Assembly: GCF_964656455.1 (NCBI RefSeq)
Contig: NC_135720.1
Coordinates: forward strand, 102,374,696 to 102,438,695
Source: Halichoerus grypus
Taxonomy: Eukaryota; Chordata; Mammalia; Carnivora; Phocidae
DNA: 64,000 nucleotides
Direction: 5' to 3'
Part shown: piece after piece, positions 1 through 64,000 of the stretch
Layout: each line of letters opens with the position of its first letter
Position numbering within the stretch: the stretch's first letter is position 1
Translations under genes and position numbers: made by a program
Notes under the pieces: model-generated
The model's database searches: none
Seen by the model: the letters and a program-made list of their open reading frames with translations, nothing else
Told to the model about the DNA's origin: nothing

Positions 1-65
1 TCCCTCAGCATAATGTCTTTGAGAGTCATCTTTGTTTTTCTGAGTGTTAGGGGTTCCTTCTTTTT

Positions 66-305
66 GTTGTTGTTTTTTTTTTAAGATTTATTTATTTATT
101 TTAGAGAGAGAGAGGGAGAGAGAGCAAGAGTGGGGTTGTGGGAGAGGGGCGGAGGGAGAGGGAGATAGTCTTAAGCAGACTGCCCACTGAACGCAGAGCC
201 CATTTGGGGCTCGATTTCACAACGCTGAGATCACGACCTGAGCTGAAACCAAGAGTCAACACTCAACAACTGAGCCACCCAAGTGCCCCCAGGGAGGGGG
301 GTGGT
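66..305 (-). repeat. CAN-SINE (tRNA-derived), minus strand
   Basis: A T-rich tail (TTTATTTATTT) is followed by a GA-rich middle and the reverse complement of the tRNA-like head (GAGCCACCCAAGTGCCCCC). Imperfect target duplications starting GGTTCCTTC lie at 52 and 306. Confidence 0.9.
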
Positions 306-459
306 GGTTCCTTCCTTTTTATTGCCCAGTGCTATTCCATTGTATGACTACACTGCAATTTGTTTTTCCATCCCTTGCAGGCTTTCTTGACTGGTTCCTT
401 TCTCCATTCCCAGCAATCTTCGTAATTCCTATGGCTCAGTCTTCAAGTACAACCTGACT

Positions 460-1535
460 ACTCCCCACAGGGACTGCTGCCAAGTTCAAGCTCCCATCAC
501 CTCTTTCCTGATGGGTCCGCCTGGTTCCCTGCTTGCCTCCCTTCAGTCCATTCTCTGCAGCAGCCAGAGTGACGCTCTGAAGCAATAAACCTGAGCATGC
601 CACTAACTTTTACTAAAGAAAGAAACCTTTTAATAAAAATAAAGTTCAAGCTCTAAGGCCCTACCCGATCTGGCTCCTGGCTACTTACCTAGTATCATCT
701 CCTACCATTTCTCTCCTGCTCATTGAGACTTAGTTATGATGCAATCAAATAATTTATTTTTCTCTTCTAACTTAAACTGATTTCATTGAACTCAATTTAT
801 TCTCCCCAGGAAAATTCAAACCCACATTGAAGCCTTTCAGTATTGAGAAGCAACTCTGGTTCTTGACCTGGCAGCTAGTCTTTAACTTTGTCTAACTCAT
901 AGGCATTTTCCTGCCTCGGGACCTTCACAAATGCTGGCATGCTACATCGATGTTCTTTGTAACACAAGCCTTTTCTTCTCATGGTTTGGGCCTCAGCTTT
1001 CACCCTCTGCACAGAAAAGCCTTTTCTGACCAGCCTTATTCAAAGTGGGCCTCATTGGGACACCTGGGTGTCTCAGTAGGTTAAGCGTCAGACTCTTGTT
1101 TTCACCTCAGGTCATGATCTCATGGGTATTGAGATCGAGCCCCGCCTCGGTATCTGCACTCAGCTGGGAGTCTGCTGGAGATTCTCTCCCACTGCCCCTC
1201 CCTCTACTCATGCATGCGTGCTCTCTCTCTCTCTCTGTGAAATAAATAAATAAACGACTAAATCTTTAAAAAAATAAAGTGGGCCTCATCTCCACCTGCT
1301 ATTCTTATCACTGCATCTGTCCCTCATAACACTTAACTAAATTTATATATATTTTATATACAATTATATTATTACTTATATGTGGTGGTTACTGGTTTCT
1401 TATTTGCTTTTTCTTCTCCGCTAGAATGTAAGCTCCATGAAGGCAAGGACCATATCTATTTGATGTGTTCCTTTGGACCCAGTGACATGCCTACACACAG
1501 CAGGCCCTGAGTGACTGACTGAATGAATCTCATTT
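460..1535 (+). repeat. L2 LINE, 3' portion, split by a SINE
   Basis: The sequence resembles the L2 consensus from memory: 'aaggccctacccgatctggctcctgg', 'cctcgggaccttcacaaatgctgg', then after the SINE 'tagaatgtaagctccatgaaggcaaggac' and a terminal 'tgactgaatgaat'. Divergence is high, as expected for L2. Boundaries are approximate. Confidence 0.65.
1056..1275 (+). repeat. CAN-SINE, plus strand, inside L2
   Basis: The head 'cacctgggtgtctcag', a CT-rich run and the tail AAATAAATAAA are present. A perfect 14-bp target duplication AAAGTGGGCCTCAT flanks it at 1042-1055 and 1276-1289. Confidence 0.95.
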
Positions 1536-1549
1536 TTCTTTCCACATAG

Positions 1550-1710
1550 TCATTATAGAGATGGAAGCATCATGGCCGGATTTGAAGTCGTGGGTTCCAG
1601 CAGCACATCTGAGCTGCTGTCAGCCATCGAACAGGTGGCTGAGAAGGTGAAGGCAGGCCTTCACAAGCTGTTCCTGCTAGAAGACGGCTCTTTCAGAGTA
1701 TTTGGAAAAG
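1550..1710 (+). CDS. ADGRF1: ADGRF1 exon: second half of SEA domain
   Basis: The 161-nt exon begins with one nucleotide that completes a split codon, then encodes HYRDGSIMAGFEVVG and onwards to SFRVFGK. The GSIM tetrapeptide sits at the place of the SEA self-cleavage motif (G/SVVV-like). It ends with one nucleotide of a split codon before GTAATT. The ATG at 1572 is an internal Met codon, not a start. Confidence 0.92.
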
Positions 1711-4700
1711 GTAATTCTGAATTCCCATCCCCCGCTGAGGTTATAGGGATCCTCTACTTAGTAGCTCATTTGTGTCTTCAGGAAGTAGACTGGACATGTT
1801 TCTGATACAGAATTGTTCTAAGACTGACTTTTAGAAGACAGAGGCAGCTGTTTTCCCCCCAACTCCCACCATGATGAAACTCCATTTCAGCTGCTTATTT
1901 CAGATCCTTGTGGACCAGCCATGTGGTCTCCAGCTCCCAGGGTAACATTGTGGAACACTGACTTCTCAGCAGGCTCTGATGGAAATCACTCAGCAATAGT
2001 GTACTGCGACACATGCTGAAAGAGCCCTGGGGCTGACATGTTCCTAAATCATAATCCAAGGAACCCAAGAAAGAATGCATGTGTCTAGATCTTTAACACA
2101 CGCCCACACACACACACCCCCACACACACACTCCACTACTTTTCTTCAGATTTTTTTCCTCTTTCTTTTTTACATTCAATCTTAAGCCTCTTTTGCCTGG
2201 ATATGTGCCACTTTCAATAACATTTATTCAACAATATTTACTAAGTGCCAAAAGTGTCTTGGCACTTAGGACACAGTACTGGGAAAAACAAGCAAACATC
2301 AAAGCCCTGGAGGATCTTCCATTCAGGGTTTCCTTCTCCTGGTCCCACTCATGGTCAGAATATACTACTTGAGGGCCAGCTGCAAGCATAACTATTGGCT
2401 GGTCACAATGTGAAAAGCTTCTACAAAGGGTAAAAAGTAGGATGTGTCACCCTAAAATGGTGTAAACATATCATTATTGCTTTGTTCCATAGCTTCTTGC
2501 AGATCTTCTGATTTTCTAACATTTCCTGTAAACTCTTTCCTGAGAGTGATCATACCCTGTTTTTTTTTTTTTTTTTTTCCACCCGATGCTTATTAGTTTA
2601 TAGCTCACTAAAAGCAAAATTGTTGGCACAGGTCAGACACCTGAGGGCAAGGAGAGGCCTTGGAGAGGGCATCAGAGAGGAGAAAGGGTACTGAGAAGAA
2701 TGAAGCTGGGCATCAAGGACAAATTTCTACTCCTGAATTTTGCCTGGGTTTTGTCTCTGAAAATATGACTTCTAAAGCACTGCTGTATACTTTACGTAGA
2801 GTGCCAGGATATTTATACATTTTTCCTTTTTGTTTCCATTTTTTTTTTCCCAGCCCAGTGTAACAGCATTGTCTTTGGATTTGGGTCCAGGAATGATGAG
2901 TATATTGTTCCCTGTAGCAGCGGCTACACTGGGAACATTACAGCCAGGTGCCAGCCCTCTGGGTGGCAGATCCTCAGGGAGATGTGTGTGCACTCTCAGC
3001 TGGAAGAACTGAAGAAGGTAAAGCATCTCTGTCTTGTGTTTTAAGTTTCACTGTGGGCATCTCCCGGTGATATGGCTAGGTGGAGAATAATATATCAGTT
3101 TGTCTCATTGGTCAGTGCCCAGAAGTCAAGGGTATATCAGACCCCGGAAAACATAGGCAGTGTTGGCATGAGTAGCAGAGTCTAGCTAGAAGCCAAGAGA
3201 GTCAGAAAAAGTCAGAGTTGATGGTTCTAGTGGGGAGGGAACTACAGAGGAATGAATCAGTGCTGAAGACGTCTATGATAGATGGCAAAACAGCAACTAA
3301 GCTGGTCTTAGAAGTCCAGAAAGCCTGGGAAACAAAGATCCAAGTAGAGGTGTGAGTCAGAAGCTGTAAACTCAGTACAAGTAAGGATGTATACATGTCA
3401 GAAATCTGGGCAGGGAGTGGGTCAGCCAGAGATGAACCATATACAATGACCGAACTACCTTGGATCTTAAGGGTCATCTGGCTTATCAACCTGTTTTTAT
3501 AGATTAGGTAATGAAAGACTAAGAGGCTAATGGTCCCTCTGGTAGCAATAGTGTTGAACTAGAAACAGTCACTTGATTTCCAGTGCAGAACTATCACCTC
3601 CACATGATGTTTTCTTAGGAAGGTTCAAGTTCTTAAGGCAAGACAGATACAAAAATGGAAACGGTGGTGAGGAATTTGAACTCAAGTCAGGAAAAAGAGG
3701 GACTCTGAGACCAGTTCACAGACATTGTTTTGCAAATGGATGTCCAGATTGAGCAGAACTTCTCTCCCAGCCAGAGACCCTGCTACTGTAGATGAAACTC
3801 AGAATGGTATTTCTGAGCTTTCTGAGGTTTACTGCTCCCTTTCTGAGGTTTTTCATCTGTAAACTGGGTGGGGGAGATTGGACCAGATAGCTTCTGGAGT
3901 CTATCCTTGCTCTTGCTTTCTTTGCCTCGGTTCCGGGCATGGACCATAGCTGGGACTAGTGCAACCCAGATATGAGGGCAGGCAGATCCCATGTGCTATG
4001 AGCAGAGAATACCACTGTCAGCTGAGAAGAGCAAAAAGAAAAACAGATGAGGGGCGCCTGGGTGGCTCAGTTGGTTAAGTGTCCAACCCTTGATTTCAGC
4101 TCAGGTCATGATCTCAGGGGCATGAGACTGAGCTCCCGTCAGGCTCTCTCTCCCTCTCCCTCTGCTCCTCCCCACCCCTCTCATGCTCACACTCTCTCTC
4201 AAAAAAAAAAAAAAAAAGGAAAACAGATGGGATCTGGTTCCTGGGTTGACTTGTTTTGAACGGAAAGGAATATCCCTATTTGGCTGCCTTCCAAGATAGC
4301 TCAGTGTAGTGGAAGCAGAGAGGAGCCTCAAGGAAGCAAAACTCCAAACCCAATGACAAAGTGTGGTCAGATCTCCATGTATCTTCTCATTCCACAAGGA
4401 TTTCTCAGCAGAGTATAGTGGATATAACAGGACTTAGTACCAGTAGACCCTACCTTTCCACTTCCTAGCTGGGTACTGTTTGGAAAGTCACCAAATCTCA
4501 CCGAATATCACTTTCTGTATAATTAGGATAATAATTTATATGAAACACAAGCATTTCATTGTTCTGTGGAACTTAACCATTTTTATTCCTAGAATTTCAG
4601 TGTGATCACAGGCAATGCCACCGAGACAGCTGTGTCATCCTTGGTGCAAAATCTTTCCGTCATGATTCAGCAAAACCCCTCAACCACAGCTGGCAATCTG

Positions 4701-7700
4701 GCTTCAGTGGTGTCAATTCTGGACAACGCCTTGTCCCTGTTACTGGAGAGCCATTTCAAGGTGTCCAGTTCCACAATGGAGGTATGATCTGTGCTTATAG
4801 GACTCCCTTTAGAGGCTCAATCTCTCAGGAGGAAGGACAAAAGCCCGAGTTGAAGTCTCACTAATGGGAAAAGAATGAAGGGTTATGGAACAATCGTTGT
4901 GTGAGCCTTATTGCGTCCTCCACAGTGTACCAAAAACTCATGGAATCAATTATGTGAGTTCAAAGCAAGAGGGAGCCACCTCTAGGCAGGCTTAGAGGAG
5001 AGGTGAGCATCTGCACCAAATGACACTGTATGACACAGGTTCCCACTGTTTAATGTCTTTGCAGTTGTCTTTTCTGTGGCTATGAGCTCTGACTTTAATA
5101 GCGTATATTTTAAGAACTTCCTCTTTTCAACTGGAGAATTCATGATTTAGTTGGGTATTTAAAAGTTAGCTTAAATTTTATGCAAATAAAACTTGCTTAA
5201 CTAAGAAATGCAAATAGGCAAAAAAAAAATGATATCGTAATCTGGTCACCCTAGAGTAGCCACTGCTTGCATTTTAGGTATCATCTCAGTGCCTAGAAAA
5301 TGAAGAGTAACACATAGCAGGTGCTCAATAAATATTTGTTAAATAAAAGTCCTTCCAAACATTTTGGACGTGTGCATTTTATATGTTAAAGTGTATAATA
5401 TTTTTGCAAAAGTGGATTATAGAATTACACTGTTACGTATCACATGATTATACTTTAGCTATATAAGTTGACATTATGTCAGAGATGACATTAAATATAA
5501 ATAAGTTAAAACCCTGTGAATCAAAGAGAAGATGCTCAAATTTGTTTTGTTTTGTTTTTTTCAAAAGCCTGACCTTGTGTTGTTTACAAGAAACCAACTA
5601 AAACAAAATGACACAGAAAGTCTAAAAATAAAATGAAGGGCACAAACAGAGCAGGCAAACAGAAACCAAAAGAAGGCAGAGGTTAGGGGGCAGTAAAAGA
5701 AACATGCTATGGGATTCGGGGCCAGAAGCCACAGAGGGCTCATTTAGGGTAAGACTCGGTCAGAGTGATGATGCCTGGGGCAGAATGCCTGGGAACCAGA
5801 GCTCTAAGCCAGAGACAGGACCCTGTTGGGGAAAGCAGCACATTTCAAGGACTTGTTTGGAAAAGGAATCTCTTAAACTAAGACTGACTCTTAAAACCCA
5901 CAACAGTTCCATGTTTCTCAGTCACTTGTCCGGTGCTTAAGGATTTTTGCTTTATATTCTCTTATTTTGCTTTATATTCTCTTCTATTAATTCATAAATC
6001 CACGTGAAATACAACTTGAATGTCCATGACAGGAATTTAGAACTTCCGATGTTAGCGAAACAAACATAACGTTGGAAAGCAGTTGAGAATAATGTCTCAC
6101 TCTCTGAGCCTAAGCCTGAACAGTGAGACGGGCATGTTTGTCATCTCTGAGGAAGGAAGTTGGCCCTGATGCAGTGCACATCACAGGATTCTTTCTCAGC
6201 TATGCTGGAACCCCAGTGTGCATAGGAATGCCCTGGGGAGATCACTCTGCAACTTATATGATTCCGCTGACCCAAGTTTCTTAACCCAAAGCTTTCTCTT
6301 CCACTGTGCAGAGTGACTAAACTGATTTTCGCCGATGAGTTTGCTGTGGTCCTCATCTGGGCCAACTCTCTGGGCAATTGTGCTGACCCTAATACTAATG
6401 ACTAGCCCCTCCTAGTGCTCTGACCTGCTTATTCAAAACACAAACTGACTTTCGTCCTTGTATCTCAGGATGTCATCAGTATAGCTGACCACATCCTGAA
6501 CTCAACATCAATAACCAACTGGACAGTGTTACTGCAGGAAGAACAGCATGCCAGCTCACGGTTACTGAAGACACTGGAAAATATCAGTAGCCTCGTACCT
6601 CCAACAGCTCTGCCTCTGAATTTTTCTAGGGAATTCATTAACTGGGAAGCTATTCCTGCGTCCCAAAGCCAACTCAAGATGGGTTACAACTATCAGACTG
6701 AAATGCTCCCCCCAAATGCCTCCATTCCCGTCAGAGGCCGTGTGTTAATTGAGTCAGGCCAATTCCGGTGGCCCCTTCCAGACACTATTATCAGCATGAC
6801 CTCGTTGACCCTGGGGAATATCCTATCTGTTACCAAAAATGGAAATGCTCAGGTCAATGGGCCCATGATATCCACGATCATTCAAAACTATTCCATAAAT
6901 GAGATTTTTCTGATTTTTTCCAAGATAGAGTCAAATCTGAGCCAGCCTTATTGTGTGTTTTGGGATTTCAGTGGTTTGCAGTGGAACAATGCAGGCTGCC
7001 ACCTGGTGAACGAAACTCCAGACACGGTGATGTGCCGATGTACTCACCTGACCTCCTTCTCCGTACTGATGTCACCCTTTGTCCCCCCTGCCTTCATCCC
7101 CGTGGTGAAATGGATCACCTTTGTGGGACTGGGCATCTCCATTGGAAGTCTCACCTTATGCCTGATCATTGAAGCTCTATTTTGGAAGCAGGTCAAGAAA
7201 AACCAAACCTCCTATACACGTCATGTTTGCATGGTGAACATAGCCCTGTGCCTCCTCATTGCTGATGTTTGGTTTCTTGTCGCTGCCACTGGAGGCTCCA
7301 GCGTAGACCTTCCCGGAGTCTGTATAGCTGCAGTGTTCTTCATGCACTTTTTCTACCTCTCCTTGTTCTTTTGGACGCTCACGCTCGGCATCCTGCTGGC
7401 GTATCGGATCCTCCTCGTGTTCCATCACATGGCCATGCCTTCAATGATGGCTGTCGGCTTCTGCCTGGGCTATGGGTGCCCTCTAGTCATATCTGTCATC
7501 ACGATTGCAGTCACACAGCCAAGCAATAACTACAAAAGGAAAGACGCGTGTTGGCTTAACTGGTCTGATAGGAGCAAACCCCTCTTGGCCTTTGCTGTTC
7601 CTGCACTGACTGTTGTGGCTGTGAATTTGGTGGTGGTGTTCTTAGTTCTCACGAAGCTCTGGAGGCCCACTGTTGGAGAAAGACCCGGTCAGGAGAACAA

Positions 7701-10700
7701 GGTCACTATTGTCCGCATGGGGAAGAGCCTTCTCATCCTGACCCCTCTGCTGGGGCTCACCTGGGGCTTTGGCATAGGAACAATGGTGGACAACCGGAAC
7801 CTGGCTTGGCATGTTATTTTTGCATTACTCAATGCATTCCAGGTGAGAACAATAAAAATAGCTTTTTTCTTTTTTTTTTTTTAAGAATGACTTCTTATAT
7901 CATCAGGTGACTGGAATCATTAGAGAGAACTGAGGTTGGTAACACCACTCTGGAGGCTATCGCGTCTCCCCGCCTCCAGCAGGCCTGTAACAGCAATGCC
8001 TGGCAACAGTGAATAGAAAACAAATACATAAACAGACAGCAGGATCCGTATTTTCCAGCAGTTATTCTCATACTGAAGCAGAATATTAGGCTTCTTCAGG
8101 AATCCATCCTAGGATTATAAACGTTTGAGTTCATAGAGCTAATGTTAATGCCTCTTGATGCCAACCCAGTCCTCTTTCTCTTGGGCAGACCTCTGCAAAA
8201 GCACACAGGGAAAGGGAAAGAACTCAGGAGTGTGTGTTGACTCTGAACGGTGGGCGAGAAGTCTCTGGAGCACAACAGAGCAGGATCTGGCAAACTGTAG
8301 CCAGCTCTGTTTTTGTCAATAAAGTTTTATTGGAGCACAGCCATGCCCATTGGTGTAGATACGGTCTGTGGCTGCTTTCTTTACCCTGACAAAGTTGAGC
8401 AGGGCCACCCGTACGCCCCGCAGAGCCTAAGACGTGTCCTGTCTGGCTCTTCGCAGGAAAAGTTTGCCTACATCTGCTGCAGAGCATGGGTTTTACATTC
8501 CATAATCAAAACGTGTTCAGAGGGTAGGTGGACAAAGGAATCTCTAGGTTTCCCTGAGTCTGGAAGAGAGCCTTTAATCTTGGTTCAATGAAAGTTTGCT
8601 GGTCACCTCTGCACAGTGATTCAGGGCAGGGGTGCTTAAACGTTTGAGCTGTGGAGTTAAATAGGTCTGGGCTCAAATATGTCACGTTATCAACTGTGAC
8701 CTCTAAAAAATTACTTAACGTCTCTTTCAGTTCTCTCATCTGTTAGACAGGGATAATATTATTACCTATATCATAAAGTAAATTAAATGACATAATTTAG
8801 CTCTCAGCACAGTGCCTGGCATGTAGGAAGTGCTAATCTGTCTTCTAAAAGCATATTGAATGGAGCACTGGGTGTTATACGCAAACAATGAATCATGGAA
8901 CACTACATCAAAAACTAGTGATGTAATGTATGGTGATTAAAATAATAAAATAAAATTAAAAAAATAAAAGCAGCTGGTTCTACAGCTACATCAGCACACC
9001 AGTGAACGTTTCGGTGCTGGGTACAGATGGCAAGCCCCGGGAGCACGTGCCTACTGATGGCAGGTGTAGGGGGCTTCTGCCTAGAGCAGGTCCATGGGGA
9101 AATGCGTGGGAACAGGCATCCACTGAGGGTGTTCTGACTGGGAGGAAGATCTCCAGGTCTAAGAAAGCCTCTGCCAAGAGTTCCCTAAGGGCTGGACGTG
9201 ATGGAAAGGGTGCAGATATAGGTCCTCTGCTTAGGGTTGGACCTCAGTGCCTGCTCCCGTCACAGATTTACATGCACTTAGTAAATGTTTATTTAATGCC
9301 TGCTCTAAAGAAAGACTAAGCTATAGAAGCAAATGGAAATTATTTGTTTGGCGTTTAGGATGACACAAAGGGGAAAAGAAAGCTCCGCATGCATTTAAAA
9401 CCTTATTCACTCATTTATTTGTTTATACCTTCAACAAAAACATTTTTTTTTTTTTTTTTGGAGTGCTTTCTTTGTGTTATGCCAGGCATGGTGGAGTCAG
9501 CCTGTGTCCTTGCCTTTGAGGAGTCCGAGTGATAGAATAGTATTCTATTCTATTGGGTGATAGAATAGTATTACACAGCAATGCTTTCTTCTCTGAAGAA
9601 GAAAAGACCACACAGGTGATTTATTCCTTTTTTTTTTTTTTTAAGGGTTTTTTCATCTTATGTTTTGGAATGCTCTTGGACAGTAAGGTAGGTGTGTTGA
9701 TTTCTCTCTTTACCTCCTTCTTCTAATCCAGGCATCCAGCCCTTCCCCTTCAGTTCTAGGCTCTTACTCACATATAAGAGGTGAGACCATGGGTACTCTT
9801 GTCATCAAATTCTATAATTTTATAAAAGCCAGACTCAGTGAAAACGCTCACTGTTGATAGGAAAACTATATAGAACTAATCACAAATATATAATGTGCTG
9901 ATAAGAAAACAATATAGAACTAATCACAACATATAATCTAAACATTATAGAAAAAAGGGAAATTGTTTTTACTTTTCATTTTGCTACTTTAATCTATGGT
10001 TTGGCAATCATCAAAGAGCAAAATTACTTTCTGGAGGGGTGGATTCCCTTTTGGTCTTTTATTAAATGCATGCATTTGCATAGAATACGCTGAAAGATGT
10101 ATCTACTTCTACATTTCTGGAGTTTTATATGGTAAATATAAATAGCCTTTAACATTAAATAAAATCTCTAATGAAGGATGACCAATATAAGGAAAAGATG
10201 ATAGAAAAAATTTATATAAACTTGTTTCATTATTTTTCCCAAGCGTTGAGCAATTCTGTTGAGAGAGGGAAAGACAGTAAGCAAACTAAGTGATAGAGAC
10301 TTTGTTTTTAATAAGAAGATAAGAAGATTTTATAATTAGCACAATTGTAGCACATACACAAAATCCCTGTTTACAAAGAAGCAATTTGCTGTTCTTGATT
10401 GGACTGAATAATTCTCTCAATGGCACTATTCACATGGTTAGGAAACTCTTTACTTCAGAGATAAATTTCAATTTAGCAATTATTGCCAATTACTATTGTC
10501 TAGAATCTGAATTACTATGGCTTTTGGTACTGTTTTTTTGTTTAAATCTAGATTTGTTTATAGGTAAAGCAAACAAATAAAAGAAATCTTTTCATCAGAT
10601 AGCCATGCTGATGGTCTATTAAGTGCTTCCAGGAAATACCTCTATTAAGTAACATTCCCAATCTGCAGTTTTGTTCTGGATTTGTCTATTATGATTGTAT

Positions 10701-13700
10701 ATGTGCCTCTCCTCAATATTTCTTTGTTGTCTTCTAGCTGCGACAATTGCTGTTCAGCAAATTGTCTCCTTTAAGCTCTTGGAAGCAAGCGTCCAAGGTA
10801 ATTAGCTCCTTCTTCTATAGGTCTGATGCATGAAGTTCCGGTTTTACACTTTTCTCTGTGTGCAGTCCCACAGCGAGCCCACTTTTGTGTTACCCCCTAA
10901 GCCTCCGTCACCATTTTATTTAGTCTTTCTGGTGTGTGCCCAGCACAGGGTCGCTACTCATAAAGTTGAGTGAGTGAGAAAATGACCCAGGGAACGAGTG
11001 AACGAGAAGCCATGGGAAGAGGCAAAGATGCTCAAGCATTGAGGTCTGTGCGTGCTGTGGTGGGCAAATGCCTTTGAACCATATCATTTGCTTTAGTCGG
11101 ACTTGCCTTCCAACATCTAAAGTCAGTGAGAACCTTTTCTCTGCCTGAATTTCTGGACCTCCTATAGATTATTTTACCTTCGCAAAAGGAAAGGGTGAAA
11201 TCTTGGTTAACTTATAATATGCGAGGGGCGCCTGGGTGGCTCAGTCGTTAAGCTTCTGCCTTCGGCTCAGGTCATGATCCCGGGGTCCTGGGATTGAGCC
11301 CCACATCGGGCTCCCTGCTCGGTGGGAGGCCTGCTTCTCCCTCTCCCACTCCCCCTGCTTCTGTTCCCTCTCTCGCTGTGTCTCTCTCTGTCAAATAAAT
11401 AAATAAAATCTTTAAAAAAAAAAAACTTATAATATGCGAGATGTTCTCTGAGTTTTCCCTCTTCAGCTGGCATAACTGACTCAGACCTTTGCAACTTGAG
11501 CTCCTAAATCTACCAACTGAGACATTTGGATGGAGACAGAGGATTCCTGTTTCATTCTTTGCCATGAAAGTGCAGTCCGTTGAAGGAGAGTAGAGTTAGC
11601 AACAAAAGCCCTCGTGTTCATATTTTGTATTTTCGAAGTTGATTTAGACCTCTGCCCTTCAGCAAAACACTGAAGGCCTTTCAGAAGGAGCTCTAAGGCA
11701 GAGATTTCTGGGTCTGATAAAAGTCAACTGACTTAGGTGCCTGAAAAGCTACATGGGTGTTTAGAGATTTTTACAAGGGACAGTATAATCTTTTGAAATA
11801 ATAATTTTTAAAAAGTGAGGAAATTAACATTTGACCTTAAAAATTTTCTCTGGGTCTGCATTTCCTAGTATGGGGCTCTGCTGTGAATTAGGGAGCAGTG
11901 GCCCCATCGCCCGCAGACCTGCCCTGTTATTTCTGACTCAGTAACCGATTGGCTGAGTGATCTTAGGAGATGGTACCATTCGGTTTTCATTTTTTTCAGC
12001 TGTGGACATTAACTGTTGGACTAGTTACTCAAAGCAGAAGTTCTGACTTTCTGTGATTTGTGAGTTTATGTCTTGAAGAACTAAAATCTCTTGAACTGGA
12101 GAATGTGAAACTAATAAATCAGTCACTATGCTTAAGAAAAGGAGGGAGCCACAGCCTATGTGACTGCAGTATAGAAAAACCTGTCGTTAATAAAGTGAGA
12201 CACGACACCCCCCACCCTGCCAGGAAGTGAGGGTTTTTCTCATTTGAAAACCAAAGAGAGAAAAACACCCCAAAGTAAATTAAAACAAGAACAAAAGTAA
12301 GGATGCCCGACAGTGTTTTTTCTCTCCGTTTCTAATGTAAACTGTTGACACTTTTCTTTGCATCTTCTGGATTTGTACTCCTTTCCCCATGTCATTTTTA
12401 AATCAGATGACAAAAATGGGACTTTGTTTTCAGGTTAGGTGGCTCATTTGCGTTAAAATAAATGTATATTTGGCAAAAGAGAAGATGGGTGTTTGTAATT
12501 TTCTGAGGGAGTTTGAGTGTAAAGCAGGAAACCAAATTACAGCGGTTGAGGAAGGAGAAGGCGAGGAAGAGATACCTCAGTGGGAATGTTCCTGTCAAGA
12601 AACTTGTTGTTAGAGAAAAGAGAGTGAGGGTGGAAACCAGACGCAGACTTGGGACCAGCAGCGACGGTACAGCTGAGTCACGAGGATGTGAGCAAGTCCA
12701 TATGCTGGGAGGGATGAGCCAGCAAAGAGAGTCTGAGAGAGTCTGAAGACAAGTGGGGGTTGGGGGGGGGGAGGAATGGCTGAGGAAGAGGATTCCTGGA
12801 AAGGCAGATGGAGTGGCTGGACTGAAAATGGAGGGATCAGCCTCTTCCCCGGACACAGGAAGCATCAGTCTGATGGCAGATAGAGCAACGTGTGCAGATT
12901 GAGTCACGTTGTGAGACAATTCAGACCTGGATACCTTTTTGTTTTGTTTTGTTTTAAAGTAGGAGAAAAGGCTATCCACTAAAAGATGGGAAGATGGATG
13001 GTAAAATAGAGGTCTTAAAAGGGTAGTGAAAATTTGGGTTGTTGGATGAAAGGAATTAAAGAAGCCAAAAATGTTCTCCACAAGGACCATCCCTCAAGCC
13101 ACCGTGACACTGTGTGGACCTACAGTGTGGTTTCTCTCAAAATCCTCTCCCTGCTGGGGGCTCAGGGCCCCTTCCTGGCCATTCCATTGTCCCTGGCCAC
13201 GTTCTCTGTAACTCTTCATCGAGAGACAGACACTGGTGGCCCCTACTGATTCTCTCTCCAGAGAGAAGAGATTTATTTATTAATGGTTCCAATGACTCAG
13301 GTCTTGTTATTTGACCAGCAGCTTAGCCCCATGTCTAAAGAGGCTGCTTTTCCCCAGACTGTGTAGAGTCCCTGAGTGTGTTGCAATCTAAGATTCTCTC
13401 CAAATGGGGTGGGATGCAGTTTTAAATGCAATGATAACAACTGTAGAATTTTTCTTTAGGGTTATAGTATATGTTTCCTGAGTCCTGAATTCTAGAAAAT
13501 CAGTTATTTTGCTTTGGAACTTTTGGACATTTCTCATTCCTGTCTCTATGATAATTTTTTTCCCCAGGGCTCAGTGTGGGGTAGCCATTTATATATTTCA
13601 GTGAAAATCAGGAGCTATCACCGGTCTGTCCACTGCATATAACAAGAGCCTATTTCTCCTGTCTTGATTTAGCTTCCTCATGACATCGACTATGGCAGGA

Positions 13701-16700
13701 AATAGAAGCTAATTCTTTCCAATATTCCTAGTGTCTAGCACACGGTGGTACTCAATAGGAGATGTGAAATTAATGAATAAACCAATTAACAAGTGGACAA
13801 AGACACAATGTATCTTTTTTTTTTTTTAATTTTTTTTATTGTTATGTTAATCCCCATACATTACATCATTAGTTTTAGATATAGTGTTCCATGATTCATT
13901 GTTTGTGCATAACACCCAGTGCTCCATGCAGAACGTGCCCTCCTCAATACCCATCACCAGGCTAACCCATCCTCCCAACCCCCTCCCCTCTAGAACCCTC
14001 AGTTTGTTTTTCAGAGTCCATTGTCTCTCATGGTTCTTCTCCCCCTACGATTTCCCCCCCTTCATTCTTCCCCTCCTGCTACATTCTTCTTCTTCTTCTT
14101 TTCTTTCTTAACATATATTGCATTATTTGTTTCAGAGGTACAGATCTGAGATTCAACAGTCCTGCACAATTCACAGCGCTTACCAGAACACATACCCTCC
14201 CCAGTGTCCATCACCCAGTCACCCCATCCCTCCCACCCCACCCCCCACTCCAGCAACCCTCAGTTTGTTTCCTGAGATTAAGAATTCCTCATATCAGTGA
14301 GGTCATATGATACATGTCTTTCTCTGTTTGACTTATTTCGCTCAGCATAATACCCTCCAGTTCCATCCACGTCGTATCTTAAACCTCTACCTTTCCCCAT
14401 AAGTACATGTTTTTTATTTAAGTATTTTATTTCCATTAGATAATTCAGTTTTCAAAATTTGGAACTCCGTTTAGCCTCTGTTCCAGTTACTAAAAGATTA
14501 TTCACAAAGGGATTTGAATGCTAAGATGAGTGAGAATAAGGCGAAGTTTTATTTGAGACCATTTTTATAGAACTATTGTTTTTTTCTCAATGGGCTCCTC
14601 TTCTAGAGAGAAATGTGTGAACCAAAGAAATGTAAGCACGGACGTGCAAAAAGATAATGCTTTCCTTAAAACTGCTTTCTCGTTTGTTGTTAAAAGTTGT
14701 GAGAATAAACAGGAACACAAGATTCACTTAGAAATACATTCTTAGGCATTTTAAATAGATAAAAGCCAGAGAAAGGGTAAGAAAGGAGTACTCTAATTTC
14801 TTGAAAAGAGAATAGGGCACCACATAAGTGAAGTAAAGAATCGCTAATGACATTAAGATGTTGGGAAATGCAGAGCATGACTAGAAGAATACTACTAATG
14901 TCCGAACGACTTGTTTTTCTTTGATGCAGCAAGACTCATCAGATGTATCTGCCAAACCCAAATTCCCAAAACCTTTCAACCCATTGCAGAGCAAAGGTGA
15001 GTTAACAGTAAGCCAGATGTTAATAAAAAGTGGAAGAATGTGAATATATCATATGAGGAAAACTGAAGGGCTACTTTTAAATTTATTTTTATTTATTTTT
15101 TATTATTTGAGGGAGAGAGCGCACAAGTAGGGGGGAGGGGCAGAGGGAGAGGGAGAAACAGACTCCTCCCTGAGCAGGGAGCCGGATGCGGGACTCAGTC
15201 CCAGGACCCTGGGATCATGGCCTAAGCTGAAGGCAGACACTTGACCAACTGAACCACCCAGGCACTCCTGAAAGTCTACTGTTTTTTTTTTTAATTTAAT
15301 TTTATTATGTTATGTTAGTCACCATTCATTACATCATTAGTTTTTGATGTAGTGTTCCATGATTCGTTATTTGCATATAACACCCAGTGCTCCATTCAAT
15401 ACGTGCCCTCCTTAATACCCATCACCAGGCTAACCCATCCCCCCACCTCCCTCCCCTCTAGAACCCTCAGTTTGTTTCTCAGAGTCCATAGTCTCTCATG
15501 GTTTATCTCTGCCTCTGATTTTCCCCCCTCCATTTTTCCCTGAAGGTCTACTGTTAAAAACCTCACGTGAGAAGTGCAGTAGAATCAGTTGGCCATGTTT
15601 CTGGAGCTCATCTGGATGGTGCTCAGGGCTGATAGAACATGGTCGGGAAGTTGATGCTCATGGAGACCACTATTGTCCCTTTTAATTTCATCACAAATGG
15701 CAGCCATTTCCTCACTTAGACATTCTATAAATCCGTGACATTGATCATTGGGGTCATGGGGTGCAGGAATGTGGTTAGACGAACACCAATTGTGTCTTGA
15801 CTGGAGAGTTACCCTTCTTGTGCCAGCTGCTGAGCAGTGGGCATGGGCCAGGTATTTGTCCCCCAACAGACATACCCTCTCAAATGTTCCCGCCACGGAA
15901 GAAGCCACCACCTGCTATGGGTGAGAAAGCACTCTCCCCTCCACCTGTGACATGCATTGTTTTTATGCTCATATATTGGCTGTTGTTAAAGTCAATGATA
16001 TTCAGCTCCTGGAAGACTGCTATGTAAGCATTGCAAATAGTCGCCCTATGCCTGGAGGAGAAGAGTGGAGCATGGGAGGTGAGGAAGAGTCCCTGCATTA
16101 CAATTCAAGCTAAAGTCATCTTTAAGTGCCCAAGTTCCATTTCATGTTAAATTATGTTAATATCTTTATTAAAGCAGGGAAATGGGCCTCTCATTTTAGA
16201 TTGCAAGCAAAATTATTTGACTTCTAAAATAAAGTTCAAGGTTCTGAACTTGAAAAGGCACTTGCCTCCCAAAATGTTCAGCATGCTCACCCAGAAGACA
16301 TGGGTCCCGTTATCACTGTCACCAACCAGCCTGAGTGCTTTTTACAAACCTCTCAACTTTTTGAATATTTGTCCTTCAGGAGTAGAATGAAAAACGAAGA
16401 GACCACGAAATTTCCTTCTAGCAATAACATTTTATGATCTCAAATCTACTTTATCTCATTTCCCAGCAGTATCTGAAAGATGTGATGGTTCTCTTCTCAA
16501 ATGAGAGATGTCTGACAAATGCAGGTCTCTTTGGCATTAATGAAATACTGTCAACCAATTGCCTTCTGTAGCCTTCCCATCTTCCCAGAACTGGCCAGAG
16601 TTGTAAGGAGTTGCACAGGCTTATTTTCATTTTGGTCTCATGCTTGATTCCAACATAGAAACAGTAACTCTTATCCTCTCTTTCCTCTCTTAGGCATTTA

Positions 16701-16767
16701 TGCATTTTCTCATACTGGAGAATCCTCAAACGACATCATGCTAACTCAGTTTTCATCATCTGAATAA
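1550..16767 (+). CDS. ADGRF1: ADGRF1 (GPR110) adhesion G protein-coupled receptor, C-terminal eight coding exons
   Basis: Joining 1550-1710, 2854-3017, 4593-4781, 6469-7842, 9646-9687, 10738-10797, 14930-14996 and 16694-16767 gives an uninterrupted frame of about 709 residues plus stop. The family's human member is 910 residues, so about 200 N-terminal residues lie left of the window. Visible in order are the second half of the SEA domain, a four-Cys module, the GAIN domain ending in a GPS with the CTHL/TSFS cleavage site, seven transmembrane helices and a short cytoplasmic tail. The C-terminus reads SHTGESSNDIMLTQF, very close to what I know of mammalian GPR110, which fixes the orthology. 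The receptor sits in the plasma membrane, couples mainly to Gs, is activated by its tethered Stachel peptide and is reported to bind synaptamide through the GAIN domain. All introns are GT-AG. No disabling change was seen. The promoter is outside the window. Confidence 0.96.
2205..2340 (-). repeat. L2-like 3' end relic
   Basis: 'aacatttattcaacaatatttactaagtgcc' followed by 'ggacacagtactgggaaaaacaagcaaacatc' resembles the reverse complement of the L2 3' end. It is diverged and its boundaries are approximate. Confidence 0.5.
2854..3017 (+). CDS. ADGRF1: ADGRF1 exon: four-cysteine extracellular module
   Basis: The acceptor is a T-rich tract ending CCCAG at 2849-2853 and the donor is AAG/GTAAAG. 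The 164-nt exon reads on from the previous split codon (AQCNSIVFGFGSRNDEY) and ends LEELKK. Four cysteines and two Gly/Trp-containing turns (SSGYTGN, PSGWQ) give it the look of a small disulphide module, hormone-receptor-motif-like, between SEA and GAIN. It contains an N-glycosylation sequon (NIT). Confidence 0.92.
4050..4219 (+). repeat. CAN-SINE, plus strand
   Basis: Full head 'ggggcgcctgggtggctcag', CT-rich middle and an A17 tail. Target duplication AAAACAGATG at 4040-4049 and 4220-4229. Confidence 0.95.
4420..4540 (+). repeat. MIR relic
   Basis: 'cacttcctagctgggtactgtttggaaagtcacc' and 'ataattaggataataatttat' match the MIR core layout. Diverged; boundaries approximate. Confidence 0.5.
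4593..4781 (+). CDS. ADGRF1: ADGRF1 exon: start of GAIN domain
   Basis: Acceptor TTCCTAG at 4586-4592, donor GAG/GTATGA. The exon is 189 nt, phase 0 at both ends, 63 codons from NFSVITGNATETA to VSSSTME. It is rich in N-glycosylation sequons (NFS, NAT, NLS) and in the Ser/Thr/Leu helices of GAIN subdomain A. Confidence 0.93.
5265..5350 (+). repeat. L2 3' end relic
   Basis: 'gtgcctagaaaatgaagagtaacacatagcaggtgctcaataaatatttgttaaata' is the typical L2 3' terminus. Confidence 0.6.
5945..5983. repeat. Short tandem duplication, 20-bp unit
   Basis: The unit TTTTGCTTTATATTCTCTTA at 5945-5964 is repeated at 5965-5983, minus the last base. It lies in an ADGRF1 intron. Confidence 0.9.
6469..7842 (+). 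CDS. ADGRF1: ADGRF1 exon: GAIN core, GPS and TM1-TM7 start
   Basis: This 1374-nt exon (458 codons, phase 0 both ends) starts DVISIADHILNSTS after TATCTCAG and ends ALLNAFQ before GTGAGA. It carries GAIN subdomain B with the GPS: paired Trp/Cys motifs (CVFWDF, GCHLVNE, CRCTHL) and cleavage expected between Leu (7048-7050) and Thr (7051-7053), exposing the Stachel TSFSVLMSPF. TM1 begins about 7102 (VVKWITFVGLGISIG). TM2 holds VNIALCLLIADVWF, TM3 the LSLFFWTLTLGILLAYR stretch, TM4 GFCLGYGCPLVISVI, ECL2 the conserved CWLNW, TM5 AVPALTVVAVNLVVV, TM6 LLILTPLLGLTWGFG, and the first half of TM7 LAWHVIFALLNAFQ. Reading through the donor would add only 14 codons of T-rich intron. The cleavage site and the helix signature motifs are intact, so a working receptor is likely. 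Confidence 0.97.
8283..8475 (+). repeat. Ancient DNA-transposon-like repeat (MER type)
   Basis: 'ctggcaaactgtagccagctctgtttttgtcaataaagttttattgg' through 'gcaggaaaagtttgcc' matches a widespread old mammalian repeat with complementary 'ggcaaact/agtttgcc' ends. I do not assign a family name. Confidence 0.6.
8640..8845 (+). repeat. MIR SINE
   Basis: Typical MIR order: 'ggtctgggctcaaat', 'tgacctctaaaaaattacttaacgtctc', 'ctcatctgttagacagggataat', 'ctcagcacagtgcctggca'. Confidence 0.75.
8854..8964 (+). repeat. LINE-1 3' terminus, severely 5'-truncated
   Basis: 'ggagcactgggtgttatacgc' to 'atgtaatgtatggtgattaaaataataaaa' is the caniform L1 3' end. An 8-bp duplication TAAAAGCA at 8846-8853 and 8965-8972 fits the target site. 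Confidence 0.85.
9395..9545 (-). repeat. L2-like 3' end relic
   Basis: 'ttattcactcatttatttg...aacaaaaac' then 'gtgctttctttgtgttatgccaggcatgg' resembles reverse-complement L2, with a T run inside. Approximate. Confidence 0.5.
9646..9687 (+). CDS. ADGRF1: ADGRF1 exon: second half of TM7 (42 nt)
   Basis: The acceptor is a run of about 17 T then AAG; the donor is AAG/GTAGGT. Fourteen codons encode GFFILCFGMLLDSK, completing TM7 and starting helix 8. TM7 is thus split by a 1.8-kb intron, with both halves in phase 0. Confidence 0.92.
9856..9940. repeat. Diverged tandem duplication, 44-bp unit
   Basis: 'gataggaaaactatatagaactaatcacaa' at 9856 recurs as 'gataagaaaacaatatagaactaatcacaa' at 9900. Intronic. 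Confidence 0.8.
10738..10797 (+). CDS. ADGRF1: ADGRF1 exon: proximal cytoplasmic tail
   Basis: Acceptor TTCTAG, donor AAG/GTAATT. Twenty codons in phase 0: LRQLLFSKLSPLSSWKQASK, the juxtamembrane helix 8 and start of the tail, rich in basic and Ser residues. Confidence 0.93.
11226..11423 (+). repeat. CAN-SINE, young, plus strand
   Basis: It has a near-consensus head, 'ctgccttcggctcaggtcatgatcc', a CT-rich segment and an AAATAAATAAAATCTTTAAA tail. A perfect 17-bp duplication AACTTATAATATGCGAG flanks it at 11209-11225 and 11424-11440, the longest perfect SINE duplication I found here. Confidence 0.97.
11441..13809 (+). other. ADGRF1: ADGRF1 intron segment, no exon seen
   Basis: Part of the 4.1-kb intron between 10797 and 14930. 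Around 12500-12960 is a purine-rich stretch that leaves a 230-codon open frame on the minus strand; it has low-complexity Ser/Pro/Leu composition and no recognisable domain, and I do not regard it as a gene. Confidence 0.6.
13817..14373 (-). repeat. LINE-1 3' UTR and end, minus strand, 5'-truncated
   Basis: Poly(T) then 'gttatgttaatccccatacattacatcattag', continuing through the caniform L1 3' UTR to 'cagttccatccacgtc'. A 7-bp duplication GTATCTT at 13810-13816 and 14374-14380 flanks it. The empty site TATCTT/AAA fits the L1 endonuclease preference. Confidence 0.92.
14930..14996 (+). CDS. ADGRF1: ADGRF1 exon: cytoplasmic tail
   Basis: Acceptor GATGCAG, donor AAAG/GTGAG. The 67-nt exon encodes QDSSDVSAKPKFPKPFNPLQ then SK and one base of a split Gly codon. 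It matches the known GPR110 tail (SSDxSAKPKF, KPFNPLQ). Confidence 0.94.
15079..15268 (-). repeat. CAN-SINE, minus strand
   Basis: T/A-rich tail, 'gagcgcacaagtaggggg', and reverse-complement head 'gaaccacccaggcactcc'. Its imperfect target duplication is TGAAGGGCTACTTTT (15064-15078) and TGAAAGTCTACTGTT (15269-15283). Confidence 0.9.
15284..15540 (-). repeat. LINE-1 3' end, minus strand
   Basis: Poly(T), then 'gttatgttagtcaccattcattacatcattag' and the 3' UTR to 'cccccctccatttttccc'. Duplications TGAAAGTCTACTGTT (15269-15283) and TGAAGGTCTACTGTT (15541-15555) flank it; the first is also the SINE's right duplication. Confidence 0.93.
16694..16767 (+). CDS. ADGRF1: ADGRF1 last coding exon
   Basis: Acceptor CCTCTCTTAG. 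With the leftover G it reads GIYAFSHTGESSNDIMLTQF then SSSE and TAA (16765-16767). This C-terminus is diagnostic for GPR110. The 3' UTR continues to the right. Confidence 0.95.
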
Positions 16768-18374
16768 GGCTGCGAACCATAAAATCAAGAAAAAATTTTT
16801 GGTGCAACTTGACATTTAGAGCTAAATGTCAGTGAAAAAATTAGCTCAATCTCAAATGGAATTTTCTGATTTAGGAGTCTGGAATAAAATAAGAAGGTTT
16901 CAGCAGCTTCATCACTGCTCTTTGTATCTTCAGTTAAATGGAATGATTTATTTCCATGTGGTTTGATTCAAAGGAATTGCTTCATAAGTGTAGAAAAGTA
17001 GGTTTTATTGGAAATTGCGTCAGTGGTACGAGCTTTTCACTGCCACAACTATGAGTTCCTTTCTTATAAAATAGCATTATTCATGTGGCATTTCCAGTTA
17101 TCTGAACTGGAGTAAGAAAACTTCATAAAAATCACCTTAGATAAATTGATGGACCATGTGTGCTTTCTATCAAAAAGTCATTGGTGCAAATTTCCTAGAG
17201 AAAGTGCATTTCCCTCCCAAATTTTTCAGTTGAATTATATGCTTTTTTTTGCCTTTTAGGTTTAGTCACTTAATTTTGAAATTTAATCAGAAATAAAATA
17301 AGAAATTCCATCTCAGACAGCTTTGTAGGCATTAGTTGGGATGTATAATAATATGATTTCATAGGTAATGCAGTCTTTTTCTGTCTACAAGGTGCTTTCA
17401 TCCGGTCCACAGTCCAGTGAAGTGAGGTGTCCAGGCTGATCTAGAGCAGAGATGAGGAAACAGATGTTCAGAGAGGTGGGGTGACTTGTGGAGATTGGGA
17501 AGCCAGTAAAGGGGTACTGGGGACTTTTAGGATTCTGGGTTCCTAGTCCAGTTCTACAGCCCAGAATAGCCTTTGGAAATCACCTGCAATCCTAACAACA
17601 TTTATAAGATCAGAAATGAGATTCATTACTCCCAGAATTCTCTCTATGTAAGAGGCAAATTGAAGGAGATTTTGGTTGTCACCTTCCAGGGAGCTACCCT
17701 AACACACCCTGGTTTTCTTTGATAACCACTGTAAGAACTTCTGGGATTCTTTGCATGTATAGTCAGCGCCACTGTTAGATGAGACACAGAACAGCAGGTG
17801 GATAGATGCCACATGAAGTGACATTTCCTTTCTATACTTTTACCCCTTGGGCTCACCTGAGTTTCAGCCCTGACTATTGGACCCAGAAGGGCTGAGCCTT
17901 TTGATTCATCCCCACTTCCAGAAATCTTAGAAATCCTAGAAATCTGCACAGGTAGTGTTTCAAGCAAGTGTCCACTATTCTAAGTGCCTTGCCTGTATTA
18001 ACTCATTTAAACTCCGTAATAAGCTTGTGAATGGGGAACATTAGTGCCCCTGCTCTACAGTTGCAGAAGCAAAGGCACAAAGAGGTTAAAGAATGTGAGC
18101 AGGGCAACATGTGGTGAATGGCAGTGTCAGGACAGTAGCTGTGGATGTTGAATTATAATGGGAAGCAGGTTATATAAGTCAGACTAGAAGGAAATGGCAT
18201 TGTTTATGTACTTGTAATTAAAATCCTACACTCTTTGGTCTGTAGAATCCTCTAGCGGTCTTGCATCATCTAGTTCCTATTTTACATGTAGCCCTGATGG
18301 CCTGAGTCTCAGCAGCCCGTGATTACAAGATGAAGTCATGTCCACTTGTAATGTCTCTCTATAGAAGTATATTA
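16768..18374 (+). other. ADGRF1 3' UTR (extent unknown) and downstream DNA
   Basis: Candidate poly(A) signals AATAAA occur at 16883-16888 (3' UTR about 140 nt) and 17292-17297 (about 550 nt); which is used cannot be told from sequence. A minus-strand MIR lies at about 17972-18135 ('ctaagtgccttgcctgtattaactcattt', 'gcacaaagaggttaaagaatgtgagcagggcaaca'). Nothing else is recognised. Confidence 0.55.
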
Positions 18375-18752
18375 ACTCAGGCTGCCATAAGAAACTACCA
18401 CCAACTGAGTGGTTTAAACAACAGAAATTCATTTTCTCACAGTTCTGGAGGCTAGGACATCCAAGATCAAGCTGTCTTCAGGGTTATTTTCTGATGAGAC
18501 CACTCTTCCTCATAGACTGCCACCTTCTTGCTATGTCCTCACATGGCCTCTTCTCTGTATGTATGTAAATAGAGGTCTCTGGTGTCTCCTCTTCTTTTAT
18601 AAGAACACCAATCCTGTCAGATGAGGACCCCACTCTGATCACCTCATTGAACCTTAATTGCCTCCTAACTGGCCTTATCTCCAAATACAGGCACATTGGA
18701 GGTTAGGGCTTCAACATACGAATTTTGCAGAGACACAGTTCAGTCCATAACA
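18375..18752 (-). repeat. MaLR-type LTR relic (ERVL-MaLR), minus strand
   Basis: 'aggctgccataagaaactaccaccaactgagtggtttaaacaacagaaattcattttctcacagttctgg' down to 'ggttagggcttcaacatacgaatttt' is a common old mammalian LTR layout. Non-coding; the exact subfamily is not assigned. Confidence 0.65.
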
Positions 18753-20889
18753 AGTAGCTAGAGTTCTTATTTGTCTGTTTAATTGAAATTAGGGTCTTTC
18801 AACAAGTCCTCCCAGTTATTTCTTGAAGTCCCCAAGGGAGTGATGAAGGACAACCTCACAGGTTCCCTGCATATGACTTCACAGGCTGTGTACTGAAGAG
18901 GGTGACATTCTCATACCTGCACTATTAATGGTTCTACCGAAAGTGGTCTAGGTCATAATCTGCACAGTCATTTGTGGTGACCCTGACTAGGGCCACCCAC
19001 CTTGGCCTCCCTTCCTGGTTCTGGTACATTCACAGTTGCTGCTTACAGAATCTCTTTGGTGAAGCATCAGCCCCACACCTCACTCTCTCATGGACATGCC
19101 AATGCCCATGCCAAGAGTTCTGATCCTAGATGTCTCTAAGGCTTCCGACGCTCATGGCATCAGACTGGCTCAGGGTAGCTTCCTCCCAGTCTCTGCCTCA
19201 CTTTGCCTGTGTATACCGACAGTCAACAGTTCTTTTAGGCTAGATGAGTCTGATGTGGGTGCCAGCACTTAGTGAAGAGCAAGCCCATAGAGGTCAAACT
19301 CCAGGCTGGACAGTCCCTGCCCCACATTCTTTCACTCTTCTCCTACTGACAAGAGAGGAGATGTGGTTGCATTTTCATGATGCCCATTTGGAGTCACTGC
19401 TGGAGGACGGCAACAGAGTATGTGAATTTGTGCCAACCATTTGGTACTCAGGCAAGGCTGCTTACCACGACATGTCCTACTCAGGACAGTGCATCTGAAT
19501 TCAGTCCCATGGACACATTGAACATTCAGTAGGCATGTTCAAGTAGGACAGAGAACAGATTTCTGAATGGGCTATTTTGAGAGTTATAAAGTCTTAAGTA
19601 ACTGTTAGCCTCCCAACATGAATAGCCTTCATACTATTCAAATAAAGAGAGCAAGGGGGAACTTCTAGTTAATGGTGGTGGATGAAATAGGCATACATAC
19701 AGCAAACGAAAATGTAAGGTTCCGTGTGGCACCAAGACGCAACACACGTGAAATCCTAAAATGAGATATTCAAAGGAAATGATGGGGGACCAGTAGACGG
19801 TTTCATACTCCACAGAGATATACAAATCAAAAGAATTTTTTGAGAATTTCCTTGGAGAAGGCTGCTCTATGAACCTCCTCAACTCTCCAAAAGGTGAGAG
19901 AAGAAGAAATGCTTGTCCCCTGACCTCAAACTTAATGAAAGATTTCTACTCCTTCTATTAGATCACATGGCTGACTGGGAGGAGGGAAGGGGGGTTCTGA
20001 TTCTTGCCTGGAACTCTGGCCACAGCTCTGGTAGTGGGGCCCTGAATGGTCTCTGCCTAAGTTTTGGCAGGGTGAAGCATGTCTGTGTGCTTCCCACACA
20101 CATGGTGGATGGTGAGACCAGCAAGCAAGACAGAGACAATATGGGTTTGTCTTGGGTACTGTGTGATATAGGGCCACCCAAAGTGGTGGAGGTGGAGCAG
20201 CAAGAAGCTAGAGATGTAACCAGATTAGGAGATGAGGAAGGAGCCACAAGTGAGCACCTGCAATACAGATGAATTTGCATGAGTTAAAGGAATTACATGT
20301 GAGAGAGGTCAGGGATATAGAATTTCTGAAGAGTTCCTGAATGCACCTTCCCTTATTATCCAGAGAGACCTGACACCGTGTGAAGGCAACCGCATCTTGT
20401 AATACAAACATCTCTTCCCTGGACTTGAGGGAAAGGAGGTCAGAAACCTCAGTGCCCAAGATGGGGTAGAAGGAGAATAAGAAAAGCTAAGCAAAAATGT
20501 CCATCAGCAAAGATGTGCCAGTGCAAGCAGCCAACCCAAAGCAGGACTCAGCTGGAGGAGAAGGGAAATTTAATGCCAAGTTATTTGTAGTTATTACTAT
20601 TACACGAGATTGGGCATCCTAATCACCAAACTGAGAGCATGTTGGCTATTGAAAGTGACCACAATGCTGCTATTGCTGGAGCATGTTGGAGTAATATCTG
20701 GAACATATCTGGCGGGAAGGAAAAGTTTTCCCACTGAATGAATTTTATAAGGATGATGAGAGACAAAAAAAAAAAGTGTGTTTGATCACATGTAATATGC
20801 TGTATTTATCTAACCCATTGATTACACACAACATTCACCTCAGCTCCTTTCCCAAATGCTACTAAAAATGATAAAAGAGTCAGAAAGAG
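18753..20889. other. Intergenic, no feature recognised
   Basis: Unique-looking DNA with only short open frames in all six frames (longest 119 codons) and no domain, splice-framed segment or clear repeat that I can name. Confidence 0.5.
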
Positions 20890-21385
20890 TAAGACATTTT
20901 GCAATATTTGCTATTGCTGAATTTAAAAATTGCTACAAACTTAGGAGTTTAAAACAACAGACATTTATTATCTCACAGTTTCAGTGGACCAGGAGTCCAG
21001 GTGCAGCTAACTGGGTCCTCTGCTCAGGGTCTCACAATCAAGGGCTGCATTTTCAACTGGAGGCTTGATTGGGGAACTCCAACTTCTTCAGTTTGTTGAC
21101 AGAATTCATTTCCTTGTAGTTGTGGGAATGAGAACCTTGATTTTTTGCTGACTCTTGGCTAGAGGTTACCCTGAGACCCTAGAGGCCATCTATAATTCCC
21201 TGCCACATGGGATTCTCCAATATGACCAATTATGCCCTTAAGGCTGCAAAAGGAGTCTCTTACTGCAGTCTGCTTTTAAGACAGAATATGACATGAGGTA
21301 ATCAAGGGAGTGACATCTCATACTTTTACCATATTCTATTGCTGGAAGTAAGTCACAGGTCCTGGCCACACTCAGGAGATGGTAG
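20890..21385 (+). repeat. MLT1-like MaLR LTR relic
   Basis: 'tgctattgctgaatttaaaaattgctacaaacttaggagtttaaaacaacagacatttattatctcacag' followed by 'ctaactgggtcctctgctcagggtctc', 'aggcttgattgggg', and 'catattctattgctggaagtaagtcacaggtcc' is the MLT1 order. Non-coding. Confidence 0.75.
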
Positions 21386-21389
21386 GTGA

Positions 21390-21775
21390 AAACAGACCCA
21401 CAGTTATGTTTGTGTCCCTCAAAATTCATGTGTTAATACCTAACCCCTCCAGCTGATAGTAGTAGGAAGTGGGGCCTGGGATCATGACCTGAGCCAAAGG
21501 CAGACACTTAACTGATTGAGCCACCCAGGTGCCCCGGGACTAGTGTTCTTATACAAGACTCCATAGAGCTCCCCAACCCCTTCCATCAAGTGTGAACAAA
21601 GCCCAAAGTTGGCAGTCTGCATCTTCCAAGAGGGCCTTCGCCAGAACCTGACAATATTGGCATCATGATCTTGGACTTACAGCCTTCAGAACTATGGGAA
21701 ATAAATGTTGTTTATAAGGCACTCAGTCTATGGTATTTGGTTACAGCAGCCTGAACCAACTAAGACAACATCATT
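21390..21775 (+). repeat. MST-like MaLR LTR relic with SINE fragment
   Basis: 'tgtccctcaaaattcatgtgttaatacctaac' and the end 'cagaactatgggaaataaatgttgtttataaggcactcagtctatgg' match MST-type LTRs. A CAN-SINE head fragment in minus orientation ('gagccacccaggtgcccc') interrupts it at about 21473-21537. No SINE tail is present. Confidence 0.7.
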
Positions 21776-23568
21776 GTGAAATTTCAGGTCACAGAAGCAA
21801 AAAAGAAGATCCAAACATTTTCAGAGAAAAAAAAAGGTTTATGTAACAGGTCAAAATCAGAATATTATCGAACTCTTCACAGTTACATTGTCAGCTAGAT
21901 AACAATGGAGAATGGTTTCAAAATACTGAGAAAAAATTATTGCAACCCAGAAACAACTAAGTGGGAGGAAGAAATAAGATTTCTTCAGACACAGAAATTC
22001 TCCATAAATTTTCCTGCAATTCTTCCTTTCCCAAAAGCTGTTGGGAAATAGACTATACCAAACGTGGCAACAAGCCCAGAAAGAAAAAGACTTGGGACCC
22101 CAGAAACGAAAGATGCAAAGATGCATTGGAAGAGAGAGCAGGGAGAGCATCCAGGGTGGCAGTAAAAGGACTTGCTACCTGGACAATAGCCTGGGGCAGA
22201 TCCAGGCTGGATCTGTAGGGAGATTGCTCAAGAAGATGAAAATAATAGGACACCTAATAGATCCGAGTGTTATTTAGAAGAGATTTATGTACCTGGGGGT
22301 GTGTTGGGATGAATTTTTGATGAGAACACAGAAATCCAAACAAGTGGAAAAAAAAAAAAAAGCAAGTGTTACATCTAACAGAAACAAAATGTGCCAAAAA
22401 GAAAAAGTAATTAAACAAACTACCTAGCTCTGCTATGAATAAGGTATATAGGATACCAATCATGCAAAGTGATTTTGTTATAACTGACATAATAACAATA
22501 TAAGTATTTGGGAAGACAGAGAATAGGATGTCTATTTGGGGGGATGGCAGAAGAGATCTAAATCTTCTTTCTTTGTGTTTGAAAATCAATAAAACTGAGA
22601 AACCAAGAAGCAACACTATAATCATGATACTTAGAAATATGGAAATAACTATCACAAGAATAAGCTAAAGCAGTTAACAGAGATTTTCCCTGAGAGCAGG
22701 AAATTATAGTTTTTTGAGTCTTGAAACCATATCCATGTAACCGTGGTTAAATATAAATAAATGTGGTGTGTGTGTGTGTGTAAATTGGAGATGGCATGGG
22801 ATATCTTAACGTTGGAAGTCCCCTTGATTAATTTCCTTGAACTCAGAGGCCCCAGGACTGTCCAAGCTCATGTTGCTTTGGCCCGTTGTTTCAGGTCTTC
22901 GAGATGCCTATGAGACCTCCAATTTGAGATGTCAAGTTGGCCACTGGGTATACTAGTCTACTGGGCTAAAGATGGTGCTTAAAGATATGGGACCCGATGA
23001 AATCACCTAGTGAGTACAGGGCAGAAGTGAAGAGGTCCAAGCACTGAGCCTGGGCACCTCATCATCTAAAGGTAGGGAGAGGAGGAAGATCCAGGAAAGG
23101 GGAATGAGAAGGAGCAGCCTGCGAAGTAGGAGGGAACCCAGGAGAATGAGGCATCTCAGAAGCTAAGAAAAGCATTTCAAGAGAGATTTCAAGGATGCAA
23201 GAGACAAGGAAGATAAAGACCCTGACTTGCTCATTCCCATCTTGTATCAAGATATAAGAATATAATCAGCATGCAGAATAAGAAATCCCACTGTTGGAAA
23301 GTTTCACACTGAATATATAGAATGGAATGATGTTTAGACTTTGCCTGGCCTTATAGTGGATCAGCTCTTCTAGATCTGTACCTAGCAATTTTAGAAAGAT
23401 TAATTTTCTCCAAGTTTTCCTGTTGCTTTCAGAACAAATAAAGGGGCTGAGGAATAGTGATTCTGTAGCACCTAGAAGGTTTCTCAGACTGATGCAGATT
23501 TTGGCAAGATTCCCAAATTTGTGTCCTTTCGAGTGATTCTTAAGTGGAAAGACAAATTGTCTTTTGTT
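21776..23568. other. Intergenic, (TG)n and a purine-rich old repeat
   Basis: A short (TG)n run lies at about 22764-22780. The stretch 22800-23230 ('gatgtcaagttggccactgggta', 'aggagcagcctgcgaagtaggagggaacccaggagaatgagg') looks like an old interspersed repeat whose family I cannot name. No coding evidence. Confidence 0.45.
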
Positions 23569-23585
23569 AAGAAGGCAGCGGGGCT

Positions 23586-23939
23586 CACCATAACACATGT
23601 GAATTGTGTAAGACTGATGAATCACAGACCTGTACCTCTGAAATAAATAATACATTATATGTTAAAAAAAAAAAAGAAGAAGATAGTAGGAAGGGAAAAA
23701 TTAAGGGGGGGCAATCGGAGGTGGAGAAGAACCATGAGAGACTATGGACTCTGAGAAACAAACTGAGGGTTCTAGAGGGGAGGGGGGTGGGAGGATGGGT
23801 TAGCCTGGTGATGGGTATTAAAGAGGGCACGTTCTGCATGGAGCACTGGGTGTTATATGCAAACAATGAATCATGGAACACTACATCAAAAACTAATGAT
23901 GTAATGTACAGTGATTAACATAACATAATAAAAAAAAAA
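23586..23939 (+). repeat. LINE-1 3' UTR and end, plus strand
   Basis: It starts within the 3' UTR ('tgtaagactgatgaatcacagacctg'), runs through 'catggagcactgggtgttatatgc' and ends in AATAAAA. Flanking duplications begin AAGAAGG and end CAGCGGGGCT at 23569-23585 and 23940-23965; the right copy is 9 bp longer (extra GGC-type repeats). Confidence 0.9.
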
Positions 23940-23978
23940 AAGAAGGTGGCGGCGGCAGCGGGGCTGTGCTGTACTTAC

Positions 23979-24070
23979 CTTTATCAAACTTCAGGGGGCG
24001 GACTCTGACCAAGAAATAATCCTGGACAAATGGCTCAAAGCTTAAATACACCTGACATGCACTCTGGAAT
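23979..24070 (-). other. Exon-like open segment with splice sites, minus strand, gene unknown
   Basis: On the minus strand a pyrimidine-rich tract ending TTCCCCCTAG (just right of 24070) precedes 92 nt with a single open frame, followed by the donor GTAAGT (complement of 23973-23978). The frame starts after one base, reads FQSACQVYLSFEPFVQDYFL and ends KFDK plus one base. The two other frames contain stops. The segment is antisense to ADGRF1, 7 kb past its stop, and is not part of the flanking L1 copies. I do not recognise the protein. It could be an exon of an unannotated gene, a relic exon of a lost gene, or chance. Confidence 0.45.
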
Positions 24071-24266
24071 CTAGGGGGAATAAAAGACATTTTAATCCAA
24101 CTACTCTAATTAGGAACAATTTACAGTGTTTCTGCTGTGTTTTGAACAGTAAAAGAGATTAGGCAGCTAAGAACATAATAGCTCTGTTTTGAGATGGCAA
24201 ACAATACCTCCATTTTCTGGGTTTATGCCCAAGGGTGCTGGTGAATAGTGAAGGCTGCCTGCTTCT

Positions 24267-26528
24267 TTTTTTTTTTTTTTTAATTTTTTTATTGTTATGT
24301 TAATCCCCATACATTACATCATTAGTTTTAGATGTAGTGTTCCATGATTCATTGTTTGTGCGTTAACACCCAGTGCTCCATGCAGAACGTGCCCTCTTTA
24401 ATACCCATCACCAGGCTAACCCATCCTCCCACCCCCATCCCCTCTAGAACCCTCAGTTTGTTTTTCAGAGTCCATCGTGTCTCATGGTTTGTCTCTCCCT
24501 CCGATTTCCCCCCCTTCATTCTTCCCCTCCTGCTATCTTCTTCTTTTTTTTTTCTTAACATATATTGCATTATTTGTTTCAGATGTACAGATCTGAGATT
24601 CAACAGTCTTGCACAATTCACAGCACTTACCAGAGCACATACCCTCCCCAGTGTCTATCACCCAGTCACCCCATCCCTCCCACCCCACCCCCCACTCCAG
24701 CAACCCTCAGTTTCCTGAGATTAAGAATTCCTCATATCAGTGAGGTCATATGATACATGTCTTTCTCTGTTTGACTTATTTCGCTCAGCATAATACCCTC
24801 CAGTTCCATCCACATCATTGCAAATGGCAAGATCTCGTTCCTTTTGATGGCTGCATAATATTCCATTGTATATATATATATACCACATCTTCTTTATCCA
24901 TTCATCTGTCGATGGACATCTTGGCTCTTTCCACAGTTTGGCTATTGTGGACATTGCTGCTATAAACATCGGGGTGCACGTACCCTTTTGGATCCCTACT
25001 TTTGTATCTTTGGGGTAAATACCCAGTAGTGCAATTGCTGGATGGTATGGTAGCTCTATTTTCAACTTTTTGAGGAACCTCCATACTGTTTTGCAGAGTG
25101 GCTGCACCAGCTTGCATTCCCACCAACAGTGTAGGAGGGTTCCCCTTTCTCCGCATCCCCGCCAACATCTGTCATTTCCTAACTTGCTAATTTTAGCCAT
25201 TCTGACTGGTGTGAAGTGGTATCTCATTGAGGTTTTGATTTGGATTTCCCTGATGCCGAGCAATGTTGAGCACTTTTTCATGTGTCTGTTGGCCATTTGG
25301 ATGTCTTCTTTGGAAAAATGTCTGTTCATGTCTTCTGCCCATTTCTTGATTGGATTATTTGCTCTTTGGGTGTTGAGTTTGATAAGTTCTTTATAGATTT
25401 TGGATACTAGCCCTTTATCTGATACGTCATTTGCAAATATCTTCTCCCATTCTGTCGGTTGTCTTTTGGTTTTGTTGACTGTTTCCTTTGCTTTGCAAAA
25501 GCTTTTTATCTTGATGAATTCCCAATAGTTCATTTTTGCCCTTGCTTCCCTTGCCTTTGGCGATGTTTCTAGGAAGAAGCTGCTGCGGCTGAGGTCGAAG
25601 AGGTTGCTGCCTGTGTTCTCCTTTAGGATTTTGATGGACTCCTGTCTCACATTGAGGTCTTTCAACCATTTGGAGTCTATTTTTGTGTGTGGTGTAAGGA
25701 AATGGTCCAGTTTCATTCTTCTGCATGTGGCTATCCAATTTTCCCAACACCATTTGTTAAAGAGACTGTCTTTCTTCCATTGGACATTCTTTCCTGCTTT
25801 GTCAAAGATTAGTTGACGATAGAGTTGAGGGTCCATTTCTGGGCTCTCTATTCTGGTCCATTGATCTATGTGTCTGTTTTTGTGCCAGTACCATACTGTC
25901 TTGATGATGACAGCTTTGTAGTAGAGCTGGAAGTCCGGAATTGTGATGCCGCCAGCTTTGCTTTTCTTTTTCAACATTCCTCTGGCTATTCGGGGTCTTT
26001 TCTGGTTCCATACAAATTTTAGGATTATTTGTTCATTTCTTTGAAAAAAGTGGATGGTATTTTGATGGGGATTGCATTGAATGTGTAGATTGCTCTAGGT
26101 AGCATTGACATCTTCACAATATTTGTTCTTCCAATCCATGAGCATGGAACGTTTTTCCATTTCTTTGTGTCTTCCTCAATTTCTTTCATGAGTATTTTAT
26201 AGTTTTCTGAGTACAGATCCTTTGCCTCTTTGGTTAGATTTATTCCTAGGTATCTTATGGTTTTGGGTGCAATTGTAAATGGGATCGACTCCTTAATTTC
26301 TCTTTCTTCTGTCTTGTTGGTGGTGTATAGGAATGCCACTGACTTCTGTGCATTGATTTTATATCCTGCCACTTTACTGAATTCCTGTATGAGTTCTAGC
26401 AGTTTTGGGGTGGAGTCTTTGGGGTTTTCCACATTAAGTATCATATCAGCTGCAAAGAGTGAGAGTTTGACTTCTTCTTTGCGATTTGGATGCCTTTTCT
26501 TTTTGTTGTCTGATTGCTGTGGCTAGGA
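24267..26528 (-). mobile_element. LINE-1, 5'-truncated, about 2.26 kb, minus strand
   Basis: It comprises poly(T), the caniform L1 3' UTR (24280-24720) and the 3' half of ORF2 up to 26528. A perfect 17-bp duplication GAAGGCTGCCTGCTTCT flanks it at 24250-24266 and 26529-26545. The reconstructed empty site GCTTCT/AAGCC fits the L1 endonuclease consensus. The intact duplication and long open frames show a fairly recent insertion. Confidence 0.97.
24721..26444 (-). pseudogene. LINE-1 ORF2 C-terminal part, frameshifted
   Basis: Two open frames carry the C-terminal half of L1 ORF2p: 26444-26025 (end of the reverse transcriptase, with [13 protein letters not shown]) and 25977-24721 (418 codons, from [16 protein letters not shown] through the cysteine-rich C-terminus [18 protein letters not shown]). 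They are in different frames; a small deletion near 26020, in an AACAAA-type repeat just after KEMNK, separates them. The endonuclease domain and the catalytic part of the reverse transcriptase are absent through 5' truncation, so the copy cannot move by itself. Confidence 0.93.
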
Positions 26529-26545
26529 GAAGGCTGCCTGCTTCT

Positions 26546-28364
26546 AAGCCAAGCAGGAATTAGCCATGGCTGGCTCGAGATTTCCACCTGATAGAAAGGC
26601 AGTATTTTATTTAAATTTGGGCTGCATCCATGGGATATCTTTAGGTGCTTTGGGCAAATACAGAGTTAATTCAAGCACATGGTACAAAATAGATTGGGAA
26701 TGTTCTGGATTTTTTGGATTCATCTCTTCCTTTGGGAGGAAGCAGTTTAGCAAATTTTATCATTTTGTCAGATATGAGCCACACACTCCGTGACTGAGCT
26801 ATCCACTCTTTACAGATTCCATTTTGTACCCAACGTCCTAGGGGCAGAGGGAACAAAATAACACAAACATCAAACTGACTGTATTTAGAGCCGGGATTTA
26901 CTAGGCCCTCAAAGCTTCCTCAGGAAGGATCAGGCGGCTTGCAGGGCACTCCTCAGCCCTCACCTTACTGATAGTGCTCGCCTTAGCACTCAGCTTGTTA
27001 TGAAGAAAGGGTGGAAGAGGGAGAAGAAACTAGCAAGCCTTCGATATCCAGTTTCTGTGCTAGACTCAGCATAGATGACCTCCTTTGATCCTCAAAACAA
27101 CACAGTAAGTTATATATCATTTCCCCCTCTGTAGAAGGAAGTGGGGGCTCAGGGTCTGGGTGACCTACCTGTGGTGAGAACGAACACGGAGGGAGGAGAA
27201 TCTGCTCCAAGGTGCCCTACTCTGCCTCACTTCCCTTGTTCAGAAAGCCTCCCGGCCTCCGTCCACACAAGCAGCAATGGCACCTGATACTTTATGAACA
27301 GAGATTTACCCCTTTGGGATAAATATTGGGCCCCTGAGGCCGTCTTTTAGAAGGATACCATGGTACCAAGATACCATGATGTTGTTTATCCAGAAACTTT
27401 AGTCCAGATTCTTCTGATCACTTGAGCAAGGTTGGAGGAAGGGCTGGGACTTGAGAAACAACCAAAACCATAAGCGATGGGGGAAGAGTCCCCTGTTCAC
27501 AGATGACAACGAATTTTCCCAGAATGGGTCTACATTTCACCTGGCTTGATCCCAACCAACGGGGCTAGTTACATTTCCTTGATGGCGTCCTGGGTCGGAT
27601 GTGGAGGGTTGTCTCTGGGAAGGAGTCCTTATGAGGGTTAGCCTCCAGATGCCTCAGGCATTTCTCTGAGCTTCAGTTTCCCATCAGTAAAACCACAGAG
27701 CTGCATTCATTAGATAAGCTTAGACAACCCTGCCAGTCCTGCCTTTCTCTGATTCTGTGTCTCTTCACAAGTCACAGGCTGAGAGAAGAGAAATTTATCA
27801 CCAAAGAGTACCAGTCCAAGTGGGTTTGGCAGGATCTTATCTAGCTGGGTAGGAATCATAGATAAAGCATTGCCAACAGCTACATTTATGCCAACCAGAT
27901 GGGAGGCAACACCCCTTTGGAATTCTGACCTGATGCTTGAAACCAGAGCAGAGGAGCACCCCAGTGTGATGTGTTGCCAAGTGACACATTGCTTTTGTGG
28001 ATAAGGTTTCCTGGTTCTTAGATGTCAGCCATGTCCCCCAACAGGGTAGGAGCAAGGCAGCTGTGAATTCCATGACATTGTGCTGCTGGGCACTGCCAAG
28101 GACAAATCTTTGAGGCATGAGAGCTTCGCTGGCCCTGGTGATAATATGGGTTTGTTTTCCTGAAGTTGCCTGGGTCTGGGAGCCAGCCCCACCTGTCCTC
28201 TGCTTCACCTGACTGGGGAGACTGTTACATGGCCTCCCTCCCCATCAATTTTAAAAAGGAATAAAAACGAAGTCGCATTTATGAAATCATTTCCAGAATT
28301 TATGTTGACAATTGTTTACACATCAAAGTCTGCCATGACATGAAGTGCCCAAGCCCTGCTTTCT
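26546..28364. other. Intergenic, MIR relic only
   Basis: A minus-strand MIR is likely at about 27060-27190 ('gatcctcaaaacaacacagtaagttatatatcatttccccctctgtagaag'). Otherwise I see only short open frames (a 123-codon minus frame at 27837-28208 has no domain). Confidence 0.5.
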
Positions 28365-28560
28365 CTCAGACCAGAGCAATGATTCTCCAAGCATATCTCC
28401 AACCAGCAGCATCAGCATGACCAGGAACTTGTTAGAAATGTCAATTGTTGAACCCACCCCAGACCTCCTAAAGCAGAAACTCTGGAGTGGGGCCCAGGGA
28501 CTTATGTTTTAACAAGCCCTGCAGGTGACTCTGATGCACACTCAGATTTGGGAACCACTA
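28365..28560 (+). repeat. MER5A-like hAT-Charlie DNA transposon
   Basis: 'accagcagcatcagcatgaccaggaacttgttagaaatg', 'cagaaactctggagtggggcccagg', 'ttttaacaagccctgcaggtgactctgatgcacactcag', 'gggaaccact' follow the MER5A consensus nearly throughout. Confidence 0.9.
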
Positions 28561-28769
28561 ACTTCGAGGACTCAGAGAGGAAATGTTCCAGATTGAGGCT
28601 GGAGATTAGCATTCCCAGGCTCTGGAACCTCCCCTTATGTGGGAGTGTAGGTCATGAGAATGAGGATTTTTTTCAATTTTATTTTCTATTGCCAACACTT
28701 CTGAGCAGAGAAGTGTTTAATGCTGGATGGCGGGATTCTGGATAATGTAATATAACTGTTAAGAAAGAA

Positions 28770-28885
28770 AGGGTTTGAGATCTGGCTCTAACACTTACTA
28801 ATTGTATTAACTTGTTACATTCTTAAACCTGTTATTTCATCTGAAAGCAAAGGTAATAACTCCATGTAAAGTTAATGCTGGGAGC
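28770..28885 (+). repeat. MIR SINE
   Basis: 'gagatctggctctaacacttactaattgtattaacttgttacattcttaaacc' follows MIR order. Confidence 0.65.
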
Positions 28886-28912
28886 ACATGAGAAAAGCTG
28901 AAAATTCGTGTC

Positions 28913-29128
28913 TTTTTTTTTTTTTTTTTTAAGGTTTATTTATTTGAGAGCAAGAGAGATAGAGGGTGCGTGCACAAGTCGGGGGAGGGGCAGAGGGAGA
29001 GAACCTCCAAGCAGACTCCTAGCTGAGCGCAAAGCCGGAGGCGGGGCCTGATCCCACAACCCATGAGATCATGACCTGAGCTGAAACCAAGAGTCAGAGG
29101 CTCATGGGATTGAACCACCCAGGAGCCC
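28913..29128 (-). repeat. CAN-SINE, minus strand
   Basis: T17 then 'aaggtttatttatttgagag', GA-rich middle, 'gagatcatgacctgagctgaaacc', and head complement 'gaaccacccaggagccc'. No convincing target duplication. Confidence 0.9.
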
Positions 29129-29269
29129 AGACAAGATGAAAGTTTTTAGCATACTGCCTGGTATTTGCTAAACATCCAACAAATGGTGGCTATTAATGGC
29201 ATTTATAATGCTAATGTTAATAATGAAGCATGGATTCCATATGACATTGTTATTGCATCAAAACAGTGC

Positions 29270-29460
29270 ACTGGGAAGAAAGATGCACTCTTCAAGAACC
29301 ATAGACAAAGCTTCAGATCTCAGTTCTGCTACTGACCACCTAAGACAGGTTATCTTATCTCTCTTTATTTGTAAAATGGGGAAGATCCAGGGTCACTGGA
29401 AGGCTCAAATGAAGTCCATAAAGCAGCTTGTTTAGTGCCGCACACTATAGGTGTTAAATT
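29270..29460 (+). repeat. MIR SINE
   Basis: 'cagatctcagttctgctactgaccacctaagacaggttatcttatctc', 'tttgtaaaatggggaagatcc', 'aaatgaagtccataaagcagc' match MIR layout. Confidence 0.7.
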
Positions 29461-29591
29461 TTCTTTTTCCTTCCTTCCCCAAATTTTAAGAGTATGAAGA
29501 TCACTGTGCCAGGGATTTAATCAAGCTAAATATTTGAATTGGGACATTCTATCAGGATGGTATAGAAAATACTTGTTTAAAAGGGAGGGGA

Positions 29592-29779
29592 GGCCATCTG
29601 AAGTGTCTGCCTTAGGCTGGCTCAGGTCATGATCTCAGGGTCCTGGGATGGAGCCCGGCATTGGGCTCCCTGCTCAGCGGGAGGCCTGCTTCTCCCTCTG
29701 CCTGCCACTCCCCCTGTTTGTGCTCTCTCTCTCTCTCTCTCTCTCTCTGTCAAATAAATAAATAAAATCTTTAAAAATA
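29592..29779 (+). repeat. CAN-SINE, plus strand, head damaged
   Basis: The 5' end lacks the usual 'ggcgcctgggtgg' but continues 'ctgccttaggctggctcaggtcatgatctc' to a (CT)n run and AAATAAATAAAATC tail. A perfect 14-bp duplication TAAAAGGGAGGGGA at 29578-29591 and 29780-29793 shows the copy inserted with this 5' end. Confidence 0.93.
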
Positions 29780-30424
29780 TAAAAGGGAGGGGAAAGACCA
29801 GAGGAGGCCATGAAGGAGAGGGACCCATTATGTGTATTTCTTTTTCTTATTCATTATCCTATAGAAAAATTTAATGACCCTTGATTTGTCGAAAGAAAAA
29901 ATCCCTAGGCAAAAGAAAGCTTTTAAAAAGAAGAATCCCAAACAGTTACAAACCAGAAGAAAGTTCTAATGATTTTATTTTGCTAACATAAAACAGACTT
30001 CAAAAGTGTATCAAAGAGCATTACTATAACTTCTAGTTAAGATTCCGAATGTGCGGTGCTCTCAGTTTCCTAAATTACAAGATCTTTCTAGCTCATCTCT
30101 CCCTCTGCCTTTTGTTTTCTACTTTAAGGAAGACCAACCAGCAGCCTCAGATATCTTTTTCTGGGCTCTCTTGTTTTCTACCCATCCCCACCCCCGCTAA
30201 AAGTGTGCATTGTCCTCACCCTGGCATGGTAGGTGCTGGGAAGGGTTTTGTAGCCAGTAATAACACACTTGATTGAGTGTTGAAATGAACCAAACTTTAC
30301 ATTCCAAGTATAAGCATGAGATGTATGGGAGGTGTGACTATGAGGTAGTGAAATTGGCTCTTTGTTCCCCAAAAAGGAATTTTAACTTGTATTTATTTGT
30401 TCAGTTGAGGACGTTTAGTATGGT

Positions 30425-30645
30425 GGCCAGAAGTCCAGAATCTGGACTCCACATTTGCACTAAATTCTACTCAGCAACGTGTGCCTGGCAAGTGATTCAG
30501 CTCCTCCAAGGCCTCAGTTTCCTCAATGGTGAAATTGAGGCGGTGATGTTACCTGCCCACAGGGTAATTAAGAAAATTAAATAAAATAGTGCATGTAGCA
30601 AAATTCATGGAACATAGTATGTGTTCAGTATATGTTAACTCTTCT
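30425..30645 (+). repeat. MIR SINE
   Basis: 'cagaatctggactccacatttgc', 'gtgattcagctcctccaaggcctcagtttcctcaatgg', 'gggtaattaagaaaattaaataaaatagtgcatg', 'acatagtatgtgttcag' follow the MIR consensus. Confidence 0.8.
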
Positions 30646-33600
30646 TACTTTTAGCTTTTATTTTATTATAAATATAAAACGTATATGAGATAGAAAGTAA
30701 AAAATCCTTTCCTTATTATACTTTTGCCCCCCCCGCCAAGTCCCCCATCCTTTCAAGAAAGAATCATTGTTAAAGATTTGGGATATATTTTTTAAGACTA
30801 ACCTTGCCCACAAATGGGACCCACTGTATATATTCTCCCTTGTAAGCTTACATTTAATGTTTATTTCAAAAATTCACATGAAGGAAGTTTGGAAATTTTC
30901 TATGAGATTGAACTAGATATGAAATACAGAGGGAATAGATCTTATAAGTTTAGAATTTTAGAGTTATACCTAATTTTCAAAATAAAAACTGCCTTGTTTT
31001 ATATGGCTACTTATATCCATAAAAATTGTCTGGATGACTTTTATTTTCTCAAAAACTTCACACCCCTCTCAAAGCTGCTGATTTTGTCATCATAGCAGAT
31101 ATTCAGAAGATTGTGATGCTGACCCTGAAGATAACTCCAACAGAAGTGTCAACTCCACATACACACACACCCTCTTCCTCCTCCCATCTCCATGCCAGCC
31201 CAGTAGTGCAATGAAGTCCCAATTCACTATATTAACTCTGGGATTCCCCCTCCAGCGCAGCTGATAAACCAGTTTCACATGTAAAAAAACATAGCAGACA
31301 TAGATGTGGGCAATGAGCAACTTTGATCAAGATCTGACATCATCCGCACCTTGGCAGGGGCCAGCAACTTTTACTGCCAAGAGGTGAGACTTCATTACTG
31401 AATTCCAGCTTTTTCTCTGCAAATGCTTCTTCTGGATAAAGTACAGTATTCGTGTGCTCAGTTATCTTATGACATTTCCAGGAGGAGGTAGTGGAAACAG
31501 GGAATCCAGGATAAGGCGCACATGGGCACACACACACATGCACACACCCCACTTTAAGATATAGCTCTGCCTCCTGGTTGGACATGTGCCTAGGTACAGG
31601 TAGATTTTCCTTGTGCCACTACTGACTGGATGTTCACGGTTATCATCTCCACCTTGTCCAGAAAGAGTCCACTCAAATCAACTTACTAAAGATCAGCACC
31701 ATTTAGACTCAGTAAGCCTTCTATTGCAAATCTTCTGCGTCCCATTTACATGACTCAGCACGAGATTCTTTACACAGAGAATGCGACTTAATTATAATTA
31801 TCCTCTCAGTTCTATGGATGAGGAAACAGAGACCAAGTTTACCTAGAAAGTAACAAAAGTGAGATTTAAGCTCAGAAACTCTCTCACTCCAAAACCCTTG
31901 TTCTTTCTGCTCCCAAACTACTCAAGATCCAAGAATCACTGAAACACTGGTAAGAGAGAGATTACTGAGATGCCTTCTGATATCTATCACCTTATTCTAC
32001 TTTGGTTAATGTCTTTCTGTCAACTGTTGATTTAGCCCTAGCAAGAAATGTCATCATTTAACCACTAAAACACTAACCACAGAATTCATAGTTGGTGGTC
32101 TTCTGTTGGGTCTACCTACATCCTTCACGGATGTGTAGCCACGCCAGACATCACAGGCTCCAATTTTGGCTTCCCCAACCTTACCTCCCACAATCCATGG
32201 ACAGACAAGAACATCAAGAAGGTTGAATGTCCTCTGAGGAGCGTGAGGTCACACTCGCAGGAAGCCAGGCTTCCAGGCTGAATTTCCTGAATAGGAAGAT
32301 AACTATGGTTCTTTCCTCTCCCAGTGGAGGAGTCAAAAGGCGGGTCACTGAGAAGCCCTAGGAAATACTCCATCTTCATTCTCTGCCCTTCTCCTTGGAT
32401 CCTGGGCACAGGGGAGACCTGCCAGCAAACAAAGGAAAAACAAACACATATGTGAAAATCCTTTTTTGGGTGTTGGAAAGCATGAAGCCATGAGCGGGAG
32501 AAAAAAAGCCAAAAGAGGGAGAGAAAAATGATTTATATTCCTACTGCTGCTGAGAGTATGTTGTGGAGAAATCATAAAAGGTTTCATATTCCTAGAAGAA
32601 AACAAAGTGCAGACATTGAAGGTTACTGTATGGAGAGCATGATCTTTTCCTGAAGGGCTTGTGAGACCACAGAAGAAGAAAGAGATGCATACTGGGGAGT
32701 CTCTTTATTTCCTCCTATGTGTCAGAAGTAAAAGGTCTGGTTGGAAGAAGTGGAGAGCATGAGGGTTTGAGGACAGTGTCATTTTCAGAAAACACTGAAA
32801 TATCAGTTACCCTTAGTTTTAGGATAAGGAATAAAACATGGTCTCTTTTTTATTTTCATCTTATGAATTGACATATCAACTCATTCCATGTTTTCTTAGT
32901 TGGGGCATTTCTTCCTTCTGAATATATTCCGTAAATCTTAGGACAGATCCTTTCTTTGTGTTTAGTTGAAGCTAAACTGGGAACTTGACTAGATTTGAAG
33001 CCATTATGCACAATAAACTCTACCACACATACTCAGTCCTCAGAGTGCACACATGACGCAGGAAAAATAAATAACTGACTCGTTTGTAAAGGGCTGAACA
33101 CTTTTGTGACCTTTATTAACACTGGTAGTCATGCAAACTTTGGAATGAGCAATCAAACTTCATTCTTCTGGGCCTGGGTATGGAGTAGGTCAGCTTAGAA
33201 AAGGACATTTACTTTCATGCACTTCTGAAGGGAAGAGAAAGAACATTCTTTGAGGGTTTTTTTTTTTTTTTTAACCTTTACTCTAATGGAGAAATGGTCT
33301 GTGTTTTTAGCAAACACTACTGAGACCAGTCCATTCAGGAAAACAAACATAGCACTCACTCTGCAGGTTTCTAAAAATGGTTTTGCTTGGAAGTATACAA
33401 ACCTGAGACTCACTGTGAGCCTTTCCAAGATTCACTCATTCATCTACTCAACAAAAGTATGCTGGGCTCCTATTATGGGCCAAGCACTGTTGTAGGTATC
33501 AGGGACATAATAGTGAGCAAGATGAACAAGGCAGGTGAGGTTCCTGTCCATATGGAACCTATGTGTTGCTCACCCATCTTGTATTTCCACATGATTGCCA

Positions 33601-36600
33601 ACCCATTGCAAGCCTACAGCTTCGCAGCTTGCCTGGTCAGTTTCTTGCTGTCTCCTAGCCTCTGCCATCTTGCAAGGTGTTATTTTTATGGATTTGGAAT
33701 ACATAAGCCCCATCAATAAATAACATAACCACTCACCATGTGGTTTCACTCACCTAAAAAGCCCACCCAGTCTCTTCCACCGTGGCAAATCTCCCTGGCT
33801 CTTCATGGTGTAGGTGGCACCCACATCCTGCGTGAGGACATTCCTGCTGCTCATGCCTCTGTCAGCTCCCTTCTCCTCTGAACCTTGTAATACTCAAGTA
33901 GCCACCAAGATGTTACAGGGGGTTATTTATTGCATACCTTTCCTATCATTTGCTGTTCTTCGTCTCCTTTAATCTTGTTTCACCCGCTAGGTTACTCACT
34001 CCTTCACAGCAACGACTGTGCTTTATTCTTTGTTGGTAGCTAGCCCATTGTATTAGATTTGCATATGAATTCTATGCACTTGAAATATATCTTTTCATTT
34101 GCTAATTAAAGTCTTTTGATAATTGAGTTATGTTCTGAATCATTCACACATATATCCATTTAACATATTCTGAGTTCCTGTTAATGTCCAAAGTGATGTG
34201 GTGCTGGGGGGGATAGAAAGGAAATTGTCAACACAATGTATGCCCTTGAGGAGTTCATATTTTCCAAAATGAGTCAAGAAAGGCCAAGGAACTATTCAAC
34301 AATATTGAAATTAAAAATAACCCCATGTCGTAATTCTTGGTTCTGGTTATCAGAAGTTGCGTGTGTGTATGTACGTATGTATGTGTGTGAGTGCGCCTTC
34401 ATGAGTGTGTGTGGTGTGTATTACACTTGGTTGATAAGAAGAAAGGCTAGCTTTGCCCTATTTTGGACAACTTTTATATTATGTTAAAATTGTCTACAAG
34501 AAAACCAAGTGACTGGATAAAAGCTAAAAATGATTCAGTTGATCATTAGATGCTGGAAGTGTAGAAAAGAATCAGCTAGAAGATTGACCTGTATTTTTTC
34601 AACACTAGCCAATTAATCTGTGGACTAGTCCTAAGTAATTATCCATTCACAGATATTTCCCTCTTCAAGCAACTGATCAAAATGGTTTTGCTTTCTGTAT
34701 TATTTGTAAATCTGGTGTAGGAAAAAAAGTAGCTCTGCGTGTGGCAGAAAAAATATGGTCAAGGAGATGAAGAAAGTGAGACCCTTTCATTTAATGTGGC
34801 TATATATCTACTTCAACACTCTGCGATCCAGAGTCACTCACACCTCCCTGTTCTTCTTTTAAACACACAGATGCATGCTTCAAGCAGCTTTTTGGTATTC
34901 TCCCATCTCAATTCTCTCCACTGTTTGCCAAGCCCTTCAGGACAAGCCAAAATGAAAAGCATTTCCTTCTTGGTGGTTGGTTGGTCTGTGGACCTGTGTT
35001 TGCGTGCATTTGTGTGTGCGCTGCCTGGCTTGTAGATAGAGATTTCCCCCACGCCCCTGGGCTTTGAATGGAGCAGAAAGGTGGAACTTGTTTTTGAACT
35101 TAGCAATAACAATGCTGACTTTTGGAGTGCTTAAGAAAACCCCTAACACTGCATGGAAACAGCTGACTTAAATATTAAACACAGCAGCTGTGATAGTCAT
35201 TAGAAATGGTGCCAAAGAAAATTTTAAGGGTCCTAGAACCAAATCATATTGGGGGTCGAGGCAGATCTGTGTATAAGGGGGAGGGATATTTTATTTCCTC
35301 AAGTCTTAGTCTTTTTTTCTGGTGTTATGGTATTTTCCACTTTGTGTCTCTCTGTTATACTTGTATATATTAAAGAATATTTATCATTTATTCCTTCAAT
35401 CAATCACTTATGTTGTTGGAAAAAAAAAACATGTATTTTTATTTTGTTCTATCTTGTCATTGTTTTGTTTTGCTTGCTTTGCTCCAAAACAAACAGCAAA
35501 GTCAGAAATGGTGCCAGGTAAACCACCGTGAAATCAGTGAAGATAAAATGTGGGAACCCTGGCCTCACTTGAGATGTCTCCTGCAAACGTCCGTCCTGCC
35601 TTCCTAATGGCTTGGATAGCAATGTAATGCGCCTTTGAACACGAGAATTGAAAGGAGGGCAAGAGGTCAAACTCCAAAGTAAATAGAATAGAAATAGAAT
35701 TCAGATTCTGTGTCCATAAGGTGACAGACACTTGAGTCCCCATCCTAATATTACATCCTGGGATCTGGTTGTGGCCTGGAAGCTATAGCATAGGATCTGT
35801 GGAAGAATGACTGTTCTATTGTAAATGCCCTACCTCTATGGCTCAGCTAGAGTAACCTCTCAACTATTTTCTAAGTTTCTAGATTGGAACATGCTGGAGC
35901 ACTTGGGTTTTCGTGGGGTGAGAACAAACCTTTGTCATTATGTGGTAGCTTATCCTTTATATGTTTCTTTCTGTCACCAGATTCCCAGCCTTTTGGATGT
36001 AAGATTGAATATATGGCTCACTCACCTGGTCCTAACACAAATTCTATAAGGTTTGTTCAGCAAATGAAGGGATGAAAGCTTAAATTTAATAGGCAGAGAA
36101 ACAGAATTCTTACCAAGAAACTCTCTTCTCTGTACAACTGACTTTCCAAGGTAAATTTCCATTCTTTGACTTTAGACATTGACACAAGGCCTGGTATGGG
36201 GATAAAGGTAATAGGAAGGAAGGAGAAGTCTTTGTTATCCTGTAAGGAAATGCAAAACTTGAATGGGAGAAAAAAAAATACATTTCATGGAAACTGAATG
36301 TGGGCAACTGAAAAAATCATTAATGCAGAAGAATGTAAAGAAAGCCCAGGTGAGCTAAAAGACATCACATACATACAAGCACACACACACACACACAATT
36401 TAGAAGATATACACAAGACTATGCTCTGCAAATTTCCCCATGTCATAAGTAGGTTTCAAAACATAATTTTAATGAGTTGCATGCTCTTCCATCACGTTGT
36501 TGTACTGTATTTAATAATTTAACCAACCCCTCATTTGCAGGGCTCTGTAGTAATGAATTAATCTTACCCAAAGAGAGGTTTGGCTTTTACTTTGGCTACT

Positions 36601-37837
36601 GGGAGATATTCTCTTGGCCTCTGGAATGTCCTGCCTGATAAGAGTGTCTTTGTTTACCTTGGGGATTTCTGCCACACTGCGCAGTCTAAGAATGTGATTT
36701 ATGACGGAGGCTTTAGGGCCATGTGGCCTCTGTTTTACCTCCAGAGGGGCTGAACATGAAGTAGGATGTGCCAAACTGTCACACAAGCAGTCAGTCATGT
36801 ATTTGTGCTTGAGCCCCAATAAAAATTCCAGACATTCAAGAATCAGGAGGCCTTCTTTAGTTGGCAATACTTTGTCATATTATCACACATTGTTGCCAGG
36901 GGATTTCACGCTGACCATGATTCTACTGGAAGGAGACAAACAGATGCTTCATATTTGGAATTTTCTGGAACTCTGCCCTATGGTTTTCACCTGTATTCTT
37001 TCATTATAATAAACCATTACCATAAGTATAACAGTTTTTGGTGAATTCTGTGAATCTTAGTGATTATCAAAACTGAAGGTGGCCTTAAGAATCCCCAAAC
37101 TCTACAGTTGGCATCAGAAGTGAGGATGATTTTGTGGACTGTACTCCCTAATTTCACAGGAGCATTCATATTTCCCTTTAAGTTGTCAATTATTTTTAAA
37201 CGAAACATGGTTTTAAAATAGCATTTTGTAGAATAAAGGAAAAATTACATTAGGTATACATCATTTGTAACATGTATTAGAGAGGTAAAATGTGTTATAA
37301 TACAGTTCTTAGAATTAGGAAAATAAGCCAAATTGTTTCAATTTTTGTAATGTAAATAATATAGTAATATATAGGATGCACATCTGTTTGTATCGTTCAT
37401 CATTTCCTTTCATTAGGTTCACGAAAATAGAATTAATGAGGTAAAATACCTGGGCATCAAACTTGAAAAAGTGGAAGCATTGGACGTGTAGCATGAGACA
37501 GGGAAGAGAGGGAAGGCTTTCCACATGGGCCAAGGAGAAAAGGCAAATGCATCGAGGCAGGGAGGCATAAGATTCTTTTGGAGGTCAGTGAGGGAATGAT
37601 CTGGGCTGCACAAATGAAAGCTTGGACAAGTGAGTATTTGAGGAAAAGGATTAAGAAGGTGACTCCCATTATGACAGGCCTTCCAAGAGTCTAGCTGCCA
37701 TGGAACCTCATTGCACAAAGGATTTGAGGGAGCTGAAACTCCTATAAAAGGTTAAGTTTAAAAGTTGATTATTCCAGAGCAATGCAGAGGAAGTCAATAG
37801 CAAGCAGATTATATGTCATATGGTCAGAATCTAGACT
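30646..37837. other. Intergenic, old repeats only
   Basis: Relics I can suggest: minus MIR at about 31790-31900 ('tatggatgaggaaacagagaccaag'), minus L2 at 33428-33580 ('ttcactcattcatctactcaacaaaagtatgctgggctcctattatgggccaagcactg') and at 34140-34290, and a (CA)n run at about 36380-36400. The rest is unique-looking DNA with short open frames and no recognised gene. Confidence 0.5.
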
Positions 37838-37849
37838 CAGAGCCTTCTT

Positions 37850-38063
37850 TTTTCTAAGATTTCATTTATTTGTTTATTTTAGAGAGAGAGAACATGTGAG
37901 AGAGTGGGGGGGAGAGGAGCAGAGGGAGAGGGAGACAGAGAATCTCAAGCAGACTCCTCACTGAGCACGAGCCCAACATGGGGCTTGATCCCAGACCCTG
38001 ACATCATGACCTGAGCAAAAATCAAGAGTTGGATGCTCAACCGACTGAGCCACGCAGGCACCC
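37850..38063 (-). repeat. CAN-SINE, minus strand
   Basis: Tail 'taagatttcatttatttgtttatttt', GA-rich middle, head complement 'gagccacgcaggcacccc'. Duplication CAGAGCCTTCTT at 37838-37849 and 38064-38075; the empty site CTTCTT/AAG fits L1 endonuclease. Confidence 0.95.
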
Positions 38064-38221
38064 CAGAGCCTTCTTAAGTATTTGATACTTAATATAAGGG
38101 TACCTACTAAGACCTCAAAAGTCTTATAGTACTTATGCACAATTTGAAACAATGCTAGTCTTTCTTCTGAAAATTAATAGTAAGGAAATTGTTCTAAGCT
38201 TTCCCATGAGAATGTATTAAC

Positions 38222-38487
38222 AATTTTTTTTGTTTGTTTATTTACAGATAGAGAGAGAGTGAGTGAGACCGTGGGGTGGGAGGGGCAGAGGGAGAGAGAG
38301 AATTTTTTTTAGATTTATTTATTTATTTTGGCGGTGAGGGGCAGAGGGAGAGGGAGAGAGATAATCTCAAGCAGACTCCCACTGAGCATGGAGCTCGGCA
38401 CAGGGCTTGATCTCACAACCCTGAGATCATGACCTGAGCCAAAATCAAGAGTCAGATGCTTAACCAACTGAGCCACCCAGGTGTCCT
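38222..38487 (-). repeat. Two CAN-SINEs nested or joined tail-to-tail, minus strand
   Basis: A SINE tail and GA-rich part (38222-38302) runs directly into a second tail (TTTTTTTTAGATTTATTTATTTATTTT) and a complete SINE body to 'gagccacccaggtgtcc'. GTATTAACA on both sides (about 38214 and 38489) flanks the pair as one unit. Confidence 0.85.
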
Positions 38488-39329
38488 GTATTAACACTTT
38501 TAATGGAAGCTTCCAACTGACTCCTCAGCTCCCAGGATAGACTCTTGCACACAGCAGGTACTTGATAAATGTTATGTCAAAAAATAAATGGATGGACAGA
38601 TGGATAAATGGATGGATGGAAGCTATTATCCAAATTGTAAGCATGGTATCAGGGAGGACATATTCACCTTCCAAAAGTATAGTGTTCAAATATTGTGAGA
38701 TTTCCAAAGATTCTTTTCTAGATAATTTGAGAAGATTGATGGAAATTACTATATTTAAGAGAAAATGCTCAATGGGCCTAGAAAGGGATGGGAAAAGATG
38801 TGAGGCTTCCCTGTGATTTCATTCATTTCCAAGGATAATTCCCTGTTCGCTACCAATGTAGTCCAGAAAACAATTCTCTTCTCAAGTACTCCCATCAGGG
38901 CCAGCTTCACTGGTGTGTGAACTGTAAGTTGCACAGAGTCCTACATTTTGAAGGGCCCATGAATAGATCAATGCTCTGCTATCACTGTCTTGAAATTCTT
39001 TGAACAAGGAGCCCACATTTTCATTTTGCACTGGGCTAGGCAAATGATGCACCAGGTCCTGGCTTCCATTGAGAGGTGATTTCCCAAAGAGGAACTGAAA
39101 AGCTGTCAACAGTGGCTAATTGCTAAAAAACATTTCAAAGTTGGTGTAACCACCTGAAGAAACAAATAGCATCTTAACAAAGCAGTTTTCTTTACTCACA
39201 CCAACACTTCAAAATTTACTAAAGAGGTTTTTTTTTCAGTGACCTCCCTGTCTTATCTCTTCATATCTGAATGATTTTCACTCTGTGTTTCTCTAGTCTG
39301 CCTTCTCCTGCCTTCTTAGATCATTAAGC

Positions 39330-39675
39330 CAGAGGTTTTTAAGCATGGTCCAGTGATTAGAGTTTCTGAGAAATCTTTGAGGTCAAATCTATTTTCAACA
39401 TAACATTAAAATATAATTTGTCTTTTTTACTCTCATTTTCTTGTATTCATATGATGAGACTTTCCAAAGGCTGCATGACAGGTTGAATACAGAAGTAAAT
39501 ATGAGGATCCAGCTATCTTCTATTAAACACAAAGAGGTTTGCAAAAATGTAAACCAATGCCACTCTTGTCACTCACTTTGTTTTTGTTCTGGAAAGCACA
39601 ATTATTTTTCATAAAAATGTTATTTTTGTTAACATGTGATGGGTAGATTATTGCCATTTTAAATGATTTACCAAA
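39330..39675. repeat. Old DNA transposon relic, left half
   Basis: 'gaggtcaaatctattttcaacataacattaaaatataatttg' resembles a common old hAT-type element. Its continuation ('aattaccaaatatattttttccatttcagatttaattcctaaaatgg' to 'gacaagtgtgagaagcactag') is at 41401-41530, so the intervening L1 split it. Confidence 0.55.
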
Positions 39676-40360
39676 AATAAAGAACAAAACTGGAGGTATC
39701 ACAATCCTAGATTTCAAGATATGCTACAAAGTTGTAGTAATCAAAACAGTATGGTACTGATACAAAACAGACACATAGATCAGTGGAATGGAATGAAAGC
39801 CCAGAAATAAACCCATGATTAAATGGTCAATTAATGTACAACAAAGGAGGCAAGAATATGCAGTAGGAAAAAGTCTCTTCAACAAGTGATGTTGGGAAAA
39901 ACTGGACAGCTACATGCAAAATAATGAAACTGGACCACTTTCTTTAAACCATACACAAAAATAAACTCAAAATAGATTAAAGATCTCAATGTATTACTTG
40001 AAGCCATGAAAATCCTAGAAGAGAACACAGGCAGTAATTTCTCTGACATTGGACGTAGCTAAATTTTTCTAGATATGCCTCCCAGGCAAGGGAAACAAAA
40101 GCAAAAATAAACCATTGGGACTATATCTATATCAAAATAAAAATCTTCTGCACAGCAAAGAAAACGATCAACAAAACAAGAAAACAACCTACTGAATGGG
40201 AGAAGATATTTGCAAATGACATATCTGATAAGGGATTAGTATCCAAAGTATATAAAGAACTTATATAACTCAACACCAAAAAATAATCCAATTAAAAATG
40301 GGCAGAAAACATGAACAGATATTTTTCCAAGGAAGACAAACAGATGACAAATAGACACAT

Positions 40361-40723
40361 GAGGAATGAGTTAAAGACAGCCCTACCTTTCCAGCCCAAG
40401 AACTGGAGGAATAGCCATGCTATTAGCAAAAGGGCTAACATCAGAGGAATCGGCTTCATTAACACATTCAGAATAGGTTGAAATGTTAGCATTGCAGGCA
40501 AAATCATTTTAAAGGAGGACATTTGGTCTCTGCAAAGAAATAGAACTACCACTGTAAAAGCTTATAATTTTTGCCTTAGTCCTTCTTGATAATTTAAGTG
40601 GCATGACAAAATGGCTTTTGTCTTCCAAACATATTTATTTACAGATATAAATTTTAAAATCAAGTCCAGTTGTTTCTTCTTCCATGAAGCTTTAGCTGAT
40701 CCTTTCAACCAGAGGATACCTCC
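40361..40723. other. Chimeric templated insertion inside L1
   Basis: Bases 40361-40652 match 49849-50140 directly, 292 bp with about seven substitutions and no indel. Bases 40652-40723 match the reverse complement of 49511-49582, 72 bp with one substitution. L1 sequence resumes at once on both sides ('agacacatga' before, 'gggaaatgcaaatgaaaacc' after), with a short L1 piece of some tens of bases apparently lost. There is no poly(A) and no target duplication, so it is not a retroposon. Confidence 0.92.
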
Positions 40724-41033
40724 TCACAAGGGAAATGCAAATGAAAACCACAGTGAGATATCACCTCACGCCTGTGAAACAAGTATTGGCAAGGATGAGG
40801 AGAAAAGGAACCCTCATGCACACTAGTAAAGATACTGTGGAAAACAGTATGGAGGTTCCTCAAAAAATTAAAAATAGAATTACCATATGATCCAATAATT
40901 CTACTGCTTGGTATTTGCTTATTCAAAAAGATACATGCACCCCTATGTTTATTGTAACATTGTTTACAATAGCCAAATTATGGAAGCAGCCCAATTGTCT
41001 ATCCATAGATGAATGGATAAAGAAGATGTGGCA

Positions 41034-41036
<3 letters not shown>

Positions 41037-41080
<44 letters not shown>
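41037..41080. repeat. (AT)22 microsatellite
   Basis: Forty-four bases of perfect AT dinucleotide, at the place where L1 ORF2 normally carries a short TATA run. Confidence 0.98.
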
Positions 41081-41082
<2 letters not shown>

Positions 41083-42023
41083 CATTATATATAATGGAAC
41101 ATTACTCAGCCATAAAAGAAAATGAAATCTTGCCATTTGCAACATGGACAGATCTAGAGGGTATGATGTTAAGTGAAGTAAGTCAGTCAGAGAAAGACAA
41201 ATACTATTTGATTTCACTCACGTTGGGGGATGGGTGAAACAGGTGAAGGAGATTAAGAGCACACTTATCATGATGAGCACTGAGTAATGTATAGAACTGT
41301 GGAATCACTATATTGTACACCTGAAGCTAAGATAATACTGCATGTTAATTATACTGAAATTAAAAAAATAAAATGAGATAAAATAAAATGAATTACCAAA
41401 TATATTTTTTCCATTTCAGATTTAATTCCTAAAATGGTGATTATTGATAAACATTAAGAGTATAAGAACATAAGCACAAAAAAGGCTCTAATTTTTAATG
41501 TCAGGAATTCCTGAGACAAGTGTGAGAAGCACTAGTTTCAACAAAAGAAATGTTTCCAGCAAAACTTGATAGGAGAAAATGTATCTTATCACAATGCTTC
41601 ATTTGGACTGATAGACCTTTTTATTTGCACTGTTAGCATTATGGGGGGAAAAAACTCACTCAATTGAGCTTTCCAGATGAGTGACTTATTAAGTACTTCC
41701 TCACTCATGGGCTAGAGAATAAAAATGTCATTGGCAGACTGTACTCTTCCTGGAAGGTGGAACCCTGAGAGCCAGGAAGAGACAGCCAGACCACATTTGG
41801 AATACAGGTCGAGTTTAAAGTGCTCCTACTTTGTGCTCCTAAGGAACCAGGGAGAAAATTATCTTCTCAGGCATGTGAGCCCCTTAACCCTAGACCTCGG
41901 TCTCAAGGGAAAACTGTGTCTCCTCTTTTGTTTTCAGGCTCAGCTCTCTCTTGCTTTTTGAATATATTTCAAAGGGTTTGAGAAGTGATGACTATGAGGG
42001 CTGCGGGCAGAACACAACTGCTT

Positions 42024-42279
42024 TTTTTTTTTTTTTTTTGGAAGTATTAGCCATTTATTCAATTAAAAAAACCTATTTTTTTATTATGTTATGTTAATCA
42101 CCATACATTACATCATTAGTTTTTGATGTAGTGTTCCATGATTCATTGTTTGCGTATAACACTCAGTGCTCCATGCAGTACGTGCCCTCCTTAATACCCA
42201 TCACCAGACTAACCCATCCCCCCACCCCCCTCCCCTCTAGAACCCTCAGTTTGTTTCTCAGAGTCCATAGTCTCTCATG
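42024..42279 (-). mobile_element. LINE-1 3' end with apparent 3' transduction, minus strand
   Basis: A T-run at 42022-42040 is followed by about 33 bp of non-L1 DNA (42041-42073), then a second T-rich run and the L1 3' end ('gttatgttaatcaccatacattac') to 'catagtctctcat'. Duplication AGAACACAACTGCTT at 42009-42023 and 42280-42294 is perfect (15 bp) and encloses both parts. In L1 orientation the extra piece ends AATAAATGGCTAATACTTCC before its poly(A), i.e. a read-through poly(A) signal. Confidence 0.88.
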
Positions 42280-42344
42280 AGAACACAACTGCTTGTATAA
42301 GAAAGTGATACAGCCTTGAGTTTCCCAGTTTGCTTAGGCACGAC

Positions 42345-42560
42345 AGCATGGTCCAAATGCCATCACTTACTAACTGTGAGGCTGACTATGGGCAAGTGCT
42401 TAACTTTTTAGATCCTCAATGAAAATGTACCTATCCATGCCCATCTTGAAAATTGGCAATGAGCATTTAAGTAAGAAAATACAGTATACGTGAAGTGCTT
42501 ACCAGTGTCTGCTTTGCAATATATTATAACCATTATAATTGTAATCATTTATATTAAAAG
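42345..42560 (+). repeat. MIR SINE
   Basis: 'catcacttactaactgtgaggctgactatgggcaagtgcttaac' is the MIR core. Confidence 0.7.
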
Positions 42561-42692
42561 AATATATAGAGCATGGTTCTTCATTTTATATCCAAAAACA
42601 TGTTATTCCATACTGCAGGAAACCTGTTCTTAGTATGTTTCAAAAAAAAAAAATGAAGTATGATGTCTCTAAGTCTATTTAAAAAGTAAGTA

Positions 42693-42876
42693 GGGGCACC
42701 TGGGTGGCTCAGTTGGTTAAGCATCCGACTCTTGATTTCAGCTCAGGTCATGATCTCATGGTTGTAGGATCAAGCCCTGTGTTGGGCTCTGTGCTAGTGT
42801 GGAGTCTGCTTCAGATTCTCTCTCCCTCTCCCTCTCATTTACTCTCTCTCTCTCAAATAAATAAATAAAATCTTTT
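42693..42876 (+). repeat. CAN-SINE, plus strand
   Basis: Head 'ggggcacctgggtggctcag', CT-rich middle, AAATAAATAAAATC tail; imperfect flanks TTTAAAAAGTAAGTA and TTTTAAAAAAGTAAATA. Confidence 0.94.
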
Positions 42877-42904
42877 AAAAAAGTAAATAATAACTATAAT
42901 GATA

Positions 42905-43115
42905 ATTACACTCAAAAGTATTGAGCACCTACTATGTGCTAGAAACTGGTATAAGGACTTTTACATATATTAACTCATTTAGTCTTCACAACAATTCCAT
43001 AGAGAGGTTTACAGTGCTTATCCCCATTTTATGGATGAAGCTGAGGCACGGAGTGGCCTAGAAACTTCCTCAATGTCACATGCGCAGTAAATGGCAGAGG
43101 CAGATTCCCCCGATG
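42905..43115 (-). repeat. MIR SINE, minus strand
   Basis: 'attgagcacctactatgtgctagaaactgg', 'tatattaactcatttagtcttcacaacaattcc', 'tccccattttatggatgaagctgaggcacgg' is the reverse complement of MIR. Confidence 0.85.
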
Positions 43116-44880
43116 GGCAGCCCTCTTCCTACTGTCTACACAATTCAGTCCACAGTCTTGGTTTTGCATTCCTCCTAGGGAAAAAAAAAACAACTTTCTG
43201 AAGTCAGGACCTGTGCCTTACATTTCTCTTACCGCTTACAAAATTGAAGGTGCTGTACACAATATCTGTTCTTGAATAATGGACTCTGTCTTGATGTTAT
43301 ATTCAAATTATAATTTAGGAGAAAAATCTGACTTTCAAAGAATTATGTTTAGTAGCCTTAATAAGAAATTATCAAACCTAAACTTGGGAATCTTTAAGAT
43401 TCCCCCTTCCATACTTTGTCCATATATTTCTCACAAGCCCACTCTATTAGGATTCTAGTTTATTCCACCTCTGAATTTTGCTCACCATCGTGATGCACAT
43501 TCCTCTCTTTTTGAATTTTTTTTTTTTTGTGGTCTCATTTCCTGCTAACTTTGTATTCTCTATACCCATTGAACAAGATAATCAACAGCTCCCAAATAAT
43601 AGCTGACATTTCTTCTGAAATAAAAGCAACTGAACCATCTTTCGGACAGAAAAAAAACAGCCTTTATGTTTTCAGCCATGGGCACCTACTTCTTTGAAAG
43701 CCTAGTTCTCTTTGAGTGTTTACCATCCTATCTTTTCAAACTTCCTTTAGAAGAACTCAATTATTGGCAGTGTTGTCCTTCTTAAAGCAATGTTGCTTTT
43801 CCCAGTTCTTGAAAATCAGCCCTTACAGTTTCAGTAAAACTATCTTTCTCTCCAACAGCTTGTTCCTGGGAGACTTGCTTCAAAGTATCAGGATGAACCA
43901 GTTTCATCAGAAGGTGGCATGGCCTTTTCTTGTTGAATTCAAGGTTCAGGGACTGTAGTGCTGGGCTTAAGTCTGAGTGGGAAGGTTCTCTTGTGACTTT
44001 TTATCGAACAACAGAGGATCCAATCCTCATAATGGGATTTTAGAACTTGACCTTTTATTATATTTTCTTTCCCCTCTTTATAAATAGAATTATTCATCCT
44101 ATCCACAAAGCACTTGCTTGTCTGCTCCATCAATTCATCAATTCATCAATTTTGAAGTAGGTAAGTGAGAGGGTTGACGTCAGTTGCCTTGGTCATTCTC
44201 ATTTGTCTTTGGGTTGGCAAAAGAATAAAATATCTAAATTATCCCACATCTTTTATTTTTCTTCCAGTTGAAACCATCCCCAATTCATCTTACTTACATT
44301 TTTTCCCTTCACACTCTAATGACTAGCATAAGGGTTACTACCTTCACCGGGATGCCTGATGGTCATTCAGTCAGCATGTACATACATTTAAATACAGTCA
44401 AAATTAACTTTGAAAAATACCTTCATGAGACATAGACAGCTATGTAAAAGCCCATATTGACAGGTCAGACTGGGACAAACATGACACAGTGTCACAGTGA
44501 GTCCAACATGGCCCGTGATCTCTCAGGGTTAGACGTGATGGCTGTGTCCTAGCTGGTATCAGGTGCAGTAGCTGACTTGCATTCAGGGCCTATATGATAT
44601 GAATAATATGTATCTCTTAATCCTAAAGACACACACAATATGGCAAGAGTCATACTCAGTGTCAGAGAAACATGGGCACTGAGCAACCGGAGGAAGTGAC
44701 CAACTCAAATCTCCCTTCTCCAGACCCTATCCTTGCTTTTGGTGAAAACTGGGACAAGAATATAAATAGAGGCCCACAGAACATATGTCTCTATATTTTG
44801 AAGTTATAAATCAAGCAAACAAATTGTCAAATAAAATGTATTTCATCTTTCTTCCTTGACCAGTAGACTTTCATAATAAT
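43116..44880. other. Intergenic, nothing recognised
   Basis: AT-rich unique-looking DNA with short open frames. A small ATTCATCA triplication lies at about 44130-44150. No gene evidence. Confidence 0.5.
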
Positions 44881-44896
44881 GGTGTGGAGGGAGGGA

Positions 44897-45116
44897 GGGG
44901 TACCTGGGTGGCTCAGTCAGTTAAGCATCTGACTCTTGACTCTTGATTTCAGCCCAGGTCATGATCTCAGGGTCTTGAGATCAAGCCCTATGTTGGGCTC
45001 CACACTTGGTGTGGAGCCTGCTTGGGATTCTCTCTCTTCCTCCCCCTCTGCCCCTTCCCTACCTTGCTCACACACTCTCTCTGTCTCACTTTCTCTAAAA
45101 AAAAAAAAAAAAAAAA
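44897..45116 (+). repeat. CAN-SINE, plus strand
   Basis: Head 'ggggtacctgggtggctcagtc', a local duplication of GACTCTT ('gactcttgactcttgatt'), CT-rich part and an A20 tail. Confidence 0.93.
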
Positions 45117-45117
45117 G

Positions 45118-47945
45118 CCTGCATGGACAGGCATCTTTCAGACTCCTTAAAGTTTTGTGCCAGAGTGTGGCAGTGAAGGGAGAGGTCATCCTCCAGCCAC
45201 ACCGCTCCTTAGGGCTGAAGGGACAAGCCCCTCCAGAACCCATGACCCATACTCTCTAGACTTCACTATAGCAATCCAGGATCCTAGAACTCCTTACTAA
45301 AGACCTCAGCCTGGATTTCTGGGCCTGTGTAGGCTTTGCCCCTAGAATGGATTGTACCACTGGTATGCAGATTCCTAACCCCACGCGGTGACCAAGCATG
45401 TATGGTTAGAGTCTAGATATGCTAACCTGGATGTTTATACCCATATGTGTGAGACCCCTTGTGGAGCAGGAGGGGGCCAGGAGCGTGAGGTGGAGGAGGT
45501 CACTCCTGCTCAGATCTAGGGGCTCCTGTACCTCTCTGACTTACTAGGAAGCCTCCGTCAATTGAGTGGGGTGGCAGTTAGAATCCCCTCAACTGTTTAA
45601 ATTATTTCTCTCTCTCTTTTTTTTTTATTTCTCTGAGGATAGTGTATAGTTGAATCAGTGTAACTTTAACAGTTAGATGTGCTACAGATGCCCATCTGAC
45701 TGGGCTGAGGGTACAAAAGTGGTGCCGGTGGAGTCTGAGGTATAGGGAACCTCCCACAGTCTGACTGGGAGGGCTGAGGTGTTTCCTTATATCCAGACTC
45801 TAGGCAAATGGCTTCTACTGCCATATCCTATGGAGGAATCTGTGATTCTTTCACGATCTCAAACACCAAGTAGGATCCTCCTCTTATATTTCCTTTCTCA
45901 GGAAATGTCTCCATCATTGGTCTCCTCACTCCTAGCCACCTCAGGCCTGGTCTTCAGCTCCTTCCTCTTCCTCACCATGCTCTCTCCCCACCAGTCTATT
46001 AGCATGTCCTTCTTGCCACCCAAGTATTTCTCACACCTGCCCCCTCCTCTTTATCTGCACTGCAACCACCAGTTCAAAGGGCCCTGGAGATAAATGTACA
46101 AAGCCTGCCATGGTGTGAGCCCCAAGTGCTCCAAGTGAGCTCTGGGTCTTGCTGGCTGTCCCCAAAGTGGTCAAGGATTAAAGAACAGTTCAAGGTTGTA
46201 AGGTTCTTGCTTTGGTCCTTTGTCCTTTACTGGTGTGTTGTACTGTTGTTTCTGCAAGTATTTTGTATTGTGTCAGAACTGTGTGATGGAGTCATGTGTA
46301 ACTCACACAAGATAATAATTGACTCTAGACAGTTAAGATTTTTAATTTTATATTGAACATTATAGGTCATGCTCTCTCAGAACCCCTTTTCTCAAACTAA
46401 GAATGTTGCGTAAGAGAAAATAGCTTTCCTTTCCTAATTTTTACAAAGTTCCCAATGTATCTGTGAATCTACTCTTTCATAACTTACTTTTCTGGGACTG
46501 ATATGTATGTGGAAAATCAATTTTGTGTCAGTCAAAGCCATATTTCCTGATGGCTTGGGTAAATATTTGCCTTCATGTTTCAGAGGGGTAGGAGCAAAGT
46601 GTTGAAATAAATGTATCACTTGCCTTCGATGTGAATTGCCTTAGTAAATCTCAAAATGTTTGCTTTCTTGAGGCAGGGACTTCTCAGTTTGGTCAGGTGA
46701 GTCATATCTTATCAGGAGGTGTCTGTACTTTTGGGGCAAATAAGAACATTGGAGAAAATAGCCACATTGGTGAAACAAGAATGATATTTATGAGGAATGA
46801 ATTAATTATCCTCCATTAACACATGTCATATTTATGGCTTTGCAAGGCAATTAGCTTTAGGGAAAAAGATTACTTCCACTTTTCCCAGGCTCAGGCTTTG
46901 TTCTTTCTTTTCTCTTTCTAGAGGACAGAATGTCCCTCAGCATGAAAACAAGCAGACCAGGTAGCCAAAATATCTTAGAATATTCCCATTTAAACAAACA
47001 GGAACAAACATCCTTAGGGAGGTTTTCTCTAGTTTGATGTTGGAGTTCCGGTTGAGATTTTTCAAACAGAAATTTTGAAAACAAATATACTCCACAATCT
47101 CCTACCCCTGAAAAGCAGTAGTCATTCCTTTTTCTGCAGGTGTTTTCATGCCCACGAAAACTGAGATCTTTTCCTGAATCAGCAATTAGATTATTAATTA
47201 CCCTTGTGTGTGTTCTTTCAGAGTCATTGGTCTCCCTAAACTGGAGATGCTAGTAATCCGTAGTAACAGGCATAAGTGTGTACGTGAATATAGACATGGA
47301 ACGGGAGTAGACTGAAACTGCTCTGTACATTCAAAATTCTGGATTCTAGTCCAGTTTCTGTCTTCTGGGAGCAATGTATCTTAAAACCAGTCATTCCAAC
47401 TCTCTGAGGTCCAATCTTCCCACCTTTACAACTAGAGAGATGAACTAGATTAAGCTCATCAAATATACTGCACACATGCTGTCCCTTCTCCTCCTATATC
47501 CTTGCGAGATACAGGTAATCCATCACTGATCTCTTTACAAACCACTTATCTTTGACTTTGTAATACAGTCCTTCTCAATTCAATGCTATAGGCAACTGCT
47601 ACCAATTGAGTAATTGGGTAGACCTGGTATGCTTAAGATGTGACCCATTTATTACTTCAAGGCTAGATATTATCTAATGGCTTTTTCAATCCAGGATCCT
47701 ATTTTCTTGTGTTAACAGAATAAATCTTAGGAAAAATTTTAGTATATTCTATGGAAATTTTAGTGTATTATTTAAATTTAAGGAATAGTATGCAAAGTGA
47801 AGGAAATTTAAAAAAATGCTGGTTCAGTGGGTGGATGGATGGAATTCTCGCTTTCCATTTACAAATCTATTTTGCTTTTGAAAATTAGCTTATTAATACC
47901 TAACTTGATTAACTTACAGGTGCTCTGAGCATCATTTGTATATGG
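45118..47945. other. Intergenic, nothing recognised
   Basis: Only short open frames, the longest 104 codons at 45779-46093 (Ser/Leu/Pro-rich, no domain). Some of 45840-46090 may be an old repeat. No gene evidence. Confidence 0.5.
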
Positions 47946-47964
47946 AAATATTTTGGGATCTCTT

Positions 47965-48918
47965 TTTTTGAGTTTTTATTTTAAGTCCAGTTGGTAACAA
48001 ATAATGTTATATTAGTTTCAGGTGTATAATATGGTGATTCAACACTTCCATACATCATCCTTGGTCCATCATGACAAGTGCACTCCTTAATCCCCATCAC
48101 GTATTTCACCCATCCTCCCACCCACCTCCCTTCTGGTAACCCTCAGTTTGTTCTCAGTAGTTAAGAGTCTGTTTTTTGGTTTCTCTCTCTCTCTCTTTTT
48201 TTCTTTGCTCTTCTGCTTTGTTTCTTAAATTCCACATATGAGTGAAATCAGATGGTATTTGTCTTTCTCTGACCGACTTATTTCACTTAGCATTATACTC
48301 TTTAGCTCCATCCATGTCGTTGCAAATGACAAGACTTCATTCTTTTTTATGGCTGAATAATATTCCATATATCTATATATCTGTATCTAAAATCAGTGGA
48401 TACTTGGGCTCCTTCCATATCTTGACTATTGTAAATAATTCTGCTATAAACATAAGGGTGCATGTATTCCTTTGAATTAGTGTTTTTGTATTCTTTAGGT
48501 AAATATCCAGTAGTATGATTGCTGGACTGTAGGGCTGTTTTATTTTTAACTTTTTGAGGAAACTCCATACTGTTTTCCAGAGTGGCTGTACCAGTTTGCA
48601 TTCCCACCAACAGTGCACAAGTGTTCCTTTTTCTCCACATCCTTGCCAACACCTGTTGTTTCTTGTATTGTTGATTTTAGCCATTCTGACAGGCATGCGG
48701 TGATAATTTATTGTAGTTTTGATTTGCATTTCCCTGATGGTAAGTGATTATGAACATTTTTTCATGTGTCTGTTAGCCAACTGGATGTCTTCTTTGGAGA
48801 AATGTCTGTTCATGTCTTCTGCCCATTTTTAGAATGGATTATTTGTTTTTTGAGTGTTGAGATTCGTAAGTTCTTTATGTATTTTGGATCCTAACCCTTT
48901 ATCCAATATGACATTTGC
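47965..48918 (-). mobile_element. LINE-1 (older), minus strand, 3' end and ORF2 C-terminus
   Basis: T-rich start, 3' UTR ('tgttatattagtttcaggtgtataatatgg') and decayed ORF2 C-terminus (48729-48373 still reads [18 protein letters not shown]). Flanks AAATATTTTGGGATCTCTT (47946-47964) and AAATATTGGGATCTCTT (48919-48935) differ by a 2-bp indel; the empty site CTCTT/AAA suits L1 endonuclease. Confidence 0.92.
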
Positions 48919-49510
48919 AAATATTGGGATCTCTTAAATGAGATAGAATTATAAGGTATTACTGTTATCTTACCCTCAGATTTGGAGGACTGTAAATCTG
49001 TAATAATTCATCTCCACTTCTCTTCGCTTTTTGTAATGTTGAAGGAAAGACAGCTCTAAGTCATTTCTGCTTACAACTTACAAGTACCCTAATACATTAG
49101 GCTAAAAAGTTTGTCCACAAATCTGGATTTGAAGCATTACTCATACAATGGGGAGCTGTGAAGAGAGATTGCCTTCAATTCCTCAGAAGAAGTTCTATTA
49201 GAGCCAAAAATTTCTGGATATTCCAGACAAAGAAAAATTTTTCATTAAAAATTTAATCTGAATAGATATTAAAATAGGCTCATTTAGAAGAGGAAGCTTC
49301 TATAAATCTCTGTTTAATTTAATTTAGCAAATTTTTGATGATGCTGTTAGTATATATAGTATCATGTTAGGGAAACAGGGGAGATAAAGAATAGAAAGAC
49401 CAAGACTTCGACCACAAGAAGTTCATAGTTTAGTAAGGGGAATAAGAGAAGTAATCAGACAACAAAGCAAGAAGAATGTCTTTCCCAGAGAAGACTAGGA
49501 GATTCAAGAG

Positions 49511-50140
49511 GGAGGTATCCTCTGGTTGAAAGGATCAGCTAAAGCTTCGTGGAAGAAGAAACAACTGGACTTGATTTTAAAAGAATGTATAAGATATCCA
49601 TAAGTGAAAATCAGGCTGAGATTTTGAAGAATTAGTGTGGTACCAATGCATGGTTTGACTTGAATAGGAGAGAGCCTGGGAGAAGGGTACACAATTTAGA
49701 AACCTATTTAGAAGTCTACAGGTGAAGTAATGATGGCTAAACTAAGGAAGTGTTAGCAAGGACCAAAAGGCAGAGGACAGATAGGAAGGACATTGCTGAG
49801 CTAAGACTGCCAGGACTTGGTAACTGACATCCATCATGAGATGAAGGAGAGGAATGAGTTAAAGACAGCCCTACCTTTCCAGCCCAAGAACTGGAGGAAG
49901 AGCCATGCTATTAGCAAAAGGGCTAACATCAGAGGAAGCGGCTTCATTAACACATTCAGAATAGGCTGAAATGTTAGCATTGCAGGCAAAATCATTTTAA
50001 AGGTGGAGATTTGGTCTCTGCAAAGAAATAGAACTACCACTGCAAAAGCTTATAATTTTTGCCTTAGTCCTTCTTGATAATTTAAGTGGCATGACAAAAT
50101 AGCTTTTGTCTTCCAAACATATTTATTTACAGATATAAAT
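49511..50140. other. Source locus of the 40.4-kb templated block
   Basis: Two parts, 49511-49582 and 49849-50140, recur in rearranged form at 40361-40723. Here they are separated by 266 bp of ordinary-looking DNA. Both copies share a minus-strand open frame (MVVLFLCRDQ start), but this follows from the duplication and is not evidence of a gene. Confidence 0.85.
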
Positions 50141-50264
50141 ATTGGAATGGATGTTAATGCACCAATGAGAGATGTCCTTTAAAATTTTAATTTAAAGGTA
50201 TCTTTGCATGAAGGTTTCTGGGCATTTTAATAAAACCAATAAAACCTCTGCCTTCTATCTATCT

Positions 50265-50283
50265 AATTTTTTTTTTTAAGATT

Positions 50284-50315
<32 letters not shown>

Positions 50316-50488
50316 TAGAGAACACATGGAGGGAGGGTGGGGGGGGAGGAGGGAGAGGGACAAAACGGACAAAACCTGTGCTGAGCACAGAGCCCAACAT
50401 GGGGCTTGATCTCAGGACCCTGAGATCATGACCTGAGCGGAAATCAAGAGTCAGATGCTTAACTGACTGAGCCACCCAGGTGCCCCTC
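50265..50488 (-). repeat. CAN-SINE, minus strand, expanded (TTTA)n
   Basis: 'aagattttatttatttattt...' with about eight TTTA units, G-rich middle, and head complement 'gagccacccaggtgcccc'. TCTAATT flanks both sides. Confidence 0.94.
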
Positions 50489-51256
50489 TAATTGGTTTTT
50501 ATAATGTAAGTTCAAAAACAGTGTTTTGATATTACCGGTGCATGTTGTGCAATCCATTTTCAAGGTCAGCTTTGGCCAATGAAGATATCTGTGGCTGGAA
50601 ATTCTTAGGCTCTCAAAAAAAAAAAAGAACATAAACAATGCAACCCCCCCAAAAGCAAATAGCAATTATCGTAACTAAAAAAACAAAAAAAAAGTTGAAT
50701 AAATGGAAAACAATTGCTAATATTTAATCACTGAAATTGACCATTAGGCATTGGGTGATATTATTAAAAGAATAATGTTGTGTCCAATATTCATCCAAGC
50801 ATAATGATATTTTTGTGGCAATAACAGAATAATATTTACAGAAAACACTGGAATATTTTTAGGTTAAGCAGAAATGATTTTGAAATTTGATGCTAAACTG
50901 GACAAACAGATAAAAAACACAGATAAAAAATAATTAAACAAATGATCACGATCTAGAATGGAAAATTTTAAAAGGGATTGCTAATTATGAGTAATAAAAT
51001 AGGAATATTTAAAACATAAAATTTTAAAGTATGCATACCTCGGGTCAACTAGATTATATAATGATAAAAGTCTTCTTGTACACCTACATTTATCATACAA
51101 ATTATGAAAGACCAGTGGATGAAAAAATAAAGAAGTCAAAATTTATAAGTGTTTTGATGGTTTTTGCATCTTGTGTAGTAAGTGAGAGTTCTGGCTTTTA
51201 TAAAAAGCTGAAAAAACAAATTTCAATTTTGGGCATTGATTTAAAACTTTGTTGAG

Positions 51257-51420
51257 GGGTGTCTGGGTGGCTCAGGGGGGTGAGCATCTGACTCTTGATT
51301 TTGGCTCAGGTCATGATCTCAGGGTGGTGGGATCCAGCCCCACGTCAGGCTCCACGCTGGGCCTGGACCTGCTTGGGATTCTCTCCCTCTTCCTCTGCTC
51401 TTCCTTCCCCCCAAAAAAAG
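51257..51420 (+). repeat. CAN-SINE, plus strand, short tail
   Basis: 'gtgtctgggtggctcag' head to 'cttcctctgctcttccttccccccaaaaaaag'. Duplication TTTGTTGAG at 51248-51256 and 51421-51429. Confidence 0.93.
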
Positions 51421-51429
51421 TTTGTTGAG

Positions 51430-54400
51430 AATTGTATTCAGGTGAAGAAAAGCATATCATCCAGTGTTCAATGTAGTTTGAGTTTGTTACTAGGAGACAA
51501 AACATCAACTTGTGGATAACAATGGCATTCTATGGAACAACAAAAAAATTACATACGTTATTGTCCGTATCCATTTCCAAAAGATGGAAAATGGAAGAAA
51601 CCAATGTCAAATTTGGCTGTGCAACCATCCTTAGACACGTAATGGCAAGGTTGATGGTATGCTGTTAAGGAGTAAGATTTAATTTAGACAAAATATCAGA
51701 TGGATAGGAGAGTTAAGTGAAACAACAAAAGAGCTTCAAATAAACTGCAAACCATGGTCTTCAGCAGAAAATTCAGGTAATTTTGAACATGAGCTGCCCC
51801 CATTGTTTTGTTATTTGGAATGAACTTTGTCTATTCGGTATGAACAGTTGGGTAAAATTTTATAGAAAGAGAAGATCAGAGTTGGGCCATTTCACTTATA
51901 AAAGGGTCACAAATGTTTTTTAAAAGTTTTAAGGAAAAAGTGTTTCTGTTAGTCAAAAGAAACTGCATGTGACCTGTACAGAAAAGTGACCTTCCAATAA
52001 AATATAAGTTAATTAAGTAAGGAAACAAAAACATGTATATGAATATAAAGAAGATTTATGTACAAATAATTCCAAAAGAAACTCCTGTAAGGATGATTTT
52101 CTGGTCATTATGGATCAAGGTATGCTCTCTACCAAAGAGAGATTTGAACAAATGCAGCAACATCGTGCTGTTTTTAGTTTTTTTCACATTATGTCAGCTT
52201 TGAAACACTTGAAAGGAAATGAAATGTAAAAATATCATATGGATCTAAATTCGGGTTTGTGAGATGGTTAAAACTGCAATATGTGATATGATAAAATTTT
52301 TATGATAAAATTAAACTATCCTACAGTATTTTCTGTGACAACACTAATTTCTTCTACGTGATATCATAATATTTGAAAAAGACATGTAAAGTTCATGGTC
52401 ATTTCCCAATCTAAATATTTCTTTAAGACATTTTGTTATAATTCTAGCGTTACCTCCCACACAGAGCGAAAGCATTATTCAATCCAATTCTAATCTAAGT
52501 GTTGCCCTGAGGTATCTATAGATAGGATTTATATCTATAATCAGTTGATCTTAAGTACAGGAGATTATCCTCGATAATCTGGGTGGGCCTGATTCTATCA
52601 GTTGAAAGTCCTTTAGAACAGAATTGAGATTTCCTGAGGAAGAAGAAATTCTGCCTGGGGACTGCAGTGTCAGAGTTTAGCCTATTCTTCTTGACCACAG
52701 GCTGGAACAGATCTCAGACTTACCTAGCCGGCTTCCACAATTGCATAAACCAAATTTTGCAGTAAATTTCTTAATACATATCTCCATCTGGTTCTCTTTT
52801 GCTGGTGAGGCCCTGATTGATACAGTTAGCTTAATTTAAAATTTTTAGATATTGAAACATAGAGGATGTGGCTCTCCATATGTACTCGTGCTCAGCCCCT
52901 ATAGGTATAAGCGATTGGCCCTTCTCCCCAAAATGTCTTCTCCACATTTGACTTGAAATAGCTACTTTTCCTCTTTTTTTTATCGTCTCTTCACTCTATC
53001 TGGTCTTTTTTGCCCAACAGTAGGATTTTGACCATTCCATTGAAAATCTACGTATCTCAAGCTCCTCTCTGACCTCCACCCATGTCTAGCTTTACCCAGT
53101 ACTCGGGTGAGCCCAGCAGCCAATGTTCCAGAATTACTGCTCTTCAGAGGTGAGTGATGGGTGGGCAGCAGATCATCTTGCAAGCTAATTTCATCGCTCA
53201 CTTGTAAACTAGGTATGAACAGTGAGGCTCTTCCTGTTCATTCATTAACATTCAGCTCTTAATACTATTTTGCCTTCCTCTCTACCAACTCTTTTGCAAA
53301 GACACTTGAAGAATTGGGCCTTCTCCTTTCTTTGATGTCAACAGCCTTGAGCTGAGGACCTTCAGGCCACCTGTGTGTGGAACTGGGGAAGAAAAGTAAA
53401 GGCTGTTAAAGCTCCAAGGGCCAACCTTCCCCGGATGTGCAGGACTCTGGTTGGTGCCTGGGGCCTGTTCATTGTCTTGCCCGCATGCTCCCTTAATTTG
53501 GGTGACTCTCTTGGAACTGGCCAGACCTGGAACTTTGCCAGACCTTTGACCACTCACTTACCTCTATCCTCCTCATCAATTTTGAATGCTTGTTGGGTCT
53601 TGGTCCTTTTCTCCAGACCTATGCCCTCATGGTTCCAATTTTTTTTTAAATCAGTCTGTCCATCTGTGCCTGCCCTCCCCAGCACTGTGCCTCCAGCTCC
53701 CAAGTCTTGATGTTTCATGGGCTCCCTGAGAGGTATGGTGAAGGGATTGCAGAAAGAGTAGGTCAGATAAGCATAGTCAGTAACATTAACGAATTAATAT
53801 TTCCTCAAACTCCATGTGTACCTAAGAAATCATCAGTGCAATTCTTGATAAAGGAAATTTGTCTTGCGTTTCAGTCAGAATAATACATTTTTTTAAAAAA
53901 TAGCCCTATCATACTTTTTAAATAATAGAATTATTATTTCAACTACTAGCAAATGTATTTTCTATGTTTATTACTTTTTGAGCTAAAGCAGTGATGTTTA
54001 CTATAGTATTTTTGAAATTTTTATACACTTAAAATGAAAGATTAATAAAGATCAATATTTATGAACATATCAATGTCTTTAGTGGATGTAGAGGGCTGGG
54101 GGAAGTGGGATGGCTGAGAGTTTTGTTCCTATCAGGGTTTGATGCAGAGTCTCTAATAATGACAAGGGATCGTAAGATATAAAATGTGGAGAGTCCCTGC
54201 CCTTGAATTTCTGCCCCCTGTAATTAGGGATGTTTTATTTTGTTCATTTTGACACCTAAAAGAAAACTTGTCAGAATGGTAAAAATAAAAGTAGTGAAGA
54301 CAAATACTAGTATCAAGGAAAAGTGAAGCCAAACTTTCCAAGTAAAATTTAAAGTGACTAGAATTATCTCCCCAAATGGTTCGTCTCTCCCTTCTATTTG

Positions 54401-56054
54401 GACCAGTTCCTCTCAAACATCGGACTTCAATGTAAAAATCTGTTTTCTCCCAAATTACTGATTTTCTGCACAATTTTATTATTAATATTGTAATTAATTT
54501 TTGTGCTTATTTTCCTTTGCATAAGAACAATTACATAGGCTGTGGGGGTCATTTCAGGAAGCCACGGGTTCACATACTTAGTCATTCTTTCCTTAATTTT
54601 CTTATTCAATATTTACTGTGAGAGCCAAAAATAACTACATTTTTAAAGCACAGCTGAGTGACCATGAGTAAGTTACATAACCTCTCTAAGCTTTAGTTTC
54701 CTGTCAAAGATGGAAGTCCTCATACCCACCTTTCAGAGTTGATATTGGAATTAAATGAAATATCATTCAGTCTAGCATCGCCTCTGGTACTTGATAAACA
54801 CTCAACAAACGGTAGCAATTATTGTTGTTGTTATTTTAGGAATTCTGTTTTTTTTTTTTTTTTTTCAAAAAATACATTCTGCATATCCAAATTAATGACA
54901 ATGTTTTGGAAGAGAACATTTTTGTGACTTCTAAACTATCTTACCCACATTTTTATCTTCTTTTCGTATGGGAACATGGGGAGGAAAATTGAGAAAAGAG
55001 TAGGTAGTAATTCTTCCCAGAGTACATTAAAGTTGTATTCAAACTCTCAATGAGGTCAACGTTCTAAGTTTAGGGGTTTCTAAACTTAAATAGTTATGAA
55101 ATGATTTAATCGCTTCAACTGTGAGCTGTTTGAGTCCAGTGCTGGGAACAAAACCTGACAAGGAGACTGGAATCGGATTGTCCAATCTTTGATGGTGTCG
55201 ACAGATTTTTCTCCCTAAGGTAGCTGGGGATGATTAGGAACAAAGCCTGTTAAATGAATATTCTGTGTGATTCTCAGAGAGGAATAAAGAACACGTTTTT
55301 ATAAATTCTTGTTGATTTGAAGAATTAATAGCTGGGGAAATTATTTTCTGTGAAAAGAAATGACAGCTTTTTGAGGCAGAGAGAATGGGAGTCATCCCCT
55401 GGGAATGAACTGAAACATTAGCTGTGCAGCCATGTCAACAATGATAAACCAAAGGAAATGGTTTCAACCAATTGCTGCCCACACCCTGACATGAGGGTTC
55501 AGTCCAGGGGGAACTTAGTGGCAGCTTATTTTTCCTACATTTCTCATTCCAGAAAAAAAAGTGGGGGTGCTGAGGGAGAATACTTCATGTCATTTCCTAG
55601 ACATTCAGTATTTAGAGAATACATTTTGTAATCTAGGCCAAGTAAAGAGGCAGTGAATTCTGGAAATCACACAGAACTTTCAAGACCTTGCTGAATTTCA
55701 TTTCTGTGCACTATTCTATTTCCCAGCTTTGGGTCATCTGCAACCATGAAAAAGAGGCCTTTAAGTTTTTCTAATCATTGATAAAAGTCAACCCTTCCTT
55801 CTCTTTATCCATCCTCAAAGGCCTTCTGTCCTCATGCGTTCTATCATTCTCTGCTTTATCTATTTCTTCAATAAGTATGTGGCACAAAGAACGATACGAA
55901 GCTGGTAAAAGATACAGTCAAGATGCTAACAATATAGTATGAAAGATAAGCCATGCATATACCAGGAAGATAAGCTAGACACAGGTGAGGAAAAAAAGAA
56001 AATGTTGCTATTTAAATCGATAAAAGTCCTATAGTCTTCTAAGGGAGTAGCATA
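51430..56054. other. Intergenic, MIR relic only
   Basis: A plus-strand MIR lies at about 54645-54830 ('gagtaagttacataacctctctaagctttagtttcctg'). The rest is AT-rich unique-looking sequence; the longest frame (111 codons, 53375-53710) shows no domain. Confidence 0.5.
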
Positions 56055-56072
56055 AAGATGGATGCTATTTTA

Positions 56073-56237
56073 TTTTATTTTTTTAAAGATTTAATTATTT
56101 ATTTGAAGGGAGAGGGGCAGAGGGAGAGGGACTGAGCAAGGAGCCTGACGTGGGGCTCAATCTCAGGATCCTGAGATCATGATCTGACTCAAAATCAAGA
56201 GTCAGATGCTTAACTGACTGCGCCACCCAGGCGCCCC
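56073..56237 (-). repeat. CAN-SINE, minus strand
   Basis: 'aaagatttaattatttatttgaaggg', 'gatcctgagatcatgatctgactc', head complement 'gcgccacccaggcgcccc'. Flanks AAGATGGATGCTATTTTA (56055-56072) and AAGATGGACGCTATCTTA (56238-56255), two mismatches. Confidence 0.94.
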
Positions 56238-56255
56238 AAGATGGACGCTATCTTA

Positions 56256-58453
56256 GAAGATACCTCCCTTAGGTCAGTTTGAAGGCGAAAGCTGAACCCT
56301 CCTGGGCATTTGGAAGAGTGGGTGCAAAACTAAGAAGAGAGATAAACTGCTCTGCAACATGGCATGAGAAGAATGAGGAATTTTCACAGCAGTGAGAGGA
56401 GGGGACCCAAGGGAAAGAGAAGAGGGAGCTGCCAGGAAGCTCTGGAACAGAAGAAGAGTCGGAGCACATGATGTAGATGGAAGCTTCAGGAGAACATTGG
56501 CTAGAAAAATTCCCTGTGGAGTGGTGGCAGAGGGACTTTAGGACCTTGCCTCCAGTAATCAATGTAAGTTGTTTTCTGGGCTTTGATGTAATTACCCTCT
56601 CCCTTTTCTCAGACCTTCAAAAAATCTGTCTGACCCAAAGACTTATACTAATGGGGTTTTGGGAAAATGAAGGATGTGGGGTTCAAAGGCAGGAACCAAG
56701 AGCAATGTCTTGGCAACAAACCATTTTGTGTTGGTTCCAGCCCAGCCTCCAGCAAGGATGGCTCAGACGAACTCAACTCTCCCTCCTGCACACCTTCCTT
56801 GAAGATCCCAAAGGAATGGGAGGGGGGAGGGCTGGGTTTTGGTGGATTTCCCACATAACATGGGAAGGAAAGTCCAGCCATTCTTTTGGAATCATATAGA
56901 AGAGGCTGAAATCATCCCACAGAATTGTTTCTAATGGAATGGATTAATCTGTCACTATGTTAATATGTTCACTTGGCATATGGTAAGCAATGAGGTTTTG
57001 GTATTATTATTTCTATTATTTGAATAGCTGCTTTGTGAAACCATAAATAAATATTATACAAGACAAGATAGAACTACTAAAGTGACACAGACAATATGGG
57101 TTCCAGGACTTTAGTGATGGGAGAGATTACTTCTGGCCTCATTTATTAGAGAAAGGTGTGTGAAGGGGCTGGACATCATGCTGGGCATGTGGACTTGTTT
57201 GAGAATAAGGGATGACTTCAGCTGGAAGACTAGCTCTCTACAGAAAGGAAAAGACAAGGCTTGTGGGAGATTCTTTGGGGTCTGGAGCCAACAGTTAAGT
57301 ACAGAAAAGCAGAAGTTACATTGGAAAGGCAGAATGGGCATAGACTGGGAGGGTTTGGAATGGCAATCTAAAGAGTAAAGCCTCTTGTTAGGCAGTTTGT
57401 GTATGCTGTGCACAGCACAGGTGTCATGGGAAGAATGGAATATCAAAATCATCACTTTAAGGGAATGAACCTGACAGCAGAGTGCCAATGGCTGGGAGGA
57501 GGGAGTCCAGGGAAGGAAAGACTGAGGATAATTTCTCAGTAGTTCAGGGTGGAAAAGATAAATACAAGCCTGGAGAGATGGCAGTGGACATGCAAAGAAA
57601 GAGGCATATGGGAAAGATGTGTCAAAGTAATAATCAGCAGGTTCTGGAAACTGACTTGGGTTCGGGCAAAGGATGGGAGCTAAGAAAAAGAAGGTAGAAG
57701 GAAAGCTAATTATCACACCCCAGATTTGAACCTAAAGATCTAGAAGAATGGTGGCATGGACAGGACAAAGTGTGTGAAATACTTGGGGGAAAGGCCCTTA
57801 CTTGAAGAGGAATGAGGAAAAGTCAGACCAGGAGGGAGTACGTGGGAGGTCTGAAGATGGAGCCTCCAGGTGGTACAGAGGCAAGGGAAGAAGAGAGAGG
57901 AGGTTCAAGAAAGATTTGATCGACATGTTAAAAGTTTCAAGATGAAAAAGATGAGATCTGAGAAAAGCCCTCATTAGCCTAAAGACATTGGTGACTTTAA
58001 AGAGGGTGATTTAGAGAGAGAGAGGCTTGTGGAGCTTCACAGAGAGGAAGAAGAGGCTGGGTGATTATCAATTGGTTTTGTCGTAAGTTTGGGTGAAAAT
58101 GGAAGGGAAAAGATAGGACGGTAATTCAAGAGTAGGCAGAGCTAAGGTAAGGTTTGTTACTGAAGTGTTTGTGGAGTAAGAAGTATGGACATATGTTCAA
58201 GCACAACGATTAAGGAGTAAGTACAAAACGAGAGACTACAGGTGCTGGAAGAGGGTATGAGGGGGGCAGATCTCAAGAGCACAAGTAGGCTGAGTCCTGC
58301 AAATCTTTGCCAAGCAGCTCTGAGGATCCAGCTGTGGCCCTCAGTCAGTCACAGAGAGAGCAGAGAAGATGGATAGGTAAGTACCCCCATCCCAGTGCAT
58401 GGTGGGATGTCACAAAAGAAAAATATGATGAAAAGTTGGCAAAGAAAGTATTT
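56256..58453. other. Intergenic, purine-rich old repeat likely
   Basis: From about 57100 to 58370 the plus strand is strongly purine-rich with phrases such as 'tggacatgcaaagaaagaggcatatggg', similar in style to 22800-23230. This probably is an old interspersed repeat and explains the 201-codon minus-strand frame at 57111-57716. Confidence 0.45.
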
Positions 58454-58468
58454 AAATAGTTATTCATG

Positions 58469-58732
58469 ACCTTTCTCTCTGTCTCCCTCCCTCTCAAAAA
58501 AAAAAAGTAAAATAAAATTTAAAAAAGGGGGCACCTGGCAGGGGGCTCAGTTGGTTAAGCATCCAACTCTTGATTTAGGCTCAGGATGATGATCTCAGGG
58601 TCATGAGATTGAGCCCCTAATTGGGCTCTGCCCTGGGCAAGGAACCTGCTTAAGATTCTCTCTCTCCTTCTCCCTCTGCCCCTTCTCCCTGCTCTCCCTC
58701 TCTCAAATAAATAAATAAATAAATAAATAAAT
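58469..58732 (+). repeat. Composite CAN-SINE: tail fragment plus full copy
   Basis: A SINE CT-rich part and tail (58473-58526) abuts a nearly complete SINE ('cacctggcagggggctcag' to an (AAAT)n tail). AAATAGTTATTCATG (58454-58468) and AAATAGCTATCCATG (58733-58747) flank the pair as one unit. Confidence 0.85.
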
Positions 58733-58747
58733 AAATAGCTATCCATG

Positions 58748-60006
58748 GTATCTAAATTTGATAGGAAAGTAAGAGTAATTTGAGTAGCTGGAGGCTAAGA
58801 ACGGGGGTGTAGAAGAACTGAGGCAGACACCCAATGGAAGTGAGGAATAGGAGGTAAAATAGTGTGTCCCCCCCAAATTCAAACTTAGAATCATCTGTTT
58901 TGAAATCAGAGCAGTTCCAGATGTAAGCAACACAGGGTGGCAGCTCTTATGGAAACACAGGGTAGTTTGCTAAAGGGCTGTGTCCGCCCTGGCGTGCAGG
59001 AGCTCCCAGGAAATGAGAGGCCGGGGTCCAGAACGTGGGCACACAGAAATTACAGAGAGGGATTGCAGAGTCAAGAGTGTGAGCCAGGAGCCAGCCTTCA
59101 AAGAACAGTGGAAGAGAGAAGAGTGATGGATGAGTATGGCAGGAATGAAGGGATAACAGGGAGAGGGGAGGATTTGTGCCTGGGGGGCAGGCATGGTGAC
59201 CAGGAGGACACCCAGAGAGATAAGAAAGGGATCTGGAGGCAGAGGCTCTGGAGAACGGAGGAGGCCTTCAGCCAAGCCTGACCTGTGCTTCCTGCTGGGT
59301 CACAGAAATGCCTCAGGGGAAACTAGCCAGGGTGTGGAGATCCAAGCAGGCCTGCCTCCACAGGGGCTGTGACGTCATCACAGTAGTCTCCTGGACCACA
59401 AGCTGTTCCCCTCAGTCACATCTTTAAAGAGACCTGGTCTCTGTTTGTTTATTCACTTTTCCATCTGAGATGTTGAATGGCAAGGCTGGAAATGAGTCTG
59501 AAACAAGACCCACCCCTTAACTCACAGGAAAGTCAGAGGGTAAAGAAATTGAGGATATTTCCACAAAGCCATAGTTTTCTCCTCTGTCTCTACAACTAGA
59601 AAAAAAAAGTCCTCAGTGTATTCTCAACTCACATTGGTTTGTTGCTAAAATTCCCCCAACCAAACCAACCAACCAAACCAAACAGTATTTGTAGTCAGAT
59701 GCAGAATGCCTACGTTTAATTTTTTAAAACAAGGTCTGCTTTACAACATCCAAATAAAATAATTTCTTTTTCAGACTTCCTAGTACACATACATTTTTAA
59801 AGCCAGTTGTTTGGGGGAAGTTTTTAGATATATTCATTGAGGCTCCACAGGTTCACTCATATGGAAGAGCATGCTCAGTAGAGGATGCCGAGCTGTCAGT
59901 CAACATGCAGGACCCTGGGATATACCTCCCCTGAAGGGACCCTTGAGGAGACAAGGTTTCATTTCATATGGAAGAAGTGAGCAAATCTGACCTCGAGCCA
60001 AGGATA
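58748..60006. other. Intergenic, one CRE-like palindrome
   Basis: Overlapping plus (114 codons, 58937-59281) and minus (101 codons, 58970-59275) frames lack domains and mirror each other. A perfect TGACGTCA lies at 59370-59377. No gene evidence. Confidence 0.45.
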
Positions 60007-60018
60007 GCAATGCCATTT

Positions 60019-60167
60019 TTAAAAAATTATTTATTTATGAGAGAGAGAGAGAGAGAGCACAAGCAGGGGGGTGGGGCAGAGAGAGAAGCAGACCATCCCA
60101 GGACCCTGGGATCATGACCTCAGCCGAAGGCAGACGTTTAACCGACTGAGCCACCCAGACACTCCAG
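60019..60167 (-). repeat. CAN-SINE, minus strand, internally shortened
   Basis: 'aattatttatttatgagagaga', 'gggatcatgacctcagccgaagg', head complement 'gagccacccagacactcc'. Duplication GCAATGCCATTT at 60007-60018 and 60168-60179. Confidence 0.94.
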
Positions 60168-61213
60168 GCAATGCCATTTCATTCAAGATTAAAGATAATT
60201 ATGATTTTCTCCAGAGTTCTTCTCCTAATAACTTTTTTCTCCTAACTCAGTTGCAGGTGGAGGCTGTGAAAAGAATGTGTTTAGTCTATGACACTTGAGT
60301 AATATTTTAGTGACTTTGCTTTCTTCTCTTTTTAAAAGACAAACTATAGAGAAAAACAATCATCTGTATTATGTGTCATATAAAATTAAATTTACTGATA
60401 TTTTGCCATTTTTGTTTCTTTTTTTATACCAAAGACACAGAATAACATGAAAAAATCTTGTTTATTCCCTGCTTAGTCCTCTTCCATACCTTCCTTCTTC
60501 TGGACTACATTGTGTATTTTTTCATTATTTATCATTTGTACATACGTTTCTTCAACTGCCTTTTTGTACTCTGGCTGGTTTTTTCCCCACTTTTTAAAAT
60601 ATTATTCATCCATGTTGGTACATACAGACCTAAGGCACTATTCCTATAATAATGCTGATTTTTTAATCAATTTCCCAGACTGATTACATGTATGTGTTTC
60701 TTTGGATTCTAACTATTAATAATAAAGAGTGATGCAACTGAATATGCTCACTTTTCTGCTTGTATATACAGGCAAGTGTTTTTCTAGAATGCATATAGTG
60801 ACCAGAATTTTGAACTCTCCTGGATACTGCCAAATTGCTCTCCAAAGTGATTTATCAAATAACACTCAGTGTTGTGAGAGTTCCCAATTCTCCACAAAAC
60901 ATTCAGTAGTGCCTGAGAATTCCTAGTTCCCCTGAACACTCGGACTTAACGTCTTCCTTCCTTCCTTTCTGTCAACACCTATATCTTCTGGGGAGGATTG
61001 TGATGGTGGTCTTACTTAAGATGAGCTTTCTTTTTTTCCCAAGAACAATCCTACTGATGTTTCTTGCATATGCTCCTTCTTTGACAGGTTTGGTATAATG
61101 GAATACACATTTCCTTTTTATCTCTCCATGAAATACTGGAGGTCACAGAACTCCTTAGTAGTCACCTCTTTGCGCTCCATCTTCAATGACAAATGTGATG
61201 AGATAAAACAGCT

Positions 61214-61395
61214 AGAGAAAAACAGCTAATGGAACAAGACTAGCCTCACCTCTAATGTAGGTGGGGCCAAAGCTGTCAGGACAGATTCTCCCTTCCAAAG
61301 GCACAGAGAAAAACAGCTAATGGAACAAGACTAGCCTCACCTCTAATGTAGGTGGGGCCAAAGCTGTCAGGACAGATTCTCCCTTCCAAAGGCAC
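61214..61395. repeat. Perfect 91-bp tandem duplication
   Basis: Bases 61214-61304 and 61305-61395 are identical (each starts AGAGAAAAACAGCTAATGG and ends CTTCCAAAGGCAC). No mobile element is visible at either edge. Confidence 0.97.
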
Positions 61396-61969
61396 TTGGA
61401 ACTCCTGCAGAAAGAGCTGCATGTTTGCAGTGAGTGATCTCTGAGCATCTAACAGATCACATTTGTTCTGTTACTTGCCATGACTGTTTATACTTTTCAT
61501 GATTCCTCCCAAATCAGGAATCATTCTTCTCAGAAAAACATCCGAACTTCCACATCGGGCTGTTAGGTGTGTTATTTTTTCCCCTACAAATAATGGAACT
61601 AATAACATTCATTTCTGGAGTAAAATCAAAAAACAAAACAAAACAAAACAAAAGCCTTTATGTTTACTTGCTTATCTGATGCCAAGAATTTTAGGCAGCA
61701 GACTGAACTAACTGACCAGACCATTCCTTAAAGATAAATTCTTTTATGCCTTTGATATTACAAATCTACATTGCAGGTTACAGCAATTAAGAAATATAAC
61801 AAATATTAAAATTAAAGAGAAACCAAATCACACAAATATATTGCTATCTTCTGTTCTTTTCCTGGCAAAGTGCCACAGAGCCCTTTGTTGAAGGGTTTGC
61901 TATAGCTGATTGATAGTGAGATATTTCTGGATGGTTGTCTATGCAGCTAGAATTTCTGAAAATACTGTT

Positions 61970-62151
61970 ATTTTTTTTTAAAGATTTTATTTATTTATTT
62001 GAGAGAGAGAGCATGAGCAGGGAGGAGGAGCAGGGGGAGAGGGAGAAGCAGGCTTCCCGCTGAGCAGGGAGATCCACTCAGGGCCCGATCTCAGGATCAT
62101 GACCTGAGCCAAAGGTAGATGCTTAACTGACCGAGACATCCAGGCGCCCCC
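61970..62151 (-). repeat. CAN-SINE, minus strand
   Basis: 'aaagattttatttatttatttgagag', GA-rich middle, head complement 'gacatccaggcgcccc'. Perfect 14-bp duplication CTGAAAATACTGTT at 61956-61969 and 62152-62165. Confidence 0.96.
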
Positions 62152-62165
62152 CTGAAAATACTGTT

Positions 62166-63049
62166 TTAAAGAACTATTAAATACCTGAAATATATGCCTT
62201 TTGCTTATTAAGGTCTTCTCATCTCCAAAGTACTAGTTTCTAAGAGTCCAAACTTTGGCACTTTTACTCTGCCTGGTGAACCCGTGTCCAGCTATGGCTT
62301 CCTACGGTCCCATTTGGGGCTTTGCCTGTACTTCTGCCCTCACTGAGATGCTGTACTCTCCTAATTGTTCTGCTGAGGCAGTTCTGTTATTTACTTTGAC
62401 AGTCAACATGCTTCTTTTATTTTCCGTTTATATTTTACATCTCAGGGAATATATACAACTAAGCAAAATATTGAAGGAAACAGAATTCTGTCACTACAAA
62501 GTCCCAATACAACTTACTGTATTCACTGATTGTCACCTGATTCCTGTCAAAAGATCATTTTCCAAAAGGTGAAATCATCACTCTCATACAAATATAAAAT
62601 GAACCTGTGACAAAGATTTTATTTAACTCCATAATTAATGAAGGGATGATAAGATGTTAAAAGTGGGTCAAAGACAAATCTCAAAAGTAGATAATATTTA
62701 CTACATAGGCCATCGGGAATACTAAACTGAATTTGCTAATAAATACAAAACTAATATCCTATAGAGAGCTAAAATGTAAGGCTTCGGATAATCATTTCTA
62801 TGGGGTGGAAATCAACGGTCTTTATTAGAGAAAATTAATTTGTATTTCTGTGAAAGAGAATCATTTGCATTACTATGTATCTGTATCTTTCAGAACTATA
62901 AAATAGCCTAGCAAAGATAATGACAGGTATAGACCCTTACAGAGTCAGTTCCTTCCAAAAGGTATGGTAGACGGCACTTGACATTCTGTGACAGTCATCT
63001 TTTCCCACTTTAAATAAAGTCTCTCACTATTTTATTTATATTTCTATTT
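62166..63049. other. Intergenic, nothing recognised
   Basis: AT-rich DNA with a single 105-codon plus frame (62255-62572) that has hydrophobic patches but no domain or splice framing. No gene evidence. Confidence 0.5.
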
Positions 63050-63050
63050 T

Positions 63051-63245
63051 TTTCTAAGATTTTATTTATTTATTTGAGAGAGCACCCACATAGGGGGAGG
63101 GGCAGAGGGAGAGGGAGTGTCCCAAGCAGACTCCCTGCTGAGCACAGAGCCCGACAACGCGGGGCTGGATCCCAGGACCCTGAGATAATGACCTGAGCTG
63201 AAACCAAGAGTTGGATGCTTACCTGACTGAGCCACCCAGGTGCCC
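63051..63245 (-). repeat. CAN-SINE, minus strand
   Basis: 'ctaagattttatttatttatttgagag', 'gaccctgagataatgacctgagctg', head complement 'gagccacccaggtgccc'. Target duplication unclear. Confidence 0.93.
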
Positions 63246-63249
63246 TGAC

Positions 63250-64000
63250 AATTCTGTTTTTAATGGAAGTAATACTCATTAATTAGAAACAAAACTGAGG
63301 CACTAAGAAGAAAATTCATACTATTGGTCTGATACATCTTTCCTTTATTATAGATACATGTGTATATGAAATTTCAATTAATTGCCCCAAACTAGATATT
63401 CAAAATCCAGCATATTTAGGTTATTTTTATAGATGTTAGGTTATGGATCTGTTACCGTAGTTTGTACTCTAATCAGACGACATCAGCGGGGGCTTCTCAG
63501 ACAAATGCAGCCCTTACACATGCACAAAAGGACTTGTTGGTTCAGAGGAACCGCGAGAAACAACCAGAATACACGCTCAGCAATTCTAGTAGAAACACTG
63601 CCGTACAAGTGTTCAAAACCATGACAAAAAATGTTTCCAAATCCAAACAAACCTCAGAACTTGATTTGTGTTGTAACAGCAGCACTGTGGCATGTCCCTT
63701 GTCCCCCTCATGCCTCTTGATTTTTAGAAAACACGGTTTGGTTTATGAGGGAGCTGAGAAAGGGAGCGTGGAGCCTGTCTTGGGTGCTCGGCTTCTGGAT
63801 GAAATGGTGGCCTACCCTGTCATTTTCCTGCTGTCCTCTCCGCCCCACTCTTTTCCAGCCTCTGCTGGATCCCTGCGCTTTTTCTCACCTCACCCGTCCT
63901 TCCTTGCATCCCTTTCTTGCTCCCGTATTCCCCTCCTGGCCCTCTTTCCTCTTCCTTCTCCCACCCGCATCATCTTCTCTCCCTCTCTCTCCTCGCCTCC
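63250..64000. other. Window end: AT-rich then CT-rich DNA
   Basis: From about 63820 the plus strand turns sharply pyrimidine-rich ('cctgctgtcctctccgcccc' through 'ctctctcctcgcctcc') with more CpG than the preceding kilobases. No exon or SINE is recognised. ADGRF5 is the expected next gene; whether this belongs to its 5' region cannot be told. Confidence 0.35.

Follow-up and report, generated by a model that had tools for sequence, protein, structure and literature searches.

A two-piece block within an old L1 of Halichoerus grypus, probably a patch copied from a nearby locus during break repair

Introduction

How does an old L1 come to carry a block of 363 bp whose two parts both derive from one locus about 9 kb away, one of them in inverted orientation? 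Such a block lies at 40361–40723 of the stretch of 64,000 nucleotides of Halichoerus grypus analyzed here (the window, positions 102374696–102438695 of contig C9). It had been pointed out in an original prediction made from the letters alone, which ascribed it to microhomology-mediated break repair with template switching rather than to retrotransposition. We compared the block with its sources, with the genome (2,400,014,138 bases in 170 contigs), and with related L1 copies, and conclude that it is most probably a patch copied from the nearby locus during the repair of a break in the L1.

Results

The block is a mosaic of two copied pieces, which are arranged as follows (all coordinates are those of the window):

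40361–40652, plus strand: piece A of the block, a direct copy of 49849–50140 with 7 mismatches in 292 positions and no gaps
40653–40723, minus strand: piece B of the block, an inverted copy of 49511–49581 (49511–49582 including the T at 40652) with 1 mismatch in 72 positions and no gaps
40652, no strand: joint between A and B, a single T compatible with both templates, both sources being aligned across the joint
40361–40362, no strand: left joint, GA compatible with the L1 and with the source of A

Depending on the assignment of the T at the joint, piece B is 71–72 bp long. In total, 8 of 363 positions differ between the block and its sources (2.2%), without any indel, and the two block/source pairs reach BLAST E values of 1e-142 and 9e-31 within the window, which excludes a chance origin of this likeness. 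The alignment thus confirms the predicted mosaic of a 292-bp direct and a 72-bp inverted copy (∼98% identity, no indels), together with the shared bases that had been proposed for it, about one T at the inner joint and about 2 bp at the left edge. The eight differences are separated by gaps of 4–72 bp and are not clustered (smallest gap, P = 0.48), and the divergence of the two pieces is statistically indistinguishable in what is a weak test, with one difference in B (Fisher P = 1.0). No ORF of at least 110 aa overlaps the block, and its joint sequence has no exact match in viral contigs. A structured-RNA origin was also checked and dropped, as the window contains no Rfam match at the gathering score.

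The locus from which both pieces derive is organized as follows:

49511–49582, plus strand: source of piece B, for which the genome search gave no second copy other than that in the block
49583–49848, plus strand: spacer of 266 bp between the source pieces, missing from the block
49849–50140, plus strand: source of piece A, likewise without a second copy in the genome search other than that in the block

The order at the source is therefore B-A, with 266 bp in between, and that in the block is A followed by inverted B. Since the source pieces remain in place, they were copied and not moved; this, and the fact that the L1 is interrupted and has lost bases, supports the predicted direction of copying, from 49.5–50.1 kb into the L1. 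Used as a genome query, the 363-bp block gave three matches (itself and the sources of A and B), and a 931-bp source query including the spacer, with E values up to 10 allowed, found nothing beyond its own locus and pieces A and B, in a search that ignores very common words and limits scoring to the best candidates. There is therefore no sign of a dispersed repeat, further mosaic copies being absent from the three genome-search matches, and this reading, which had been named as the one that would count against the prediction, was dropped.

A self-comparison of 264 kb (the window and the preceding 200 kb), in which we retained pairs of at least 85% identity and at least 50 bp with a median self-coverage of up to 2, yielded three low-copy pairs, all of them inside the window: the two block/source pairs and one 91-bp tandem. 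The latter, at 61214–61395, is a perfect duplication of low-copy sequence (61214–61304 = 61305–61395) and is probably recent, as its copies are 100% identical.

The sequence that hosts the block is an L1, found on either side of it:

39673–40362, plus strand: old L1 fragment from the ORF2 region, on the left side of the block, with 39 scored genome relatives 84–89% alike over its last 263 bp
40724–41218, plus strand: continuation of this L1 on the right side of the block, ∼21 bp having been lost in between

The best 40 of 8061 genome candidates were scored, corresponding to the L1 itself and to 39 relatives with a likeness of 84–89% over up to 263 bp. For the comparison of the entry point, 19 relatives, eight of them on the minus strand, were fetched as loci, and all could be aligned. 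The block is absent from all 19; the largest extra at this position is 3–4 bp each in L028 and L043, and L037 and L044 have 3 bp fewer according to the script reading. In 13 of the 19 relatives, 21 bp separate the left flank, ACACATGA, from the match to the right flank, which reads TCACAAGGG in the window and mostly TCATCAGGG in the relatives. Five more indicate a loss of 18–25 bp, and for L042 the script value of 36 was a mis-match, the alignment itself giving ∼21. The 19 relatives thus bear out that L1 bases were lost on entry, and put the loss at ∼21 bp, slightly below the "some tens" that had been predicted. The left flank continues as TGAAAA in 17 of the 19 relatives (TGAGGA in L041 and TGGAAA in L031), and hence the left overlap is the 2 bp GA; it might be longer if the host L1 resembled L041. 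At the right edge 0 bp are shared with the L1, since the base at this position is A in 19 of 19 relatives and C at the end of the block. A TA-repeat tract is found at 41038–41080, to the right of the block in the same L1.

The edges resemble random ones. Random joints of window sequence share 0, 1, 2, and 3 bp in 55, 28, 11, and 4% of cases, respectively, and three random joints share at least 3 bp in total in 35% of trials (P = 0.35), so that the 2 + 1 + 0 bp observed represent no excess of shared bases, a feature associated with MMBIR/FoSTeS. Because random joints give as much, these bases constitute no evidence for microhomology priming, which they neither support nor exclude, and blunt end joining accounts for the edges equally well. 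The "microhomology-mediated" part of the prediction thus finds no support. Blunt or 1–2 bp joints are, according to the authors of the study cited here, not uncommon at joints of replicative origin (PMC5120786).

The two switch points do not appear to be brought together by single-strand folding: control placements were as close or closer in 47 of 60 cases on the plus strand and in 52 of 60 on the minus strand, and a fold-driven contact was therefore dropped. A short AT-rich hairpin with a perfect stem is present at 50176–50198, ∼35 bp past the end of source A. The 81-nt stretch with this hairpin, selected by eye, folds better than most of its shuffles (z of −2.56, 3 of 200); the hairpin was kept out of the evidence because it was picked by eye and because the stretch has a second hairpin.

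The Jukes-Cantor distance between block and source is 0.0224, with a Poisson range of 0.95–4.3% (8/363). Neutral rates amount to 1.0–2.2 × 10^-9 per site and year. The block would thus be about 5–11 million years old, or 2–22 with counting error, assuming error-free synthesis and the neutral rates just given. The divergence of 2.2% between block and source, versus 11–16% between the host L1 and its scored relatives, is in keeping with an arrival of the block long after that of the L1 itself.

Block and source lie some 32–42 kb beyond an ORF at 6424–7884 that matches adhesion GPCR F1 in PDB (E 3e-249) and carries 7tm_2 and GPS domains; judging from this match, it would correspond to the C-terminal part of the receptor (GPS motif and seven-helix domain). 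Two repeat copies that are 94% alike are located at 13815–14373 and 24269–24816, with shorter relatives near 8854, 15280, 23598, and 42076, possibly representing a fairly young repeat family.

Discussion

These observations are most simply explained by DNA copying at a fork or close to it and by the capture, at a break, of two fragments inverted relative to each other. A nascent strand would have copied ∼290 bp of 49.8–50.1 kb and, at 49.5 kb, ∼70 bp of the other strand, or else two such copied fragments would have been joined, and the resulting chimera would have been sealed into the break in the L1, with the loss of ∼21 bp of the latter. The break, the DNA template, the order of steps, and the single event are presumed; one event predicts the equal divergence of A and B (7/292 and 1/72). 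As in copied insertions, the source is identifiable and still in place, few L1 bases are lost, and no target-site duplication (TSD) is seen. Multiple template switches, including an inversion, are a feature of MMBIR/FoSTeS that is apparent as well, A(+) being followed by B(−). The compound copying that had been predicted is therefore upheld, without its microhomology-mediated character, and the block fits retrotransposition poorly, as had been claimed (for the context of these mechanisms, see also PMC7025897; PMC12583596).

The main rival is an RNA-templated patch formed without endonuclease, in which a minus-strand transcript of the source would have been reverse-transcribed, twin priming by the L1 ORF2 protein being one possibility, and the resulting cDNA would have been used at the break (class 2, or endonuclease-independent, insertion). 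It owes this rank to the arrangement of the pieces, as the 5′-inverted, twin-primed cDNA of a minus-strand transcript would also have the order A(+)-B(−). Class 2 insertions are moreover described as devoid of TSD, poly(A) signal, and tract, and as showing microdeletion and microhomology (PMC5110952). Yet an A-run is missing at both edges of the block, and the sequence at its right edge has no A/T-rich priming site. The donor, furthermore, is a neighbor on the same chromosome, at a distance of 9 kb, whereas the donors of experimental templated insertions, ascribed to RNA by their authors, were scattered over 18 of 24 human chromosomes with no obvious preference (PMC5110952). A random donor would fall within 9.5 kb in ∼1 in 100,000 cases (∼19 kb of 2.4 Gb), an argument that is weakened by ascertainment, since a single window reveals near donors only. 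On balance, we consider an RNA template unlikely.

A canonical target-primed L1 insertion with twin priming, whose TSD and poly(A) were lost later, would account for the order and orientation of the pieces and for nothing else. Class 1 insertions, produced by target-primed retrotransposition, are reported to leave a TSD and poly(A) (PMC5110952). At the block we found no TSD, poly(A), or endonuclease-like site: the longest word common to 40331–40362 and 40721–40760 measures 5 bp and is misplaced, neither edge carries an A-run, and bases were lost at the entry point instead of being duplicated, so that the absence of poly(A) and target duplication had been rightly noted in the prediction. As a divergence of 2.2% should not have erased a TSD or a tail, we regard such an origin as highly improbable. 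Two or more separate events, be it an ordinary local duplication with inversion and trimming at a later time, or a pair of insertions, are also improbable, if slightly less so: several would be needed, none left a trace, the source is whole, and A and B are equally diverged by the weak test given above. An assembly or haplotype artefact, finally, has very little to recommend it, given that the eight differences are spread over the block at gaps of 4–72 bp, that the L1 continues on both sides, and that the window lies inside a contig of 145 Mb.

A patch of two fragments copied at a break finds its closest parallel in yeast, where mutually inverted fragment pairs of one locus are reported as the commonest complex insertions at breaks in rad27 (15/23) and rtt105 (14/18) cells, and as rare in Dna2-deficient ones (9/144) (PMC11724301). 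Like these double ("distant") inverted insertions, the block consists of two mutually inverted fragments of one locus, and as in rtt105 the fragments, whose median length is 150 bp in that mutant, overlap little or not at all, and the edges share 0–4 bp (PMC11724301). Differences are found in the inner joint, which shares 1 bp here and a median of 6 bp (2–11) in the yeast insertions described, and in the gap between the source fragments, which is 266 bp here versus 30–119 bp in rtt105 and 2–20 bp in rad27 (PMC11724301). The present case also concerns a mammalian genome, a break that was not induced, and a same-chromosome donor at a distance of 9 kb, unlike the yeast experiments (PMC11724301).

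Several classes of mammalian insertions share part of these features. MMBIR-linked germ-line insertions detected in human fibroblasts are likewise nearby copies, some of them from several templates with changes of direction, complex events making up 33 of 103 and 26 of 99 templated insertions in two people; the tool used there requires an inverted template within 100 bp, versus 8.8–9.2 kb here (PMC8421209). Human constitutional templated insertions attributed to MMBIR/FoSTeS are alike in size (e.g., 376 bp), in their blunt or 1–3 bp joints, and in the deletion at the insertion site described for basic cases; they differ in accompanying large copy-number changes (PMC5120786), whereas the 91-bp tandem is the only other low-copy duplicated segment found within our 264 kb. 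Class 2 templated sequence insertion polymorphisms resemble the block in lacking TSD and poly(A), and in their microdeletion and break-repair edges, but have distant donors, thought to be RNA, whereas the donor is local and in two pieces here (PMC5110952). Complex duplications among human insertions likewise combine nearby sequence copied in forward and in inverted orientation, in a catalogue limited to donors within 2 kb (PMC12350158). The short-range template switches of great apes, finally, also use a nearby template, although one within ∼100 nt, the longest copy in the gold-standard set measuring 128 nt (PMC7954356).

The block is thus a new example of a repair product of a known kind, ordinary in its class and unusually clean in its form. 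Donor, recipient, both joints, and lost bases can be read in one window, which makes it a clean, roughly datable, and entirely local record of repair by copying, even though a single case leaves established views unchanged. By analogy, and only tentatively given its 1-bp inner joint and 266-bp gap, it might be regarded as the natural equivalent, in the mammalian germ line, of the inverted two-fragment insertions found at induced breaks in yeast. If so, copies of one locus could be joined end to end and, with no priming by microhomology, serve as a patch at a break 9 kb distant. A census of similar blocks in mammal genomes could show if there is a preference for local donors and for mutual inversion, and a bias of this kind would separate DNA-templated from RNA-templated patching.
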